Shown: in pieces, positions 1-64,000 of the stretch
How the letters are laid out: every line of letters starts with the position of its first letter
Numbering within the stretch: position 1 is the first letter of the stretch
NCBI RefSeq assembly: GCF_024438035.1
Contig: NZ_JANFQF010000005.1
Location: forward strand, 124,001 to 188,000
Source of the DNA: Rhodococcus tibetensis
Lineage (GTDB): Bacteria; Actinomycetota; Actinomycetes; Mycobacteriales; Mycobacteriaceae
Reading direction: 5' to 3'
DNA: 64,000 nt
Notes under the pieces: model-generated
Databases searched by the model: none
What the model was told of the DNA's origin: nothing
Seen by the model: the letters and a program-made list of their open reading frames with translations, nothing else
Translations under genes and position numbers: made by a program

Positions 1-887
1 TCCGGGGTGAGCACCACCGCGTCGCACTCGATCCGGTCACCGGATGCGGTGTGGACGGCGCGCACCCGGCCGCCCGACGTGTCCACCCGCGTAACCGTCG
101 TGTCGAGCCGGAGATCACCGCCCGCCGTGGAGAACGCATCGGCGAGCGCGAGAGCGATGGAGCGCATGCCGCCGCGCGGGAAGTAGACGCCCAGCGAGGT
201 GTCCATGTGGGCGATCGCGCCGTACACCGCGAGAGCGTCGGCCGGCGCCACCCCGGCGTACAGAGCCTGGAAGGTGAAGATCCGGCGCAGTCGCGGATCG
301 CTGATCGTGCGATCGACACGGGAACCGAGCCGGCCGAACCCACCCAGGGCGGTGAGCGTGACCAGATCCGTCGCGGCGGCCCGGCTCGACACGAGGTCGA
401 GGGGCGAGTCGAAGTTCGCGTCCATGAAGCGGGAGTACTCGGCGTCGAAGATGCGACCGAGCCATCGTCGTAACTTCAGGTAGCGGACGGATTCCTCGGG
501 TCCGCACACCCGGGTGATCTCGGCGACCATCGCGTCGGGGTCCGAGTGGACATCGAGCGACGACCCGTCCGGGAACCGCGCGTGATAGGCCGGGGACAGT
601 CTCTCGAGCACCAGGGCGGGCCGGGTCGAGGTGAGATCCGCACCGACCGCTGCCAAGGCCTCACGGATCAGCTCCGGCATCGTGAGGACGGTTGCCCCGT
701 TGTCGATGTCGTAGCCCGGGCCGCGGTACGTGCCCACCCGGCCGCCAGGCAGCGAATCCCGTTCGAGGACGGTGACACGTCGACCCGACCCCTTCAGGTG
801 CAGAGCTGCCGACAGGCCGGCCAGACCGGCGCCGACGACCACGACGTGATCGGTGGGACCCGGAACGGTGCGGAGTGTGCGTGCCAT
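1..887 (-). CDS. crtI: Phytoene desaturase CrtI (3' end outside window)
   Basis: FAD-dependent desaturase that introduces double bonds into phytoene on the way to lycopene. The protein reads out of the left edge, leaving the first 295 codons. Residues 16-43 form an N-terminal Rossmann fold (GAGLAGLSA at 19-27, ending in ER at 42-43), followed by the PGGR signature of this family near 47-50. The middle part has the CrtI-like stretch around FQALYAGVAP and YFPRGGM. The ATG lies 10 bp after the prenyl synthase stop, with an AAAAGG-like ribosome site, so the two genes are one transcription unit. Phytoene synthase (crtB) is not in view and may lie beyond the edge. A related amine-oxidase-fold desaturase is the only real alternative. 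Confidence 0.9.
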   Translation of the reverse strand, partial: MARTLRTVPGPTDHVVVVGAGLAGLSAALHLKGSGRRVTVLERDSLPGGRVGTYRGPGYDIDNGATVLTMPELIREALAAVGADLTSTRPALVLERLSPAYHARFPDGSSLDVHSDPDAMVAEITRVCGPEESVRYLKLRRWLGRIFDAEYSRFMDANFDSPLDLVSSRAAATDLVTLTALGGFGRLGSRVDRTISDPRLRRIFTFQALYAGVAPADALAVYGAIAHMDTSLGVYFPRGGMRSIALALADAFSTAGGDLRLDTTVTRVDTSGGRVRAVHTASGDRIECDAVVLTP

Positions 888-897
888 CTCGTGCCTT

Positions 898-1983
898 TTA
901 GGAGTTGCGCCGCGTCGCGGCGACAGCCATGTCGGTGAGTTGCTGCTTCGCCTCGGGTGTCGCAGCGCTCGCCGTCAGGGTGGTCAGCGCCGAGCCGACG
1001 AGTTCCTCGATGCGTTGCTCCACGTCGGCGACTGCGCCGAGCGAGGTGATCGCCTCGCGGAGGACGTCCACCTCCGCGTCGGACAGGTCGGTGCCGATGC
1101 TCCGGCGCAGCAATGTTGCCGCCTCGGGATCCTCGCGGTCGGCCCGCTGGAGCGCCATGGCGAACAGCACGGTGCGTTTGCCTGCCCGGAGGTCGTCACC
1201 CGACGGCTTTCCGGTCACGGCCGGGTCGCCGAAGACGCCGAGAAGATCGTCCCGCAGTTGGAATGCGATCCCGATGTCCGTCCCGAAACGCCGATAAGCC
1301 GACACGAGATCGTCGTCTGCCCCGGCGAGGGCAGCACCGAGGTGCAGTGGTCGCTCGATGGTGTACGCGGCGGTCTTGTACCGGTTCACCCGCATCGCCG
1401 CGTCGATCGACTCGTCGGCTCTGGCCTCGTTGCTGATGTCGAGGAACTGGCCGCCGAGGACCTCGGTGCGCATCGCGGACCAGACAGGGGAGATGCGCGC
1501 GACGGCGTCCGGGCCGATGCCGGATTCGCGGATCATGTCGTCCGCCCAGGCCAGCGCCAGATCGCCGAGCAGAATGGCGACTGCCTCCCCGAAGTGCAGG
1601 GACTCGCCGCTCCAGGAACCAGCGCGGTGAAGTTCCTCGAATTGGACGTGGACGGTGGGGAACCCGCGTCGGGTGGTCGAGGAGTCGATGATGTCGTCGT
1701 GGACCAGGGCGCAGGCTTGGACCAGCTCGAGAGCCGAGCAGGCGCGCAGTACCGGACCGGCCTCGGGACCGTGCGGGTCACCGCCCGCGCCGGTCCACCC
1801 GGTCCACGCGAATGCCGGGCGGACTCGCTTTCCGCCACGGAGAACGAAGTCTTCCAGGGTGGAGACGGCGTCGCGGTAGCCGCCGCCCACGGAGGCAACC
1901 AACTCCGTCCGGCCGGCGAAGAACTCCCGAAGCGCATTCTCGACCTCGGCCGCCAGAGCGGTGGGGCGCGTTCCGACGGACAG
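898..1983 (-). CDS. idsA: Polyprenyl (geranylgeranyl-type) diphosphate synthase
   Basis: Trans-isoprenyl diphosphate synthase that condenses isopentenyl diphosphate onto an allylic primer. With crtI next downstream it is probably the C20 supplier for carotenoids (crtE role). Both aspartate-rich motifs are present: DDIID at about residues 96-100 and DDLLGVFGD at about 245-253. GGKRVRP near 50-56 is the usual isopentenyl diphosphate binding motif. The start is uncertain. The open frame continues up to 2136 with unconvincing sequence. A perfect GGAGG (1989-1993) sits 5 bp before a CTG codon at 1983, giving 361 residues, close to the length of mycobacterial IdsA2. Chain length cannot be read from sequence with certainty. 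Confidence 0.9.
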   Translation of the reverse strand: MSVGTRPTALAAEVENALREFFAGRTELVASVGGGYRDAVSTLEDFVLRGGKRVRPAFAWTGWTGAGGDPHGPEAGPVLRACSALELVQACALVHDDIIDSSTTRRGFPTVHVQFEELHRAGSWSGESLHFGEAVAILLGDLALAWADDMIRESGIGPDAVARISPVWSAMRTEVLGGQFLDISNEARADESIDAAMRVNRYKTAAYTIERPLHLGAALAGADDDLVSAYRRFGTDIGIAFQLRDDLLGVFGDPAVTGKPSGDDLRAGKRTVLFAMALQRADREDPEAATLLRRSIGTDLSDAEVDVLREAITSLGAVADVEQRIEELVGSALTTLTASAATPEAKQQLTDMAVAATRRNS

Positions 1984-2154
1984 TGTTGCCTCCAAGATCG
2001 AAGTTCCGCGTGCCCACCGCGAGCGGCAGCAGGCCTCGTCACCACCATAGTGGGCGTCCCCCGGCAGGTTCTGATGCCGTGTTTCCGACGCAGGCCTCGT
2101 TCCCCGATCGATGATGATCGAAGACGCGGTGGGCACAGACGGCGCAGCGGTACC

Positions 2155-2166
2155 TATGCTTGTCGG
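2155..2166 (+). promoter_or_regulatory. Candidate -10 element for leaderless metF mRNA
   Basis: TATGCT (2155-2160) fits the actinobacterial TANNNT -10 consensus and lies 6 bp before the GTG start at 2167, with no ribosome site between them. Transcription would start at or next to the start codon. No clear -35 element is visible. Confidence 0.4.
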
Positions 2167-3174
2167 GTGACATTCGATTCCGTCAGGGGGCGGGCCAGCG
2201 AAGGCTGGGTGACCCGCACTCCCTCCATCGTCGACCGCATCCGGTCGCGCCGTGACGGTCGGGTGCCCTTCTCCGTCGAATTCTCGCCCCCGCGGGACGA
2301 GGCCGCCGAGGCCCGCCTGTGGCGCGCTGTCCGGGAGTTCGAACGTCTGGGACCGGCCTTCGTGTCCATGACCTACGGCGCCGGCGGCTCTACTCGTGAC
2401 CGCACCGTGCGTGTCACCGGTCAGCTCGCCGAGGAGACGACGCTACTGCCCGTGGCGCATCTCACCGCGGTGTCGCACAGTGTCGACGAACTCCGGTCGA
2501 TGGTGGGCGCCTATGCCGACCGCGGAATCAGCAACATTCTCGTCCTGCGTGGCGACCCCCCGGGCGATCCGCTGGGCGAATGGAAGAAACATCCGGAGGG
2601 CGTCGAGTACGCCGAGGAACTGGTCCGCCTCGTGCGTGACCTCGGTGACTTCCATGTCGGCGTGGCGTCGTTCCCAGAAGGTCACTACCGGGCGCCGGAC
2701 CTCGACCACGACACCCGGTACCTGGTCGCGAAGCTCCGTGCCGGCGCGGAGTACTCCATTACCCAGATGTTCTTCGACGTCGACGACTACCTTCGCCTGC
2801 GCGACCGCGTCGCGGCTTTCGACGCCGAGCAGGGCGAAAAGCCGATCATTCCCGAAATCATGCCCATCACGTCCCTCCGGTCGGTGCAGCGTGTGATGGA
2901 ACTGTCGGGGTCGCGGCTGCCGGTCGACCTGGAACGCCGGTTGAGCCGGGCCGCCGGTAACGGCCCCGAGGAGAATCGGGCCGCCGTCCGTGAGATCGGC
3001 ATCGATGTGGCCACCGAGATGGCCGAGCGGCTCATCGCCGAGGGTGCGCCGGGATTGCACTTCATCACGTTGAACTTTGCCCGTGCCACCAGCGAGGTGC
3101 TGGCGAGGCTGGGGGACAAGGTCGGATCGGGAGCAGCCGAGCCCCGGCCGGTCACTTCGGCCCGCGTCAGCTGA
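2167..3174 (+). CDS. metF: Methylenetetrahydrofolate reductase family protein
   Basis: TIM-barrel flavoprotein of the MetF family, expected to reduce 5,10-methylene-tetrahydrofolate to 5-methyl-tetrahydrofolate for methionine synthesis. Visible motifs are SVEFSPPRD (about 36-44, with the catalytic-type Glu), HLTAV (98-102), RGDPP (128-132) and QMFFD (200-204). The length is 335 residues, with about 30 extra at the N-terminus. The GTG at 2167 is chosen because it directly follows a -10-like hexamer; an in-frame GTG about 40 bases later is possible. It is divergent from the prenyl synthase. Its 3' end overlaps that of the opposing glycosyltransferase by 8 bp. Mycobacterium tuberculosis has a MetF-like gene (Rv2172c) in the same place beside idsA2 and lppM. 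Confidence 0.85.
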   Translation: MTFDSVRGRASEGWVTRTPSIVDRIRSRRDGRVPFSVEFSPPRDEAAEARLWRAVREFERLGPAFVSMTYGAGGSTRDRTVRVTGQLAEETTLLPVAHLTAVSHSVDELRSMVGAYADRGISNILVLRGDPPGDPLGEWKKHPEGVEYAEELVRLVRDLGDFHVGVASFPEGHYRAPDLDHDTRYLVAKLRAGAEYSITQMFFDVDDYLRLRDRVAAFDAEQGEKPIIPEIMPITSLRSVQRVMELSGSRLPVDLERRLSRAAGNGPEENRAAVREIGIDVATEMAERLIAEGAPGLHFITLNFARATSEVLARLGDKVGSGAAEPRPVTSARVS

Positions 3175-4327
3175 GGGCCCGCCCCTTCCAGCTGGTCCGT
3201 CCACGGTGGTGGGCAAGGTGTGAGGACACGGTCAGTGCTGCTGTCGCGGTGACCGAGAACGGGTGACCCATCGCCCCGGCCACGTCCGTCGCGGTGGGTG
3301 ACGCCCCCCGTTCGAGGGCTCGTGCGCACAGCCTCGACGTCACCGCAGCGAGATAACCGACTGCGCCCCAGCGGCGCACCCGGCCGCGGCCCACCGCGAG
3401 CGCTGCAGGCGGCAGGAGGTACGCAGATCCGGCCATGCCGAGGGCCGTCACCGCCCCCCACCGCGAGCCGAAGGCCGTCCACAACCAGCGGTCGTATCCG
3501 CTGCGCAGAGCCCGCGCGTCCTCGTACATCCGGCAGGTCGCGACACCACCTGCCGCGACAACGTGCGTGGAAACTCCGCGGCGTCGCAGCAGTCGGGCGA
3601 TGTCGAGATCCTCGGTGAGACTGTTCACCACGGCGCCGTGCCCGCCCACCCGGTGGTAGGCCGCGGAGTCGAACACCATGAACTGTCCACAGGCCACCGC
3701 CATGGACGGCCGCAACGAACGATTGGCGAGTCGCACGGGCAGCGAAGCGGCCCACGACCAGGCGAGGAGCGGCTGGACGGCGATCTCGGCGATCGACACC
3801 GACTCCTGGAACGGCCACGGGCAGACCAACCCCGCCCCGGTGTCGCGGAGTGCGGAACAGGCCGCGGCGAGCGCGCCCGGTTGCAGCCGCACGTCGGCAT
3901 CGAGGAAGACCAGCAGTCCGCCCCGGTCCGGATGGAGCGCTTCGGCGTGTTCGCGGGCGCGGTGGCAGGCCGCGGGCTTTCCCACCCACCCTGGGGGCGG
4001 CTCGTCGCTGCTTCTGACGACGGTGAACCGCGGGTCGCCGGCCACCGCAGCCTCGGCTATCGCGGCAGTGTCGTCGGTCGAGGCGTCGTCGAACACGAGC
4101 ACCCAGAGATCCTCGACGCCGCGCTGACCGGTCAGGTCCTCGATCAGCGCAGGCAGTCGACGGCACTCGTTGCGGGCAGGAATGCAGACCGTGACCGGTT
4201 CGGTGATGGTGCGGGACGGCACCCGCAGGCGTGGAGCGCTGCGCAGATTGGCGGCGGCGGTGACCATCCCGGCCACCGACAGCAGCGAACCTATGCGGAC
4301 CAGATGAACGATCGCCGCAGGAGTCAC
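3167..4327 (-). CDS. Family 2 glycosyltransferase, probable carotenoid glycosyltransferase (CruC/CrtQ-like)
   Basis: Membrane-linked GT-A glycosyltransferase of 386 residues. It has CIPARNE at about 48-54, the nucleotide-sugar/metal DAD at 143-145, TEDLD at about 238-242 and a YDRW motif (278-281) of processive-type family 2 enzymes. Hydrophobic segments lie at residues 5-26 and in the C-terminal third. Its start GTG overlaps the lppM stop in a GTGA tetranucleotide, so translation is coupled. Position downstream of the ketolase and hydratase genes suggests it glycosylates the hydroxylated end of a carotenoid; that substrate is inferred. A general lipid glycosyltransferase is possible. Confidence 0.78.
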   Translation of the reverse strand: MTPAAIVHLVRIGSLLSVAGMVTAAANLRSAPRLRVPSRTITEPVTVCIPARNECRRLPALIEDLTGQRGVEDLWVLVFDDASTDDTAAIAEAAVAGDPRFTVVRSSDEPPPGWVGKPAACHRAREHAEALHPDRGGLLVFLDADVRLQPGALAAACSALRDTGAGLVCPWPFQESVSIAEIAVQPLLAWSWAASLPVRLANRSLRPSMAVACGQFMVFDSAAYHRVGGHGAVVNSLTEDLDIARLLRRRGVSTHVVAAGGVATCRMYEDARALRSGYDRWLWTAFGSRWGAVTALGMAGSAYLLPPAALAVGRGRVRRWGAVGYLAAVTSRLCARALERGASPTATDVAGAMGHPFSVTATAALTVSSHLAHHRGRTSWKGRALS

Positions 4328-5046
4328 ACGGTCGAGGAGTCCTTGCGGCGTCCGCTGCCCACCGCAGGCTCCTTGTTGCGGGCCAGCCATGCCAGCGCCC
4401 CCACGATCACGGCCACCCCGAGCGTCACACCCGCCATGATGCCCGCCCAGCCCGCGAAGCTGCGGGTACTGGGGTCGGAGTAGCGCACCTCGGCGCGAAT
4501 GGTGGACGTGTCACCCGCAGGCAGCTTCCAGGACACGATGGAGTCCCCTTCACGAGTGCCGTTGGTCGTGGCCACCCGGGCTGGGAAGGCGATGGTGAAC
4601 TGCACATCGGTGCCCTGGGCGGGAACCGAGCTGAGATCGGCCTTGCCTTCGAGGGTCACGAGGTCGCCGGTGCGGCGCAGCGAAATCTGGAAACTGCCGG
4701 TGGCCTGCTCGGACATCGAGCCGAGTTGCTGCACGTCACCGAACGTGAGATCGCTGAAGAACGCCTGGGTACCGACGTACCCGTCCTTCTTGTACTCCTG
4801 CACGCGGATCTTGCCCGACAACGCATTGGGCGGGGTGAGCTGCGGCCCCTTGTCCTGATCGTTCGCGGGCACGGCCGCAGCCACGATCTGGCCGGAGACC
4901 CGGTCGTCCGCGGATACTCCCATCGACACCTGAACACGCAGGCAGCCGGCGAGCAGCGGTACGAGCAGGAGTGCCAGGGCCGTCAGCGAGAGGGCCCGGC
5001 TCCGCGCGCGGGTGGTGTTCGGGGCGGGGAGTGAGGGCAGCTGCAC
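4324..5046 (-). CDS. lppM: LppM-family lipoprotein
   Basis: Secreted lipoprotein of 240 residues. A basic N-terminus and hydrophobic stretch end in the lipobox LAGC (Cys about residue 35). A beta-rich extracytoplasmic domain follows, then a second membrane segment near 203-223 and a short basic tail (RRKDSSTV end). This architecture, with the neighbours idsA and metF, matches mycobacterial LppM (Rv2171), a cell-envelope protein linked to phosphatidylinositol-mannoside lipids and phagosome interaction. It starts with GTG, 31 bp after the hydratase gene, and overlaps the glycosyltransferase by 4 bp. It therefore sits inside a carotenoid operon, which is unexpected. Its role in pigment handling is unknown. 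Confidence 0.82.
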   Translation of the reverse strand: MQLPSLPAPNTTRARSRALSLTALALLLVPLLAGCLRVQVSMGVSADDRVSGQIVAAAVPANDQDKGPQLTPPNALSGKIRVQEYKKDGYVGTQAFFSDLTFGDVQQLGSMSEQATGSFQISLRRTGDLVTLEGKADLSSVPAQGTDVQFTIAFPARVATTNGTREGDSIVSWKLPAGDTSTIRAEVRYSDPSTRSFAGWAGIMAGVTLGVAVIVGALAWLARNKEPAVGSGRRKDSSTV

Positions 5047-5077
5047 AGTCGTATCGTGCCAGGGGCGTGAACCGGTG

Positions 5078-5899
5078 TCAGGCGCGAGGGGGCGTGTCGG
5101 GGATCTCGGGTTGCCGGACCCTCGACCGCAGAAGGACGACGAGCAGGGGAATTCCGAGAAATCCCATCATGATCGACCCGTACATCGCCGAGTATCGAAG
5201 TCCCGGTCCGTCGAGGAACACGGCGTGAGCCAGTGCCGACCCCAGCCAGGTCCACAGGAACAGGGTGATCGGGACGCCGTCGTGGTGCGGTGCACTCGGA
5301 TCGGTGTGGGAAATGCGGTGGTCGAACCACTCCATGGCGGCCGCCATGGCAGCCGCCACGAGGAACCAGCCGACGTAGTTGGTCACCGGGATGTGCTCCA
5401 CACCGGGAAGACCCGCGTCGGCGACGCACCATGTCCACTGCCCGTCCGCGACCATCTGCGGGTCGAGATACAGATCCCACCCGACGACTCCGAAGGTCGT
5501 GAGGGCAATTCGAACAAGGTGCCGAAGTCTGCCTCGCGCCAGTAGGGAGGCGACACACCACACCGGGTAGAAACCCGCTGTCCAGGCGAACGGCACCACA
5601 AGGGGAACACCGGCGAGTGCCGGGCCGAGTCGGTCGACGCTGTAGTCGTAACAGCCGTAGGGCACGCCGGTTGCCGTCCCGACGACCTCCGAGAACAGGC
5701 CGAGTCCCGCGGTCACCAGCACCAGAGCCGCGGTCCAGCGCGGCCCCCGCGTGACGGCGGCGTGGGTGATACTCGCCGCGGCCAACAGGAGCACGACCCA
5801 GACCGTCACCACGTCGCGGAGGTCACCGTGCACCAAGGGGTAGATAATTTGCGCCGCGATCGCTGCTGCGGCAGCCAGGACGGAAATGCGAGCGGTCAT
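5078..5899 (-). CDS. cruF: Carotenoid biosynthesis membrane protein, CruF-type 1',2'-hydratase
   Basis: Integral membrane protein of 273 residues with about seven or eight hydrophobic segments. It belongs to the family described as CruF (gamma-carotene 1',2'-hydratase) in cyanobacteria and bisanhydrobacterioruberin hydratase in haloarchaea. The family signature is visible as GWDLYLDPQM followed by GQWTW, about two thirds along, plus YGCYDY near residue 80. It would add water to the acyclic psi end of a monocyclic carotene, creating the hydroxyl that is glycosylated next. Its ATG overlaps the crtO stop (ATGA). Substrate specificity is inferred from context. Confidence 0.8.
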   Translation of the reverse strand: MTARISVLAAAAAIAAQIIYPLVHGDLRDVVTVWVVLLLAAASITHAAVTRGPRWTAALVLVTAGLGLFSEVVGTATGVPYGCYDYSVDRLGPALAGVPLVVPFAWTAGFYPVWCVASLLARGRLRHLVRIALTTFGVVGWDLYLDPQMVADGQWTWCVADAGLPGVEHIPVTNYVGWFLVAAAMAAAMEWFDHRISHTDPSAPHHDGVPITLFLWTWLGSALAHAVFLDGPGLRYSAMYGSIMMGFLGIPLLVVLLRSRVRQPEIPDTPPRA

Positions 5900-7485
5900 C
5901 GCCTCGGCCACAGGCGCCGCAGACGGGCGGTCCTGGCGGCGCGGCGCGCGTCGTGGAGCGCGAGGGTTGCGGCGCTGCGCCCGCTGGCGCCGGACACCCC
6001 GCCGCCCGGATGCGTCGAGGCGCCGGTGAGATACAGGTGTTCGGCTCCGGGGACTCGGTGCCCCGACAGTTCCGGGAGAGGCCGCCACATCATCATCTGA
6101 TCCAGGGACATCTCGACGTGCATCACGTTTCCCCCGATCAGTCCCATCTCGTCTTCGAGGTCCCGCGGCGACTGCACATGGCGGTCCAGGACCGATGCGG
6201 AGAAACCGGGGGCGAGAGCCTCGACTTCGTCGACGATGCGATCGGCTTCGGACCCGGCCAGGTCGCTCCACCGCCGCCCGCCGCTGAGCCGGTACGGCTG
6301 CCACTGGGACCACAGGGTCACCTGATGCTGACCCGCGGGCGCGATCGTGGGGTCGAGGCCACTGAAGCTCATTCCCAGTACCGCGGGCCGCGGCGGAAGT
6401 TCCCCGGCCAATGCGGCACCGTGGGCGAGCCTCAGCTGCGCGCGATCGGACACGAGGAGCTGTAGTCCGCTGGTCACCGAGGTGTCGGGAGCGCTCGGAT
6501 ACGACGGCAATGCGTCGGTTGCCAGCCGCACCACCATCCCGATACCCGGTCCGACCCGAATCCGCCGGCGCCAGCGATCGAGAGCCTGCTTGTCGAAGCC
6601 GCCCTCTTCGAGGAGGCTGAGGGTGGTGAGCACATGACACCCGGCAATGATTGTGCGCGAACGGATTTCACGCCCCTCCGATGTCCGCGTGATCCAGCAG
6701 GTTCCGTCCCGGCGCAGCACTGTCACCTCTTCACCCAGGGAGAGGACGCCGGAGTCTGCACGCAACCGCGACGCCAGCGCCGCCGTCAACGCGCCGCTGC
6801 CACCGACAGCCCGGCCGGGTGGAATCGTGTGCATCAGCGCCGCGAATCCGACCATCGGGGCCGTGCCGGGCTCGGACATCGGCGGCCCGGACTGGGCGCC
6901 GAACCAGGCGAGTGCAGCCTTGAGCCGTTCGTCGTCGAAGTACTCGTCCAGCAGGGCGTCACCCGACGCGAGGAACTGCCGCGACAGGTCGCTGCCACCG
7001 GCTCCCGTGTCGAGGCCCCAGAACGAGGACAGCAACGCGGGGGCGGTCGGCGGCCTGCTGAATGCCTGCATCACGCGCGCGCTGCGCGGCCCCCACACGT
7101 CGACGAACCGCCGATACGCGTCGGCCTCGGCGGGTCCGCAGGACTCCTCGATGGACCGGCAGGTGGCGTCGATACTGCGGCGGAAGACGATGCCCGGTCG
7201 ATCGGTTCCCGCAGGTGCGGGAGCGAAGGCCCACGGATCGCAGTCCAGATAGCGCAGACCGTGCGCGTGCAGATCGAGTTCTTCGACGATGCCGGTGTGG
7301 CGAACCATGATGTGTGCCGAGGACCCGCGGTCGACCCGGTGACCAGGGAACCGTTCCACCGTCGAGACTGCTCCGCCCGGTACCGTGTCGCGTTCGATCA
7401 CCTCGACCGACCACCCGGTCCGAGCCAGATAGCACGCCGACACCAGAGCGTTGTGTCCCGACCCGACCACCACCGCATCGATCAT
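5896..7485 (-). CDS. crtO: CrtO-type carotene ketolase (phytoene-dehydrogenase-like FAD protein)
   Basis: FAD-dependent oxidoreductase of 529 residues, close in length to the Rhodococcus erythropolis CrtO beta-carotene ketolase. The N-terminus has VVVGSGHNALVSA (5-17) and the acidic end of the dinucleotide fold IERD (about 31-34). The C-terminus has the HPGGGVSG motif of the CrtI/CrtO superfamily. It differs from the true desaturase at the left edge in carrying GHNA instead of GAGLAG. It would place a 4-keto group on a beta-ionone ring. It leads the crtO-cruF-lppM-glycosyltransferase unit and follows the GNAT gene by 34 bp. Another desaturase or saturase activity cannot be excluded. Confidence 0.75.
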   Translation of the reverse strand: MIDAVVVGSGHNALVSACYLARTGWSVEVIERDTVPGGAVSTVERFPGHRVDRGSSAHIMVRHTGIVEELDLHAHGLRYLDCDPWAFAPAPAGTDRPGIVFRRSIDATCRSIEESCGPAEADAYRRFVDVWGPRSARVMQAFSRPPTAPALLSSFWGLDTGAGGSDLSRQFLASGDALLDEYFDDERLKAALAWFGAQSGPPMSEPGTAPMVGFAALMHTIPPGRAVGGSGALTAALASRLRADSGVLSLGEEVTVLRRDGTCWITRTSEGREIRSRTIIAGCHVLTTLSLLEEGGFDKQALDRWRRRIRVGPGIGMVVRLATDALPSYPSAPDTSVTSGLQLLVSDRAQLRLAHGAALAGELPPRPAVLGMSFSGLDPTIAPAGQHQVTLWSQWQPYRLSGGRRWSDLAGSEADRIVDEVEALAPGFSASVLDRHVQSPRDLEDEMGLIGGNVMHVEMSLDQMMMWRPLPELSGHRVPGAEHLYLTGASTHPGGGVSGASGRSAATLALHDARRAARTARLRRLWPRR

Positions 7486-7491
7486 CGGGCC

Positions 7492-7497
7492 AGGCTA
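7492..7497 (-). promoter_or_regulatory. Candidate -10 element for leaderless crtO mRNA
   Basis: On the minus strand TAGCCT lies 6 bp before the crtO ATG with no ribosome-binding sequence between. This suggests the crtO-cruF-lppM-glycosyltransferase unit has its own leaderless promoter after the GNAT gene. A similar hexamer occurs again about 20 bp upstream. Confidence 0.35.
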
Positions 7498-7519
7498 GCG
7501 GTTCTGTTGTAGGGGGAGG

Positions 7520-8155
7520 CTAGAGCCCAGCGGAAAGGCTACGGCCGAGCGGAAGGTTACGACCCAGGACCGCGAACGGACGATTGTCACCTGCGAACCG
7601 GAAGTGCCGCAGCACATCGGTGAATCCGAGACGACGATAGAGCCGCCACGCGCGATTGTCCTCGTCGGCGACCTCGGGGGTGGACAACAGCACACCGCGC
7701 TCGGGTCTGCGGTCGAGCAGTCGGAGAAGGAGCGTCTCGCCGAGACGGTGTCCCTGGGCGTCGGGGTGCACGTGGAGTTCGGTCAGTTCGAAATAGTCGT
7801 CGAGGATCGTGTCGATCCGGTCAAGGGTCCAGCCGGTGTGCCGTAAACCGGTGCGGACCTGCTGGTGCCACCACTGTTCGGGGGCTCCCCGGTAGCCGTA
7901 GGCGACAGCGACGAGGCGGTCGACCGCATCGGATTCGGTGGACGGATCGGCGGGGACCACTGCGCCGACACCACACCACCCTGATCGCTGCACGTGCTCG
8001 GTCCACATCGGCGCCCGGTGATATTCCGTCCCCCGGGGATAGCCCATGGCGGCGACATAGATCGCGAGGGCCTCCTGGAGGCGGTCGCGAAACTCGGCAG
8101 CCGAGAGTTCGACCACGAGCGGGATCTGGTCAGCGTTCGTGTCGACCGGTCTCAC
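7520..8155 (-). CDS. GNAT-family N-acetyltransferase
   Basis: Cytoplasmic acetyltransferase of 211 residues. The acetyl-CoA pyrophosphate loop is visible as QGHRLGETLL (about 134-143), following the beta strand TELHVHP. The C-terminal NRAWRLYRRLGF segment is typical of GNAT domains. The GTG at 8155 is chosen because the frame further upstream is low-quality coding and AGAGAAGG directly precedes this codon. Position next to lppM and the DUF3040/mraZ region matches M. tuberculosis Rv2170, a GNAT protein. The acceptor substrate cannot be read from sequence. It is divergent from the HEPN gene, so the LexA-type box at 8201-8216 lies in its upstream region too. Confidence 0.82.
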   Translation of the reverse strand: MRPVDTNADQIPLVVELSAAEFRDRLQEALAIYVAAMGYPRGTEYHRAPMWTEHVQRSGWCGVGAVVPADPSTESDAVDRLVAVAYGYRGAPEQWWHQQVRTGLRHTGWTLDRIDTILDDYFELTELHVHPDAQGHRLGETLLLRLLDRRPERGVLLSTPEVADEDNRAWRLYRRLGFTDVLRHFRFAGDNRPFAVLGRNLPLGRSLSAGL

Positions 8156-8162
8156 CCTTCTC

Positions 8163-8193
8163 TTGACGACGTGTCGGTGGGTCCAGCTATATT
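8163..8193 (+). promoter_or_regulatory. Sigma-70-type promoter of the HEPN gene
   Basis: TTGACG (8163-8168) and TATATT (8188-8193) are separated by 19 bp. The predicted start of transcription is at about 8200, immediately before or within the LexA-type box, an arrangement in which a bound repressor would block initiation. Confidence 0.55.
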
Positions 8194-8200
8194 GAATAGG

Positions 8201-8216
8201 TCGAACGGATGTTCGA
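8201..8216 (+). promoter_or_regulatory. LexA-type SOS box
   Basis: TCGAACGGATGTTCGA is a perfect match to the actinobacterial/Gram-positive LexA operator form TCGAAC-N4-GTTCGA. It lies directly downstream of the -10 hexamer TATATT, the position expected for repression of the downstream HEPN gene. It is also 46 bp from the start of the divergent GNAT gene. Confidence 0.75.
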
Positions 8217-8325
8217 TAGCGGGGATCCGGTGATGCTCGAGGGAAGCGAGCATCGCCGGCGCCCCGGCTCACGACAGGACTACGCCCGGCGGGGTGGACA
8301 CACCGGGGTTGTGGAGGTGTTCGAA

Positions 8326-8793
8326 GTGAGGAACAACTCGGTTTCAGGACCGACTTCTGAGCGCTCGCGGCGACCGGGGGATGTGCGTGCTCCTGCATCG
8401 CGGCGCGCCGCGTCGTTGCTCGCTCGAGCCGACGCGCTCCTCTCCCAATCGGTCGGTGCCGGCTCGCCTGCGGATCGTTTCCACAGCGCGTACCTGGCCG
8501 CACTCCGCGGTGCCGGTGCGGTGCTGGCGGCCGCGGAGGGTGCCTCGCCGGGAGGCCGACGGACACGAACGCGTAACGCTTGGGTTCTCATGGCCGACGC
8601 GGCGGTCGATTTCGGCGAATGGGCCGACTATTTCGCCGGGCACTCCGCCACTCGCGCGGCGATAGAGGCCGGTATGTCGCGAACACTCACCGATCTCGAG
8701 GCGGACGAGTTCTTTGTCGAGGTGGGGCGGTTTCTCCAAGCGGTGGAAGACCACATCGGGCGCGGTGTCGACATCGATTTGAGGGCGTCGTAG
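8326..8793 (+). CDS. SAV_6107-family HEPN domain protein, probably LexA-regulated
   Basis: Small protein of 155 residues, mostly alpha-helical after a basic N-terminus of about 25 residues. The order of helices (RRAASLLARADALL, RFHSAYLAALRGAGAVL, WVLMADAAVDFGEWADYF, LEADEFFVEVGRFL) matches the SAV_6107 HEPN family of actinobacteria. The canonical HEPN ribonuclease motif (R-x4-6-H) is not evident, so nuclease activity is doubtful. GTG at 8326 is preferred because GGAGG (8313-8317) lies 8 bp before it; the frame reaches back to an ATG at 8209, but that ATG lies inside the LexA box. Expression is expected after DNA damage. The function is unknown. Confidence 0.72.
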   Translation: MRNNSVSGPTSERSRRPGDVRAPASRRAASLLARADALLSQSVGAGSPADRFHSAYLAALRGAGAVLAAAEGASPGGRRTRTRNAWVLMADAAVDFGEWADYFAGHSATRAAIEAGMSRTLTDLEADEFFVEVGRFLQAVEDHIGRGVDIDLRAS

Positions 8794-9027
8794 CTGCCCG
8801 TCGAGCTCGGAACCGGGCCCGGACACGCGCGCGGTCGGCCACATTGCGAAGCCCGAGGCAGGGTTCGGTGCGGGAGTCCGTAAGGTTGGTGTCGAACTCG
8901 TGCACCGAGTAGGTGGTACGGGGATCGAACTGCTCGTATTATTGAATCTAGGTAGCCGCCAAAGTCGGTTACCCACCGTCTCGCACCGTGAGGCGGTGGC
9001 CAACACTCCAGTGCCGGGGGAGGTACC

Positions 9028-9456
9028 GTGCCACTCTCCGAGCACGAGCAGCGCATGCTCGACCAGATCGAGAGCGCTCTCTATGCCGAAGATCCCAAGT
9101 TCGCCTCCACTGTGCGAGGCGGTCGCATGCGTGCGGCATCGAGTCGTCGTCGATTGCAAGCTGTAGCCCTGTTCGTCCTGGGACTGGTACTGCTCATCGC
9201 CGGCGTCGCCCTGCCGATCAAGCCGGGTGGTTTTCCGATCATCAGCTTGATCGGCTTCATCGTTATGTTCGGTGCGGGAGTCCTCCTCCTGTGGGGTGGG
9301 GGAAAGAAGCAGTCCCGACAGTCGTCGCGTGGCGGCTCGACCACGCCCGACGAGACCAAGAGGACCGACCGGGGTAAGCCTCGGAGCGGACGCAAGAGTG
9401 GCGGGTTCTCGTCGCGAATGGAAGATCGCTTCAAGAAGAGGTTCGAGCAGGAGTAA
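9028..9456 (+). CDS. DUF3040 membrane protein
   Basis: Protein of 142 residues starting with the family-typical PLSEHEQRMLDQIE segment. Two adjacent membrane helices follow (about residues 43-63 and 67-92), then a highly basic Ser/Gly/Lys/Arg cytoplasmic tail. The GTG is preceded by GGGGGAGG at ideal spacing. M. tuberculosis has a DUF3040 gene (Rv2169c) in the same place just upstream of mraZ. The function is unknown; location beside the division cluster hints at an envelope role. A very strong terminator follows at once, so it is transcriptionally separate from mraZ. Confidence 0.85.
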   Translation: MPLSEHEQRMLDQIESALYAEDPKFASTVRGGRMRAASSRRRLQAVALFVLGLVLLIAGVALPIKPGGFPIISLIGFIVMFGAGVLLLWGGGKKQSRQSSRGGSTTPDETKRTDRGKPRSGRKSGGFSSRMEDRFKKRFEQE

Positions 9457-9470
9457 CAGAACTCACTCTC

Positions 9471-9517
9471 GGCGTTGGCGGTGTGGCATTTCGATGCCAC
9501 ACCGCCAACGCCTTTTT
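9471..9517 (+). terminator. Intrinsic terminator after the DUF3040 gene
   Basis: A perfect 19-bp stem (9471-9489 with 9494-9512) closed by a TTCG tetraloop is followed by TTTTT. It isolates the mraZ promoter from upstream transcription. Confidence 0.92.
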
Positions 9518-9615
9518 GTGCTGAGGAATGCCCCGCCGCGACGTCGTGTCGTGAGCGGGACGACGATCCAGTGAACGTCCGCCCGTATTCGGGTCCCACC
9601 CGCACCCACGTCTCG

Positions 9616-9630
9616 CCCCACTTTCCCCCA
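9616..9630 (-). promoter_or_regulatory. Distal inverted MraZ-type box pair
   Basis: CCCCACTTTCCCCCA is the exact reverse complement of the proximal pair at 9848-9862. Read on the minus strand it is two TGGGG units with 10-bp spacing. It lies about 310 bp upstream of mraZ. Confidence 0.5.
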
Positions 9631-9845
9631 TCATGGGTGGGGTGATCGAGTCGCGACCGCAGTCGTGTCCATTCGCGGCGGCTCACCTGGTCTTTTGATG
9701 CGCGCCGGGGGGCTCTGGGTTGCTTGGCCGCGTGCCTGTGCCGTGTTTGCGATCACTCGGGGAATTTTCCCCCACTTTCCTGAATTCGCGTTGACCAGCA
9801 AGTATCGAGCAAACGGCAGGGAAACACCGTCCTTTCCGCCTTGTC

Positions 9846-9870
9846 AGTGGGGGAAAGTGGGGTACTGTGG
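9846..9870 (+). promoter_or_regulatory. Proximal MraZ-type boxes
   Basis: AGTGG at 9846, AGTGG at 9856 and TGTGG at 9866 are spaced exactly 10 bp, in line with the TGGGN-N5 direct repeats recognised by MraZ, the autorepressor of the dcw cluster in other bacteria. They lie about 70-95 bp before the mraZ start. Confidence 0.65.
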
Positions 9871-9941
9871 TGCGCAGCGGGGAGCGAAGGTGAACCGCCC
9901 GGGCATGCGGCGTTCGATATGGACGTAGTGGGAGGTGTCGA

Positions 9942-10373
9942 GTGTTTCTCGGTACCTACACGCCGAAGCTCGACGACAAGGGGCGGCTGACGTTGCCCGC
10001 AAAGTTCCGGGATGCACTGGCGGGAGGGTTGATGGTCACCAAGGGTCAGGATCACAGCCTTGCGGTGTATCCCCGGGAAGAGTTCACTGCGCTTGCGCGC
10101 AAGGCCGCGGCCGCCTCGAGAAGCGATCCGGAAGCGCGAGCATTCGTCCGTGGTCTCGCTGCCGGCACCGATGAGCAGCACGCAGATGCCCAGGGGCGCA
10201 TCACCCTCTCGGCAGATCACCGTCGTTACGCGGGTCTTTCCAAGGATTGCGTAGTGATCGGTTCGGTCGATTTCCTCGAGATCTGGGATGCGCAAGCATG
10301 GCAGACCTACATCGAGGAAAACGAGGAGAACTACTCGCAGGCAACGGGAGTCGCGCTCGGCGAGATCGTCTGA
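9942..10373 (+). CDS. mraZ: Transcriptional regulator MraZ
   Basis: DNA-binding protein of 143 residues, the first gene of the division/cell-wall cluster. It has two SpoVT-AbrB-like halves, each with the family motif: [10 protein letters not shown] at about 11-20 and DAQGRITL in the second half. MraZ forms oligomeric rings that bind tandem GTGG-type repeats and repress its own operon. GTG at 9942 follows GGGAGGTG. Repeats of the expected type lie just upstream, so autoregulation is likely. A 198-bp gap with no obvious terminator separates it from rsmH. Confidence 0.97.
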
Positions 10374-10571
10374 GCATGACTGCGAGCCTGCGAATGCAGC
10401 GAGGCCTCTGTCCGACGGAACCCTGACGCACTTCCCCAGCGCCAGGTTTCCATTTCGGGCAGGGACCTCGAAGCATTCGCACCGGCAACCGGCCGAAAAG
10501 AGAAGTTCGACAAGTGGACCCCGGCTTCGGATACGTCCACCCGCACCACAGAAGCAGGAGCCGGAGGGATC

Positions 10572-11588
10572 ATGGTGGATCACGAGGGGGAACAATCCTC
10601 GCCCGCCGATGGTTTCGGTCATATCCCGGTATTGCTGCACCGGGCAGTCGAACTGCTGGGCCCCGCTCTCACTTTGCACGATCCGGAGGGTGGGGGAGCT
10701 GTCATGATCGACGCCACCCTCGGCCTCGGCGGGCACAGCGAGCACTTCCTCCGGACGTACCCGCAGCTGAAACTTGTGGCCCTCGATCGAGATCCACACG
10801 CCCTCGAGATCGCGGGAGCTCGGCTCGCCCAGTTCGCGGACCGGGTGACATTCGTCCACACGCGGTACGACGGCATCGAGAATGCCCTCGTCGAAGCGGG
10901 ACTTCCTCCCGAGGATTCCGTGCACGGCATCCTCTTCGACCTCGGGGTCTCATCGATGCAGCTCGACGAGTCGGATCGCGGTTTCGCTTACTCCATCGAC
11001 GCACCGCTCGACATGCGGATGGATCCGACGACAGGCATCACGGCGGCAGAGGTACTCAACACATACAGCCACGGTGATCTGGCTCGGATCCTCAGCACGT
11101 ACGGCGAGGAACGATTCGCGGGAAGAATCGCCTCGGAAATCGTCCGACAGCGGGCGAAGCAGCCGTTCACGACCAGCGCCGAACTGGTCGAACTGTTGTA
11201 TCGCGCCATTCCGGCGGCCACTCGCCGGACCGGGGGGCACCCCGCCAAGCGGACGTTCCAAGCCCTTCGAGTGGAGGTCAACGGCGAACTCGATTCCCTG
11301 CGAGCGGCAATACCAGCTGCGCTCGACTCGTTGACTGTCGGGGGACGCGTCGTGTTCATGTCGTATCAGTCGCTCGAAGATCGGGTCGTCAAACAGGAGA
11401 TCACTCCCCGCTCGAAGTCGAGGAGTCCCGAGGGGCTCCCTGTCGAATTACCGGGAATGGGGCCGGAGTTCCGCATCCTCACCCGAGGGGCGGAGCGCGC
11501 GTCCGAGCAGGAAGTAGAAGAGAACCCACGATCAGCCCCGGTGCGCTTGCGCGCTGCAGAAAGAATTGCCAGGAGGTCGGCGGCATGA
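10572..11588 (+). CDS. rsmH: 16S rRNA (cytosine(1402)-N4)-methyltransferase RsmH
   Basis: SAM-dependent methyltransferase (formerly MraW) that N4-methylates C1402 of 16S rRNA. The SAM site is visible as [14 protein letters not shown] (about 47-60) with [11 protein letters not shown] after it. [11 protein letters not shown] and [16 protein letters not shown] are family signatures. The length of 338 residues is normal. ATG is preceded by GGAGGG. Its stop overlaps the ftsL start (ATGA), the first of a run of such overlaps through the cluster. Confidence 0.97.
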
Positions 11589-12265
11589 CGGTTCAGGTGA
11601 GTTCCCCCGAGGTGCGACCCGCGCGCGGGGGTAACCGTTCGGGCGCTGCCCAGCGGGCGTACGAGCGACGTACCCAGCGTGCGGCGGTGCACAACGGAAC
11701 GCCGACCGCAGTAGCCGGCAAGAATCGCGCCGGTTCGCTCGCCGCCCGGATCCCTTTCGTGGCAACGATTCTCGGGTTGCTCACCCTTGGCCTGGCGGTC
11801 ACTCTCCTGCTCACGACCCGCTCCGCCGAGGATTCCTATCAGCTCAGTGCTGCGCGTGAACACAATCAGTCGCTCGCAGAAGAGAAGGCGGCGCTGCAGC
11901 GGGACGTGGAGACAGCCAACTCTGCGCCCGAACTCGCAAAGGAAGCGGCCGAGCTGGGGATGGTTCCAGCGAACGATCCGGCTCGTCTCGTGGTGCACTT
12001 GGACGGAAGCGTCGAGGTGGTCGGAAAGCCGGCTCCGGCATCCGGGTCACCCGTGCCGCCGCTCGATGCCGCGGCCCCGTTCACCCAGGCGGGGAGCACG
12101 GTCGCGACCGCTCCGAACCGAGGTTCCACCACCACGCAGGCACCACGCGCCACGCCGCGTCCCGGCAATAGCCCTGAGATCCAGGCCCGAGGTGAACAAT
12201 TGGTTCCCGTGATGCCTTCGACCACTGCACCGACGACAGCACCACCATCGGGTGGTCGCCGGTGA
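11585..12265 (+). CDS. ftsL: FtsL-like division protein
   Basis: Bitopic membrane protein of 226 residues. It has a basic cytoplasmic N-terminus, one membrane helix (about 56-77) and a periplasmic heptad-rich helix (about 84-122, [21 protein letters not shown]) as in FtsL/DivIC. A long Pro/Thr/Ser-rich tail (about 150-226) is typical of actinobacterial versions such as Rv2164c. It would join FtsB/FtsQ-type proteins to activate FtsW/FtsI at the septum. The assignment rests on topology and position between rsmH and ftsI, since FtsL sequences diverge strongly. It overlaps both neighbours by 4 bp. Confidence 0.85.
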
Positions 12266-14112
12266 ACCGAAACGCACCGAGAAGTCGTCCCCGGCGCCCC
12301 AAGGGCGCCGGCACGGGGTCCTTTCCGTTCAGGCAGCGGATCGGACGCGGGATGATGTTCGGAGCGCTCGGCCTCGCCGCGCTGCAACTTCTGTGGATTC
12401 AGGTCATCGACGCGCCGCAACTGTCGGCCGAGGCGGCGAATCAACGCACCACGACCCAGGTGGATCCGGCGCTGCGCGGATCGATCACGGACCGCAACGC
12501 CAATCCCATTGCCTTCACGATGGAAGCGAAGGCCCTCACCTTCCAGCCGGCGCGAGTCCGCAAGGAACTCGAGGAGGCGAGAGCCAAGAGCGACATCGCC
12601 CCCGAAGTCGATTCCCGGCTCGATGCGATCGCCGCGGAGATCCACGACCGGCTCGGTGACGCTGCCCCGGAGAAAGAACTGAAGGAAAAACTGCGCAGCG
12701 ACGAGACATTCGTCTACCTCGCCCGCAGTGTCGACCCGGCGGTTGCGGCGGACATCAGCGAGAAGTTTCCCGAAGTGGGTCTCGAGCGCCAGGACATCCG
12801 CGAATATCCCGGTGGGTCGCTTGCCGCGAACCTCGTCGGCGCGACCGGCTGGGACGGGCACGGACTCCTCGGCCTCGAGGACTCCCTCGACTCCACCCTC
12901 GCCGGCACGGACGGTTCCGAAACGTACGACCGCGGGTCCGACGGAGCCGTCATTCCCGGCAGTTGGCGTGACAAGCAACCTGCCGTGGACGGGTCGAGTG
13001 TGGAACTCACCATCGATTCGGATCTGCAGTACTACGTGCAACAGCAAGTGCAGATGGCGAAGGACAAGTCCGGCGCCAAGGACGCCTCGGCTGTGGTGCT
13101 CGACTCCCATACAGGGGAGGTGCTGGCGATGTCGAACGACAGCACATTCAATCCGGCAATCGGTGTGGGCAACAATCCGAGATCCGTCGAGATGGGCAAT
13201 CTGTCTGTCAGTACCCCGTTCGAGCCGGGATCGGTGAACAAGATCGTCACCGCCGCGGCCGCCATCGAGTACGGGCTGACCAACCCCGACGAGGTTCTCG
13301 AGGTTCCCGGCACCATTCAAATGGCAGGCGTGTCGGTGAAGGATGCCTGGGATCACGGCGTCGCTCCGTACACCTCTACCGGGGTGTTCGGCAAGTCGTC
13401 GAACGTCGGCACACTGATGCTCGCCCAGCGCGTCGGCGAGGACCGGTACGCCGACATGCTGTCGAAGTTCGGTCTCGGTCAGCGCACCGAGGTGGGGCTG
13501 CCCGGCGAGAGCGCGGGCAGTGTGCCGAGCCGCGACCAGTGGTCGGGCGGCACCTTCGCGAACCTGCCGATCGGCCAGGGTCTGTCGATGACGCTGTTGC
13601 AGATGACCGGCATGTATCAGGCCATCGCCAACGACGGTGTCCGCATTCCGCCGCGCATCGTGAGGGCAACGATCGACGCGGACGGCGACAGAACCGAGAC
13701 AGAGCGACCGGAGGAGGTTACCGTCGTCAGTCCGCAGACGGCGTCCACCGTGCGCGACATGTTCCGGTCCGTCACACAGAACGACACCGGCAACCAGCGC
13801 GGTACCGGTGTTCAGGCTGCCGTCGACGGCTACCAGATCAGTGGCAAGACGGGGACAGCGCAGCAGGTCGATCCGGCGTGCAAGTGCTACTCGAATTCGA
13901 ACTACTGGATCACGTTCGCCGGGATCGCGCCCGCAGACAATCCGCGATACGTCATCGGCATCATGCTCAATGCGCCCACGCGTAGCGCCGACGGCACCGG
14001 TGGGCAGTCCGCCGCGCCACTGTTTCACAACATCGCGTCGTGGTTGCTCCAACGTGACAGCGTCCCGATGTCCCCCGATCCCGGACGCAGGCTGGTGCTC
14101 CAAGCCGATTGA
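12262..14112 (+). CDS. ftsI: Septal peptidoglycan transpeptidase FtsI (PBP3/PbpB)
   Basis: Class B penicillin-binding protein of 616 residues that cross-links septal peptidoglycan with FtsW. It has a basic cytoplasmic N-terminus, a membrane helix at about 31-48, a dimerisation/pedestal region, and a transpeptidase domain with the three active-site motifs: SVNK (Ser324, within EPGSVNK), SSN (379-381) and KTG (529-531). A CKC pair near 540-542 lies after KTG. GTG at 12262 overlaps the ftsL stop (GTGA). A 175-bp gap follows before murE, so a second promoter there is possible. Confidence 0.97.
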   Translation: MNRNAPRSRPRRPKGAGTGSFPFRQRIGRGMMFGALGLAALQLLWIQVIDAPQLSAEAANQRTTTQVDPALRGSITDRNANPIAFTMEAKALTFQPARVRKELEEARAKSDIAPEVDSRLDAIAAEIHDRLGDAAPEKELKEKLRSDETFVYLARSVDPAVAADISEKFPEVGLERQDIREYPGGSLAANLVGATGWDGHGLLGLEDSLDSTLAGTDGSETYDRGSDGAVIPGSWRDKQPAVDGSSVELTIDSDLQYYVQQQVQMAKDKSGAKDASAVVLDSHTGEVLAMSNDSTFNPAIGVGNNPRSVEMGNLSVSTPFEPGSVNKIVTAAAAIEYGLTNPDEVLEVPGTIQMAGVSVKDAWDHGVAPYTSTGVFGKSSNVGTLMLAQRVGEDRYADMLSKFGLGQRTEVGLPGESAGSVPSRDQWSGGTFANLPIGQGLSMTLLQMTGMYQAIANDGVRIPPRIVRATIDADGDRTETERPEEVTVVSPQTASTVRDMFRSVTQNDTGNQRGTGVQAAVDGYQISGKTGTAQQVDPACKCYSNSNYWITFAGIAPADNPRYVIGIMLNAPTRSADGTGGQSAAPLFHNIASWLLQRDSVPMSPDPGRRLVLQAD

Positions 14113-14168
14113 GCGATGGTCGGCCGAATCCGCCTTTCGGAACGGTCGCGGTAATCTGACACGTCGGC

Positions 14169-14204
14169 CGTTCAGTGGGCACAGTCGTTCAGTGAACAAT
14201 GTCG
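14169..14204 (+). repeat. Two 17-bp repeat units between ftsI and murE
   Basis: TTCAGTGGGCACAGTCG (14171-14187) is followed directly by TTCAGTGAACAATGTCG (14188-14204); 13 of 17 bases match between them. The first differs at only 3 of 17 positions from the first unit of the tandem array at 54307, and both arrays have a 17-bp period. The function is unknown. Confidence 0.6.
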
Positions 14205-14287
14205 CGTGAAGATGCCCAGGTCGCGCACTGTTCGAGCCGTGCGTGACGCCCATTATCCGAAGTGAGTCGACACCCGAGAGGAGCCCG

Positions 14288-15901
14288 GTGCCTGTTCCGT
14301 CCCGCCCGCAGTCGACGTCCGCGCCGCTGAAATCCGTGGAAGACCTGCGCCCCGCCCACCCGGTCCGCACCCCGGTGAACGTTCTCGCCGCAGCCGCAGG
14401 AGCCAGAATCGAGGCTTCCGCAGGCGCAGCCGCCGACGTCGTCGTCACGGGAGTGGATCTTCGGGCTCAGGCCATCGCCGAAGGCGACCTGTTCGCGGCC
14501 TTGCCCGGTGCGCGGGCGCACGGGGCGGAGTTCGCGGCAGACGCTGTGGCACGCGGTGCGGCCGCGATCCTCACGGACGAGGCTGGATTCGAGGTGGTGA
14601 CCCGGCTGGGCGCGGACGTGCCCGTCCTCGTCCACCACGATCCCCGCGGAGTTCTCGGCGAGTTGTCGGCCACCATCTACGGACGGCCGTCCGAGCGCAT
14701 GCAGGTGATCGGTATCACCGGGACTTCCGGAAAGACCACCACCTCGTATCTCGTGGAGGGTGCCCTCACCGCAGCCGGGCGCACCACTGGTCTGGTGGGC
14801 ACCATCGAAACGCGGATGAAAGGTCGACGGGTGCCGAGTGCACTGACGACGCCCGAGGCCCCGCAACTACACGCCTTGTTCGCTGTGATGCTCGAGCAAG
14901 GGGTCGACACGGTGGTGATGGAAGTGTCCAGTCACGCGCTCTCGCTCGGCCGGGTCGACGGTGTGCGCTTCGATGTGGGTGCCTTCACCAATCTTTCGCA
15001 GGACCACCTGGACTTCCACCGCGACTTCGAGGACTACTTCGCCGCCAAGGCCAGGCTTTTCCGTGCCGAATCGTCAGTCCATGCACCGCGGGCGGTCGTC
15101 TGCGTCGACGACGTATGGGGGCAACGGATGGCAGAGGTTGCCGCCGACGCCGACTCGGTCGTGTCGAGGGTGGCCACCGTGCCCGGCGGTCCGGAGGCCG
15201 AGTGGACCGCAGGGGCGCCGACGGTGTCACCTTCCGGTTCGCAGACTTTCTCCCTCACCACACCGGACGGCACGTCGCTCGAGGTGTTGCTGCAGCTTCC
15301 GGGTCGGTACAACGTGGCGAACGCCTCGGTGGCCGTCGCGTTGGGCGCGTCGCTGGGGGTCGATCCGCTCGAGGCCGTGAAGGGCATCGCGGAGGTCGAC
15401 GTACCCGGACGGGTGCAGCGGATCGATCGGGGCCAGGACTTCCTCGCTGTCGTCGACTATGCGCACAAACCCGCTGCCCTCGAAGCCGTGATTGCGACGC
15501 TTCGGAGCCAGGTGCCGGGCCGCATCGCGGTGGTCGTCGGTGCGGGAGGTGACCGCGACACCGGGAAGCGACCCCTGATGGGGTCGGCCGCGGCGCGAGG
15601 GGCGGACCTGCTGATCATCACAGACGACAACCCGCGCACCGAGGACCCGGCGACGATCAGGGCCGCGGTCCGGGAAGGTGCACTCGAGGTGCCGGAATCC
15701 GAGCGGGGAGAAGTACGGGAAGTAGCGGACCGGGCGAGGGCGATCGCCGACGCCGTCAGCTGGGCGCAGGCAGGCGACGTAGTTCTGGTCGCGGGTAAGG
15801 GACACGAGTCCGGTCAGGAGATTTCCGGGGTGAAGCACCCATTTGACGATCGTGAGGTACTGGGCGAAGCGATCGAGCAGGTAGTCGGAGGAAGCAAATG
15901 A
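14288..15901 (+). CDS. murE: UDP-N-acetylmuramoyl-L-alanyl-D-glutamate--2,6-diaminopimelate ligase MurE
   Basis: Cytoplasmic ATP-dependent ligase adding meso-diaminopimelate to UDP-MurNAc-L-Ala-D-Glu. The ATP loop GTSGKTT is at about 145-151. The DNPR motif at about 447-450, which contacts the carboxylate of meso-diaminopimelate, marks a DAP-type rather than lysine-type enzyme, as expected in mycolata. GTG at 14288 is chosen for the GAGAGGAG just upstream, giving 537 residues; the frame also offers a GTG at 14243. The stop overlaps murF by 4 bp. Confidence 0.97.
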   Translation: MPVPSRPQSTSAPLKSVEDLRPAHPVRTPVNVLAAAAGARIEASAGAAADVVVTGVDLRAQAIAEGDLFAALPGARAHGAEFAADAVARGAAAILTDEAGFEVVTRLGADVPVLVHHDPRGVLGELSATIYGRPSERMQVIGITGTSGKTTTSYLVEGALTAAGRTTGLVGTIETRMKGRRVPSALTTPEAPQLHALFAVMLEQGVDTVVMEVSSHALSLGRVDGVRFDVGAFTNLSQDHLDFHRDFEDYFAAKARLFRAESSVHAPRAVVCVDDVWGQRMAEVAADADSVVSRVATVPGGPEAEWTAGAPTVSPSGSQTFSLTTPDGTSLEVLLQLPGRYNVANASVAVALGASLGVDPLEAVKGIAEVDVPGRVQRIDRGQDFLAVVDYAHKPAALEAVIATLRSQVPGRIAVVVGAGGDRDTGKRPLMGSAAARGADLLIITDDNPRTEDPATIRAAVREGALEVPESERGEVREVADRARAIADAVSWAQAGDVVLVAGKGHESGQEISGVKHPFDDREVLGEAIEQVVGGSK

Positions 15902-17412
15902 TCCCGATGACACTCGCTCGCATTGCAGCGATCGTGGGCGGTGAACTCCACGACGTCGTCGATCCTTCCGCCGAGGTGATCGGCAGCGTCGAGTTCGATT
16001 CGCGGAAGGTTGGCGTCGGCGGCCTCTTCCTCGCTCTGCCCGGTGCCCGTGTCGACGGCCACGACCATGCGGCTGCTGCAGTCGCGGCCGGTGCAGTCGC
16101 CGTCCTGGCGGCGCGTCCGGTAGGGGTTCCCGCGGTTGTGGTGCCGCCGATTCCGCCGGATGTCCCGAGCCGGGCGATGGCACTCGAACACGATGCGGAC
16201 GGGTCCGGCGCCGCTGTACTCGCCGCTCTGGCAAAGCTCGCGCGGGCCTGTGTCGACGAACTCACCGACAAGGGCCTGACTGTGGTCGGAGTGACCGGGT
16301 CCGCGGGCAAGACGTCGACCAAAGATCTATTGGCCGCTGTTCTGCGTCCCTCGGGGCCGGTGGTGGCGCCGCCGGGATCGTTCAACAACGAGCTCGGACA
16401 TCCTTGGACGGCTCTGCGCGCGGACGCCGACACCCGATTCCTGGTTCTCGAGATGTCTGCACGCGGCCTGGGACACATCGCGTCCCTGGCCACCATCGCG
16501 CCTCCCCGCATCGGGGTGATCCTCAACGTGGGTACGGCGCACCTCGGTGAGTTCGGTTCGCGTGACGCGATCGCCCTCGCGAAGGGGGAGCTGGCCGAAG
16601 CGCTTCCCGCTGCCGAGGACGGCGGCGTCGCCGTGCTCAATGCAGACGACCCTCTGGTCGTCGCCATGGCCTCGCGGACCTCGGCGCGCGTCGTTCTCGT
16701 CGGTCAGTCGGAGGCGGCGGATATCCGGGCCACTGACATCGTGCTCGATGAGAAGGCGCGTGCGCGGTTCACGCTCACCGCGCCCTCGGGCAGTGTTCCG
16801 GTCGAGCTGGCCGTGCATGGTGAACACCAGATCGGGAACGCGCTCGCCGCTGCCGCAGTGGCTTTCGAGTGCGGTGCGGATCTCGGCCAGGTGGCCCAGG
16901 CCCTGTCCGGGGCCGCAGCGGTGTCTGCTCGCCGAATGGATGTGCGGGATCGCCCGGACGGTGTGACGGTCGTCAACGACTCGTACAATGCCAATCCTGA
17001 TTCGATGCGGGCGGCCATCAAGGCGCTGGTGTCGATGGCGAGGACCGGTCGCGGCGCGGCGCGCCGCAGTTGGGCGGTACTCGGGGAAATGGCGGAGCTG
17101 GGTCCAGAATCAGTGGTCGAGCACGATGCGATCGGCAGATTCGCGGTCCGGCTGGACGTGAGCAAGTTGATCATCGTCGGTACGGGCAGACCGGCACGGG
17201 CTATGCACCAAGGCGCTGTCATGGAGGGCTCGTGGGGTGACGAGGCGATACTCGTTCCCGACGCAGCCTCCGCGATCGCGTTGCTCGAGAAGGAACTGGC
17301 GGCCGGTGACCTCGTATTGGTCAAAGCGTCGCAATCGATCGGACTGTGGGAGGTCGCGGACGCGGTGCTGGCGGGACACACGGGACAGAAGGGTTCGGAG
17401 GCCATGCGGTGA
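15898..17412 (+). CDS. murF: UDP-N-acetylmuramoyl-tripeptide--D-alanyl-D-alanine ligase MurF
   Basis: Adds the D-Ala-D-Ala dipeptide to the UDP-MurNAc tripeptide, completing the pentapeptide precursor. It has 504 residues with the Mur-ligase ATP loop GSAGKTS at about 134-140 and the substrate-side NNE ([10 protein letters not shown]) near 165-175. The late motif [14 protein letters not shown] is characteristic of MurF. ATG overlaps murE (ATGA) and the stop overlaps mraY (GTGA), so expression is translationally coupled. Confidence 0.97.
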
Positions 17413-18488
17413 GACAGATCCTTTTCGCGGCGGGCATCGCGCTTGCCGTCTCGATTCTGCTGACCCCCGTCCTCATCAAGGCGTTCTCCCGTCAGGGTTT
17501 CGGCCAGGAGATTCGCGTCGAGGGTCCGGCGAGTCACCAGTCGAAGCGCGGGACCCCGACGATGGGCGGCGTCGCTATCCTCGCCGGCCTGTGGGCCGGG
17601 TACTGGGGATCGCACCTGATCGGTATCGGCTACAACGCGGACGGCCCGTCGGCGTCGGGTCTGCTGGTGCTGGGCCTGACCACCGCGCTCGGTGGTGTCG
17701 GTTTCCTCGACGATTTCATCAAGATCCGTAAGCAGCGCAACCTGGGACTGAACAAGACGGCGAAGCTGGTCGGCCAGTTGGTCGCGGCGGTGGCGTTCGG
17801 CATCCTTGCGCTGCAGTTCCGCGGCGCGAACGACCTCACCCCCGGCAGCGCGCATCTGTCGTACGTCCGCGACATCGCGACGGTGACCGTAGGTTCCGTG
17901 GTGTTCGTCGCGTTCTGTTACCTGCTGGTCAGTGCGTGGTCGAACGCCGTCAACCTCACTGACGGCCTCGACGGCCTGGCGGCTGGTTCCATGAGCCTCG
18001 TCCTCGGCGCCTACGTCATCATCACGTTCTGGCAGTACCGCAACGCGTGTGAGACCAGTCCGGGAAAGGGCTGTTACGACGTCCGGGACCCGCTCGACCT
18101 GGCCCTGATCTGCGCCGCCGGGGCCGGTGCGTGCATCGGCTTCCTGTGGTGGAACGCTGCGCCCGCCAAGATCTTCATGGGCGACACCGGCTCCCTGGCT
18201 CTGGGCGGAATGCTCGCCGGGTTGTCCATCACGACACGCACCGAACTGCTGATGGTGGTCATCGGCGCACTCTTCGTCGCCGAAGCGGCGTCCGTGGTGA
18301 TCCAGGTCGCGGTGTTCCGGTCGAGCCGAAGACGAGTGTTCCGAATGGCGCCGTTCCACCATCACTTCGAACTCGCCGGGTGGGCGGAAACCACGGTGAT
18401 CATCCGCTTCTGGTTGCTGGCGGCCATTGCCTCGGCGATCGGTCTCGCGCTGTTCTACAGCGAATACCTGGCAGCGATCGGCGGCTGA
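17409..18488 (+). CDS. mraY: Phospho-N-acetylmuramoyl-pentapeptide transferase MraY
   Basis: Polytopic membrane enzyme of 359 residues (MurX in mycobacteria) that transfers phospho-MurNAc-pentapeptide to undecaprenyl (decaprenyl) phosphate, making lipid I. About ten membrane helices are visible. Signatures are TPTMGG (49-54), [19 protein letters not shown], the metal-binding [11 protein letters not shown] and the cytoplasmic FHHHFE loop. GTG at 17409 overlaps the murF stop; the frame upstream lies inside murF. Confidence 0.97.
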
Positions 18489-18492
18489 CGCA

Positions 18493-19989
18493 GTGGCCGA
18501 GGATCAGGAGCTCGATCGGTTGCGTGGTCGTGGCGTGCTCGTTGCGGGGGCGGGTGTCTCGGGCCGGGCGACGATCGAACCCCTCCGGGAACTCGGAGCC
18601 CTCGTCACCGTCACCGATTCGAACGCCGATGCCCTCGCCGAGTGCGCACGCCTCGGCGCAGCCACCGTGCCCATCGACGACCTCCTCGCGGATCGCGATC
18701 GGGTCCGTGGCTTTGCACTGGTCGTGACCAGCCCGGGTTTCCGGCCCGACGCCCCTCTGCTCTCGGTCGCCGCCGGAGACGGCATCCCCATTTGGGGAGA
18801 TATCGAGTTCTCCTGGCATGTGGACCGATCGGGGCTCTACGGTCCGCCCCGCAGATGGCTGGTGGTCACGGGCACCAACGGAAAGACGACCACGACCTCG
18901 ATGCTGGAGTCGATCCTCGCGTCGGCGAAGATCCCGAGCGCGGCCTGCGGCAACATTGGACTCCCGGTTCTCGAGGCGTTGCGCCAGACGTCGCCTCGGC
19001 CGGAGGTGCTGGCGGTGGAACTCTCGTCGTTCCAACTGCACTGGGCACCGTCGGTCCGGCCCGCGGCCGGAGCGATCCTGAACATCGCCGAGGACCACCT
19101 GGACTGGCACGGCGGTATGCAGTCGTACATCGAAGCGAAGGCGCGCGCGCTGACTGGTGACGTCGCGGTACTGGGCCTCGACGACGAGATAGCGGCGTCC
19201 CTCGCCTCCTCGTCGCCCGCCGAACGCACGGTGGGTTTCCGGTTGGGTGTCCCGGGGCCGGGGGAGCTGGGTATCGAGAACGGCCACCTGGTCGATCGGG
19301 CGTTCGCCGACGGAGAACGGCTGGCCCCGACAGCGGGGATCACCCCGCCCGGTCCCGCCGGGCTGATGGACGCGCTGGCCGCGGCTGCGCTCGCGCGCGC
19401 CGCGGGGGTCGAGCCCGAGGATGTGGCCGGCGGTCTGGCGAACTACGTCGTTGGCCCGCACCGCGGTGCGCGCGTTGCCGAGATCGGCGGTGTGACCTTC
19501 GTCGACGATTCGAAGGCCACCAATCCGCATGCGGCCGGGCCGTCGATCCTGGCGCACGAGCGAGTGGTGTGGATCGCCGGCGGCCTCCTCAAGGGCGCGC
19601 AGGTCGACGACCTGGTCGTCGCGGTGGCCGACCGCCTGACCGGAGTCGTGCTGCTGGGGCGTGATGCCACCCACATCGCCGAGTCGCTTGCGCGACACGC
19701 CCCCCAGGTTCCCGTGGTCAGTGTCGAAACGGGAGACGATGCTGGAGTGAGTGCTGTTGCTCGAGCCGCGACCCGACGGGTGGTCCTGCCGCCGGGTACC
19801 GACAGCGATGCGGTCATGGCGGCCGTTGTGCGCGAGGCAGCCGCTCTTGCGACAGCGGGTGACGCCGTCGTACTCGCTCCTGCCGCCGCTTCGCTCGACA
19901 TGTTCGACAGTTACGGTCATCGAGGTAGGAGTTTCGTCGACGCGGTCAGCCGGCTGCGTGTATCGGACATCTCCGGGAAGCCGCAATGA
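18493..19989 (+). CDS. murD: UDP-N-acetylmuramoyl-L-alanine--D-glutamate ligase MurD
   Basis: Cytoplasmic Mur ligase of 498 residues that adds D-glutamate to UDP-MurNAc-L-Ala. It has an N-terminal Rossmann-like motif VAGAGVSG (18-25) binding the UDP part, the ATP loop GTNGKTT (127-133), and the C-terminal [12 protein letters not shown] stretch typical of MurD. GTG at 18493 is 4 bp after the mraY stop and is preferred to an in-frame start inside mraY. The stop overlaps ftsW. Confidence 0.96.
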
Positions 19990-21605
19990 CCTCGGCCGAC
20001 CCGCGCGCACGCCGCGTGACCGACGCGCAGCGAAGCCGTGCCGGTGAACGCGGCCGCGGTGACCCGCCGCGGCCGCGGTTCGGTGACGCGCCCCGACCGC
20101 GCTTCTCCGAAGACCCGCGCTCGCAGGCCGGTTCTTCGCGGTCGGCTGCTCCCCGCCGCCCACCGCAGGGTCCGCGCACCCGGACCTCGCCGCCGCGCGC
20201 GCCCCGCACCCGGATCGGTGCTTGGCTGGCCCGACCGCTGGCGTCGTTCCACCTCGTCGTGACCATCGCGTTCCTGCTGACGGTGCTGGGACTGGTGATG
20301 GTGCTGTCGTCGTCAAGTGTGGAGGCGTACGCCAACGACGGCTCGGCCTACACGCTGTTCACCCGGCAGGCGATCTTCGCCGGTGTCGGGATGATCCTGT
20401 TCTTCGTCGCGCTGCAGATCCCGGTACGGGTGATGCGTGCCCTGTCCTTTCCCGCCTTCGCGGCAACGATCGTCCTCCTCATACTGGTGCTCATACCCGG
20501 TATCGGAACGGTGTCGCAGGGCACCCGAGGATGGTTCGTGGTCGGCGGCGTGTCGCTGCAGCCGGCCGAGTTGACGAAAATTGCGCTTGCCATCTGGGGT
20601 GCGCACATCTTGGCGTCACGCCGAAGCGACCTGGTCGGGATCCGGGACATGCTGGTCCCACTCATTCCCGCCGCGCTTCTGGCGTTCGTGCTCATTATCT
20701 TGCAGCCCGACCTCGGAACGACGGTCTCGCTGGCCATCATCCTGATGGCCTTGCTGTGGTTCGCGGGTCTGCCGCTCAAATTGTTCCTGGGCATCGTCGG
20801 TACCGGTCTCGCCGGGGTGGTGGTGCTTGCACTCACCGCCGGTTACCGTTCGGCCCGCGTGCGGGCCTTCTTCAATCCGGACGAAGATCCGCAGGGCATC
20901 GGCTATCAGTCACGCCAGGCGATGTACTCGCTGGCCGACGGTGGAATCCTCGGGCGCGGACTGGGGCAGAGCCGTGCGAAGTGGAGTTATCTGCCCAACG
21001 CGCACAACGACTTCATCTTCGCCATCATCGGTGAGGAACTGGGCTTCCTGGGCGGTGCCGCCGTGCTGGGGCTCTTCGGGTTGTTCGTGTATACGGGTCT
21101 ACGCATCGCCGCCCGATCGGCCGATCCTTTCCTGCGGTTGCTCACAGGCACGGCCACGGTGTGGATCACCGGTCAGACGTTCATCAACGTGGGGTACGTC
21201 ATCGGACTGCTTCCCGTCACCGGACTGCAGCTGCCCCTCGTGTCGGCAGGGGGAACGTCGACGGCGACGACGCTGTTCATGTTCGGCGTGGTGGCGAATG
21301 CGGCCCGGCACGAACCGGAGGCGGTCGCGGCATTGCATTCGGGTCAGGACGGCCGCTTCGGGCGCCTTCTGCGTCTCCCGAAGCCGGAGGCGTATTCCCC
21401 GGTGCGGGCGGACGCTGCCCGGGCGGAGGCGGTACGACGGGCCGAGGCACGTCGACAGGCAGGCCGCGAGATGGCGGCCCGCACCCGCAGCATCACGTAC
21501 GACAAGGGCCGCGCGGCACGCGGCAATGCCCGCACACCCGACCGCGGTGTGCGCCAGCAGCGAAGCTCGGGTGGCCGAGCAGGAGAGCGAGGATTTCGTA
21601 GGTGA
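19986..21605 (+). CDS. ftsW: SEDS peptidoglycan glycosyltransferase FtsW
   Basis: Polytopic SEDS-family polymerase of 539 residues that forms septal glycan strands with FtsI. About 75 residues of Arg/Pro-rich, presumably disordered cytoplasmic sequence precede roughly ten membrane helices. Signatures include QPDLGTT, the long extracellular loop with [15 protein letters not shown] and [19 protein letters not shown], and PLVSAGGTS near the end. A basic C-terminal tail of about 100 residues follows. The long charged tails are common in mycobacterial and rhodococcal FtsW and are likely docking regions. ATG overlaps murD and the stop overlaps murG. Confidence 0.96.
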
Positions 21606-22750
21606 GCGGCGAGAAGCCCACGCTGTCGGTGATCGTGGCCGGTGGTGGTACCGCCGGACACATCGAACCGGCTCTGGCGGTGGCCGATGCGATCAAGGCG
21701 ATCGACGGGGACGTGGTGGTGACGGCGCTGGGCACGGCGCGGGGTCTCGAAACCACCCTGGTTCCGGAGCGGGGCTATCCACTGGAACTCATTCCTCCGG
21801 TGCCTCTTCCCCGCAAGCCCACCCTCGACCTGCTGCGGCTTCCTCGCCGGGTGCGGCAATCGGTCCGTCGTACCCGTGCGGTGATGGACGAAACCGGTGC
21901 CGACGTCGTCGTCGGTTTCGGTGGGTACGTGGCGCTGCCCGCCTACCTGGCGGCCGGGCCCGGGCTACTGCGGCGTCGCCGCAGAATTCCGATCGTGGTG
22001 CACGAGGCGAATGCGAGCGCGGGAATCGCCAACAAGATCGGCGCCCGTCGTGCCGCACGGGTCCTTGCCGCGGTGGCGGGTTCCGGTGTGAAGGCGCGGG
22101 GCCGTTCGGAGGCCGAGATCGTGGGCATTCCGGTGCGTGCGTCCATCACCGGTCTCGACCGGGCCGGGTTGCGTGCCGAGGCTCGGGCCCATTTCGGGCT
22201 TCCCGCGGACGGACCGGTGCTGCTGGTCTTCGGCGGATCACAGGGTGCACGGTCGCTCAACGAGGCGGTGTCGGGGTCTGCCGAGTCGCTGGCAGCGGCA
22301 GGGATCGCGGTCCTGCACGCGCACGGTCCGAAGAACACCCTGGACGTCCCCGATACCGCCGGTAGTCCGCCCTACGTGGCGGTTCCGTACCTCTCGCGGA
22401 TGGATCTCGCCTACTCGGCCGCCGATGCGGTGATCTGCCGATCGGGTGCGATGACGGTGGCGGAGGTGTCGGCGGTGGGCCTTCCCGCGCTGTACGTGCC
22501 GTTGCCGCACGGCAACGGCGAGCAGGAATTGAATGCGCGGCCGGTGGTCGCGGCCGGAGGTGGAATGATTGTCCGTGACGGCGACCTGACCGCCGCATTC
22601 GTCGCGGACACCGTGATCCCGATGCTGCGCGACCCAGCGCGGCTCGCGGACATGGGGCGACGCGCGGCCGGGGCGGGTCACCGTAGCGCAGCCGCCGAGG
22701 TTGCGCAGATTGTTCTCGACGTGGCCGCGCTGACAAGGGGAACCCGATGA
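21602..22750 (+). CDS. murG: UDP-N-acetylglucosamine--lipid I transferase MurG
   Basis: Peripheral GT-B glycosyltransferase of 382 residues that adds GlcNAc to lipid I, making lipid II at the inner face of the membrane. The N-terminal glycine-rich loop [13 protein letters not shown] (about 14-26), the [11 protein letters not shown] segment, [11 protein letters not shown] and the nucleotide-site GGSQGA are all typical. GTG overlaps the ftsW stop, and the stop overlaps murC by 4 bp. Confidence 0.97.
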
Positions 22751-24255
22751 CCGACCTGCCCGCGCACCTGGAACGCGTCCACATGGTGGGGATCGGTGGT
22801 GCCGGAATGTCCGGTATCGCCCGGATCCTGCTGGCCCGAGGTGGCCAGGTGTCCGGTTCCGACGCCAAGGAGAGCCGCGGTGTGCTGGCGCTGCGCGCGC
22901 GTGGCGCGAACGTGCGCATCGGCCACGACGCCAGCGCACTCGACCTCCTGCCCGGCGGACCCACGGTGGTGGTCACGACGCACGCCGCCATTCCGAAGGA
23001 CAACCCGGAACTGGTCGAGGCGGCGCGGCGCGGCATCCCCGTCATCCTGCGCCCCGCGGTGCTGGCGTCGCTCATGCAAGGTCACCGCACCCTGCTCGTC
23101 TCGGGCACACACGGTAAGACGTCGACGACGTCGATGCTGGTGGTGGCGCTGCAGCATTGTGGTTTCGACCCCTCCTTCGCGGTGGGCGGCGAGCTGAACG
23201 AGGCTGGGACCAACGCTCATCACGGCAGCGGCGACGTGTTCGTCGCGGAGGCCGACGAAAGTGACGGTTCGCTGCTCCAGTACGACCCCGACGTCGTCGT
23301 CGTGACCAACGTCGAGGCCGACCACCTCGACTATTTCGGCAGCCCGGAGGCCTATATCCAGGTTTTCGACGATTTCGCCGATCGGCTGGCGCCCGGTGGA
23401 CTTCTGGTCGTGTGTCTCGACGATCCGGGTTCGGCGGCGCTCGCGCAGCGGGTGGCGGCGCGGGAACTTCCCGGTGTGCGGGTGCTCGGATACGGCAGCG
23501 CCGAGAACGCCGACGGAGCCTTCGCTCCGGTCGACGGCGTCGAGGTCGGCGCGCGACTGCTGAGTTTCGAGGCCAGGGACGTCGGGGGAGTGCTGCAGTT
23601 CGAGCTGGCGGGGGAGCAGTCGCCGAGGACGATCCGGATGGGTGTGCCCGGACGGCACATGGCACTCAACGCGCTGGCCGCTCTTCTCGCGGCACGTGAA
23701 GCAGGTGCCGACGTGGACGAAATCCTGGAAGGAATCGCCGGTTTCGGCGGCGTGCACCGTCGGTTCCAGTTCACCGGACGTGAGCGCGGGGTTCGGGTGT
23801 TCGACGACTACGCGCACCATCCCACCGAAGTCCGTGCGGTGCTCGGCGCGGCGGCCGACCTGGTGCGCCAGCCGCACGAGGCGGATCGCCGGGCGTCCGA
23901 GGAATCGGTCCGCCGGGGCAATGTCATCGTGGTGTTCCAACCTCATCTCTACTCGCGTACAGCAACTTTCGCGGAAGAGTTCGGGCATGCCCTCGATCTC
24001 GCCGATGAGGTGGTGGTGCTCGACGTGTACGGGGCAAGGGAGGAACCCATGCCCGGTGTCAGTGGGGCACTGGTCGCGCTGGCGGTGTCCAAGCCGGTGC
24101 ACTATCAGCCCGACTTGTCGCAGGCGCCGCGTCAGGTGGCGGCGTTGGCTGGTCCCGGTGACGTCGTGATCACGATGGGTGCGGGTGACGTCACGATGCT
24201 CGGCAACCAGATTCTCGACGCACTGCGTGCGGCCCCGCACCACGCATCGCGATGA
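22747..24255 (+). CDS. murC: UDP-N-acetylmuramate--L-alanine ligase MurC
   Basis: First Mur ligase, attaching L-alanine to UDP-MurNAc. It has 502 residues, with N-terminal [11 protein letters not shown] (15-25), ATP loop GTHGKTS (120-126), the [15 protein letters not shown] motif of MurC, and the C-terminal DDYAHHPTE stretch. In this cluster murC follows murG and precedes ftsQ, overlapping both by 4 bp (ATGA). The order of the cluster does not follow the order of the pathway. Confidence 0.97.
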
Positions 24256-25130
24256 CGCGGGAGCGTCGAGGTCGCCCCGAGCGGCCGGATCGCCCGGTCC
24301 GCCGCGACGCCCAGCGCAGCCCGCGTCCCGGCGGCGCCTCGGCGCGGAACCCCGGCACCAGGTCCTCGTCGCGGCGGACGTCGCCGGTCGGTGACCCGGC
24401 GACTCGCCGGCCACGCGGATCCGGCTCCCCCGCAGCAGTTCCCGACGCCGTGGAGGCGCCGGGTCGGTCGTGGTATCGCCGGCCGACGGTGACCGGTCTG
24501 ATCGGTGTCGTCGTGGTGGTGGGGCTCGGTCTCGTGGCCTGGTTCACGCCGCTGCTGTCGGTGCGTTCCACCGATGTCGCGGGTGCCACGACGATTCCCG
24601 AGGAACAGATTCGACAGGTGCTCGCCGTGCCGCAGGGGCAGCCGCTGCTGCGTGTCGACACCGGGTCGGCCGCGCAACGGGTCGCCGCCATCCCCAAGGT
24701 GGCCAGCGCCCGCGTGCAGAGAATGTATCCGTCCACCATCCGGGTGACGGTGACCGAGCGGTTGCCGGTCGTGTTCGTCGACACGCCCGACGGCACGCAT
24801 CTGCTGGACGCGGAGGCCGTCGACTACGAGATCGCGCCACCGCCGCCCGGTGTTCCGCGGTTGGTGACGGAGACACCCGGGTGGGGTGACCCCTGTACCG
24901 AGGCCGCGCTCGACGTGCTGGAGTCGATGCCTCCGCAATTGCGCGGGCAGGTGGGTCAGGTTGCTGCTGAATCGATCTCGGATATCTCGGTGACGTTGCT
25001 CGATGGACGCGTCGTGGTGTGGGGCGGCACGGAGAAGTCCGAACGGAAGGCGGCGGTCACGTTGCCACTGCTGACCCAGCCGGGGCAGACGTACGACGTG
25101 TCGAGCCCTGATCTGCCGACGGTCCGGTAG
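24252..25130 (+). CDS. ftsQ: Cell division protein FtsQ
   Basis: Bitopic division protein of 292 residues. A 75-residue Arg/Pro/Ser-rich cytoplasmic N-terminus precedes a membrane helix at about 79-101, a POTRA domain (about 103-170, starting [17 protein letters not shown]) and the FtsQ/DivIB beta domain. It links FtsL-type proteins to the divisome. ATG overlaps the murC stop. It is the last gene of the overlapped series; a 213-bp gap before ftsZ carries separate signals. Confidence 0.95.
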
Positions 25131-25181
25131 GGGAGTGGAGTACGTGGGCGGCACGACCGCGGGTGAGTTCGTCAAATAACT

Positions 25182-25200
25182 GGGCGCGCCTCGGCGCGCC
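25182..25200. repeat. GC-rich hairpin after ftsQ
   Basis: GGGCGCGCCTCGGCGCGCC contains two copies of the palindrome GGCGCGCC and can fold into a short very stable hairpin 51 bp after the ftsQ stop. No T-run follows, so it may attenuate or stabilise mRNA rather than terminate cleanly. Confidence 0.45.
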
Positions 25201-25250
25201 TAATGGCGTATCCCGATGGCGGTGCATAGCGTTTCGTTCTAGTCGAGTAC

Positions 25251-25275
25251 TTGACATAACCGTAACCCTATGGTT
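25251..25275 (+). promoter_or_regulatory. Candidate ftsZ promoter
   Basis: A perfect TTGACA -35 hexamer (25251-25256) lies about 90 bp before the ftsZ start. A short inverted repeat AACCCTATGGTT (25264-25275) follows. The -10 is not clear; TCAGGT at 25275-25280 would give an 18-bp spacer. ftsZ having its own promoter is usual in relatives. Confidence 0.45.
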
Positions 25276-25343
25276 CAGGTTGAGAGTTTACCCCGGCTGT
25301 TTTGTACGAAAGCGTGATACACACTCATGGAAGGCGAGAGCCG

Positions 25344-26540
25344 ATGACGCCCCCGCACAACTACCTCGCCGTAATAAAGGTCGTCGGCATCGGCGGCGGC
25401 GGCGTGAACGCAGTCAACCGGATGATCGAGCAGGGACTCAAAGGAGTCGAGTTCATTGCCGTCAACACCGACGCGCAAGCGCTGCTGATGAGTGACGCCG
25501 ACGTCAAGCTCGACGTCGGCCGCGAACTCACCCGCGGACTCGGAGCCGGCGCAGATCCCGAGGTCGGCCGCAAGGCCGCAGAAGACCACAAGGACGAGAT
25601 CGAGGAAGTCCTCAAGGGCGCCGACATGGTGTTCGTCACGGCCGGTGAGGGCGGCGGCACGGGTACCGGTGGGGCCCCGGTGGTCGCGAGTATCGCGCGC
25701 AAGCTCGGGGCGCTCACCGTCGGTGTGGTGACGCGGCCCTTCTCGTTCGAGGGAAAGCGGCGCGGCGGACAGGCTGACACCGGCATCCAGTCGTTGCGCG
25801 AATCGTGCGACACCCTCATCGTCATTCCGAACGACCGCCTTCTCCAGCTCGGCGACGCCGCGGTCAGCCTCATGGATGCGTTCCGCAGCGCCGACGAGGT
25901 TCTCCTCAACGGTGTCCAGGGCATCACCGACCTCATCACGACCCCGGGGCTGATCAACGTCGACTTCGCCGACGTGAAGGGCGTCATGTCGGGAGCAGGC
26001 AGCGCACTGATGGGCATCGGATCCTCACGCGGTGAGGGGCGTGCCATCAAGGCAGCCGAGTCGGCGATCAACTCGCCTCTCCTCGAAGCGTCGATGGAGG
26101 GTGCGCGCGGCGTGCTGCTGTCGATCGCGGGTGGCAGCGACCTCGGTCTGTTCGAGATCAACGAGGCCGCCTCGCTCGTGCAGGAAGCGGCACACATCGA
26201 TGCCAACATCATTTTCGGCACCGTGATCGACGATTCGCTGGGCGACGAGGTGCGGGTTACCGTGATTGCCGCCGGATTCGACGGGGGCACGCCGGCCCGT
26301 CGTCCGGTCGAGTCCGCCGCGGCCGGACGCAGCGCCATCGGAGCCGCACGCGCAGGTGAAGTGAGCCAGGGCGCGGAGCCGCAGGGCGGCGAGCCGATGT
26401 CCGTGACGCGCGAGACGATCAGTTCGCACAGCGCTGGCGGTCTGCCTCCGCTGTCCGGAAACGGTTCGTCGCGCGCCGTGCCGGTGTCCGACGAGGAGGG
26501 TGAAGACGATGTCGACGTGCCCTCCTTCATGCGTCGTTGA
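25344..26540 (+). CDS. ftsZ: Cell division protein FtsZ
   Basis: Tubulin-like GTPase of 398 residues forming the Z-ring. The N-terminal [20 protein letters not shown] segment, the GTP-binding GGGTGTG (102-108), the T7 synergy region and the C-terminal binding peptide [11 protein letters not shown] are all present. The linker between GTPase core and tail is about 70 residues. ATG at 25344 matches the conserved N-terminus of mycobacterial FtsZ; the frame upstream is non-coding. The tail is the expected docking site for SepF, encoded downstream. Confidence 0.98.
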
Positions 26541-27280
26541 GTTCGTCGCCGGGTCCCGGATTCCGGGTTCGTCGTGTGGTCACCGCACGTGCAGGAGGAC
26601 GCTCCGTCGGACCGTACGAGTCCTTCAATCTCGGTGACCACGTCGGGGACGACCCCGTCGCGGTGGAGGCCAATCGTCGTCGGCTGGCAGAGAAGATCAG
26701 TGTTCCGTTCGATCACCTGATCTGGATGGAGCAAATCCACAGTCGCAACGTGACGGTCATCGACCGACCCACTGAGACGGTGGTACCGGCAACGGATGCG
26801 CTGGTGACCACAGTCCCAGGGTTGGCGCTGGCGACACTCAGCGCCGACTGCGTGCCTGTCCTGCTCTCCGACGAGGAGGCGGGCGTCATCGCGGCCGTGC
26901 ATGCCGGACGGATCGGTGCGCGCATCGGCATAGTTTCGCGGGTCCTCGAGGTCATGGTGGAGCAGGGCGCACGGATCGGGAGGATCGGTGCGTTCCTCGG
27001 ACCGGCGGCGAGCGGACGACAGTACGAAGTGCCCGCCGCGATGCAGGCCGACGTCGAGAAGGCTCTTCCCGGTAGCGCCACCCGCACGGTGCGGGGGACA
27101 CCCGGTCTCGACCTGCGGGCCGGTATTCGTAGGCAGCTCCTCGATGCGGGAGTCTCGGGCGTGGCCGAGGATCCGCGCTGCACCATCGAGGACCGGACGC
27201 TCTTCAGTCATCGGCGCGAGGCACCGACCGGCCGGCTCGCAGCGGTGATCTGGATGGATACTGGGCAGGGCGGCGGGTAG
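26537..27280 (+). CDS. pgeF: Peptidoglycan editing factor PgeF (YfiH/laccase-domain family)
   Basis: Cytoplasmic protein of 247 residues in the YfiH/DUF152 family. Members act as purine nucleoside phosphorylases and, in Escherichia coli, PgeF edits UDP-MurNAc peptides that carry L-Ser in place of L-Ala. The metal-binding type motifs ADCVP and VHAGR and the closing SHRRE are visible. The only good start is TTG at 26537, overlapping the ftsZ stop in TTGA, so it is translationally coupled to ftsZ. That location fits a role in precursor quality control, which is inferred. Confidence 0.87.
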
Positions 27281-27316
27281 ATACTGCGCGAGACGATCGG
27301 TGTGGGAGTGGAGACG

Positions 27317-28093
27317 ATGGATAGGGTGCCCGAAGCAGGCGACTGTGTGCGCGAAGCGGGCGAACTGCGCGGTCGTGAGTCGGAGATTGCGGCTGCGCTC
27401 GGAGCAGTGCGCGACCGGCTCGATGCGGCATGCCGCGCCGCGGGTCGCACACCGTCCGAGGTGACGCTTCTCCCGGTCACCAAGTTCTTCCCGGAATCCG
27501 ATGCCCGCATCCTCTACCAACTCGGCTGCCGCGAGTTCGGTGAGTCCCGTGAGCAGGAAGCTACCGCGAAGATCGGCGAGTTCCGTTCGCGGGTTCCGGA
27601 CCCGGCTGTGCGGTGGCACATGATCGGTCACCTGCAGCGCAACAAGGCACGGGCGATCGCCCAGTGGGCGTACGCGATTCACTCGGTGGACAGTGAACGA
27701 CTGATCGGCGCGCTCGGGCGAGCAGCGACCGCGGCGTTCGAGGCGGGAGAACGGACCGCGCCACTGCGGGTGTTGCTCCAGGTCAGTCTCGACGGTGATC
27801 CTCAGCGCGGCGGCGCTGTGGCGGCGGATTTGGAAAACCTTGCGGCGCAGGTCCAGTCGGCCCCGCACCTCGAGTACCGGGGGCTGATGGCAGTTCCACC
27901 GATCGAGGCCGACCCCGATGCCGCATTCGAGGAACTCCAGAACATACATGCCCGATTGTGCCTGGAGCATCCCGATGCGACGGAGCTCTCAGCGGGTATG
28001 ACGAAGGATCTCGAGCACGCTGTCCGACACGGGTCGACGTGCGTGCGTGTCGGAACCGCTCTGTTGGGTGCGCGGCCTATAACCTCGAAATGA
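27317..28093 (+). CDS. yggS: PLP homeostasis protein YggS/PROSC family
   Basis: Single-domain PLP-binding TIM-barrel protein of 258 residues, homologous to the N-terminal half of alanine racemase but without racemase activity. It is thought to buffer free pyridoxal phosphate. The cofactor lysine is in LLPVTKFF (Lys56). The family motifs FGESREQE, WHMIGHLQRNK, GLMAVPP and LSAGMTKDLEHA are visible. ATG at 27317 is preferred, with GGAG just upstream; a GTG at 27302 is also in frame. Neighbours pgeF and sepF match the gene order of other actinobacteria. Confidence 0.92.
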   Translation: MDRVPEAGDCVREAGELRGRESEIAAALGAVRDRLDAACRAAGRTPSEVTLLPVTKFFPESDARILYQLGCREFGESREQEATAKIGEFRSRVPDPAVRWHMIGHLQRNKARAIAQWAYAIHSVDSERLIGALGRAATAAFEAGERTAPLRVLLQVSLDGDPQRGGAVAADLENLAAQVQSAPHLEYRGLMAVPPIEADPDAAFEELQNIHARLCLEHPDATELSAGMTKDLEHAVRHGSTCVRVGTALLGARPITSK

Positions 28094-28203
28094 TCGCCGA
28101 GGCGAGCCTCGAAGGAAAGTCGGCTGGGTGATCGCCAACCCGTCCACACCGCTGCGACCGGTCGTAGCGGGATCCTGTCCGCCGCGCCAAGGAAGGTCGA
28201 TCA

Positions 28204-28881
28204 ATGAGCAGTCTGCACAAGTTCAAGGCTTACTTCGGCATGGTTCCCCTCGATGACTACGAGGACGAGTACCTGGACGAGCCGGAGCCCGCTCGCAGGC
28301 CTGCGCGCCCGGTACGGGACGGTGGACGTGATCCGTATCTCGACCGCGACGACCGGGACTTCGCCGAGCCGGCCTTCAGCAAGGCTGCGTACGCGCCGGG
28401 CCGACGCGATGATCTCGACGACGAATTCGACCGCTACGACGGCCCGCGGCACGCGTCCCGGGTAGAGCCCGTGGCTGTGCGTTCGGCGCGTCCGGGTGTC
28501 AGTGGGTCGGTGCGTGGCAGCACCCGCGGTGCGCTGGCTGTCGATACTCGGTCCGAGAGAGTGGAGAGCCGTCGCGGACCCCTCTTCGACGAGGGAGGGC
28601 CGCTCTCGAAGATCACGACGCTCCGGCCCCGTGATTACAGCGAGGCGCGCACCATCGGTGAGCGGTTCCGCGACGGCACCCCGGTCATCATGGACCTCGT
28701 GGAGATGAGCAACGCCGACGCGAAGCGTCTTGTCGACTTCGCGGCGGGGCTCGCGTTCGCATTGCGCGGCTCCTTCGACAAGGTCGCCACGAAGGTGTTC
28801 TTGCTCTCACCCGCCGACATCGACGTTTCGGCCGAAGAGCGCCGCCGAATCGCGGAAACCGGCTTCTACAGTCAGAAGTAG
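28204..28881 (+). CDS. sepF: Cell division protein SepF
   Basis: Z-ring anchor of 225 residues. The N-terminal amphipathic helix [15 protein letters not shown] binds membrane, an acidic and basic disordered linker runs to about 130, and the C-terminal SepF domain (about 135-225, with [20 protein letters not shown] and the [13 protein letters not shown] helix) binds the FtsZ tail. In actinobacteria lacking FtsA/ZipA, SepF is the main membrane tether. ATG is preceded by AAGGAAGG. It is in tandem with yggS and yggT. Confidence 0.95.
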
Positions 28882-29023
28882 AGTTGCGGTCAGGGGAAAC
28901 GGGAGCGTGATCATCGGGATCCGGACGCTCGGACGTCATGCGGGCCGCGGTGGCTGAGGTGCACAATGCCCTTGCCACGCGGCTTGTTTTGATAGACCGA
29001 ACTGTTTCAGGCAGAGTGAAGGT

Positions 29024-29326
29024 GTGGCCTTGTTCTCGGTGATCTACTTGATACTGTTTGTCTTCTGGCTGCTTCTCATCGGCAGAATCATCGTCGAGTT
29101 CGTACGGACCTTCGCCAGGGACTGGCGGCCGACCGGCGTCGTGGTCGTCATTCTCGAGGCGATATTTACGGTCACAGATCCGCCGGTCAAACTGCTCCGG
29201 CGGTTGATCCCCCCGATAAATCTCGGTGGGGTGCGGTTGGATCTATCCATCATGGTCTTGCTGTTCATCGTCTTCATCCTGATGTCGATCGTTCAGGGAC
29301 AAGCGCGGGCCACGGGTCTGGTGTGA
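29024..29326 (+). CDS. YggT family membrane protein
   Basis: Small membrane protein of 100 residues with two hydrophobic segments (about 4-24 and 75-92) flanking a cytoplasmic loop. It carries the YggT signature around VTDPPVKLLRRLIPP. It is conserved between sepF and wag31 in actinobacteria (Rv2146c position). It starts with GTG. The molecular role is unknown; context implies an envelope or growth function. Confidence 0.88.
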   Translation: MALFSVIYLILFVFWLLLIGRIIVEFVRTFARDWRPTGVVVVILEAIFTVTDPPVKLLRRLIPPINLGGVRLDLSIMVLLFIVFILMSIVQGQARATGLV

Positions 29327-29428
29327 CAGAATGGACCCCATTGATCCAGTGTTGGTTCACCGTTACGTAGACTGCGCTGTAACTGAATGCTTGCTAGACC
29401 GCCAAATGACGCGTGAAGGGATCCTTCC

Positions 29429-30268
29429 ATGCCGCTGACTCCAGCTGATGTGCACAATGTCGCGTTCAGCAAGCCGCCGATCGGTAAGCGGGGCTACAAC
29501 GAAGACGAGGTCGATGCGTTTCTAGACCTTGTCGAGCAAGAGTTGTCGCGCCTGATCGAGGAGAACGCCGATCTTCGGCAGCGAGTAGGTGAGCTCGACA
29601 AGGAGCTCGCCGATGCGAAGAAGGCTCCGCGTCCCGCCGGCGCAGCGCAGGCACCTGCGCCCAAGGCCGAGCCCGCGCGTGTCGTCGAGCAGCCCAAGGC
29701 ACCGGCGCCTGCCCCGGCCCCGACCGCTGCGCAGGCAGCCCCTCAGGGAGCGGATGCTCACATGCAGGCCGCCAAGGTCCTCGGCCTGGCTCAGGAGATG
29801 GCGGATCGTCTCACCAGTGATGCGAAGACCGAGTCCGAGCAGCTGCTGGGTAGCGCTCGCACCAATTCGGAGCAACTGGTCAGCGATGCGCGTCAGCGTT
29901 CTGAATCGATGATTGCGGACGCTCGTCAGAAGTCCGAGGCGCTGATCACCGACGCGCAGACCCGTTCCGAGACCCAGCTGCGGCAGGCCAAGGAGAAGGC
30001 TGACGCACTGCAGGCCGACGCGGAGAAGAAGCACACCGAGATCATGGCCACGATCAACCAGCAGCGTTCGGTACTGGAGGGTCGTATCGAGCAGCTCAAG
30101 ACCTTCGAGCGCGAGTACCGCGTGCGGCTGAAGTCGTACCTGGAGTCGCAGCTCGAGGAGCTGGAGCAGCGTGGGTCTGCGGTTCCGGTGGACGGTGGTC
30201 AGGATTCGTTCGCACAGGGCGGATCACAGTCGAATTACAGCCAGTCCTACGCCAAGGGCAATAGCTGA
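29429..30268 (+). CDS. wag31: Polar growth protein Wag31 (DivIVA)
   Basis: Coiled-coil scaffold of 279 residues that localises to curved membrane at the poles and recruits the elongation machinery. The N-terminal DivIVA lipid-binding domain (about 1-65, [32 protein letters not shown]) is followed by a Pro/Ala-rich linker (about 77-110). Long heptad repeats (about 112-240) contain the repeated S-x-DAR/Q segments, and a Gln/Ser-rich tail closes the protein. Its own promoter is likely in the 102-bp gap upstream (candidate -10 TAGACT at 29368-29373). It is essential in relatives. Confidence 0.96.
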
Positions 30269-30317
30269 CTGAGCGTGCAGTAGTTGCCCAGCCAGCGGCC
30301 CGGATAGAGGTTGAGCC

Positions 30318-30566
30318 GTGCTGGTCGTGACACTCGTTCTTGCAGCGGTAGGGTTCGGCCTTCTGGTGGTCGCTCTGATGACCGGTTCGGTCATCTGGGC
30401 CTGGGGATGCATCGTGGTGTGCGTCGCGGGTGCAGTGCTGCTGCTGGTCAGTGCCCTCGCCGGCAGGCGGACGGCGGCAGGACCCGGCCGCGACACCGAT
30501 TCCGTTCCGCCATCGACCACGTCCGGTGAATCGGCGAACCGGTCCCATGGCGGCGAGGGCGACTAG
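30318..30566 (+). CDS. Small two-helix membrane protein (Rv2144c-like position)
   Basis: Hypothetical protein of 82 residues with two closely spaced membrane helices (about 2-22 and 26-48) and a short hydrophilic, probably disordered C-terminus. It starts with GTG, following a weak GAGCC. The place directly after wag31 is occupied by a small membrane protein in mycobacteria too. No function can be assigned. It lies immediately before the T-box leader. Confidence 0.7.
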   Translation: MLVVTLVLAAVGFGLLVVALMTGSVIWAWGCIVVCVAGAVLLLVSALAGRRTAAGPGRDTDSVPPSTTSGESANRSHGGEGD

Positions 30567-30569
30567 ACT

Positions 30570-30800
30570 GCGTGCAGCGAGCAATTTCAGATCGAAACCA
30601 CGGCGTCGATCCGGCTATCACCGGGGAGCCTTCGGAAGAACGGCCGGTAAGCCGGCTCAGTAGAACCGAACGGGTGGGCCCGTCACAGCCCGTTAGTGAG
30701 TGGCATTCCCGTCGGAGTGCAAGCGGGGTGGTACCGCGGTGGTGACGCAGGAGGCGTCCCCGTCGTCCCCGTGCCGAGTACGTCAGGCACGAGGAGATCG
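30570..30800 (+). promoter_or_regulatory. ileS T-box riboswitch leader (tRNA-Ile sensing)
   Basis: The T-box core GTGGTACCGCGG (30728-30739) contains UGGU (30729-30732), which would pair with the ACCA end of uncharged tRNA-Ile. A short stem GGCT/AGCC (about 30613-30630) carries the specifier ATC (30617-30619) at the 5' side of its loop. This is the ultrashort Stem I architecture of actinobacterial ileS leaders. No T-run terminator is present, so control is probably translational, acting on the GAGGAG ribosome site at 30791-30796. The 5' limit is approximate. Confidence 0.9.
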
Positions 30801-30802
30801 CG

Positions 30803-33800
30803 GTGAGCACCACAAGTAACGTCACCAACAGCAACGAGTCCTACCCGAAGGTCGATTACGGCGTTCAGCAGGATACGGGCGTCAAGTTCCCTCAGGTGGA
30901 GCAGCGTGTGCTGGCAGGTTGGGACGAGGACGACACCTTCCGGGCGTCCGTGACGCAGCGTGACGGCGACGAAGAGTTCGTCTTCTATGACGGCCCGCCG
31001 TTCGCCAACGGTCTTCCGCACTACGGTCACCTACTGACCGGGTATGTCAAAGACCTGATCCCGCGTTTCCAGACGATGCGCGGCAAGAAGGTCGAGCGCC
31101 GGTTCGGGTGGGACTGCCACGGCCTTCCGGCCGAACTCGAGGCGGAAAAGCAGCTCGGCATCAAGGACAAATCCGAGATCGACGTCATGGGTCTCGAGAA
31201 GTTCAACGAGTACTGCAAGTCCTCGGTTCTGCGGTACACCGACGAGTGGCGCGACTACGTCACCCGCCAGGCAAGGTGGGTCGACTTCGACAACGATTAC
31301 AAGACCCTGGACCTCGACTTCATGGAGTCGGTCATGTGGGCGTTCAAGGAGCTGTTCGACAAGGGGCTGATCTACCAGGGCTTCCGGGTGCTGCCGTACA
31401 GCTGGTACGAGCAGACGCCGCTGTCGAATCAGGAGACCCGACTCGACGACGCGTACAAGATGCGTCAGGACCCGGCCGTCACCGTCGACATGCCGCTGCG
31501 CGGTGAGGGCCCGCTGGACGGCGCGAACGCGATCATCTGGACCACGACGCCCTGGACGCTGCCGTCCAACCTCGCGGTCGCGGTGCATCCCGACATCGAC
31601 TACGTACAGGTATCGGGGCTCGACGGGAAGCGCTATGTGCTCGCCCGGGATCGTCTGAGCCACTATGCCCGTGAACTCGGTGACTCGCCGGAGGTGCTGT
31701 CCGAACACAAGGGGGCCGATCTCATCGGTCTGCACTACGATCCGCCGTTCGATTTCTTCGCCGGCCACGAGAACGCGCATCGCGTCATCTCCGCGGAGTA
31801 CGTCACCACGGAATCCGGTACCGGGATCGTGCACATGGCCCCGGCTTTCGGTGAGGAGGACTACGACTACTGCCTCCGCAACGGCATCGAATTGGTCCAG
31901 CCGCTCGACGCGGGTGGCAAGTTCACGTCGATGGTCCCGCCTTACGAGGGACTTCAGGTGTTCGACGCCAACCCGGCGATCATCAAGGACCTCAAGGCTG
32001 CTGGAAAGTTGCTGCGGCACGAGACGATTGAGCACTCGTATCCGCACAGCTGGCGCAGCGGGCAGCCGCTCATCTACATGGCGGTCCCGTCGTGGTTCGT
32101 CGCGGTCACCAAATTCCGCGATCGAATGGTCGAGCTGAACCAGGAGATCACCTGGGTACCCGAGCACATCCGTGACGGACAGTTCGGCAAGTGGCTCGAG
32201 GGTGCCCGCGACTGGAACATCAGCCGTAACCGGTACTGGGGCAGCCCCATCCCGGTGTGGGTGTCCGACGACCCGGCGTACCCGCGGACCGATGTGTACG
32301 GCTCGCTCGACGAACTCGAGCGCGACTTCGGCGTGCGGCCGAGCGATCTGCACCGGCCGATGATCGACGAGCTCGTCCGTCCCAACCCGGACGATCCGAC
32401 GGGAAAGTCGATGATGCGTCGAGTTCCCGAGGTACTCGACTGCTGGTTCGAATCCGGGTCGATGCCCTACGCGCAGGTGCACTACCCCTTCGAGAATCGC
32501 GATTGGTTCGATAGCCACTTCCCGGGTGACTTCATCGTCGAATACAACGGTCAGACTCGCGGATGGTTCTATACCCTCCACGTGCTCGCGACCGCGCTGT
32601 TCGATCGTCCCGCGTTCAAGACCGTTGCGGCGCACGGCATCGTGCTCGGCGACGATGGACTGAAGATGAGCAAGTCGAAGGGCAACTACCCGGATGTCAA
32701 GGAGGTGTTCGAGCGCGACGGCTCGGACGCCATGCGGTGGTTCCTCATGTCTTCGCCGATCCTGCGGGGCGGAAACCTCGTGGTCACCGAACAAGGCATC
32801 CGCGAGGGTGTGCGGCAGGCGCTGCTGCCGTTGTGGAACGCGTGGAGCTTTCTGCAGCTGTATGCGCCGAAGCCGGGCCAGTGGCGGACCGATTCGACCA
32901 ACGTCCTCGACCGGTACATCCTCGCGAAATTGGCCGGCACCAGGGACGTGATCACCGATGCGCTCGAGACGAACGACATCGCCGGCGCGTGTGACGAACT
33001 GCGCACGTTCTGTGATGCATTGACCAATTGGTATGTACGCCGTTCGCGTTCGCGGTTCTGGAGTGAGGACGCCGAGGCGGTCGACACCCTGCACGCGGTG
33101 CTCGAGGTGGTCACCCGTCTCTCCGCTCCCTTGCTCCCACTGATCACCGAGGTGATCTGGCGGGGGCTGACCGGCGGCCGGTCGGTGCATCTCGCGGACT
33201 GGCCTGCCCAGGGTGAACTGCCGGCGGATCCGGAACTGGTGTCGGCGATGGACGAGGTCCGGTCGGTGTGCTCGACGGTGCTCGGTTTGCGGAAGGCGCA
33301 GAACCTGCGGGTGCGGTTGCCGCTGCCCGAGGTGACGGTGGCCGCCGACGACGCGGAGCGCCTGCGTCCGTTCCTGGGACTGATCGCCGACGAGGTCAAC
33401 GTGAAGAAGGTCGACCTGACGACGGATGTGGACGTGCACGGCCGTTTCGAGCTCGTCGTCAACGCGCGCGCCGCGGGGCCGCGTTTGGGCAAGGACGTGC
33501 AGACCGTGATCAAGGCCGTGAAGTCGGGTGAGTGGTCGGAGAATGCGGACGGGGTCGTCACCGCGGCGGGGATCGAATTGCTGCCCGAGGAGTACACGCA
33601 GCGGCTCGTGGCGGCCGAACCCGAGTCGACCGCCGCACTGCCGGGTGGTGCCGGTCTGGTGGTTCTCGACTCGGCCGTTACCGAGGAACTGGAAGCCGAG
33701 GGCTGGGCGAAGGACCGCATCCGCGAGTTGCAGGACGCGCGCCGGGCAGCAGGCCTCGACGTATCGGACCGCATCACCGTGGTGCTCGAGGTTCCGGCCG

Positions 33801-33937
33801 AACGGCGGGACTGGGCACGTGCTCACCGCGATCTGATCGCGGGCGAGATCCTCGCGGTCGAGCTCGAACTCGCCGACGCGCCCGCCGACGCGGTCGAGCT
33901 CGGTGAGGGTGTGCGGGCGGCCATCTCCAAAGTGTGA
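30803..33937 (+). CDS. ileS: Isoleucine--tRNA ligase IleS
   Basis: Class I aminoacyl-tRNA synthetase of 1044 residues. The HIGH-type motif is PHYGH (72-76), the KMSKS loop is at 621-625, and the CP1 editing domain lies between them ([12 protein letters not shown] region). The long form with C-terminal extension and lack of obvious zinc-finger cysteines fits the actinobacterial eukaryote-like type. GTG at 30803 follows GAGGAG, which is expected to be masked by the T-box leader until tRNA-Ile is uncharged. Confidence 0.97.
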
Positions 33938-33955
33938 GCTGTCGGACCGGGCGGG

Positions 33956-33961
33956 TACGTT
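33956..33961 (+). promoter_or_regulatory. Candidate -10 element for leaderless dinB mRNA
   Basis: TACGTT lies 7 bp before the dinB GTG and 18 bp after the ileS stop, with no ribosome site in between. It suggests dinB can be transcribed independently of the T-box-controlled ileS message. No LexA-type box was found near it. Confidence 0.4.
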
Positions 33962-33968
33962 GCACCAG

Positions 33969-35315
33969 GTGAGCCGTCGATGGGTGCTGCACCTCGACAT
34001 GGACGCGTTTTTCGCCTCGGTCGAGCAGCTCACCCGGCCGACGCTTCGTGGCCGCCCGGTGCTCGTCGGTGGGCTCGGCGGCCGTGGGGTGGTCGCCGGG
34101 GCCAGTTACGAGGCGCGGGTGTTCGGAGCCCGCTCCGCGATGCCGATGCACCAGGCCCGGCGGCTCGTCGGGCCCGGTGCCGTCGTGTTGCCGCCGCGCG
34201 GTCGGCTGTACGGCATGTTGAGCAAGTCCGTGTTCGATGCGGTGCGTGGTCCCATGCCCGTGCTCGAGCAGCTGTCGATGGACGAGGCCTTCGGTGAACC
34301 GGCAGAGTTGGCCGGGGCGGATGCGGCCATGGTGCGCAGGTACTGCGAGGACCTGCGGGCCCTGGTGTTCGAAGAAACCGGACTGGTCGCATCGATCGGT
34401 GCGGGATCCGGCAAGCAGGTGGCCAAGATCGCGTCCGGTCTGGCCAAACCGAACGGAATCACCGTCGTCGCGCCGGAAGAACAGCACGCGCTGCTCGACG
34501 GGCTGCCGGTGCGGAAGTTGTGGGGCATCGGTCCCGTCGCCGAGGACAAGCTCAAACGCCTCGGCATCGAGACGATCGGAAGTTTCGCGCGCACTCCCGA
34601 AGCCGAGGTCGCGTCCATTCTCGGCACCACGATCGGCCCGGGCCTGCACCGGCTGGCGCGGGGCATCGACAATCGGCCCGTCGCCGAGCGGGCCGAGTCG
34701 AAACAGGTCAGTGCCGAGACCACCTACGCCACCGACATTGTCACGCTCGCGGAACTGCGGGGAGCGGTCGAGTCGAGTGCTGGTTCCGCATTCGCACGCC
34801 TGCAGAAGGACGGCCGGGCGGCGCGAACAGTGGTGCTGAAGCTGAAGAAGGCGGATATGAGCATCGTCACCCGGTCGGTCACCTTGCCCTACGCCACGCT
34901 GGACCGTCCCACCCTTGTCGCCGCGGCTCAGCGACAGGTGATCGACCCTCTCGAACTCGGTCCCGTGCGCCTCGTCGGGGTCGGCTTCGCCGGTCTGTCG
35001 ACGGTGCGGCAAGGTTCGCTGTTTCCCGAACTCGATCTGGACGTGCCCGGCTATCGGGACTCGGCGGCGGCACAGGCCGAAGGCGGCGCGGTGTCGCCCG
35101 TGCAGCCGATCCCGGCACGCGAGGCCGAGCGACGATGGCATCCGGGTCTCGATGTGATGCATCCCGACTTCGGGCACGGTTGGGTCCAGGGCGCGGGGCA
35201 GGGTGTCGTGACCGTCCGATTCGAAACGCGCACAACTGGTCCCGGTGTGGCGCGCACCTTCAAGGAGAACGACGAGCAACTCGCGCAAGCGGGAGTGGAG
35301 GGCTCCCTCGCCTGA
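33969..35315 (+). CDS. dinB: Y-family DNA polymerase IV (DinB/DinX type)
   Basis: Translesion polymerase of 448 residues. The catalytic acidic residues appear as [12 protein letters not shown] (Asp10, Asp12) and SMDEAF (Asp105, Glu106). Helix-hairpin-helix [17 protein letters not shown] follows. A QGSLF sequence (348-352) resembles the beta-clamp binding motif, and about 90 further residues form an extra C-terminal region. Location straight after ileS matches mycobacterial DinX (Rv1537). GTG at 33969 is chosen for the conserved start [12 protein letters not shown]; upstream in-frame sequence lies in ileS. Confidence 0.94.
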
Positions 35316-35381
35316 GGTTCGGGCCAGCCGGGGACAGGGTGCAGGGCGGCTCGGCGAGAAGGTAGCCTCGGGGACTGGTGC

Positions 35382-35398
35382 TTACCCTTGGGTAATGT
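35382..35398 (+). promoter_or_regulatory. Inverted repeat overlapping a -10 hexamer
   Basis: TTACCCTTGGGTAA (35382-35395) is a perfect 6-bp inverted repeat with a TT spacer. It overlaps TAATGT (35393-35398), a good -10 hexamer for the lipoprotein gene starting at 35471. It looks like an operator for an unidentified regulator. Confidence 0.45.
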
Positions 35399-35470
35399 TG
35401 CCCCAGGATGCAGCACTACGATGCTGAGTTCGCCCGAGAACGAACACCCGAGAATGAAGAGGTTATTCAG

Positions 35471-35971
35471 TTGAAGCTTCGTAAGATCACGGTTGCCGCA
35501 GTAGCGATCGCCGCAGCCCTCACGATGTCCGCCTGTGGTTCGGACGACAGCAACACGGCGACCAAGACCACGACCACCACGACTTCCGCAGCCGAGACCT
35601 CGGAAGCCATCGAGGTGCCCACCGCCGCCGAACTCAACGCTCTGCTCGTCAAGGGCCTCGACCCCAACACCCCCCTCGAGGAGAAGTCGGCCATGGTCGA
35701 GGGTTCCGAGCAGGATCCCCAGCTCATCAACCAGGTCGCCGCTGCCGCCAAGGCGAACAACGCCGAGGTCACCGTGCTCGACCCGGTCATCGACAACGGT
35801 GACGGCACCGCCAGTGGCCAGCTGCAGCTGACCGTCAACGGCCAGGTTCAGCAGGGTGGTGTGCCTGCGATCTTCATCCCGGGCGAGAACGGACAGTGGA
35901 AGCTGTCGAAGGTCACCGCATGCCAGATCGTTTCGCTTGCGCAGCTGACCTCGCCTGCCTGCCCCGCCTGA
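35471..35971 (+). CDS. Secreted lipoprotein, low-molecular-weight antigen MTB12-like
   Basis: Predicted lipoprotein of 166 residues. The signal sequence MKLRKITVAAVAIAAALTMSAC ends in an MSAC lipobox (Cys22), then a Thr-rich linker (about 31-42) and a globular domain with closing cysteines (TACQ and SPACPA). The domain resembles the C-terminal part of mycobacterial MTB12/CFP2 antigens. TTG at 35471 is chosen because GAAGAGG lies 8 bp upstream and it gives a complete signal peptide; the frame extends back to 35408 without one. A bidirectional terminator follows. The function is unknown. Confidence 0.75.
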   Translation: MKLRKITVAAVAIAAALTMSACGSDDSNTATKTTTTTTSAAETSEAIEVPTAAELNALLVKGLDPNTPLEEKSAMVEGSEQDPQLINQVAAAAKANNAEVTVLDPVIDNGDGTASGQLQLTVNGQVQQGGVPAIFIPGENGQWKLSKVTACQIVSLAQLTSPACPA

Positions 35972-36012
35972 TCGGAGGCGGTGCGGTCCGGACGGATCGC
36001 TAGAGTTTCGAT

Positions 36013-36051
36013 ACCGATGCCGGCGTCCCTTCGCGGGACGCCGGCATCGGT
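36013..36051. terminator. Bidirectional hairpin terminator
   Basis: A perfect 17-bp stem (36013-36029 with 36035-36051) with loop TTCGC lies between two convergent lipoprotein genes. There is no long T-run on either side, but position and stability fit a shared terminator. Confidence 0.75.
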
Positions 36052-36074
36052 CGTTCCTGGCCGGAGCCGGCCGC

Positions 36075-36818
36075 TCAGCCGGCCGGGGCGGGCGCGAGCT
36101 TGCTCGCGGCGGCCTGCGTCATCTTCTCGAAGACGCCCTCGTCGATCGGCTCCTGCCCGGTGGCCACCAGTTGGGTCACTGTGCTTCCGGCAACCGCAAC
36201 GGCCACATCCGAGACGAGGCTGAAGCCGTCACTCGTGGTGACGAGTCGGAAGCCTACCGATGCGTCGCCCGCCGGATGTCCGTCCCGGCCGCCGGCCCGG
36301 TACTGCACATCAACGCCGTCGGCGTCCGTTCCCGAGTAGTCGCTGCATTGCGCGAGGGTTGTCTGGATGTCGGTGAACGCTTGGGCGGCTTCGGCAGCCG
36401 TGGCGTAACTCGCCGCATCCTGGTCGATGGTCGTGAAGTCGGGGCCCTGAAACCAAGCGGACGCCGACGATGCGGCGCCGGGATGCTGATCTGCAACAGG
36501 AGACAGGACGGCGCCGCACAGGGCCGGGTCGGTGCTCGATTTGTCGGACTCCGCAGTTTCGGAGGCCGGCGGGAGTCCGAGGTCCTTTTCCGGGTCGGCG
36601 ACCGGGGCGAACCCGACGGGAAGGTCACGGACGTCGAGCAGTGCAGCGCGCAGCGCGGCCTGGTCGATGAACGGAGCACCGGAGGCCCCGGGTGACGCGG
36701 TCACGATCGGGCCGAGCGGCCCAAGGAACTCGTCCGGTCCCGATTCGCCGTCCGCGGTCGACGAGCACGCCGACACGGCGAGGGCGGTGAGGACGGCGGC
36801 AGTCGTTGACCTGCGCAT
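36075..36818 (-). CDS. Lipoprotein with PknH-like extracellular sensor domain
   Basis: Secreted lipoprotein of 247 residues with basic N-terminus, hydrophobic segment and lipobox VSAC (Cys about 18). The rest is a soluble domain with the pattern of the PknH sensor/LppH family (ALRAALLDVRDLPVGFAPV start, paired cysteines at CGAVLSP and AQCSDYS). Such domains may bind ligands outside the cell. ATG at 36818 overlaps the upstream stop (TGATG), so it is coupled to the lipoprotein gene before it. Family assignment is from remembered features only. Confidence 0.7.
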   Translation of the reverse strand: MRRSTTAAVLTALAVSACSSTADGESGPDEFLGPLGPIVTASPGASGAPFIDQAALRAALLDVRDLPVGFAPVADPEKDLGLPPASETAESDKSSTDPALCGAVLSPVADQHPGAASSASAWFQGPDFTTIDQDAASYATAAEAAQAFTDIQTTLAQCSDYSGTDADGVDVQYRAGGRDGHPAGDASVGFRLVTTSDGFSLVSDVAVAVAGSTVTQLVATGQEPIDEGVFEKMTQAAASKLAPAPAG

Positions 36819-37771
36819 CAGGACACCCACTGCACACGGTTCGACGTGGTCTGGCGCAGAAGGGTGGCGCCGTCCGGATCGCTGTATTGCTGTTCGCCGG
36901 ACACGGTCACCGTCCCGGCGACAGGCAGCGGGAGGCCGAGATCGACGGTCATCGTGCCCGCCCCCTGCATGATGTACCGGTCGACGTTGAGCGTCCCGGC
37001 CTCACCGGGGAGCTGCCAGATCGGCGACTGCGGTTTCTGGTCGACTGTGTAGTCGATGGTCAACCGGTTCCCGTCGCGGGCAGTGAGGGTGGCGACCGTC
37101 GTTTGATCGAGCGCGATGCCGCTCATGACCTTCTGGTGGATGGTCCACTGCGCTCCCACCCCGACAGGTTCGGCTGGAAAGGCGATCATGCGGTACACGG
37201 CCTGGTAGAAGGCCTGCTCGATCGCGGAGCGCGCGATGTCCTGGGCCTCGGCGGCCGGGCGGAGGCGAAGCGCGGTGATCGCACCGGTCGAATCGACGGT
37301 GAAGCCGGCTCCGGACCCCATGGTCGCCTCGAGGGCGCTGCCCAGACGTTGGTCCGGGCTCGTCACGTCGCCGAGCGTGAGGTCGAGCGCGGTGGCGCCG
37401 TCGGCGTCGTCGGTCGGGCGCGTGACGACTGCGGTGAGGGGAACGGTGATCTCGGGGGAGGAGAAGTCCTGGACCGGCTGATCGTCGATCCGCTGGAATA
37501 CCTCGGCGCCCGTGGTCAGCCGCACCTGCTGCATGACGTCCTCCGCCTGCCGGCGCTGAATCACCTCACGCGGCTCGTCACCGGGCCGGGTCAGTTGGAC
37601 GGTCGTCGCGGAGATGGGAACCGTCACCTCGGCGGTGGTGGATGTGGTCCCCGCGGGACTGGCCTGGGAGGAGTCGTCGTCACTTCCACAGCCCGCGGCC
37701 AGAGCGATCAGGGAGAGTGTTGCGGCGAGTAGAGCGGAACCGGGTCGCGAAGCTTTCGAGAACAGTGGCAC
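36818..37771 (-). CDS. Putative lipoprotein of unknown function
   Basis: Lipoprotein of 317 residues: signal [17 protein letters not shown] with Cys about 28, a Ser/Thr-rich linker, then a beta-rich extracytoplasmic domain containing tandem segments such as [15 protein letters not shown] and QWTIHQKV. I do not recognise the family with confidence; it resembles DUF6263-type actinobacterial lipoproteins. It starts with GTG and is coupled to the following sensor-domain lipoprotein, so the two probably act together at the cell surface. It is divergent from lspA, the signal peptidase that would process both. Confidence 0.62.
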
Positions 37772-37837
37772 GCCCCCAGGCTAGTGGGCACGGGAGCACA
37801 TGAACGGCGGCTTGCCCGCGTAGTGGATGATGGACGG

Positions 37838-38422
37838 GTGAGTCAAGACCCCGCGGCCGAGAACGACACCGCCGCCGAAGACCCGAACGACAGTGCCACG
37901 TCCACCGCAGCAGCACCCTCGTCCACGCGCTATGAGCGCATGCCGCTGCTGTTCGCGATCGCCGGTGTAGTACTGGTCACCGACCTGGTGACCAAGGTGC
38001 TCGCCGTCGCCAACATCGCGCCGGGGGAGTCGGTTCCCGTGATCGGCGACGTCGTCACGCTGCGGCTCGTGCGCAACCCGGGTGCCGCGTTCTCGATGGC
38101 CACGGGTATGACGTGGTTGCTCACGCTCGTGGCCGTCGGTGTGGTGGTCGGTGTCGTGCGCATCGGGCGGACTCTGCGGTCACCGTGGTGGGCGCTCGGT
38201 CTGGGACTCGTCCTCGGTGGTGCTCTCGGCAACCTCGTCGACCGGTTCTTCCGCGCGCCGGGAGTGATGCAGGGACACGTCGTCGACTTCGTCTCCGTCG
38301 GCTGGTGGCCCGTGTTCAACGTGGCCGACTCCGGCATCGTGTGTGGTGCGGTGTTACTCGTTGTGCTCACCCTGATCGGCCTGGAACCGGACGGAACACG
38401 TAAGGCGGTGGAGAAGAAGTGA
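37838..38422 (+). CDS. lspA: Lipoprotein signal peptidase LspA
   Basis: Membrane aspartyl peptidase of 194 residues that cleaves prolipoproteins after diacylglyceryl transfer. Four hydrophobic segments follow an acidic N-terminal extension of about 33 residues. Catalytic aspartates are in NLVDRFFR (Asp135) and FNVADSGI (Asp164); [10 protein letters not shown] is also conserved. GTG at 37838 is the likely start. Its stop overlaps rluD (GTGA), a pairing conserved in many bacteria. Confidence 0.94.
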
Positions 38423-39345
38423 GGGAAACTCGGTCGATGCCGGTCCCGGACGGGCTCGACTCGATGCGGGTCGACGCCGGCCTCGCGCGACTGCTCGGGC
38501 TCTCGAGAACCGCCGTCGCGCAGCTCACCGAGGACGGCTCGGTTCTCGTCGACGGAGCGCCGGTCGGGAAGTCCGATCGCCTGTCCGCCGGCACCTGGCT
38601 GGAGGTGGAATTGCCGGAGCCGCCGCGCCCCCTGACGATCGAGGCGGAACCCGTCGAAGGTATGGAAATTCTGTACGCCGACGAGGACGTGGTCGCCGTC
38701 GACAAGCCCGTGGGGGTGGCCGCGCACGCAAGTGTGGGCTGGACCGGTCCCACGGTGATCGGCGGCCTGGCCGCCGCAGGTTTCCGGATCTCGACCTCGG
38801 GTGCACACGAACGTCAGGGCATCGTCCATCGGCTCGACGTCGGCACGTCGGGCGTGATGGTGGTGGCCACGTCGGAACGCGCGTACACGCTTCTCAAGCG
38901 TGCGTTCAAGCAGCGGACCATCGACAAGCGGTACCACGCCCTCGTGCAGGGCCACCCCGATCCGAGTAGCGGAACCATCGACGCACCGATCGGCAGGCAT
39001 CGCAGCAACGACTGGAAATTCGCGGTCACCGCGGACGGCAAGCCCAGCATCACGCACTACGACACCGTCGAAGCGTTCCAGGCGGCGAGCCTGCTGGACA
39101 TTCACCTCGAGACGGGGCGGACCCACCAGATCCGCGTGCACTTCGCGGCGTTGCGGCATCCCTGCTGCGGCGACCTCACCTACGGCGCGGACCCGCGACT
39201 GGCGGAACGGCTCGGTCTCGAGCGCCAATGGTTGCACGCCCGATCGCTCGGTTTCGCGCATCCGGCGGACGGGCGGTGGGTGGAGATCACCTCCAAGTAT
39301 CCGAAAGACCTCGAGGATGCTCTCGAGGTTCTCCGGTCCAGCTGA
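38419..39345 (+). CDS. rluD: RluD-family 23S rRNA pseudouridine synthase
   Basis: RluA/RluD-type pseudouridine synthase of 308 residues. An N-terminal S4-like RNA-binding domain (about 15-75) precedes the catalytic domain with HRLDVGTSG (catalytic Asp140) and the later [10 protein letters not shown] motif. It would modify helix 69 of 23S rRNA if truly RluD; paralogues in this family differ in target. It is coupled to lspA by a 4-bp overlap, and the next gene starts 1 bp after its stop. Confidence 0.92.
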
Positions 39346-39346
39346 G

Positions 39347-40021
39347 GTGAACCGCGGCCGCCCGACTGGAGTCGCCGCCGCGATCGGTGTCACGATCGCC
39401 CTGGTGTTCCTCCTGGTGATCGCGCTGGGGATCACCAATCCGGTTCGGACCCGGCTCGTCACGTCCGACGCTCTCGGTCCCGACAACGGGGAGCTGGTGT
39501 CCGATTATCTGGTACGTGCGTCCCGTTCGCTGGAACAACCCCTCGGGAACGAGCACTGGGCGCTGGTGTCGTTCACCTTGCCGGTGTCCTCTGAGACCGT
39601 GCTCGAGGTCGCGGCCGCCGTACGGGTGTCACAGTTGCTGTTCCGGCTTCCACTCGACCGCGTCCAGACGCCGCTCGTGCCGGTCTCGGTCGCCTCGGGC
39701 GACGCGGCGATCGAGCGCGCCCACGTCCTGGCGTCCGGCCGGGTTCAGAGGATGACCGGTGAGACGGTCCGGCAGGGAGAGATTGCCGAGGTGTCCTCCG
39801 AGAAGTTCGCGCAGAACTGTGCCTGCGTGATCGCCATCGTGGTCCGCGGGGACCTCGACCGGTTGAGGGAACTGCAGTCGGCCTCGGCGGTCCGCGCCGT
39901 CGAGGCACTACACACCGACGCGGTGTTCGGACGTTTCGCGATACGGCCACTCCTGCCCGAGCAGGGCGAGACAGTGACGCCCGGACCCGACGACGGTGCG
40001 GTGTCCGGAGGCGGTTCGTGA
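39347..40021 (+). CDS. Single-pass membrane protein of unknown function
   Basis: Hypothetical protein of 224 residues. A short basic N-terminus and one membrane helix (about 9-28) are followed by an extracytoplasmic domain of about 190 residues with two cysteines close together (NCACVIAIVVRGD). The GTG lies 1 bp after the rluD stop, and its own stop overlaps rarD (GTGA), so it belongs to the lspA-rluD-rarD unit. I recognise no family. The topology suggests a surface-exposed anchor protein. Confidence 0.75.
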   Translation: MNRGRPTGVAAAIGVTIALVFLLVIALGITNPVRTRLVTSDALGPDNGELVSDYLVRASRSLEQPLGNEHWALVSFTLPVSSETVLEVAAAVRVSQLLFRLPLDRVQTPLVPVSVASGDAAIERAHVLASGRVQRMTGETVRQGEIAEVSSEKFAQNCACVIAIVVRGDLDRLRELQSASAVRAVEALHTDAVFGRFAIRPLLPEQGETVTPGPDDGAVSGGGS

Positions 40022-40935
40022 AGGCGCGGAAGACGGAGACCGTCGGCGTGGCCTGCGGAGTCGGCGCCTACGTGCTCTGGGGTGCGTTTCCCGCGTTCTT
40101 CGGCGTTCTCGGCCCGGCAGGCTCGGTGGAGATCCTCGCCCACCGGGTGGTGTGGACGCTGGCGCTGATGCTCGTGGTGTTGTGGGTGTCCGGGCGAATC
40201 CGCTCGCTGCGCGGACTCGGTGTCCGGACCTGGCTGCTCGTGGCCGCCGCGTCGGCGTTGATCGCGGTCAACTGGGGCACGTACATCTATGGCGTGACGT
40301 CGGACCGGGTGGTCGAGACCGCGCTCGGGTACTTTGTCAATCCGCTGGTGAGCGTTCTCCTGGGTGTCGTGATCTTCCGGGAGCGTCTGGTGCCCGCGCA
40401 GATCGTAGCCCTCGCGCTCGCCGCCGCGGCGGTCGTCGTGATCACCGTCGACTACGGACATCCGCCGTTCATCGCCCTCACTCTGGCGCTGTCCTTCGCG
40501 CTCTACGGCCTCTGCAAGAAGGTGATGCCGCTCGACCCGAGAACCAGCCTCACCGCGGAAGGCATCGTCGCCGGACCGATCGCACTCGGCTATCTCGTAT
40601 TCCTCGCAGTCGCGGGTACCGGCACGTTCCTCGGGCACGGGCCGGGCCACAGCCTGCTCCTCATCGCCGCAGGCCCGGTGACCGCGCTTCCGCTGCTGTT
40701 GTTCGGCGCTGCGGCGCAACGGGTGCCGCTGCGCACCCTCGGCATGTTGCAGTACTTGACGCCGGCCCTGCAGATGGTGTGGGGCGTGGCTGTCCTGCAC
40801 GAGGACATGCCGGCCTCCCGGTGGATCGGTTTCGCGTTGATCTGGCTGGCGCTTGCGATCTTCACAACCGATGCGCTGGTGCGGGTCCGGCGCGGCCGAC
40901 GTACCCTCCGATCGTCACAGGAGCCAGTCCAGTAA
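40018..40935 (+). CDS. rarD: RarD/EamA-family permease
   Basis: Polytopic membrane protein of 305 residues with about ten helices, in two EamA-type halves. The RarD signatures ILAHRVVWTL and NWGTYIYGV are visible. It belongs to the drug/metabolite transporter superfamily. RarD is named from a chloramphenicol-sensitivity locus, but the substrate is unknown. The GTG start is coupled to the preceding membrane protein. No terminator is obvious in the 98 bp before dnaE. Confidence 0.87.
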   Translation: MKARKTETVGVACGVGAYVLWGAFPAFFGVLGPAGSVEILAHRVVWTLALMLVVLWVSGRIRSLRGLGVRTWLLVAAASALIAVNWGTYIYGVTSDRVVETALGYFVNPLVSVLLGVVIFRERLVPAQIVALALAAAAVVVITVDYGHPPFIALTLALSFALYGLCKKVMPLDPRTSLTAEGIVAGPIALGYLVFLAVAGTGTFLGHGPGHSLLLIAAGPVTALPLLLFGAAAQRVPLRTLGMLQYLTPALQMVWGVAVLHEDMPASRWIGFALIWLALAIFTTDALVRVRRGRRTLRSSQEPVQ

Positions 40936-41033
40936 CTCTCGTCACGAGTTCGCCGACACCCCGTCGCGGCGACCGGTGGTGTCGGTCCGAGGGCCTACAC
41001 TCGTGAGGCTCCCAGACCTTCAGAGAGGCGCAC

Positions 41034-44000
41034 GTGGCTGACTCGTTCGTACATCTGCACAATCACACCGAGTACTCGATGCTCGACGGTGCGGCCAAGG
41101 TCGGCCCCCTGTTCGAAGAGGCCGAGCGGCTGGGGATGTCGGCGGTAGGGATGACCGACCACGGCAACATGTACGGCGCCAGCGAGTTCTACAACGTGGC
41201 GAAGAAGCAGGGCATCAAGCCGATCATCGGTATCGAGGCCTATGTCGCTCCGGAATCGCGCTTCAACACCAAAAGGGTTCTGTGGGGTGACCGCAGCCAG
41301 AAGTCGGACGACGTCTCCGGTAGCGGTGCGTACACCCACATGACGATGGTCGCGGAGAACGCAACCGGTCTGCGGAACCTGTTCAAGCTGTCCTCGCTCG
41401 CGTCGATCGAGGGTCAACTCGGCAAGTGGGCGAGGATGGACGAAGAGCTCATCGCCACCCACCACGAGGGCATCATCGCGACCACGGGCTGCCCGTCCGG
41501 TGAGATCCAGACACGGCTGCGACTCGGCCACGACCGGGAGGCCCTCGAGGCCGCCGCCAAGTGGCAGGAGATCTGGGGCAAGGACAATTTCTTCCTCGAG
41601 CTGATGGACCACGGACTGTCGATCGAGCGACGGGTTCGTGAGGGCCTGCTCGAGATCAGCAAGAAACTCGAGATTCCGCCGCTCGCCACCAACGACTGCC
41701 ACTACGTCACCAAGGAAGCCGCGGAGAACCACGAGGCCCTCCTGTGCATCCAGACCGGTAAGACGCTGTCCGACCCCACCCGGTTCAAGTTCGACGGCGA
41801 CGGCTACTACCTGAAGTCGGCCGCGGAGATGCGGGCCCTGTGGGACGACCAGGTGCCCGGCGCGTGCGACAACACATTGCTGATCGCCGAGCGGGTCCAG
41901 TCGTACGACGACGTGTGGGCGCATCACGACCGGATGCCGATCTTCCCGGTCCCCGAGGGCGAGACTCAGGGCACCTGGCTGCGCAAGGAGGTCATGCGCG
42001 GACTGGACCGTCGGTTCCCCGACGGACCGCCGGAGGAGTACCTCGCCCGCGCCGATTACGAGATCGGCGTCATCCTCGAAATGGGTTTCCCCGCTTACTT
42101 CCTCGTCGTCGGTGACCTCATCAACCACGCGCGTGAGGTCGGCATCCGAGTCGGTCCCGGCCGAGGTTCCGCCGCGGGGTCGCTCGTCGCCTACGCGATG
42201 GGTATCACCAACATCGATCCGATCCCGCACGGTCTGCTGTTCGAGCGGTTCCTGAACCCCGAGCGCGTCTCCATGCCCGATATCGATATCGACTTCGACG
42301 ACCGCCGTCGCGGCGAGATGGTGCGCTACGCGACGGACAAGTGGGGCAGCGACCGCGTCGCCCAGGTCATCACGTTCGGCACCATCAAGACGAAGGCGGC
42401 CATCAAGGACTCCGCCCGGGTCCAGTTCGGCCAGCCCGGTTTCGCGATCGCGGACCAGATCACCAAGGCGCTGCCGCCGCCGATCATGGCCAAGGACATC
42501 TCGGTGTCGGGCATCACCGATCCGGATCACGAGCGCTACAAGGAAGCGGTGGAGGTTCGCGCCCTCATCGACTCCAACCCGGACGTCGCGAAGATCTATC
42601 AGACTGCCAAGGGCCTCGAAGGCCTGATCCGCAACGCGGGCGTCCACGCCTGCGCGGTGATCATGTCGTCCGAACCGCTGATGGACGCCATCCCCGTGTG
42701 GAAGCGCGCCCAGGACGGCGCCATCATCACCGGCTGGGACTACCCGTCGTGCGAGGCCATCGGCCTGCTGAAGATGGACTTCCTCGGACTGCGGAACCTC
42801 ACCGTCATCGGTGACGCCATCGACAACATCAAGGCCAACCGGGGCATCGACCTGGACCTCGACACGTTGCCGCTCGACGACCCGGCAACGTACGAATTGC
42901 TGTCGCGGGGTGACACTCTCGGTGTCTTCCAGCTCGATGGTAGCGCTATGCGCGATCTGCTTCGACGCATGCAGCCCACCGGGTTCGAGGACATCGTCGC
43001 GGTGCTCGCGTTGTACCGGCCCGGTCCGATGGGCATGAACGCGCACAACGACTATGCCGACCGCAAGAACGGTCGCCAAGAGGTCAAGCCCATTCACCCG
43101 GAGCTCGAGGAGCCTCTGAAGGAGATCCTCGCCGACACCTACGGCCTTATCGTCTACCAGGAGCAGATCATGCAGATCGCTCAGAAGGTGGCCGGGTACT
43201 CGCTCGGACAGGCAGACATTCTCCGTCGAGCCATGGGTAAGAAAAAGCTCTCGGTCCTGGAGGAGGCGTACGCCGGTTTCCGCGAGGGCATGCTCGCCAA
43301 CAACTTCTCCGAGCCCGCGATCAAGGCGCTGTGGGACACCATCCTTCCGTTCGCCGGTTATGCCTTCAACAAGTCCCACGCCGCCGGTTACGGACTGGTG
43401 TCGTTCTGGACCGGATACCTCAAGGCCAACTATCCCGCCGAGTACATGGCCGGCCTGCTCACATCGGTGGGTGACGACAAGGACAAGGCCGCCATCTACC
43501 TGGCGGACTGCCGCAAGATGGGGATCACGGTGCTGCCGCCCGACGTGAACGAGTCGGAAGTCAACTTCGCCTCGGTCGGTGAAGACATTCGTTTCGGCAT
43601 GGGCGCGGTACGCAACGTCGGTGCCAATGTGGTGGCGTCGATCATCAAGGCGCGCAAGGAGAAGTCCAAGTTCGTGGATTTCTCGGACTACCTCAACAAG
43701 ATCGATGCCGCGGCCTGCTCCAAGAAGGTCACCGAATCGTTGATCAAGGCTGGGGGGTTCGACTCGCTGGGCCATCCCCGCAAGGGGCTCATGCTCGTCC
43801 ACGCCGATGCGATCGACGCGGTGATGGGCACCAAGAAAGCTGAGGCCATCGGCCAGTTCGACCTGTTCGGGGGCGACGACGCCGACGAATCGATCTCCTC
43901 GGTGTTCAACGTCAAGATTCCCGACGAGGAATGGGACAGCAAGCACAGGCTGGCATTGGAGCGGGAAATGCTGGGCCTCTACGTCTCCGGGCATCCGCTC

Positions 44001-44570
44001 AACGGCGTCGAGCACGTCCTGTCCGCCCAGTCCGACACAGCGATTCCCACCATTTTGGAAGGCGATGTCAAGGACGGTACCCAGGTCACGGTCGGCGGCA
44101 TTCTCGCCTCGGTGAATCGGCGGATCAACAAGAATGGTCTGACGTGGGCGTCGGCGCAGCTCGAGGATCTTTCGGGTGGTATCGAGGTGCTGTTCTTCCC
44201 GCAGGCGTACTCCGTGTACGGGATGGATGTCACCGAGGACTCCGTCGTCCTCGTCAAGGGGCGGGTGTCGGTGCGTGACGACCGGATTTCACTCATTGCG
44301 AATGACCTTGCAGTGCCGGATCTTTCGGCCGTCGGTGTCGCGAAGCCGTTGGCGGTGAGCCTCCCGCTGCGCCAGTGCACCAAAGACAAGCTGGGCGCGC
44401 TCCGGCAGGTACTGACGCGGCACCCGGGGACGTCCGATGTGCACGTGCGTTTGATCGGCGGAACCGAAATCACGCTGTGGAAGGTGGACGACGTGCTGCG
44501 CGTGGAGCCGTCTTCGGCGTTGATGGGCGACCTCAAGGCGCTGCTGGGGCCCAGCTGTCTGTCGGTGTGA
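41034..44570 (+). CDS. dnaE1: DNA polymerase III alpha subunit DnaE1
   Basis: Replicative polymerase of 1178 residues. The N-terminal PHP domain (about 1-280) keeps metal-ligand motifs [14 protein letters not shown] and TDHGNMYG, consistent with the proofreading exonuclease of actinobacterial DnaE1. Polymerase catalytic aspartates are in [10 protein letters not shown] (Asp416, Asp418). Helix-hairpin-helix and OB-fold regions follow ([15 protein letters not shown]). GTG at 41034 gives the conserved start [15 protein letters not shown] lies upstream. The length matches M. tuberculosis DnaE1 (Rv1547) rather than the shorter DnaE2. Confidence 0.97.
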
Positions 44571-44571
44571 G

Positions 44572-44814
44572 CTACTCGGGTGGGGCGTCGGGGAAGAGTC
44601 GGCGTACCCACCAGACCACCACCGCGACGGCGGCGGCGGTGAGCACGGCCACCTGCGCTGTCTCGGTGACGGCGAGGACAGCCACAAAGACCAGCAACCC
44701 GACGGCGACGGCTTCGAGTTTGTAGAGGGGCCACGCGGTACCGGCAAGGTCCACCGTGCGGGGAGTGCGGTGGCTGACCGAGACATGAGCAATCGGCGTG
44801 TCGGATGTCGTCAT
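44572..44814 (-). CDS. Small two-helix membrane protein
   Basis: Hypothetical protein of 80 residues. About 30 hydrophilic residues precede two membrane helices (about 33-51 and 53-72), and the end is acidic. ATG at 44814 is preceded by GAGGTGA. It is convergent with dnaE1, with one base between stops. The amino-acid pattern (LYKLEAVAVGLLVFVAVLAV) supports real coding. No function can be assigned. Confidence 0.68.
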   Translation of the reverse strand: MTTSDTPIAHVSVSHRTPRTVDLAGTAWPLYKLEAVAVGLLVFVAVLAVTETAQVAVLTAAAVAVVVWWVRRLFPDAPPE

Positions 44815-44959
44815 CGCGGGTTCACCTCGCTGTTCGTAGATCCGTGCGTGACGATCAGGGTACGCGCAACTGTGAGTTCGGTCCAACGAACACTCGCTGC
44901 CAGCCGTTGGTTCGGGGCGTTCGGTGGCGCGTTCTCGGCGGTCGGGGTTCACTGGACGC

Positions 44960-45394
44960 ATGCCACTCACAGGTGAATACGAACCCAGTCCGTCCAAGTG
45001 GGCCGCAGATCAGGCGGAGTTGATCGAATCGAGCGACGGCACCAAAGGTACGACGCTCAATGGACGGCCAGTCGTGCTGTTGACCACCCGCGGTGCGAAA
45101 TCCGGGAAGCTTCGCAAGACACCGCTGATGCGCGTCGAGCACGACGGCACCTACGCGGTGGTGGCGTCCCTGGGAGGCGCTCCGAAGAACCCGGTCTGGT
45201 ACTACAACGTGAAGGCCGATCCGCACGTCGAGCTCCGGGACGGACAGCGCAAGCAGGACATGGTGGCGCGGGAGGTAACCGGCGAGGAGAAGACCGCCTG
45301 GTGGGAGCGTGCAGTCGCCGCGTACCCCGACTACGCCGAATATCAGAAGAACACGGACCGGGAAATTCCCGTGTTCGTTCTCGAGCTCGCCTGA
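44960..45394 (+). CDS. Deazaflavin (F420)-dependent nitroreductase family protein
   Basis: Protein of 144 residues in the Ddn-like split-barrel family, which binds coenzyme F420 and reduces quinones or nitro compounds at the membrane. Family features are visible: [33 protein letters not shown] and [20 protein letters not shown] at 44960 gives the conserved start; sequence upstream in frame is poor. It precedes ilvA, as Rv1558 precedes ilvA (Rv1559) in M. tuberculosis. The physiological substrate is unknown. Confidence 0.88.
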
Positions 45395-45444
45395 GAATTC
45401 GCCCCGGCTGGTACTGCGGGCTGCCGTGGTGGGAACATATTCGG

Positions 45445-46794
45445 GTGTCCACATCGCCCGATACCGCAGCCCGAAACATCACCTCGCCCCTGACAGTGGG
45501 CGAGATCGACGCGGCGATCGAGCGAATTTCCCACGTGATCGACGCGACGCCGCTGCAGTGGAGCGAGCGACTGTCGGCGCTCACCGGCGCGAATGTCTAC
45601 CTCAAGCGTGAGGACCTCCAGGTGGTCCGCTCCTACAAGCTGCGCGGCGCCTACAACCTGATGGCCCAGCTCGCCCCGGGCGAACGTGCGGCGGGAGTGG
45701 TGACGGCCAGCGCGGGCAACCACGCGCAAGGGGTCGCATTCGCCTGTCGCGCAATGGGAATCGTCGGACGAATCTATGTTCCGTCTAATACGCCGAAGCA
45801 GAAGCGCGATCGTATCCGCGCGCACGGCGGAGAATTCGTCGAACTCATCTTGACGGGGGAGACCTACGACGCCGCGGCTGCTGCTGCCGCAGCCGATGTA
45901 CTGCGCACCGGTGCCACGATGGTCCCGCCGTTCGACGACGCACGCACTGCGGCGGGCCAAGGGACGATCGCCGCCGAGATCCTCGCGCAGCTCGAAACGG
46001 TTCCCGACACCGTGGTCGTTCCGGTCGGGGGCGGCGGCTGCATCGCCGGTATGGCGACGTATCTGCGCGCCCATGCGCCCCGCACTGCCCTCGTCGGTGT
46101 GGAGCCGACCGGCGCGGCGTCGATGACGGCCGCCTTGGTGGCCGGTGCTCCGGTGACGTTGTCGGAGATCGATCCGTTCGTCGACGGTGCCTCGGTGAAG
46201 CGCGTCGGTGACCTGCCGTTCGCTGTCGTGTCCGCGCTCGGCGCCGAGGTGGTCTCGCACACGGCTCTGCTGCAGGCCGATGGGTCGACGATCCGGCTCG
46301 ATCCGGAAAGTTTCGTCATGACGAATCTCGACGAGGGTGCCTTGTGCACCACCATGCTCGAGATGTATCAGAACGAGGGCATCATTGCGGAGCCGGCGGG
46401 TGCCCTGTCCGTCGCTGCGCTCGGCAACATCACGTTCGAGTCCGGTTCGACCGTGGTGTGCCTCGTCTCGGGCGGCAACAACGACGTCTCCCGGTATGGC
46501 GAGATTCTGGAACGCTCGCTGGTGCATCTCGGTCTCAAGCACTATTTCCTCGTCGACTTTCCGCAGGAACCGGGCGCGCTGCGCCGATTCCTCGACGAGG
46601 TACTCGGTCCGGAGGACGACATCACGTTGTTCGAGTACGTCAAGCGGAACAACCGTGAGACCGGCGCGGCGCTGGTGGGTATCGAACTCGGGAGTGCGGA
46701 CGGACTCGGCGACCTGCTCGAGCGGATGGAGCACTCGCAGATGCAGGTGGAGCGGTTGGAACCGGGCAGCCCGGCGTACCGCTACCTGACCTGA
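45445..46794 (+). CDS. ilvA: Threonine ammonia-lyase IlvA
   Basis: PLP enzyme of 449 residues converting threonine to 2-oxobutanoate, the first step to isoleucine. The cofactor lysine is in RSYKLRGAYN (Lys65); the glycine-rich phosphate loop is VGGGGCIAG. The C-terminal 100 residues form a single ACT-like regulatory domain (HYFLVDFPQEPGALRRF), as in the Corynebacterium enzyme. GTG at 45445 is preferred; a GAACAT hexamer 6 bp upstream makes a leaderless start possible. It converges with the TetR gene, with one base between stops. Confidence 0.95.
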   Translation: MSTSPDTAARNITSPLTVGEIDAAIERISHVIDATPLQWSERLSALTGANVYLKREDLQVVRSYKLRGAYNLMAQLAPGERAAGVVTASAGNHAQGVAFACRAMGIVGRIYVPSNTPKQKRDRIRAHGGEFVELILTGETYDAAAAAAAADVLRTGATMVPPFDDARTAAGQGTIAAEILAQLETVPDTVVVPVGGGGCIAGMATYLRAHAPRTALVGVEPTGAASMTAALVAGAPVTLSEIDPFVDGASVKRVGDLPFAVVSALGAEVVSHTALLQADGSTIRLDPESFVMTNLDEGALCTTMLEMYQNEGIIAEPAGALSVAALGNITFESGSTVVCLVSGGNNDVSRYGEILERSLVHLGLKHYFLVDFPQEPGALRRFLDEVLGPEDDITLFEYVKRNNRETGAALVGIELGSADGLGDLLERMEHSQMQVERLEPGSPAYRYLT

Positions 46795-46795
46795 G

Positions 46796-47320
46796 TTACT
46801 CCTGGAGCAGTCGCTCCACGACCTTGCCGTACAACTCGGGTTCGGGCAGGGGGAGTCCGAGTAGTGCGGCGAGGTAGATTCCGTCGCCGACCAGTCGGAC
46901 GATCTCGGCCTGCACCGGGTCGTCGATTTCGCTCTGGAGACCTTCGTCCCAGCCGCGCATGACCTCGATGACCGCGCGCTGGATCTCGTCGTGCTGCCCG
47001 TCGACGCTGCGCAGTGCGGCGATCGTGGATCGATAGAGTGCCAGCTCTTCGGTTGTGCTCGCATCCGGAACCTGCAAGTACCACTCGGACAGCGAGGTGC
47101 CGCCGGAGACGGCGTCGGCGAGCTGGGCGTCGGCGCGCTCGCCGAGGCGGCGCACCATCGCCGCCAAGAGTGCCTCTTTGCTGGGGAAGTGGTACAGCAG
47201 ACCGCCCTTGGAGACCCCCGCCTCGGCGGCGACCGACTCGAGCGTCACCTGAGCGATTCCCACGTCGAGTAACAGCTTTTCGAGGGCGTCGAGTATTCGA
47301 TCGCGCGTACCGGCAGCCAT
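46796..47320 (-). CDS. TetR-family repressor, probably of the adjacent efflux gene
   Basis: Repressor of 174 residues. The N-terminal helix-turn-helix is clear (RDRILDALEKLLLDVGIAQVTLESVAAEAGVSKGGLLYHFPSKEALL, about 6-50), and the rest is a helical ligand domain. ATG at 47320 is chosen for the conserved start; no ribosome site is visible, and TACAGT lies 8 bp upstream on the same strand, so it may be leaderless. It is divergent from an MFS drug exporter, with palindromes between, like the LfrR/LfrA pair of Mycobacterium smegmatis. Confidence 0.9.
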   Translation of the reverse strand: MAAGTRDRILDALEKLLLDVGIAQVTLESVAAEAGVSKGGLLYHFPSKEALLAAMVRRLGERADAQLADAVSGGTSLSEWYLQVPDASTTEELALYRSTIAALRSVDGQHDEIQRAVIEVMRGWDEGLQSEIDDPVQAEIVRLVGDGIYLAALLGLPLPEPELYGKVVERLLQE

Positions 47321-47350
47321 GGAGAGGCACTGTACCTGGAAAACGACTTT

Positions 47351-47390
47351 ACCGTCCGGACGGTTCACGGTACAGTAGCCGACTGTACCG
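47351..47390. promoter_or_regulatory. Probable TetR operators between repressor and MFS gene
   Basis: ACCGTCCGGACGGT (47351-47364) is a perfect 14-bp palindrome. CGGTACAGT and ACTGTACCG (47368-47376 and 47382-47390) form a 9-bp inverted repeat with a 5-bp spacer. The half site GGACGGTT recurs at 47394-47401. Both palindromes sit in the 124-bp divergent gap. Confidence 0.72.
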
Positions 47391-47444
47391 GCTGGACGGT
47401 TTACCTACCGTGCCGGCCCTCCAAGGGAAAGTCGCAGGAAAACC

Positions 47445-49025
47445 ATGTCTGTCTCCATGGATCGCGGGATCAACGACGCCTTCGGCGCGCCGGATCAGGC
47501 ATCCGCTTCGCGCCGAGACTGGCTCGGACTCGTCGTTCTAGCCTTCGCTGTACTGCTCATCGCCGTCGACGGCACGGTGCTCGATCTCGCGCTGCCCTTC
47601 ATCAGTGCCGACCTCGAGCCGAGCAGCACCCAGCTGCTGTGGATCATCGATGTCTACTCTTTCGTGCTCGCCGGTCTGCTGATCACGATGGGCACCCTCG
47701 GCGACCGCATCGGCCGTCGGCGCCTCCTGCTCGTGGGTGCTGCCGGGTTCGGTGTGGCCTCGTTGATCGCGGCGTGGGCGCCGACCCCGGAGATGCTCAT
47801 CGCGGCCCGAGTGCTGCAGGGCGTTTCCGGCGCAACCCTCATGCCGGCGACGCTCGGGCTCATCAGGACGATCTTCGCCGACCCCCGCGAACGCACGCTG
47901 GCAATCGGTGTGTGGGGTGCGATGGCCGGCGGCGGAACCGCGGCGGGCCCCCTGATCGGTGGCTGGCTTCTCGAGCACTTCTGGTGGGGTTCTGTGTTCC
48001 TGATCAACATCCCGGTGATGGCCGTCCTCATCGTCGCCGGACCGCTCGTGATCCCCGAGTCGAAGGATCCGGCCCCCGGCCGCTTCGACCTGTTCGGCGC
48101 TGCGCTGTCGATGTCGACGATGCTGCCGCTCGTGTACGCGGTGAAGGAAACGGTGGTGCATGGGTTCGACCCGGTACTCCTCGCGATCGGGCTGGTGGGC
48201 CTGGTCTCGGGCGTTGCATTCGTACGCAGGCAGCGCGCCATGCAGGATCCGATGATCGACGTCGGACTGTTCGCCAAGCCGGCCTTCTCCACGGCGGTGC
48301 TCACGAACCTGCTGTCCATCTTCGCCCTGGCCGGTGTGCTGTTCTTCGGTTCCCAGTATCTACAGCTGGTGTTGGGTAACACCGCATTGGAATCGGGTGT
48401 GCTGATGCTGCCCGGAATGCTGCTGAGTGCTGTCACCGCGCTCGCCGCCGCCTGGATGGTGGGCAGGTGGCGGACATCCCACGTCCTCGGAGGCGGTCTC
48501 GCGGTCGCCGGACTGGGTGCGGCGCTGATGCTGACACTGAGTGTCGACGGTGCGCCCACGATGTTCGTCATCGGCTTCGCGCTCGCAGGCGCCGGTGTCG
48601 GCATTGCGCTGACCCTGACATCCGATCTCGTCGTCAGCGCCGTCGAGCCGGAGCGGGCGGGCGCCGCCTCGGCCGTGTCCGAGACGGCCTACGAACTCGG
48701 CGTGGCGTTGGGTGTCGCGGTCTTGGGCAGCGTGGTGATGGCCCTCTTCCGCGGCGGCCTCGATACGTCGATGCTGGAACCGGAACGAGTGGACGCCGCC
48801 CGAGGCACGCTCGGTGCTGCGGTCGCCGAAGCCGACCATCTTCCGGAGATGGCGCGCTCGGTGTTCCTCGAGTCGGCGCAAACCGCGTTCGTCGACGGCA
48901 TGCACGTTGCGGCAGGCGCCACCGCGTTGATCCTGTTCGCCACCGCGGTGCTGGTGCTTCGGATGCTGCGTGGCGGTCAGACCGAGGTGACCGCACTCGA
49001 GGCGTCGAGCACCACGAACGAGTGA
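47445..49025 (+). CDS. MFS drug exporter, DHA2 (14-helix) family
   Basis: Proton-coupled multidrug exporter of 526 residues with about fourteen membrane helices. DHA2 motifs are visible: DGTVLDLALPFI in helix 1, GDRIGRRRLLLVG (motif A, about 86-98), and RVLQGVSGATLMPATLGLI (motif B). The C-terminal part extends past the last helix with a short acidic tail. ATG has AGGA upstream. Expression is expected to be controlled by the divergent TetR. Its 3' end overlaps treZ on the other strand by 49 bp. The substrate range is unknown. Confidence 0.92.
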   Translation: MSVSMDRGINDAFGAPDQASASRRDWLGLVVLAFAVLLIAVDGTVLDLALPFISADLEPSSTQLLWIIDVYSFVLAGLLITMGTLGDRIGRRRLLLVGAAGFGVASLIAAWAPTPEMLIAARVLQGVSGATLMPATLGLIRTIFADPRERTLAIGVWGAMAGGGTAAGPLIGGWLLEHFWWGSVFLINIPVMAVLIVAGPLVIPESKDPAPGRFDLFGAALSMSTMLPLVYAVKETVVHGFDPVLLAIGLVGLVSGVAFVRRQRAMQDPMIDVGLFAKPAFSTAVLTNLLSIFALAGVLFFGSQYLQLVLGNTALESGVLMLPGMLLSAVTALAAAWMVGRWRTSHVLGGGLAVAGLGAALMLTLSVDGAPTMFVIGFALAGAGVGIALTLTSDLVVSAVEPERAGAASAVSETAYELGVALGVAVLGSVVMALFRGGLDTSMLEPERVDAARGTLGAAVAEADHLPEMARSVFLESAQTAFVDGMHVAAGATALILFATAVLVLRMLRGGQTEVTALEASSTTNE

Positions 49026-50725
49026 CCCGGCACTACCGTCGCTGACGCGGTCTCGTCCTGCTTCGGCGGCTCCCACCACAACACGGGGGAGCCGCCGACC
49101 GGCACGGTCACCGGGTCCGACCCGAGATTGCACGCGAGACGCAGCGCACCGCGGTGCACTACGATCCAGCGGTCGTCCTCGTCGTAGTCGACGGACAGGT
49201 CGTCGAGCCACGGGTCGGTCAGCTCGATGCGTTCACGTCGCAGACGAAGCAACGCGCGATAGCAGTCGAGTATCCGGGAGTGTGGTGCACGCCCCCGTTC
49301 TTCCCAGTCGAGTTTCGAGCGCTCGAAGGTCTGCGGGTCCTGCGGGTCCGGGACATCCTCGGTGCTCCAGCCGTGCTCGGCGAACTCGGCCTTGCGACCC
49401 TCCGCCGTGGCCCGTGCCAGCTCGGGCTCGGGATGCGAGGTGAAGAACTGGAACGGTGTGCTCGCCCCCCACTCCTCACCCATGAACAGCATGGGCGTGA
49501 ACGGCGAGCACAACACGAGCGCCGCCTTCACGGCCAGCTGCCCGGAGTCGAGATAGGCGCCCGGGCGGTCGCCGGTCGCCCGATTGCCCACCTGGTCGTG
49601 TGTGCAGGTGTAGGTGACCAGTGCGCTGGCCGGAATCTGCCGGGTGTCCAGACGGCGTCCGTGGATGCGCCCTCGGAATGTCGAGTATGTTCCGGCGTGA
49701 AACCAGCCCTGGCGCAGTGTTTCCGACAGGCACGCGAGCGATCCGAAGTCACCGTAATAGCCTTGCCGCTCGCCCGACACCGCGGCATGGACGGCGTGAT
49801 GCAAGTCGTCGTCCCACTGCGCGTCGAGGCCGTATCCACCGGCAGAGCGCGGCGTGATCAATTTCGGATCGTTCAGATCACTTTCCGCAATGAGGGTCAG
49901 CGGCCGACCCAGATGGGCAGAAAGGCGGCGGGTCTCGACAGCCAGTTGTTCGAGAAGGTGGGTCGCGGTGTGCTCGACGAGCGCGTGGACCGCGTCGAGA
50001 CGCAGTGCGTCGATATGGAACTCTTCGAACCAGCGGAGCGCATTGTCGATGATGTAGCGCCGTACGTGGTCGCTGGAAGGACCGTCCAGATTGATGCTGC
50101 GACCCCACGTGTTCGCGCCCTGCGCCAGGTAAGGGCCGTAGCGGTCGAGGTAATTTCCGGACGGTCCCAGATGGTTGTAGACCACATCGAGTACCACCCC
50201 GAGCCCGCGGGCATGGCAGGCGTCGACCAGGGCCTGCAAGCCGTCGGGACCTCCGTATGCCTCGTGCACGGTGTACCAGAGGACGCCGTCGTATCCCCAG
50301 TTATGGGTTCCGTTGAAACCATTGACCGGCATCACTTCCACGAAATCGACACCGAGCTCGACGAGGTGGTCGAGCTTGTCGACCGCAGCGGCGAAGGTCC
50401 CTTCCGGCGTGAAGGTTCCGATGTGCAGTTCGTAGATGGCGGCCCCGGCGAGCTGGCGACCGTTCCACCGCGAGTCCGTCCACGCGTCCCGGTCGAGGGT
50501 GTGCAGCTGAGACGGTGCGTGCACACCGTCGGGTTGGCGCGGCGAACGGGGGTCGGGGAGGGCGGTGTCGTCCTCGTCGAGAAGGAACGCGTACCGGGAG
50601 TCGGCAGACGCCTCGACATCCGCTCGCCACCAGCCGTCGGGCGACCGTGTCATGTCGTGACGTCGGCCGTCGACCTCCACGCGAACAGCTGTCCGAATCG
50701 GGGCCCATACCTCGAAAGTGTGCAC
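48977..50725 (-). CDS. treZ: Malto-oligosyltrehalose trehalohydrolase TreZ
   Basis: GH13 enzyme of 582 residues that releases trehalose from maltooligosyltrehalose made by TreY. It has an N-terminal beta domain, the (beta/alpha)8 domain with ALRLDAVH (nucleophile Asp244), AESDLND (acid/base Glu281) and the later THDQVGN, and a C-terminal beta domain. The GTG start has an upstream CATGCT hexamer, resembling that of metF. Unlike M. tuberculosis, where treX-treY-treZ are contiguous, treZ here is separated from treY by about 5 kb. Confidence 0.95.
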   Translation of the reverse strand: MHTFEVWAPIRTAVRVEVDGRRHDMTRSPDGWWRADVEASADSRYAFLLDEDDTALPDPRSPRQPDGVHAPSQLHTLDRDAWTDSRWNGRQLAGAAIYELHIGTFTPEGTFAAAVDKLDHLVELGVDFVEVMPVNGFNGTHNWGYDGVLWYTVHEAYGGPDGLQALVDACHARGLGVVLDVVYNHLGPSGNYLDRYGPYLAQGANTWGRSINLDGPSSDHVRRYIIDNALRWFEEFHIDALRLDAVHALVEHTATHLLEQLAVETRRLSAHLGRPLTLIAESDLNDPKLITPRSAGGYGLDAQWDDDLHHAVHAAVSGERQGYYGDFGSLACLSETLRQGWFHAGTYSTFRGRIHGRRLDTRQIPASALVTYTCTHDQVGNRATGDRPGAYLDSGQLAVKAALVLCSPFTPMLFMGEEWGASTPFQFFTSHPEPELARATAEGRKAEFAEHGWSTEDVPDPQDPQTFERSKLDWEERGRAPHSRILDCYRALLRLRRERIELTDPWLDDLSVDYDEDDRWIVVHRGALRLACNLGSDPVTVPVGGSPVLWWEPPKQDETASATVVPGHSFVVLDASSAVTSV

Positions 50726-50836
50726 CCGATAAGCATGCCTTGCCCTCGTGCGCCGTGCAGGGTTGTCTGCTCGGGCCGGCCTGATGACGAGCTGCTACAG
50801 CTCGATGCCCTCGGATCAGTTGCATCACCCGCACGT

Positions 50837-52183
50837 TCACACGAAATTGAAAGCGGGGGGCAGTGCAATCACTGCAAGAGCAGCCCAGCCGCCGTACACG
50901 GGCAGGTAGCTGGTCTGCCAGCGCTCGACGGCGCCGAACCCGCACCGACCGCGGACGAAACTGAGGCCGAGTCGAACCGACCAGACCAGATTCACCAACA
51001 ACACCAAGTTCAGGCCGAGCGCGGTCACCTTGTTCGGTGTGAAACCGAACTCTGCAATGCGACTGGCCATGGCGGTCAGCATCAGCACGTCGACGGCGAG
51101 TGCACTGACAACGAGGACGAGTTGCAGCTTGTCGAAGAGATCAGGAGGTGCGAGCGGGTCACGCGCGGAGATCGCGTACAGCAGCAGACCCAGGACGATC
51201 ACGAGAATCAGATCCATCAGGATGAGCAGATCTCGGTCGACGCCGACGACGCTGCGGGCCGCCGCGAACGCCGCCAGCAGGGCGAGCAGCATGAGGGTCG
51301 TGAGTGGCGTGAACACGCGAGTGAGCACGGGAGCGATGTTCTCGATGACGTTCTGCTTCGCCTCGACCAGCCAGGCGGCCACGAGAAGTGCACCTGCCGC
51401 GCCGAACGGCAGTATCCACTGCTCGACGACCCACTCGACATCCAGGTCCAGGGATGCGAATGCGCCGACCGTCAGGCCGATCAGCACGCCGCCACCGAGG
51501 GCGAGCAAGGTCATGTAGACAACCCATTCACCGGTGAACCGGACAAAATCCATGCGTCGTCGGTGGGATCGCCAGTCGCCACCGACATAGGCCAGACCGA
51601 CGACGAACCACAGCGCAATCGGCGCGTGAATCGCGGCGATGACCTCCGTCGACCCGTTATCGACGAAGGGAAAGAGATTCAGTAGCAGTGCTGCCACCGC
51701 GAAGGGAGCAACGAGTGCTGCGGCGCCGCGCACTGTCATCTTCCGTTTCCATGCGAAGTATCCAGTCAGGAAAGGCAGCACGAACAGGCTGATGTTTCGC
51801 GCCAAGGCCAGTTCCGGGAGCCACTCCAGCCCGGCCTTGACAGCCAGTCCCGCACTGACGGCGAGAGCCAGGACCACGCTCAGTTCGCGTTTCGGTGGGG
51901 CGGTTTCGGGCTCCGAGGTGGCCGGCATCAGCATGAGTTGCTTCCACAACCGGTCGGAATGCTCGACTGCGAACTCACGCGAGATCGCATCGAGATTGCC
52001 CATGCGTTTGACGGCGACGAGAAACGCTTCGGCCGCGGTCAGCCCGACTGCGGACAGGTCAGAGACCTGGTCACGAAGATGACCTTCCATTTCGTCGATG
52101 TCGACACTCGAAATCACGCGGTGGCACCGGACGTAGCCGCGCCACTGGTCGATCTGCGACTCCAACTCGGCGTCGGTATTCAT
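50837..52183 (-). CDS. Membrane protein with N-terminal permease-prefix/HAAS-like domain
   Basis: Protein of 448 residues. The first about 85 residues are soluble and helical (ESQIDQWRGYVRCHRVISSVDIDEMEGHLRDQVSDL), matching the HAAS/permease-prefix domains encoded next to PadR regulators. Ten to twelve membrane helices follow. The membrane part resembles DUF4153-type proteins. ATG shares its last-base overlap with the padR stop (TGATG), so it is translationally coupled to padR. PadR-HAAS pairs are thought to sense envelope or lipid-linked signals; the ligand is unknown. Confidence 0.75.
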   Translation of the reverse strand: MNTDAELESQIDQWRGYVRCHRVISSVDIDEMEGHLRDQVSDLSAVGLTAAEAFLVAVKRMGNLDAISREFAVEHSDRLWKQLMLMPATSEPETAPPKRELSVVLALAVSAGLAVKAGLEWLPELALARNISLFVLPFLTGYFAWKRKMTVRGAAALVAPFAVAALLLNLFPFVDNGSTEVIAAIHAPIALWFVVGLAYVGGDWRSHRRRMDFVRFTGEWVVYMTLLALGGGVLIGLTVGAFASLDLDVEWVVEQWILPFGAAGALLVAAWLVEAKQNVIENIAPVLTRVFTPLTTLMLLALLAAFAAARSVVGVDRDLLILMDLILVIVLGLLLYAISARDPLAPPDLFDKLQLVLVVSALAVDVLMLTAMASRIAEFGFTPNKVTALGLNLVLLVNLVWSVRLGLSFVRGRCGFGAVERWQTSYLPVYGGWAALAVIALPPAFNFV

Positions 52184-52545
52184 CACGAGCGCCCCTCGGC
52201 GACGGCGGGTGGCAGCTGAGCGGCTTGCCATACCTGGTGCAGGGCTTCCGCAACGACGGACCACTGCATGCGCCGGTCTGCGAGCATCTCCTTGCCGGAA
52301 TCGGTAATTGCGTAATGCTTACGACGCCGACCGTTGTCGGCGGTTCGCCAGGTCGCCGAGACGTAACCCGACCGCTCGAGACGGTGCAGCAACGGGTACA
52401 GCATCCCGTCCGTCCATTGCATCCGCCCGCCCGACAACTCGTTGACGCGTTTGATGATGGCGTAACCATAGGACTCGCCGTCGGCGAGAATCCCGAGCAC
52501 CAGCGGCGTTGCCGAGGCTGCTACCAGGTCCTTGTCGATGAACAT
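52183..52545 (-). CDS. PadR-family transcriptional regulator
   Basis: Winged-helix regulator of 120 residues. The PadR domain is recognisable as LVLGILADGESYGYAIIKRVNEL, GMLYPLLHRLERSGYV and the RRRKHYAITDSGK wing. ATG at 52545 has GGAG 4 bp upstream. It is the first gene of a two-gene unit with the permease-prefix membrane protein, which is the probable partner. An inverted repeat with ATACCTAG/CTAGGTAT arms lies just upstream and is a likely autoregulatory site. Confidence 0.9.
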   Translation of the reverse strand: MFIDKDLVAASATPLVLGILADGESYGYAIIKRVNELSGGRMQWTDGMLYPLLHRLERSGYVSATWRTADNGRRRKHYAITDSGKEMLADRRMQWSVVAEALHQVWQAAQLPPAVAEGRS

Positions 52546-52554
52546 CAGGCTCCA

Positions 52555-52602
52555 ATACCTAGTTCCCCTAGGGTTCGGCCTTACCATAGCAGATCTAGGT
52601 AT
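52555..52602. promoter_or_regulatory. Probable PadR operator pair
   Basis: ATACCTAG (52555-52562) and CTAGGTAT (52595-52602) are perfect inverted arms 32 bp apart, with the palindrome CCTAGG (52567-52572) between. They lie 10-57 bp before the padR start. TATGGT on the minus strand (52582-52587 region) may be the -10. Confidence 0.5.
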
Positions 52603-52648
52603 GGCGGAGGTCGGCTATGTCTACCCCGGGAGCTGATCGTCGTAGAGG

Positions 52649-53089
52649 TCACTGTGTCCCGGGTACCTCGATGCGCTCGAGAAGCCACCGAGGTCCGACT
52701 GTGCCGGCCCCGAGCGCCTCGACCCGCTCGCGGAGTCCGCGATCTGCCGTCACGACAATGATCGGCCGATTGCTGTCCGCGCCGGCCGCATCGGCAACTT
52801 CGGCCACGATCGCGTCGTCTCCCGAACCGTCCGCCCGCACCACACGCAGGTGTACCGAAGTCGGATCCGTCTCATCGGCGACTGCGGTCCTCGCCGCGCC
52901 TTCGAGTACGACGATCACCTCGGTGGGTCGGTCCAGGCTCTCATCGAGCTTGATCAGCTGCGCGAGCAATCGCCGGGCGGCGCCGGCGCGATCGCGCCAC
53001 CAACCATCGGGCCTCGCGCCGACGACATTCGCGGCGTCCACCACGATCAGCTGCCCCCGGTCATTCGTCACGGGGAGCGATTCCAGCAT
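52649..53089 (-). CDS. NYN/PIN-like nuclease-fold protein
   Basis: Small protein of 146 residues with a PIN/NYN fold pattern: IVVDAANVVGARPDGWW at the first acidic strand, an internal VVLEGAAR strand, SGDDAIVAEVAD, and IIVVTADRGLRERV at the last acidic strand. Conserved acidic residues after strands 1, 3 and 4 suggest a metal-dependent RNase or a binding relative. ATG at 53089 is supported by the fold starting right after it; no start farther upstream is convincing. It follows a 47-residue protein on the same strand by 26 bp. Its biological target is unknown. Confidence 0.75.
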   Translation of the reverse strand: MLESLPVTNDRGQLIVVDAANVVGARPDGWWRDRAGAARRLLAQLIKLDESLDRPTEVIVVLEGAARTAVADETDPTSVHLRVVRADGSGDDAIVAEVADAAGADSNRPIIVVTADRGLRERVEALGAGTVGPRWLLERIEVPGTQ

Positions 53090-53115
53090 GAATCGAAGGT
53101 CGGCACGCAGTGTGC

Positions 53116-53259
53116 TCAGTCCTGCTCGGAGTCGTCGACCTCTTCGATGATCTCGGCGCCGAGTACGGACAGCCGGTGTTCCTCGGCGTCCTGCACGGTG
53201 CCGAAATCCTGTTCTTCGAGTACGTTGCGATCCTTGTCGAGGTATCGGTAGGTAGCCAT
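53116..53259 (-). CDS. Very small conserved-type protein (47 residues)
   Basis: ATG at 53259 with GGGGG upstream gives an acidic 47-residue protein beginning MATYRYLDKDRNVLEEQDFGT. The Tyr/Asp/Glu-rich composition and strong codon bias support real coding despite its size. It lies just upstream of the NYN-like gene on the same strand and is divergent from the DUF1918 gene. No function can be assigned. Confidence 0.65.
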   Translation of the reverse strand: MATYRYLDKDRNVLEEQDFGTVQDAEEHRLSVLGAEIIEEVDDSEQD

Positions 53260-53369
53260 GCCCCCACGATGGCACATCGCCTCGGCACACGCCGGTGAGT
53301 CAGCCCTTTCGCCTGCGGTCGCGAAGTAGCAAGCTTGAGTTGACGAGTCCAGCATCGCGAGGAGCAGTC

Positions 53370-53558
53370 ATGCACGTAGCAGTGGGAGACCGGTTGCACG
53401 TCCAGGGCAGGGTTGTGGGAGCGCACGCGCACACCGCCGAAGTCGTGGAAGTACATGGGGAGAACGGCGAACCGCCCTACTTGGTCCGGTACGACGACGG
53501 TCACGAGGCGCTGGTGTTTCCTGGACCCGACGTCTGGGTGGAACATCCACAGACGTAG
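53370..53558 (+). CDS. DUF1918 small protein
   Basis: Protein of 62 residues beginning MHVAVGDRLHVQGRVVG, a compact all-beta SH3-like domain ending PYLVRYDDGHEALVFPGPDVWVE, which is the DUF1918 signature common in actinobacteria. ATG has GAGGAG 5 bp upstream. The fold suggests nucleic-acid or protein binding, but no function is established. It stands alone between a divergent small gene and a TetR gene. Confidence 0.85.
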   Translation: MHVAVGDRLHVQGRVVGAHAHTAEVVEVHGENGEPPYLVRYDDGHEALVFPGPDVWVEHPQT

Positions 53559-53637
53559 GGCTCCGGACACCCGGGGGACCAAGGACGCACCGCATTCGTT
53601 GCAGGGGCGCTGCTTCCAATGCGGCTAGCATGAGTTC

Positions 53638-54273
53638 ATGCCGGAGCCGGTCAGAAGGTCCTACAGTTCGCCGCTGCGGGCAGAATCGGCGCGCCGCACC
53701 CGTGTCCTCGTCCGGGATGCGGCGGCCCGCCTGTTCGGCGACCGGGGGTACGTCAGCACCACAGTGCGCAACGTCGCCGACGCGGCAGGTGTCGCGACGA
53801 GGACGGTGTTCACGGCGTTCCCCGGTGGCAAGGCCGAGTTGTTCCACGACGCGCTCGCCGCCGCCATCGAGGGCGGCGACGAGACCGCGCCGAAGGTGTA
53901 TGCGTCCGCATCGCGCGACGGCGACCCTGTTGAACGCATCCTCGACGAAGTGGTGGGGTACGGCGCCGATGTCCTCGAACGGGCCGGAACCCTCATGCTG
54001 ACGTCGATCCAGAGCTCGGGCGCCGATGAGGACATGAGGCGGTTCGCCGAGGAGGGTGCGCGGGCGTCTGCCGATAACGCGATGACGCTCGCGGAAGGGC
54101 TTGCCGCGCACGATCTGCTGCGACCGGAGATCTCTGTGCAGCGAGCGGCGGATGTGCTGTTCACCGTCGTCTCTCCCCAGGTCCACTCCATGCTGCGGCA
54201 CCGCTGCGGGTGGGACATCGACGAGTACCGCAACTGGGTCAAGGCGATGATCAGGGCAAGCCTGCTCCATTGA
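53638..54273 (+). CDS. TetR-family transcriptional regulator
   Basis: Regulator of 211 residues. The N-terminal helix-turn-helix (about 18-64: RRTRVLVRDAAARLFGDRGYVSTTVRNVADAAGVATRTVFTAFPGGKAEL) is clear; the C-terminal helical domain is unassigned. An ATG with a weak upstream site is used. Downstream, before the PLDc_N-type membrane gene, lies a 17-bp tandem repeat array. Target genes are unknown; the next gene, the divergent DUF1918 neighbourhood or distant loci are possible. Confidence 0.85.
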   Translation: MPEPVRRSYSSPLRAESARRTRVLVRDAAARLFGDRGYVSTTVRNVADAAGVATRTVFTAFPGGKAELFHDALAAAIEGGDETAPKVYASASRDGDPVERILDEVVGYGADVLERAGTLMLTSIQSSGADEDMRRFAEEGARASADNAMTLAEGLAAHDLLRPEISVQRAADVLFTVVSPQVHSMLRHRCGWDIDEYRNWVKAMIRASLLH

Positions 54274-54306
54274 CCCGGAAGGCTCTGTGGTTCGATGGCT
54301 CGGTGC

Positions 54307-54373
54307 TTCCATGGGCACTGTCGTTCCATGGGCACAGTGGTTCCATGGGCACAGTGGTTCCATGGGCACAGTG
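54307..54373 (+). repeat. 17-bp tandem repeat array
   Basis: Units begin at 54307, 54324, 54341 and 54358. The consensus is TTCCATGGGCACAGTGG; the first unit ends ACTGTCG and the last is one base short. A degenerate unit TTCCGCGGGGGACACTG starts at 54374. Each unit contains the palindrome CCATGG. The array lies between the TetR gene and a membrane-protein gene, 57 bp before the latter's start. Confidence 0.9.
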
Positions 54374-54429
54374 TTCCGCGGGGGACACTGCGCTCGGCGC
54401 AGCCGGGGCGCTTCGGAGGGGAATTCTCG

Positions 54430-54777
54430 GTGCCGTACTTTGTTCTCGGTCTCGTCACTCTGCTGCTGTGGGTCTATTGCCTCGTCGACGTGATCACGCG
54501 GGACGAGTCCGACGTTCGGCATCTACCCAAAGTGCTATGGCTGCTGATCGTGCTCGTCCTGCCGACCATCGGATCACTCGTCTGGTTGTTCGTCGGCCGC
54601 GGCGCGGGAGTCCGCCGAACTGGTGCGACACGTGGATTCGGCGAGTACGAGCGCCCGGGCCGTCACATCGCGCAGAACCCGGACGACGACGAAGCGTTTC
54701 TCCGCAGATGCCGCGAGCGCGCCGAAGAGCAACGTCGCATCGCGCGGCGTCGCAGGGAAGAACCCGGCGACGACTGA
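54430..54777 (+). CDS. PLDc_N-domain membrane protein
   Basis: Small membrane protein of 115 residues. Two membrane helices (about 1-20 and 35-55) surround a short loop, giving the phospholipase D nuclease N-terminal (PLDc_N) pattern VPYFVLGLVTLLLWVYCLVDVITRD then LPKVLWLLIVLVLPTIGSLVWLFVGR. A charged Arg/Glu-rich cytoplasmic tail follows. GTG at 54430 with GGAGGGG upstream is preferred to in-frame starts inside the 17-bp repeats. No catalytic domain is attached. The function is unknown. Confidence 0.8.
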   Translation: MPYFVLGLVTLLLWVYCLVDVITRDESDVRHLPKVLWLLIVLVLPTIGSLVWLFVGRGAGVRRTGATRGFGEYERPGRHIAQNPDDDEAFLRRCRERAEEQRRIARRRREEPGDD

Positions 54778-54790
54778 GGCCGCCCAGTAG

Positions 54791-55732
54791 TTACGGAAGC
54801 AGGACGAACTTCCCGGCAGGGTGGGATCTGGCGAGTTCGGTGTGGGCGCGTGCAACCTCCGACAACCAGTACGTCCGTGCCACGCGAACCCTCAGGTCGC
54901 CGCGGTCCGCGAGGTCGACGACCGGGGATCGAAGGCGGCGTCGCACCTCTCGGCTGGCCGGATTCGTACCGCCCACTCCGAGAAATCCGGCCTCGACCGC
55001 ACGCGGTACTGCCACGGTCGTGACCATCCGAGGCGGGTCGCGCACCAACTCGACGGACACGTCGACCGCCTCCTCGCCACCGACCGTGTCGATGACGGCG
55101 TCCACACCTTCCGGCGCGAGGACGCGGACACGTCCTGCGAGGCCGGCGCCATAGGACATCGGGGTGGCGCCGAGCGATCGGAGGTAGTCGTGATTTTCCG
55201 GTCTCGCTGTACCGATCACTGTCGCGCCCCGGCTGCAGGCCACCTGGACCACGCACGACCCGACCGCGCCGGCCGCTCCGTGGACGAGTAGCAGATCTCC
55301 CGCTCCGATCTTCGCGGCGTCGACGGTCTCGACCGCGGTCGTGCCGGCCACCAGTAGCCCCGCGGCTTCGTTCCACGGCAGCGACGGCGGTTTGCGCACA
55401 ACGGAATCGGCGGCGACGACGAGTCGATCCGCGTATGCCCCCTCGGCCGGGTACACGATCACCTCGTCGCCGGGGGAAAGGGGCCCGTCCGGACCGCTGG
55501 CATCCTCGCCGACCTCCACTACCACTCCGGCCGCCTCGGCGCCGAGACTCAGGGGCAGGGAAGCGGGATCGGTACCGAAGGCGCCGCTGTACCGCTTGTA
55601 GTCGATGGGATTGACACCGATCGCCCGGACCTCGATCGCAACCTCCCTACGCGCAGGGGGAACTGGAGCGACCTCCACAACGGCGAGGACCTCGGGGCCT
55701 CCGTAACCTCGCGCAATGACGCGTCGTGTCAT
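54791..55732 (-). CDS. Zinc-free MDR-family quinone oxidoreductase
   Basis: NADP(H)-dependent oxidoreductase of 313 residues. It has an N-terminal GroES-like domain (VNPIDYKRYSG, SLGAEAAGVVVEVG) lacking zinc-ligand cysteines, and a Rossmann domain with HGAAGAVGSCVVQVA (about 150-164) and IGTARPENHDYLRSLGA. The closing stretch SHPAGKFVLLP is typical of quinone oxidoreductases. It converges with the PLDc_N gene 13 bp away and lies upstream of treY's 3' end. The substrate is unknown. Confidence 0.88.
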   Translation of the reverse strand: MTRRVIARGYGGPEVLAVVEVAPVPPARREVAIEVRAIGVNPIDYKRYSGAFGTDPASLPLSLGAEAAGVVVEVGEDASGPDGPLSPGDEVIVYPAEGAYADRLVVAADSVVRKPPSLPWNEAAGLLVAGTTAVETVDAAKIGAGDLLLVHGAAGAVGSCVVQVACSRGATVIGTARPENHDYLRSLGATPMSYGAGLAGRVRVLAPEGVDAVIDTVGGEEAVDVSVELVRDPPRMVTTVAVPRAVEAGFLGVGGTNPASREVRRRLRSPVVDLADRGDLRVRVARTYWLSEVARAHTELARSHPAGKFVLLP

Positions 55733-55761
55733 GACTCTCCCAACTCGGCCGCCGGAGTTCG

Positions 55762-58128
55762 CTATTCCCTACGGCTGAGAAGGGCCACCGGGTAGCGATC
55801 GAACAGGCTGGACACCGGAATGAGGCCGGCGTCGAAGTCTTCCGTCGTCAGTAGGTTGGTCCAGGTCCCCTCCGGCAACCTGAATCCGGTGTCACCCCAG
55901 CCCTGTTCGTCGAGTCCGACGCTGTGCCGGGTCGCGAGGGCGATGACATCAGGGGCCGCATCGGATCGTCCCCGCGCGAAGCCGACGAGGTGGGCGGCCG
56001 CACTCCCGGATGCGAACACCGGGGTGTACGTGCCGAAGCTCTCGGGACGGGTGCGGCGCAGCCGGAGAGCGGTACGCACAACATGGAACTTGGCCGCACC
56101 GGTGGCGTCGACAGGGGGAAGGGCGAGTCCGTCGAGCGCGCGTCGGCGAATGTCGTAGTCCACGAGGCGCCGGTTGTCGGGGTCGACGAGCGAGTCTTCC
56201 CACAACTCCGTTCCCTGGTAGACGTCCGGTATTCCAGGTCCACAGAGTTGGAGCAGCTTCTGGCCCAGAGCGTCCGACCAACCGTGGGGTGCCAGCTGCG
56301 TGCAGATCGAACCGAGAGCCTTGCCGACGGCACCGTCGATCACCGTATCCAGCCAGCGATGGAGGTCGCGTTCGAACTCTTCGTCGACGTCGTTCCAGGA
56401 TGTGCGGGTTCCAGCCTCGCGGACCGCCTTCTCGGCATAGGCGTGGATGCGATCGCGAAAGTCCGGGACCTCGGCGGCTGCCGGGCCGTCCACAGGCCAG
56501 ACCCCGAACAGGTTCTGCCACAAGAACAGTCCGAGGACAGGGTCCGGACTGGGGGCGATGTGCTCCCATTGATCGACGCACTCCGCCCACAGGCCGGGCA
56601 CCTGGGACAAGACGCCGATGCGTGCGCGGACGTCCTCCCCGCGCTTCGTGTCGTGGGTGGACAGGGTAGTCATCGCCTTCGGCCACCGCGTCGCCCGCCC
56701 TGCGAAGGCCAGATGGAATTCCGCTGGGGACATGCCCACCGTCGCCGGATCACCACCCACTTCCTGCAGGGAGACGAGGCGAGCGGTGCGATAGAACAGG
56801 CAGTCCTCGACGGATTTCGCCATGACCGCACCACACACCTGGTGGAACCGCGTCGCCGCTTCACCGCCTCGAATCAGGGCAGACGCCAGTGCCGCCAACG
56901 GCTCCGCCCGCTTCGGCTCGTGGGCCACCACATCACCGATTACACGGTGGGCAAGGCCTGCGAGGGGACTGTAGTCGGACCGGTACACGGGCATGGCCGC
57001 GATCACCGCAATGACGGCTTCTCGAACGTCCTCGAAGGCGTAGTCTCCGTCGGCTTCCCGAAGGATCGCCCGCACGAGCCGTAGGACCTCCGGAGCGAGC
57101 ATCGTGCTCGCGACTTCTCGCTTGATTTCGGGTTCGCGCTGGTGCAACCAGGTGCTGTCGCCACGATCACCGGTCCGGGCCACCGACAGCGCGGTCAACG
57201 CGGGCGCGCCGGAGGGATCGAGGAACACGCCGCCCAGTTCGGCCAGCGCGTCGTATCCGGTGGTGCCGTCGATCGGCAGGTGATCGTCCAGCGGTTCCTC
57301 GTGTCCCAGAATCTTCTCGATCACGAGCCATCGGTCCGGGCCGATCATGGTGCGAAGCCGGTCGAGGTAACCCGCCGGGTCGGCCAATCCGTCGGGATGG
57401 TCGATGCGCACTCCGTCGACGAGGTCGTCCGTGATCCAGCTCTGTAGTTCGCGGTGCGAGGCGTCGAACACGCGTGGGTCTTCTTGCCGGATCCCGGCGA
57501 GATCGCTGACCGCGAAGAACCGGCGGTAGCCGATAAGTCCCGAGTTCCACGGAACCAGGCGGTACGACTGCGCTTCGTGCACGGAACGCGCGTCTTCCGA
57601 GTCGGTACCCGGGGCGATCGGAAAACGGTGCTCGTAGAACGCGAGGAGAGGTTCGTCGCCGGTGCGGTCGACCGTGAGCGAGTCGAGGTCGGTTTCCGAT
57701 CCGAGGACGGGAAGGGCCAGCTTTCCGCCGGCACCGTTGTCGGCCCGCCAGTCGATATCGAAGAAGTCGGCGTATTCGGACCGCTGTCCGTGGGTGAGAA
57801 CGTCCCACCACCACGCATTTTCGCGCGGGTTGGCAACGCCGACGTGGTTCGGGACGAGATCGACGACGAGTCCCATGCCGCGCCGTCGTAGCTCTCCGGA
57901 GAGCGCCTTCAGGCCGTCACGACCACCGAGTGCCGGGGACACGGTCGTCACATCGGTGACGTCGTACCCGTGGGTCGAACCCTCGCTGGCGGTGAGGATC
58001 GGCGAAAGGTAGACGTGCGAGACTCCGAGGTCGTCGAGGTAATCGGCCACCGCCAGGGCGTCCGTCAGCGTGAAGGCGTCCCCGCGCAGCTGGAGCCGAT
58101 AGGTTGCGGTGATCGTCGGATTTCCCAT
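55762..58128 (-). CDS. treY: Maltooligosyltrehalose synthase TreY
   Basis: GH13 intramolecular transglucosylase of 788 residues that converts the reducing-end alpha-1,4 bond of maltooligosaccharides to alpha,alpha-1,1, the first step of trehalose formation from glycogen. Visible motifs: DLVPNHVG (90-97), GVRIDHPDGL with nucleophile Asp243, WLVIEKILG with Glu271, and the later LSTHDTKRGEDVRARI. The ATG lies 12 bp after the treX stop, so the two are one operon. The length is typical. Confidence 0.96.
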   Translation of the reverse strand: MGNPTITATYRLQLRGDAFTLTDALAVADYLDDLGVSHVYLSPILTASEGSTHGYDVTDVTTVSPALGGRDGLKALSGELRRRGMGLVVDLVPNHVGVANPRENAWWWDVLTHGQRSEYADFFDIDWRADNGAGGKLALPVLGSETDLDSLTVDRTGDEPLLAFYEHRFPIAPGTDSEDARSVHEAQSYRLVPWNSGLIGYRRFFAVSDLAGIRQEDPRVFDASHRELQSWITDDLVDGVRIDHPDGLADPAGYLDRLRTMIGPDRWLVIEKILGHEEPLDDHLPIDGTTGYDALAELGGVFLDPSGAPALTALSVARTGDRGDSTWLHQREPEIKREVASTMLAPEVLRLVRAILREADGDYAFEDVREAVIAVIAAMPVYRSDYSPLAGLAHRVIGDVVAHEPKRAEPLAALASALIRGGEAATRFHQVCGAVMAKSVEDCLFYRTARLVSLQEVGGDPATVGMSPAEFHLAFAGRATRWPKAMTTLSTHDTKRGEDVRARIGVLSQVPGLWAECVDQWEHIAPSPDPVLGLFLWQNLFGVWPVDGPAAAEVPDFRDRIHAYAEKAVREAGTRTSWNDVDEEFERDLHRWLDTVIDGAVGKALGSICTQLAPHGWSDALGQKLLQLCGPGIPDVYQGTELWEDSLVDPDNRRLVDYDIRRRALDGLALPPVDATGAAKFHVVRTALRLRRTRPESFGTYTPVFASGSAAAHLVGFARGRSDAAPDVIALATRHSVGLDEQGWGDTGFRLPEGTWTNLLTTEDFDAGLIPVSSLFDRYPVALLSRRE

Positions 58129-58140
58129 GCTCGCCCGGCC

Positions 58141-60405
58141 TCAGGCTGTCCGTCGCAGCACGACCAGCGAGCGCGCCGCGAGCTCGAGCGGTTTACCGGC
58201 CTCGATCACCGCCTCGTTCGATCCTGTCGACACAGCGGTGTCGAGCACCACCGTCCACTCGTTCGCGTATTCCGAGTTCGGTGTCGAGAACTCGATGGCG
58301 TCGTCGTGGGCGTTGAAACACATCAAGAACGAATCACCGACGACCCGCTCACCGCGATGATTGGGCTCGGGGATCCCTTCGCCGTTGAGGAAGACGGCCA
58401 GCGACTTCCCGAATCCACTGTCCCAGTCCGCGGGCGTCATCTCCTCACCGGAGGGGGTGAGCCAGGCGATGTCCCGAGTTTGGTCCCCGCTGCGGATCGG
58501 GGTGCCGTCGAAGAACCGGCGTCTCCGGAACACCGGGTTCTTGGCGCGGAGGTCGATCACTCGTCTGGTGAACTCGACGAGGTCGGCGTTGGTGTCGGCA
58601 AGCGACCAGTCCATCCAGGACAGTTCCGAATCCTGGCAGTACACATTGTTGTTTCCCTGCTGCGTGCGGCCCATCTCGTCGCCGTGCGCGATCATCGGGG
58701 TGCCTTGGCTGAGCATCAGGGTTGCCAGGATGTTGCGGCTCTGACGGCCACGGAGGTCGAGGACGTCCGGATCGTCCGTCGGACCTTCGACGCCACAGTT
58801 CCACGAACGGTTGTGGCTTTCGCCGTCGTTGTTGTTCTCGCCGTTGGCCTCATTGTGCTTCTCGTTGTACGACACGAGGTCGCGCAAGGTGAATCCGTCG
58901 TGGGCGATGACGAAGTTGATGCTCGCGCCGGGACGGCGGCCCGTCGCCTCATAGAGGTCGGAGGAACCGGTCAGGCGGGAGGCGAACTCGCCGAGCGTGG
59001 CAGGCTCACCGCGCCAGTAGTCCCGAACCGTGTCGCGGTATTTGCCGTTCCACTCGGTCCACAGGCCGGGAAAATTACCCACCTGATAGCCGCCCTCGCC
59101 GACATCCCATGGCTCGGCGATGAGCTTCACCTGGCTGACGATCGGATCCTGCTGCACCAGGTCGAAGAAGGCGGACAGGCGATCGACGTCGTGCAGTTCC
59201 CGGGCCAGCGTGGAGGCCAGGTCGAAACGGAAACCGTCGACATGCATCTCGGTGACCCAGTAGCGCAGCGAATCCATGATCAGTTGCAGCGTGTGGGGAT
59301 GGCGGGCGTTGAGGCTGTTGCCCGTTCCCGTGTAGTCCATGTAGTGCTCGAGGTCGCCGTCCACAAGCCGGTAGTACGCGGCATTGTCGATACCGCGGAA
59401 GCTGATCGTGGGGCCGAGATGGTTTCCCTCCGCCGTATGGTTGTAGACGACGTCGAGGATCACCTCGATGTCGGCCTCGTGGAACGCGCGCACCATCGCT
59501 TTGAACTCGGACACCGCTCCGCCGGGCTTCTCGGCGGACGAATAGCCTGTATGGGGAGCGAGGAAGCCAAAGGTGTTGTACCCCCAGTAGTTCCGCAGGC
59601 CGCGATCGAGCAGCGTCTGATCGTGCATGAACTGGTGTACCGGCATCAGTTCGATCGCCGTGACGCCGAGATCGACCAAGTGGTCGATGATCGCGGGATG
59701 CGCGAGACCGGCGTACGTTCCGCGGAGCTCCTCGGGCACATCGGGGTGGGTTGCGGTCATACCCTTGACGTGGGCTTCATAGATGACCGTCTCGTGATAG
59801 GGGCGTTTGGGTGCCCGGTCGGTGGCCCAGTCGAAGAATGGGTTGATCACCACAGTCGTCATGGTGTGACCCAGCGAGTCGTGCCCGGGGAGGGGAGAAT
59901 CGGAGTCCTCCTCGTTCTGCCGGGCGGCGTCCTGTGCGTCTGCGTCCTGGTCGCGCTCGACCACCGGAACGCTTTCGTCGGCGTCGGCGTCGGCGTCCTC
60001 GGCCATGCCCTCGGCCGGCGCGGGCAGATCGATGTCGTACGAGAACAACGACCGGTCCCCGTCGAACTCTCCGTCGAACGCCTTGCCGTACGGGTCGAGG
60101 AGCAACTTGCTGGGGTCGCAACGATGTCCCGCCGCGGGATCCCACGGCCCGTGGATGCGATATCCGTACCGCTGCCCGGGTTCGACGGTCGGCAAATAGG
60201 CGTGCCAGACGTAACCGTCCACCTCGTCGAGCCGAACCCGGGTCTCGGTTCCGTCCCGTGCGATGAGGCAGAGATCGACCGCCTCCGCGACCTCGGAGAA
60301 GAGCGCGAAGTTCGTCCCTGCGCCGTCGTAGGTGGCGCCCAGTGGGTAAGCCGTTCCTGGCCACACGGGGATGTGTGCGGTGCCGATCGAGTCGCTCGCA
60401 GTCAT
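58141..60405 (-). CDS. treX: Glycogen debranching enzyme TreX
   Basis: GH13 isoamylase-type debranching enzyme of 754 residues that trims alpha-1,6 branches so TreY can act. An N-terminal CBM48-like domain (PLGATYDGAGTNFALFSEVA), catalytic VDGFRFDLAS (Asp) and LIAEPWDVG (Glu) and TLRDLVSYNEKHN are visible. An unusual acidic, low-complexity insertion occupies about residues 134-172, just before the INPFFDW segment. ATG at 60405 has no ribosome site but TAATGT sits 7 bp upstream, so the mRNA may be leaderless. It is the first gene of treX-treY. Confidence 0.95.
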   Translation of the reverse strand: MTASDSIGTAHIPVWPGTAYPLGATYDGAGTNFALFSEVAEAVDLCLIARDGTETRVRLDEVDGYVWHAYLPTVEPGQRYGYRIHGPWDPAAGHRCDPSKLLLDPYGKAFDGEFDGDRSLFSYDIDLPAPAEGMAEDADADADESVPVVERDQDADAQDAARQNEEDSDSPLPGHDSLGHTMTTVVINPFFDWATDRAPKRPYHETVIYEAHVKGMTATHPDVPEELRGTYAGLAHPAIIDHLVDLGVTAIELMPVHQFMHDQTLLDRGLRNYWGYNTFGFLAPHTGYSSAEKPGGAVSEFKAMVRAFHEADIEVILDVVYNHTAEGNHLGPTISFRGIDNAAYYRLVDGDLEHYMDYTGTGNSLNARHPHTLQLIMDSLRYWVTEMHVDGFRFDLASTLARELHDVDRLSAFFDLVQQDPIVSQVKLIAEPWDVGEGGYQVGNFPGLWTEWNGKYRDTVRDYWRGEPATLGEFASRLTGSSDLYEATGRRPGASINFVIAHDGFTLRDLVSYNEKHNEANGENNNDGESHNRSWNCGVEGPTDDPDVLDLRGRQSRNILATLMLSQGTPMIAHGDEMGRTQQGNNNVYCQDSELSWMDWSLADTNADLVEFTRRVIDLRAKNPVFRRRRFFDGTPIRSGDQTRDIAWLTPSGEEMTPADWDSGFGKSLAVFLNGEGIPEPNHRGERVVGDSFLMCFNAHDDAIEFSTPNSEYANEWTVVLDTAVSTGSNEAVIEAGKPLELAARSLVVLRRTA

Positions 60406-60412
60406 GAGAAGA

Positions 60413-60418
60413 ACATTA
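60413..60418 (-). promoter_or_regulatory. Candidate -10 element for leaderless treX-treY mRNA
   Basis: On the minus strand TAATGT lies 7 bp before the treX ATG. The intervening TCTTCTC is not a ribosome site. Spacing equals that seen before bioA, bioF and dinB. Confidence 0.45.
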
Positions 60419-60437
60419 GCCCGCGGCGACCGCGTGC

Positions 60438-61751
60438 TCAGCTCGAGGCGAGGACGCTCCGGGCGCCCGGGGAGCTGCCTGCGGCGGCAAGCATTCCGAC
60501 CGTGATGTTCCGCACGTCGTCCGCCGTGCACACGTACGGGGGCATGGCATAGATCAGGTTGCGGAAGGGGCGTAGCCAGACCCCGGCGGCCACCGCGGCA
60601 TCGGTTGCCGCCTGCATGTCGACGGGCTCGGTGAGTTCGATGACACCGATACCGCCGAGTACCCGCACGTCCCGCACGCCGGGCAGGTCGCGAGCAGGGG
60701 CGAGGCCGGACTCGAGCCCGCGGTGCAGCGCCGCCACCTCACCCCGCCAGTCGCGTGAGAGGAGTAGTTCCACCGACGCGACGGCGACGGCGCAGGCGAG
60801 AGGGTTGGCCATGAAGGTGGGACCGTGCATCAGTCCCCCCGCCTCCCCGGCGCTTATGGTCTCGGCCACCTCGGTGCCGCAGAGCGTGGCCGCGAGGGTG
60901 AGGTACCCGCCGGTGAGTGCCTTGCCGATACACATGACGTCCGGGCTGACACCCGCATGTTCTGCGGCGAACAGTTCGCCGGTCCGGCCGAAGCCTGTGG
61001 CGATCTCGTCGAAGACGAGGAGGAGTCCCTGCTCGTCGCAGATCCTGCGCAACTCCGCCAGATAGCGGGGATCGTGAAAGCGCATACCGCCGGCGCCCTG
61101 GACCACCGGCTCGACGATGACCGCCGCCAGCTCGTCCGCGTGCGAGCGCGCGAGGCGCTCGAACTCCTCGACGTACCGCGGGTCGAAGTCCCGTGGCGGC
61201 GGTCCCGCGAACACTTGCCGGGCCAGCACGTCGGTCCACAACGAGTGCATCCCGCCGTCCGGATCGCAGACGCTCATCGGGGCGAACGTGTCACCGTGAT
61301 AACCGCCGCGCCACGTCAGGAGCCGGTGCTTCTGCGGCCTTCCCCGACTGCGCCAGTACTGCAGGCACATCTTGACGGCCACCTCGACCGACACGGAACC
61401 GGAGTCGGCGAGAAAGACCTTGTCGAGCCCGCTCGGAGTGATGTCGACCAGCAACTGCGCCAGCCGCGCCGCCGGCTCGTGGGTGAGGCCACCGAACATG
61501 ACGTGACTCATCCGGCCCAGCTGCTCCGTGGCAGCGGCATCGAGAACCGGGTGGCGATAGCCGTGGACTGCTGCCCACCAGGAACTCATCCCGTCCACCA
61601 GTTCGCGTCCGTCGGCCAGGACGAGGCGGGTCCCCTTGGCCTCGGTAACGACCAAAGGGGTGGTGGAGGAGGGGAAAGCCCCGTAGGGATGCCACAGCAG
61701 CGAGGCGTCGAGGGACGTGATGTCTTCGGCGGACAGGCTGGGAAGGGTCAC
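60438..61751 (-). CDS. bioA: Adenosylmethionine--8-amino-7-oxononanoate transaminase BioA
   Basis: PLP-dependent class III aminotransferase of 437 residues, the same length as M. tuberculosis BioA. It uses SAM as amino donor to make 7,8-diaminopelargonate in biotin synthesis. The cofactor lysine is in CIGKALTGG (Lys277), [12 protein letters not shown] is the conserved acidic strand, and [10 protein letters not shown] is a family signature. GTG at 61751 is chosen for this length and because TAGGGT lies 7 bp upstream; an in-frame GTG at 61769 exists. It is divergent from bioF-bioD. Confidence 0.95.
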
Positions 61752-61758
61752 GCCCGTG

Positions 61759-61764
61759 ACCCTA
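61759..61764 (-). promoter_or_regulatory. Candidate -10 element for leaderless bioA mRNA
   Basis: TAGGGT on the minus strand is 7 bp before the bioA GTG. No ribosome site is present between. It is part of a divergent promoter pair with bioF. Confidence 0.45.
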
Positions 61765-61794
61765 ACCACTGGGCAGAAAGAGGGGCCACCCGGG

Positions 61795-61809
61795 TTGAAC
61801 AGCGTTCAA
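61795..61809. promoter_or_regulatory. BioQ-type operator in the bioA-bioF gap
   Basis: TTGAACAGCGTTCAA is a perfect 6-bp inverted repeat with a 3-bp spacer. It matches the TGAAC-N3-GTT(C/A)A-type palindrome bound by BioQ, the TetR-type biotin repressor of Corynebacterium and Mycobacterium. It covers the -20 to -34 region of bioF, where a repressor would block polymerase. Confidence 0.7.
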
Positions 61810-61815
61810 GTCGCG

Positions 61816-61821
61816 TATCGT
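61816..61821 (+). promoter_or_regulatory. Candidate -10 element for leaderless bioF-bioD mRNA
   Basis: TATCGT lies 7 bp before the bioF GTG, and the operator ends 6 bp upstream of it. CCCCGAG between is at best a weak ribosome site. Confidence 0.45.
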
Positions 61822-61828
61822 CCCCGAG

Positions 61829-62971
61829 GTGAGCACCGATCGCACCTTTTCCACGTGGCTCGACGACGTCGAGCATCGACGTCGCGCCGCCGGACTGCGC
61901 CGCGAGCTGCGGCCGCGGACCGCGGGAAGCCCACTCATCGACCTTGCGTCCAACGATTATCTGGGTCTGGTCCGCCATCCGGAGGTCCTCCACGGGGCGA
62001 TGACGGCACTGCGCAGATGGGGCGCGGGAGCGACGGGGTCTCGTCTGGTCACGGGATCGACCACCGAACACGAACTGCTGGAGTCGGAACTCGCGGCCTT
62101 CGTGGGCACTGAGGCCGGTCTGGTGTTCTCCTCCGGCTACACCGCCAACCTCGGGGCCGTGACGGCGCTGTCGGGTGCCGGGTCGTTGATCGTCAGCGAC
62201 GCGGGAAGCCACGCCTCCCTCGTCGACGCCTGCCGACTCTCCCGCGCCCGCGTCGTCGTCGCGCCGCACTCGGACGTCGAGTTCCTCCGCAACGCGCTGG
62301 CAACCCGAACCGAGGAACGCGCACTCGTCGTCACCGATTCGGTCTTCAGCGCCGACGGTGATCTGGCGCCGCTCGTCGCGATGCACCGGGTGTGCCGTGA
62401 CACCGGCGCCTTCCTCGTGGTCGACGAGGCCCACGGTGTCGGTGTGCGCGGCGTGGGTGGGCGCGGACTGGTCCACGAGGTCGGACTCGCAGGTGAACCC
62501 GACATCGTGGTCACCGCGACGCTGTCGAAGTCCCTAGCCAGTCAGGGCGGTGCAGTCCTGGCATCCGAGAAAGTGCGCGCTCATCTGATCGACGCCGCGC
62601 GCACCTTCATCTTCGACACCGGCCTGGCCCCCGCCGCGGTGGGCGCTGCGAGGGCCGCGCTGTCGGTGCTCGTACGCGAACCGCAACGCGCGGACGCCGT
62701 GCTCGACCGTGCGCGGGACCTCGCGCGTTTCACGGGCGCCGCGACTCCGGAATCCGCGGTGGTGTCCGTGATCCTCGGTGATCCCCAGCGTGCCGTCGAC
62801 GCCGCGGCCGCGTGCCGCGAGCTGGGTGTGCATGTCGGGTGCTTCCGGCCGCCGTCGGTGCCGGAGGGCACATCGCGACTGCGGCTCACCGCGCGAGCGA
62901 CCTTGAGCCCAGTGGAAATGGCGGAGATCGAGACCGTACTGGCGAGCGTTGTGGCGGGAGCCTCCGCGTGA
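61829..62971 (+). CDS. bioF: 8-amino-7-oxononanoate synthase BioF
   Basis: PLP-dependent alpha-oxoamine synthase of 380 residues that joins pimeloyl thioester and alanine. The cofactor lysine is in [11 protein letters not shown] (Lys234); SNDYLGL (41-47), [11 protein letters not shown] and [11 protein letters not shown] are family signatures. GTG at 61829 is the start; the operator and -10 lie just upstream. bioD overlaps its stop (GTGA). bioB is not in the window. Confidence 0.95.
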
Positions 62972-63663
62972 GCGTGCTCGTGGTGACGGGAACGTCGACC
63001 GATGTGGGGAAAACTGTCGTCACCGCCGCGCTCGCTGCGACAGCTCGTGCCGCGGGGCGAGCTGTCGCCGTGTGCAAACCGGCACAAACGGGCGTCGCCC
63101 CGGGGGAGCCGGGTGATCTCGCCGAGGTGACCAGGCTGTCCGGTGTCACAGCGGTGAGGGAACTCGCCCGCTATCCGGAGCCGCTCGCCCCCGACACCGC
63201 GGCCCGGCGCAGTGGTCTGCCGTTGATCCGCTGTGCCGATGTCGTGGAGGCGGTCCGTGCGCTCGATGCCGAGCACGATCTCGTCCTCGTCGAAGGTGCC
63301 GGCGGCGTGCTGGTCCGGTTGGGGGCCGCGGGGTTCACGCTCGTCGACGTGGCACGTGCGCTCGATGCGCCGGTCGTCGTGGTTGCGGCAGCCGGGCTGG
63401 GCACCCTCAATCACACCGAGTTGACGATCCGGGCTCTCACCGGCGCCGGGCTGTCCTGCGCCGGAACGATCCTCGGGTCGTGGCCCGACGAACCGGGCCT
63501 CGCCGAGCGCTGCAACCTCGCCGATCTGCCCGCAGTAACGGGAATCGGCGTGGTGGGCAGCGTGCCCGCAGGCAGCGGCAGCCTCGACGCGGAGACGTTC
63601 TCCGCTGCAGCGCCGGGCTGGTTCGACAGCGGTTGGCGAAAGTCGATACTGACGGGGGCCTGA
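62968..63663 (+). CDS. bioD: Dethiobiotin synthetase BioD
   Basis: ATP-dependent carboxylase of 231 residues forming the ureido ring of dethiobiotin from diaminopelargonate and CO2. The P-loop is GTSTDVGKT (8-16). CKPAQTG near 43-49, the [11 protein letters not shown] stretch and [12 protein letters not shown] are characteristic. GTG overlaps the bioF stop by 4 bp, so bioF-bioD is a coupled pair. The length is similar to the mycobacterial enzyme. Confidence 0.95.
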
Positions 63664-63705
63664 ACGGGCAGCGATGACGGCGAAGCGTGGCACCGTGGTG
63701 GTGGG

Positions 63706-64000
63706 TCAGGACTCGGACAGCACCGAAAGTATGTTGCCGGCGGGGTCGGTGAACCAGGCGATGTCGGGGCCGTTCCCGCGCATGATTCCCTTGTCGTCCT
63801 GCTCGAAACCGTCGTAGCGCACGAAGCGCACCCCCCGTTCGGCGAGGGCATCGACGGTCTTCTCGACGTCGTTTACGGCGAAGTTCGCGATGGTGTACGT
63901 CACGGGCGTGTGGTCGGGTTTCGGGTAGATGAGCACCACCGGTCCGTTCGGCAGGTGCAGCCCCAGCAACCCCATCTCCTCCTCGGTCACCTCGAGGCCC
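63706..64000 (-). CDS. VOC/glyoxalase-family protein (5' end outside window)
   Basis: C-terminal 98 residues of a vicinal-oxygen-chelate fold protein. The reading frame is open to the right edge ([28 protein letters not shown]), so the start and first beta-alpha-beta unit lie outside. The visible part has [22 protein letters not shown] and the closing [18 protein letters not shown], typical of the second VOC module. Enzymatic or antibiotic-binding function cannot be told. It converges with bioD. Confidence 0.82.

Follow-up and report, generated by a model that had tools for sequence, protein, structure and literature searches.

The SAV_6107-type HEPN gene beside the division cluster of Rhodococcus tibetensis is, as we lean towards reading its gene context, a widespread member of the actinobacterial DNA damage response and an accessory gene of SOS translesion synthesis that has gone unrecognised. 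The sequence comparisons described below support well that the gene is under LexA control, and its place beside the genes of error-prone polymerases in many other families points to a role, so far overlooked, in the mutation-making repair machinery. DnaE2-type mutasomes are a source of damage-induced mutations in actinobacteria, resistance mutations included, and the list of their parts outside mycobacteria is based mostly on gene neighbourhoods. With the present analysis a conserved HEPN gene is added to these neighbourhoods, and an orphan LexA target is given a testable role.

Promoter region and start of the HEPN gene

The features of the window, i.e., of the whole analysed stretch of 64,000 nucleotides, are compiled in Table 1. 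An earlier note on this DNA had proposed that the HEPN gene lies behind a perfect LexA-type operator and a TTGACG/TATATT promoter, and both elements were recovered: the SOS box (TCGAAC-N4-GTTCGA) has no other perfect copy within the window, and the hexamers TTGACG (8163-8168) and TATATT (8188-8193) are 19 bp apart and precede it. At up to two mismatches 12 SOS-box sites were counted in the window, a number reached by none of 100 shuffled sequences (mean 4.7), and the genome (5.81 Mb) contains six perfect sites compared to one for the reversed pattern. Among the other perfect sites of the genome, one stands before a small conserved frame (L001), one near a hypothetical frame (L002), one between WhiB-like and FbiA/CofD-like frames (L005) and one between HNH-endonuclease-like and TetR-like frames (L006), all these names being given by eye.

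Table 1. Coordinates of the features within the window.
Feature	Position	Strand	Basis and remarks
Divergent GNAT acetyltransferase frame (start putative)	7520..8128	-	Frame and profile; scanned frame start 8128
PafBC-type (RecA-NDp) promoter motif, TGTCGGTG-N8-TATATT	8172..8193	+	Pattern match; ends 7 bp before the box
LexA/SOS box, TCGAACGGATGTTCGA	8201..8216	.	Pattern scan and conservation; just 3' of the -10 element
Leader hairpin, 13-bp stem, loop AGGGAAG	8227..8259	+	Folding and covariation; between SOS box and HEPN gene
GGAGG, likely ribosome-binding site	8313..8317	+	Sequence reading
SAV_6107-type HEPN gene, 155 aa (domain 8458-8748)	8326..8793	+	Frame and PF18726 profile
DUF3040 gene, downstream of HEPN	9028..9456	+	Frame and profile
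mraZ, first gene of the division cluster	9942..10373	+	Named by reading and by place in relatives
dinB (Pol IV), no SOS box nearby	33984..35000	+	tblastn match

The distance of 109 bp between the box and the best start of the gene, also part of the earlier proposal, applies to the GTG at 8326, which is preceded by the GGAGG. An alternative in-frame ATG at 8209 lies inside the SOS box and would yield a product of 194 aa; since the reading frame is closed between box and gene in 10 of the 21 loci of the genus, the GTG is the better start. The named DNA relatives of the locus are all Rhodococcus (six loci, 79-86% identity). One Rhodococcus relative, P0001, has 193 aa, the length expected from a start inside the operator (window 8209-8325), and its annotated start is probably too early. 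As had likewise been pointed out, the box is also located upstream of the divergent GNAT frame, 72 bp from its scanned start.

Conservation of the SOS box

The comparison of upstream regions of SAV_6107-family genes that the earlier note had called for was carried out with 158 actinobacterial genomes. These are best matches together with picks that cover many families, a non-random sample that includes only part of the 198 matching genomes of one search; loci L034-L042, which come from beyond the class and match PF18726 weakly, are not part of the box results. The best site was sought up to 1200 bp upstream of the HEPN domain, a limit set after a site at -1152 (L168) had been noticed. It was perfect in 85 genomes, deviated by one mismatch in 25, by two in 25 and by at least three in 23; a box with no more than one mismatch was thus found in 110 of the 158 genomes. 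In the genus of the window all 26 genomes, this one included, carry the perfect box. All 85 perfect sites fall within the 189.6 kb upstream of HEPN and none within the remaining 620.5 kb. With a limit of 1000 bp and 99 loci, 72 perfect sites were detected in the 99 kb upstream of the gene versus one in the other 518.5 kb. In a box-anchored alignment of ten non-redundant sequences of the genus both arms are invariant, with average conservation values of 0.77 and 0.63 for the flanks and 0.68 for the spacer. A chance palindrome is ruled out by this survey, and the predicted control of the HEPN gene by LexA, with a box at the promoter that is conserved in relatives, is strongly supported at the level of sequence.

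The distribution has clear borders. In the Streptomyces-like family (f4) none of 22 genomes has a box with up to one mismatch, and 11 have one with two mismatches; the 31 genomes of the Corynebacterium-like genus (g195; the 30 best-scoring of 80, plus one) comprise one perfect site, ten with one, 12 with two and eight with at least three mismatches. The HEPN family was not found among the genomes listed for the Mycobacterium-like genus (g2; 19 of 19), and no site with fewer than two mismatches lies upstream of the DUF3040 gene in its 26 loci. These three group names were deduced from kinship and named matches. The HEPN gene is neither universal nor always SOS-controlled, since it is absent in the Mycobacterium-like genus and kept without a good box in Streptomyces-like genomes.

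Three further sequence patterns were observed. Family f90 (L150, L152, L159, L186, L188) has two one-mismatch boxes upstream of HEPN, 40 bp apart. Streptomyces-like loci (L016, L020, L173, L192, and others) share a recurrent two-mismatch sequence, CCGAAC-N4-GATCGA, at about -270 to -295 from the domain, where an SOS box might have been. In L097, L098, L101, L103, L104 and L116 a sequence one mismatch away from the SOS box is found close to the 3' end of DUF3040, roughly +810 to +1000 relative to the HEPN domain; coding constraint is the probable reason.

According to PMC5055667, cg2381 is among 48 genes of the LexA regulon of Corynebacterium glutamicum; under ciprofloxacin cg2381 was raised (M 3.86), as was recA, and mraZ (cg2378) was lowered (M -1.13). 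Two observations make cg2381 very probably the ortholog of the HEPN gene: of 14 control genomes C. glutamicum alone has a PF18726 protein, and the genes of corynebacterial loci are arranged as HEPN-DUF3040-mraZ. Since cg2381 rises while mraZ falls in these published data, the two genes do not simply share a transcript. LexA control and induction of cg2381 being already in print, damage induction by itself is no new finding; as far as the searched literature shows, what is new is the breadth of the control, the translesion-synthesis genes nearby, the PafBC-type promoter and the leader hairpin. A published table of selected LexA genes of S. venezuelae does not list the HEPN gene.

The location between two divergent frames would also allow the box to serve the GNAT gene, with HEPN nearby by coincidence. 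This arrangement is found in the window and its family, but outside the family a search of many loci gave no GNAT gene, or one more than 1 kb away from the box, which still precedes HEPN or DUF6504, and in C. glutamicum it is cg2381 itself that is reported as induced. We regard such a coincidence as very improbable.

A PafBC-type promoter ahead of the box

The mycobacterial promoter for RecA-independent damage induction has the consensus tTGTCRgtg-8nt-TannnT (PMC5656591), and PafBC is described to activate through it (PMC6789036). The region ahead of the SOS box matches the core TGTCRGTG-N8-TANNNT exactly; the TTGACG stands ahead of this motif, and TATATT is its last element. The core has 18 copies in the genome compared to one for the reversed pattern. 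A PafBC-type core directly ahead was seen at the HEPN site but at none of the other five perfect LexA sites, nor at the one-mismatch site of imuB; the HEPN promoter seems to bring the two damage systems of actinobacteria next to each other. Of 87 loci with a box at up to one mismatch, 43 carry the motif at the box (up to two of 13 positions mismatched) and 44 do not; the former comprise every one of the 21 loci from the genus and 22 of the 66 from elsewhere, and two control stretches gave 0 and 4 of 87. Within the window alone the eight sites that fit the pattern at up to two mismatches are not striking (shuffles mean 2.49, with 2 of 100 reaching eight). Two adjacent WYL genes of this genome are candidates for pafB-pafC. 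On the basis of these patterns PafBC probably drives the HEPN promoter.

A further stretch, TTGTCAGTGGGGGAAAGTGGGGT at 9841-9863, deviates from the PafBC pattern by one mismatch and lies about 80 bp before mraZ; we take its spaced TGGG repeats to be more like an MraZ operator.

A covarying hairpin in the leader

The leader of the HEPN gene folds better than all 200 shuffled versions (z -4.27). Hairpins whose loop reads AGGGAAG or AAGGGAAG and whose unbroken stem has at least 6 bp were present upstream of HEPN in all 21 loci of the genus and in three of 13 loci from other genera of the family (L094, L110, L178). Twelve distinct sequences (ten of the genus, L094 and L106) were aligned, and 98.1% of the cells pair; nine of the 13 pairs are changed on both sides, the AGGGAAG loop core is invariant, and shuffled and slid controls gave much lower values. 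In a scan of 1.33 Mb of locus sequence nearly all matches were these HEPN leaders, the single other match being one with a 6-bp stem in L297. The covarying hairpin occurs in the window, L094, L096-L105, L107-L111 and L178-L185. No Rfam family matched within 8100-8500, and viral contigs contained no exact copy of one hairpin pattern. If functional, the hairpin would provide an extra layer of control, one that we found described nowhere for the HEPN gene.

Gene neighbourhood

The surroundings of 99 HEPN loci (3.5 kb upstream and about 2.5 kb downstream) were annotated with profiles. Downstream of HEPN, and in the same orientation, 46 of the 99 loci and 31 of 38 families have a gene for translesion synthesis; DnaE2, ImuA'-ImuB or DinB form a conserved operon-like context across the family. 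In 28 loci the follower is dnaE2, 26 of these with a DUF6504 gene before HEPN; imuA' follows in seven loci (six with imuB) and dinB in 11, nine of them behind a methyltransferase gene. Confirmed examples are DnaE2 (L137, L162), ImuA' (L123, L130, L156), ImuB (L123) and Pol IV (L129). In 21 of the 28 loci the DnaE2 profile match begins no more than 25 bp after the stop codon of HEPN, and HEPN and the polymerase genes are probably on one transcript in many families. No translesion gene was found within 2.5 kb downstream in the other 53 loci, which include nearly all of the window's family. Here the order is box-HEPN-DUF3040-mraZ with the GNAT gene divergent, except for L110, which has a methyltransferase gene and dinB. 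Seven Streptomyces-like loci have the order HEPN-methyltransferase-DUF3040 and no good box.

In this genome the HEPN gene is not beside translesion genes: dnaE2, behind a perfect SOS box, and imuB, behind a one-mismatch box, are on another contig (C10), and dinB is about 25 kb off. The statement of the earlier note that dinB in the window lacks a box holds, the nearest site with up to two mismatches being located at 32436-32451. With HEPN standing on its own at the division cluster, the window seems to show a reduced arrangement.

The same note had left a choice between a division brake and a repair factor. As a brake, the HEPN protein would be made after damage and slow the division machinery encoded nearby, in the manner of C. 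glutamicum DivS, which would agree with the order HEPN-DUF3040-mraZ in the window and most loci of its family and with the published rise of cg2381 and fall of mraZ under ciprofloxacin. However, mraZ may fall for other reasons, and most other families have translesion genes in place of the division-cluster neighbourhood; as this neighbourhood is not kept across families, the brake was set aside as quite improbable. The alternative of repair or damage tolerance is favoured because a translesion gene follows HEPN in 31 of 38 families.

A broader role is also conceivable, in which the protein is a general damage-response factor (e.g., a binder of single-strand DNA or RNA, or a ligation helper) that shares operons with polymerases only as a fellow SOS gene. 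In one locus (L126) SOS box, HEPN and ligA, encoding an NAD-dependent DNA ligase, stand in a row, and in many loci neither a polymerase gene nor DUF6504 adjoins HEPN. Against this, 31 of 38 families draw on the same few neighbours (DnaE2, ImuA'-ImuB and DinB), and the gaps to DnaE2 are short; we consider a general factor rather unlikely.

The accompanying DUF6504 was compared with the C-terminus of ImuB by hhalign (P 0.00046 and a probability of 33% over 44 columns; reversed control P 0.057). The DUF6504 profile also matches in the Caulobacter control genome, and Pfam finds no DUF6504 in this genome's own ImuB. Actinobacterial DnaE2B-[ImuB-C] systems have been described (PMC12926913; PMC6511836), and DUF6504 may be a stand-alone ImuB-C module of such systems. 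In L251, L257 and L258 DUF6504 was read by eye directly before a dnaE2-like frame, with no HEPN gene, and these loci have no box with up to one mismatch in the stretch covered. In the literature searched, no paper combined HEPN and DnaE2, DUF6504 was not mentioned, and SAV_6107 occurred in a single paper; HEPN is absent from the main texts of the two articles on DnaE2B.

Family, fold and catalytic motif of the HEPN protein

The assignment to the SAV_6107-type HEPN proteins was confirmed by a match of 104 bits to PF18726 (HEPN_SAV_6107; cut-off 27.2), and the protein has the HEPN fold. No NCBIfam model matched at E 0.001, phage records contained no relatives at E 1e-5, and the sequences of solved structures gave rows at chance level only. 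An HQPxL-like motif recurs in the C-terminal tail of relatives (L123, L130, L131, L137, L156, L160, L162, and others) and is missing in the window protein.

The gene might encode an SOS-induced RNase or toxin that halts growth in the way of catalytic HEPN proteins. The fold itself, the MNT-HEPN toxins among the matches and two weak PADLOC matches to PDC-M05B (E 0.0017 and 0.014) would fit. An obvious RNase motif is lacking, as the earlier note had remarked: no R-x4-6-H is found anywhere in the window protein, and yet 45 of 54 aligned family proteins have a histidine at residue 56, five residues past the nearly invariant R51, so that most relatives contain R51-x4-H56. This pair is located in the second predicted helix, whereas R102 and H107 of the toxins lie later, a comparison made from entry titles and not residue by residue. 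Moreover, the table of a HEPN survey marks the HEPN-M SAV_6107 group 'No' for the catalytic motif (PMC3710099), and no toxin-antitoxin partner was found beside HEPN in the 99 annotated loci. We give a growth-halting RNase little probability.

Proposed mechanism

For the accessory role in translesion synthesis the following course is proposed. LexA bound at the transcription start would hold the expression of HEPN low; upon DNA damage LexA would be removed and PafBC would probably drive the promoter, a dual control as reported for the mycobacterial imuA'-imuB/dnaE2 cassette, which is described to be under both LexA and PafBC (PMC10421592). The product, presumably a non-catalytic helical bundle, would appear alongside the error-prone polymerases and might work as a binding adaptor through which the complex of error-prone polymerases is loaded, stabilised or restrained. 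In the window the gene would have retained its operator, with dnaE2 and imuB elsewhere in the genome behind their own boxes. We infer that the protein is dispensable for the mutasome in mycobacteria, because the Mycobacterium-like genus has no HEPN gene (19 of 19 genomes listed) though mycobacteria have the mutasome.

More tentatively, and as a conjecture that we ourselves hold to be somewhat doubtful, HEPN could be a missing subunit of SOS mutagenesis, which binds the DnaE2/ImuB-C or DinB complex, or nucleic acid at the stalled fork, and thereby sets the use of error-prone polymerases under the joint control of LexA and PafBC; in Rhodococcus it might be retuned through the AGGGAAG leader hairpin, perhaps by HEPN itself.

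Comparison with known systems

The HEPN-M SAV_6107 group (PMC3710099) corresponds to the window protein in family and fold; the table of that survey gives no gene-neighbourhood link for the group, unlike the context found here. In the described C. glutamicum system, cg2378 is mraZ, which fits the corynebacterial gene order, and the control predicted for the window agrees with cg2381 belonging to the LexA regulon and responding to ciprofloxacin. The dual control by PafBC and LexA that is described for mycobacterial recA and imuA'-imuB/dnaE2 places both damage systems on one gene, as we propose for HEPN. Mycobacterial recA is described to have separate promoters, P1 and P2, whereas at HEPN the PafBC-type motif and the LexA box, only 7 bp apart, belong to the same promoter. 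The described ImuA'-ImuB-DnaE2 mutasome and DnaE2B-[ImuB-C] systems (PMC12926913; PMC6511836) have DnaE2, ImuA'-ImuB and a small ImuB-C-type module in SOS operons, and DnaE2 and ImuA'-ImuB recur here together with DUF6504, possibly such a module; in contrast to them, the loci analysed in this work have the HEPN gene between DUF6504 and DnaE2, or before ImuA'-ImuB.

Follow-up and report, generated by a model that had tools for sequence, protein, structure and literature searches.

Actinobacteria rely on DnaE2-type mutasomes for the mutagenesis that follows DNA damage, and the composition of these complexes is still under study. The ImuA'-ImuB-DnaE2 mutasome and the DnaE2-[ImuB-C] modules (PMC12926913) join a DnaE2-type polymerase to an ImuB or ImuB-C partner, a pairing that recurs in the operons described below, and these operons also open with a LexA-type box. 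The term HEPN does not occur in the main text of that paper; in the relatives compared here, a SAV_6107-type HEPN gene is a recurrent extra member of such operons, and in Rhodococcus it stands apart from them. No paper linking HEPN to translesion synthesis was found in the literature searched. The term is absent from the main text of PMC9380542, and no entry in the main-text LexA table of S. venezuelae was recognisable as the HEPN gene.

Control of a single gene by both damage pathways is known from mycobacterial recA, which has a PafBC-dependent promoter P1 and a LexA-controlled promoter P2 (PMC5656591, PMC8223512). The gene described here resembles recA in this respect; however, the two recA promoters are separate, whereas the LexA box of the HEPN gene overlaps the expected start of the PafBC-type promoter itself. 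An HEPN fold in an SOS context has been described for STM14_3211 of the Gifsy-1 prophage of Salmonella (PMC9879122), which is seen as a candidate ribonuclease, whereas the SAV_6107 family lacks the catalytic His and gave no phage match. Finally, cg2381 of Corynebacterium glutamicum is a LexA-regulon gene for a conserved hypothetical protein (PMC5055667, citing Jochmann 2009), which ciprofloxacin had induced after one hour (M=3.86) and which lies three gene numbers from mraZ (cg2378). It shares with the gene studied here the position near mraZ and, as is predicted for the latter, membership of the LexA regulon and induction by damage, and differs in that the 11 boxed Corynebacterium genomes lack the PafBC motif seen at the Rhodococcus HEPN loci.

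The whole stretch analysed, called the window below, comprises 64,000 nucleotides of the Rhodococcus tibetensis genome. The features of interest are the following.

7520..8155, minus strand: divergent GNAT acetyltransferase gene, predicted start (Pfam)
8172..8179, plus strand: TGTCGGTG, putative PafBC/RecA-NDp upstream element, fitting tTGTCRgtg-8nt-TannnT (PMC5656591)
8188..8193, plus strand: TATATT, putative -10 element of the PafBC-type motif (sequence, conservation)
8201..8216, no strand assigned: LexA-type operator TCGAACGGATGTTCGA, placed on the predicted transcription start or directly behind it (pattern match, conservation)
8313..8317, plus strand: GGAGG, probable Shine-Dalgarno sequence of GTG 8326 (sequence, start scan)
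8326..8793, plus strand: SAV_6107-type HEPN gene, 155 aa from GTG 8326; ATG 8209, in frame and within the box, is the other candidate start (Pfam PF18726; AF2 model)
9028..9456, plus strand: DUF3040 / SCO2097-family gene, which recurs downstream of HEPN in relatives (Pfam, NCBIfam, synteny)
9942..10373, plus strand: mraZ, first gene of the division cluster (Pfam, NCBIfam)
10572..11588, plus strand: rsmH (mraW) (Pfam, NCBIfam)

The open reading frame 8209-8793 matched Pfam PF18726 (HEPN_SAV_6107) with an E value of 1.2e-29 and 103.1 bits, against a cut-off of 27.2. Its most credible start, judged from the sequence, is GTG 8326, which is preceded at eight bases by GGAGG and lies 109 bp past the box, the distance given in the preliminary description of this DNA. 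Among the 27 boxed Rhodococcus loci, no more than 16 had the equivalent of ATG 8209 in frame, and one of the 16 (L029) had the frame closed by a later stop; the start inside the box was therefore rejected as a general start. The gene is surrounded by the divergent GNAT gene and by DUF3040, mraZ, rsmH and a transpeptidase gene (Pfam, NCBIfam), and its reported place beside the division cluster was thus found again.

The operator TCGAACGGATGTTCGA at 8201-8216 is a perfect TCGAAC-N4-GTTCGA, as had been proposed; no other perfect match occurs within the window, and the 5.81-Mb genome has six in all. When one mismatch was allowed, 71 sites were found genome-wide, versus 4 for the pattern read backwards. 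The statement that dinB (33903-35315; Pfam) has no such box also held, since no site with two or fewer mismatches was present within 1 kb upstream of it, the nearest being a 3-mismatch site at 33573.

Upstream regions of SAV_6107-family genes, the comparison of which the preliminary description had called for, were scanned for the box in 225 loci, which represent 212 genomes (13 loci repeat a genome) and in which the loci given by the search are best-scoring ones and not a random sample. In the 900 bp before the HEPN domain, 170/225 loci had a box with at most one mismatch, and 128/225 a perfect one. The reversed pattern gave 0/225 and a downstream stretch of the same length 5/225; together with the genome-wide counts, these controls ruled out a chance box. 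By group, a box with at most one mismatch was present in 27/28 Rhodococcus genomes, so that it is kept in the close relatives on which the earlier prediction had been staked. The corresponding values were 34/40 for fetched family loci, 37/40 for fetched order loci, 16/27, 29/30 and 16/30 for the best-scoring family, order and class loci, respectively, and 11/30 for Corynebacterium. Boxes were weak in family f33, presumably Streptomycetaceae, with at least two mismatches in its 14 loci examined. An SOS box at the promoter, kept in relatives, is the sequence mark of a LexA-regulon gene, and the HEPN gene carries it. One Rhodococcus locus (L026, genome G017) had neither the box nor the PafBC motif; its assembly is 74% complete, and the GNAT start runs there almost straight into the HEPN gene, by deletion or assembly fault.

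Upstream of the box, the stretch reads gTGTCGGTG-GGTCCAGC-TATATT, that is, TGTCGGTG-N8-TATATT at 8172-8193. The motif tTGTCRgtg-8nt-TannnT was printed as that of a RecA-independent damage promoter (PMC5656591), and this RecA-NDp motif is the target on which PafBC acts (PMC6789036, PMC8223512). The HEPN gene thus has the tTGTCRgtg-N8-TannnT promoter of the PafBC regulon. In 26 of 28 Rhodococcus loci, the motif stood exactly 29 bp ahead of the LexA box. Among 21 distinct Rhodococcus promoters, the mean column identity was 99% over the eight-base element and TATATT, and 100% over the twelve palindromic positions of the box, compared with 68% upstream and 71% downstream. Furthermore, of 285 HEPN loci (repeated genomes included), 82 carried the strict motif upstream and 2 carried it downstream, and there was no occurrence on the other strand. 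A PafBC motif with at most one mismatch lay 20-45 bp before the box in 75 of the 159 genomes having a box with at most one mismatch, while five shifted windows in the same genomes gave 1, 0, 0, 0 and 0. No motif was seen near the box in the boxed Corynebacterium genomes (0/11), and LexA control there would therefore operate without a PafBC element.

The preliminary description had set the box behind a TTGACG/TATATT promoter. Both hexamers are indeed present before it (8163-8168 and 8188-8193), but they are separated by a spacer of 19 nt, and no sigma-70 promoter with a spacer of 16-18 nt was found when 8100-9100 was scanned. The sigma-70 reading was set aside, and the element is better read as a PafBC-type promoter. 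As an activator site and a LexA operator are both present, the HEPN gene would have a composite damage promoter, and its dual control by PafBC and LexA is strongly predicted in Rhodococcus and nearer relatives.

Genome-wide, the strict PafBC motif was found at 18 sites, versus 1 for the reversed pattern. Of the genes behind the other 17 sites, five were scanned, in whole or in their printed parts: uvrA, a DEDD exonuclease, an ATP-dependent helicase (L382, which we take to be Lhr-like), one weakly SocA-like gene below the family cut-off and one without a match. Among the 18 sites, that of the HEPN gene alone had a LexA box with two or fewer mismatches in the stretch examined around it. The genome also has two overlapping WYL genes, in the arrangement expected for pafB-pafC; NCBIfam names neither WYL protein, and we assume that they are PafB-PafC.

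The divergent GNAT gene has its likely GTG start (8155) 46 bp from the first base of the box, which is thus upstream of that gene too, as had been noted. The box might serve the GNAT gene as well or instead, and the divergent GNAT gene was present in all 37 loci of the Rhodococcus family that lack polymerase genes. However, the PafBC motif has an orientation and faces the HEPN gene, and in other families the box is kept with HEPN, or with DUF6504-HEPN, where no GNAT match is nearby. Control of the GNAT gene by this box is possible in principle, and we regard it as the least probable of the alternatives considered.

C. glutamicum carries a PF18726 match, and GNAT, HEPN and DUF3040 were present in 20/20 fetched Corynebacterium loci, together with MraZ and RsmH in 18/20, in the order HEPN-DUF3040-MraZ. 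Because the family is present in the genome and the Corynebacterium loci share this gene order, cg2381 is very likely the orthologue of the window HEPN gene, an identity that is based on position and family presence. LexA control of the HEPN gene is consequently not new. The conservation of the box, the second damage element and the induction of this probable orthologue (PMC5055667) strongly support the prediction, already made in the preliminary description, that the HEPN protein is made after DNA damage.

The AF2 model of the protein (pLDDT 88) is a helical bundle with the HEPN fold, and the only sequence relative found in the PDB was 2hsb (E 0.048). In HEPN ribonucleases, the canonical site is at the end of helix 3, and the SAV_6107 family is listed without the RNase motif (PMC3710099). 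In keeping with the earlier remark that no obvious motif could be seen, R-x4-6-H is absent from the window protein, and no His-rich column was found at the end of helix 3 across 47 aligned sequences; R110 is kept in 45/46 sequences with no His after it, and G116 in 45/46.

An active HEPN endoribonuclease that is induced by damage, cuts RNA and stops growth, as proposed for the Salmonella prophage gene, would agree with the modelled fold, with the precedent of that SOS-linked gene (PMC9879122) and with an R51-x4-H56 pair present in 22/47 aligned relatives (position 56 is Tyr in 23/47, including the window protein). However, this pair is located in helix 2 of the model and not at the canonical place, and the conserved R110 has no His partner. 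In addition, no MNT gene was found among the flanking genes scanned, the neighbours being GNAT and DUF3040, so that the gene pair of an MNT-HEPN toxin-antitoxin system is lacking. We give this ribonuclease or toxin very little chance.

A search of 50,697 phage records at E values up to 0.01 gave no match to HEPN_SAV_6107. Two matches came from the plasmid collection, one in an 11.85-Mb record and one in the Tsukamurella record NZ_LR134460.1 (L370); neither looks like a true plasmid gene, and an origin from a mobile element was rejected. Since mraZ-rsmH and further genes of the division cluster lie on the Tsukamurella record, it may be a chromosome fragment in spite of its plasmid label.

The family was present in 28/28 Rhodococcus genomes, 186/201 family genomes, 240/298 order genomes, 171/246 class genomes and 60/61 Corynebacterium genomes, these samples overlapping one another. 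Fourteen of the 15 family genomes without PF18726 belong to genus g2, in which HEPN was absent from every genome listed (0/14). We take this genus to be, probably, Mycobacterium. The absence looks like a lineage loss. As DnaE2 was over the cut-off in 4/4 g2 genomes tested, a DnaE2 mutasome does not require HEPN.

The surroundings of the gene were compared in 120 fetched loci, one per genome, which were picked from the better-scoring matches and spread over genera and families, not drawn at random. Same-strand translesion genes were sought by tblastn with seeds taken from a few loci, 40 loci being inside the Rhodococcus family and 80 outside. Outside the family, a same-strand polymerase or imuB accompanied the HEPN gene in 57/80 loci and none was seen in 23/80; this linkage to translesion genes is new. 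Inside the family, such genes were found in 3/40 loci and in none of the other 37; in those 37, GNAT and DUF3040 flanked HEPN in 37/37, and mraZ and rsmH followed in 35/37. The full gene order across relatives is box - DUF6504 - HEPN - dnaE or imuA'-imuB-dnaE2 - methyltransferase - dinB - DUF3040, and the following parts of it were found, with the frequency of a box with at most one mismatch within 1.2 kb upstream.

DUF6504-HEPN-dnaE-methyltransferase-dinB: 10 loci (DUF3040 next in L251), box in 10/10
DUF6504-HEPN-dnaE-dinB-DUF3040: 5 loci, box in 5/5
DUF6504-HEPN-dnaE: 8 loci, box in 8/8
HEPN-imuA'-imuB-dnaE2, with or without a preceding DUF6504: 13 loci, box in 11/13
HEPN-methyltransferase-dinB-DUF3040: 11 loci, box in 11/11

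In the loci L275 and L276, imuA'-imuB-dnaE2 was upstream and HEPN had its own box. The three Rhodococcus-family loci with translesion genes (L117, L121, L140) carry a methyltransferase gene and dinB between HEPN and DUF3040. As these forms are nested parts of one order, the Rhodococcus form looks like the operon minus its polymerase genes, and the address beside the division cluster looks like a remnant of a translesion operon, the direction of change being our reading of the gene orders. ImuA' was confirmed on one representative (NF058630) and was found in 28/28 Rhodococcus genomes; DUF6504, confirmed on three (PF20114), was present in 32/120 loci.

The nature of the neighbouring polymerase was considered as well. 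In L260 it is a clear DnaE2; in L179, L251 and L282 the gene right after HEPN encodes a divergent DnaE, whose score reached the curated cut-off of neither the DnaE1 nor the DnaE2 model. The divergent form would fit the DnaE2B group, which PMC12926913 connects with standalone ImuB-C. DUF6504 and ImuB-C are co-linear by eye, but the profile comparison gave no support (hhalign probability 0.2 out of 100); that DUF6504 is ImuB-C therefore stays a suggestion. In a class sample of 98 genomes, 75 had HEPN, and at least 25 of these 75 had a same-strand DnaE-family polymerase nearby, in 18 cases within 400 bp downstream. HEPN and over-cut-off DnaE2 were found together in 31 genomes, HEPN alone in 44, DnaE2 alone in 6 and neither in 17. 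At most 21/75 HEPN-bearing genomes lacked both a DnaE2 over the cut-off and a neighbouring polymerase, a number lowered from 25 because the locus comparison shows a polymerase beside HEPN in G536, G559, G560 and G579.

The preliminary description had offered two roles, a division brake or a repair factor. SulA and YneA are division inhibitors, and the HEPN protein could likewise delay septation after DNA damage, in the manner of SulA, YneA or DivS, the gene being placed at the division cluster for that reason. It does adjoin mraZ/rsmH/ftsI-type genes in Rhodococcus relatives and in Corynebacterium, and mraZ of C. glutamicum falls (M=-1.13) when cg2381 rises (PMC5055667). However, no match to DUF3040, mraZ or rsmH was found in the fetched flanks of the HEPN-imuA'-imuB-dnaE2 loci (13/13). 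Thus, the HEPN gene also occurs with polymerases and away from the division cluster, which disfavours a brake, and the mraZ address is accounted for by the co-linear operon dnaE-methyltransferase-dinB-DUF3040. A division brake is accordingly judged quite improbable, and of the two proposed roles it is the repair factor, acting with translesion polymerases, that is favoured.

The gene might also be a bystander that is induced by damage and shares only its regulation with the polymerases, with an independent role such as RNA binding or translation control. Motif-less HEPN domains have been proposed to bind RNA (PMC3710099), and the loci without same-strand translesion genes (37/40 inside the Rhodococcus family, 23/80 outside) are in line with such a role. 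On the other side, HEPN is tied in many families to several polymerase contexts, namely dnaE next to DUF6504, imuA'-imuB-dnaE2, dinB and combinations of these, which suggests a functional and not merely regulatory link. We consider the bystander unlikely, if less so than the brake or the ribonuclease.

Boxes of this type also accompany SOS genes elsewhere in the R. tibetensis genome. There is one lexA gene, with two 1-mismatch boxes upstream; a perfect LexA-type box precedes dnaE2 (1587 bits), and imuA' is preceded by one with 1 mismatch. For a RuvC domain, a 1-mismatch box lies just ahead of the domain, inside the longest open reading frame. Both imuA' and dnaE2 are on contig C10 and dinB is 25 kb from the HEPN gene, so that none of dnaE2, imuA', imuB and dinB is linked to it on the same strand at the window locus.

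Taken together, these results suggest that the HEPN gene, behind a PafBC-type motif and a perfect LexA-type box, is switched by damage and that its product is a non-catalytic accessory of SOS translesion polymerases, a reading that we hold to be likely. A translesion-polymerase role is the best-supported function, and the molecular partner is proposed from gene context. Single-stranded DNA would activate both PafBC and RecA; LexA would be cleaved and leave the box covering the start site, and RNA polymerase with PafBC would then transcribe the gene. The small helical protein may bind DnaE2, ImuB or an ImuB-C-like protein, DinB, or their nucleic acid, and thereby help to recruit or control the mutagenic polymerase machinery. 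In Rhodococcus, the locus would have lost dnaE, the methyltransferase gene and dinB and kept the HEPN gene beside DUF3040-mraZ-rsmH; imuA' and dnaE2 are still present elsewhere in this genome, each behind its own LexA-type box.

Several observations count against the proposed reading: the position of HEPN outside the polymerase operon in Rhodococcus, the g2 genomes with DnaE2 and no HEPN, the 23/80 outside-family loci and the up to 21/75 class genomes mentioned above, the weak boxes in Corynebacterium and in family f33, the three neighbouring polymerases that fall short of both DnaE cut-offs, the WYL pair that NCBIfam leaves unnamed, and the DUF6504-ImuB-C link, which the profile did not support. 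A wider proposal is that SAV_6107-type HEPN serves actinobacterial SOS mutasomes throughout the class, as a subunit or manager; a catalytically dead RNase fold would act as adaptor between ImuB-C-like proteins, DnaE2 and DinB under a fused PafBC-LexA promoter. We put it forward tentatively, as somewhat less probable than its negation. If it is true, the fused promoter would be a single element that both represses tightly and activates strongly.

HEPN is a concrete candidate for a missing mutasome component, since many families have it between DUF6504 and dnaE and since, where it stands alone, it has retained a near-perfect SOS box upstream. This provides a function hypothesis for a family that has none in Pfam or in the available text of the HEPN survey (PMC3710099), and the promoter would be a clean model of how the PafBC and LexA pathways combine.

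Some other boxes and motifs of the genome were also looked at. A DUF222/HNH gene was suspected by eye behind a box (L009, L012), had no Pfam match and was set aside. Two more perfect boxes (L005:1972-1987 and L006:1987-2002) had one neighbour scanned each, with no match, and the perfect LexA-type box at C18:106456 (L008:1957-1972) adjoins a WhiB-family gene (Pfam). In addition, strict PafBC motifs (L384, L374, L375, L387) lie ahead of the weakly SocA-like gene and of small genes that are VOC-fold-like by eye; all of these are candidate damage genes.
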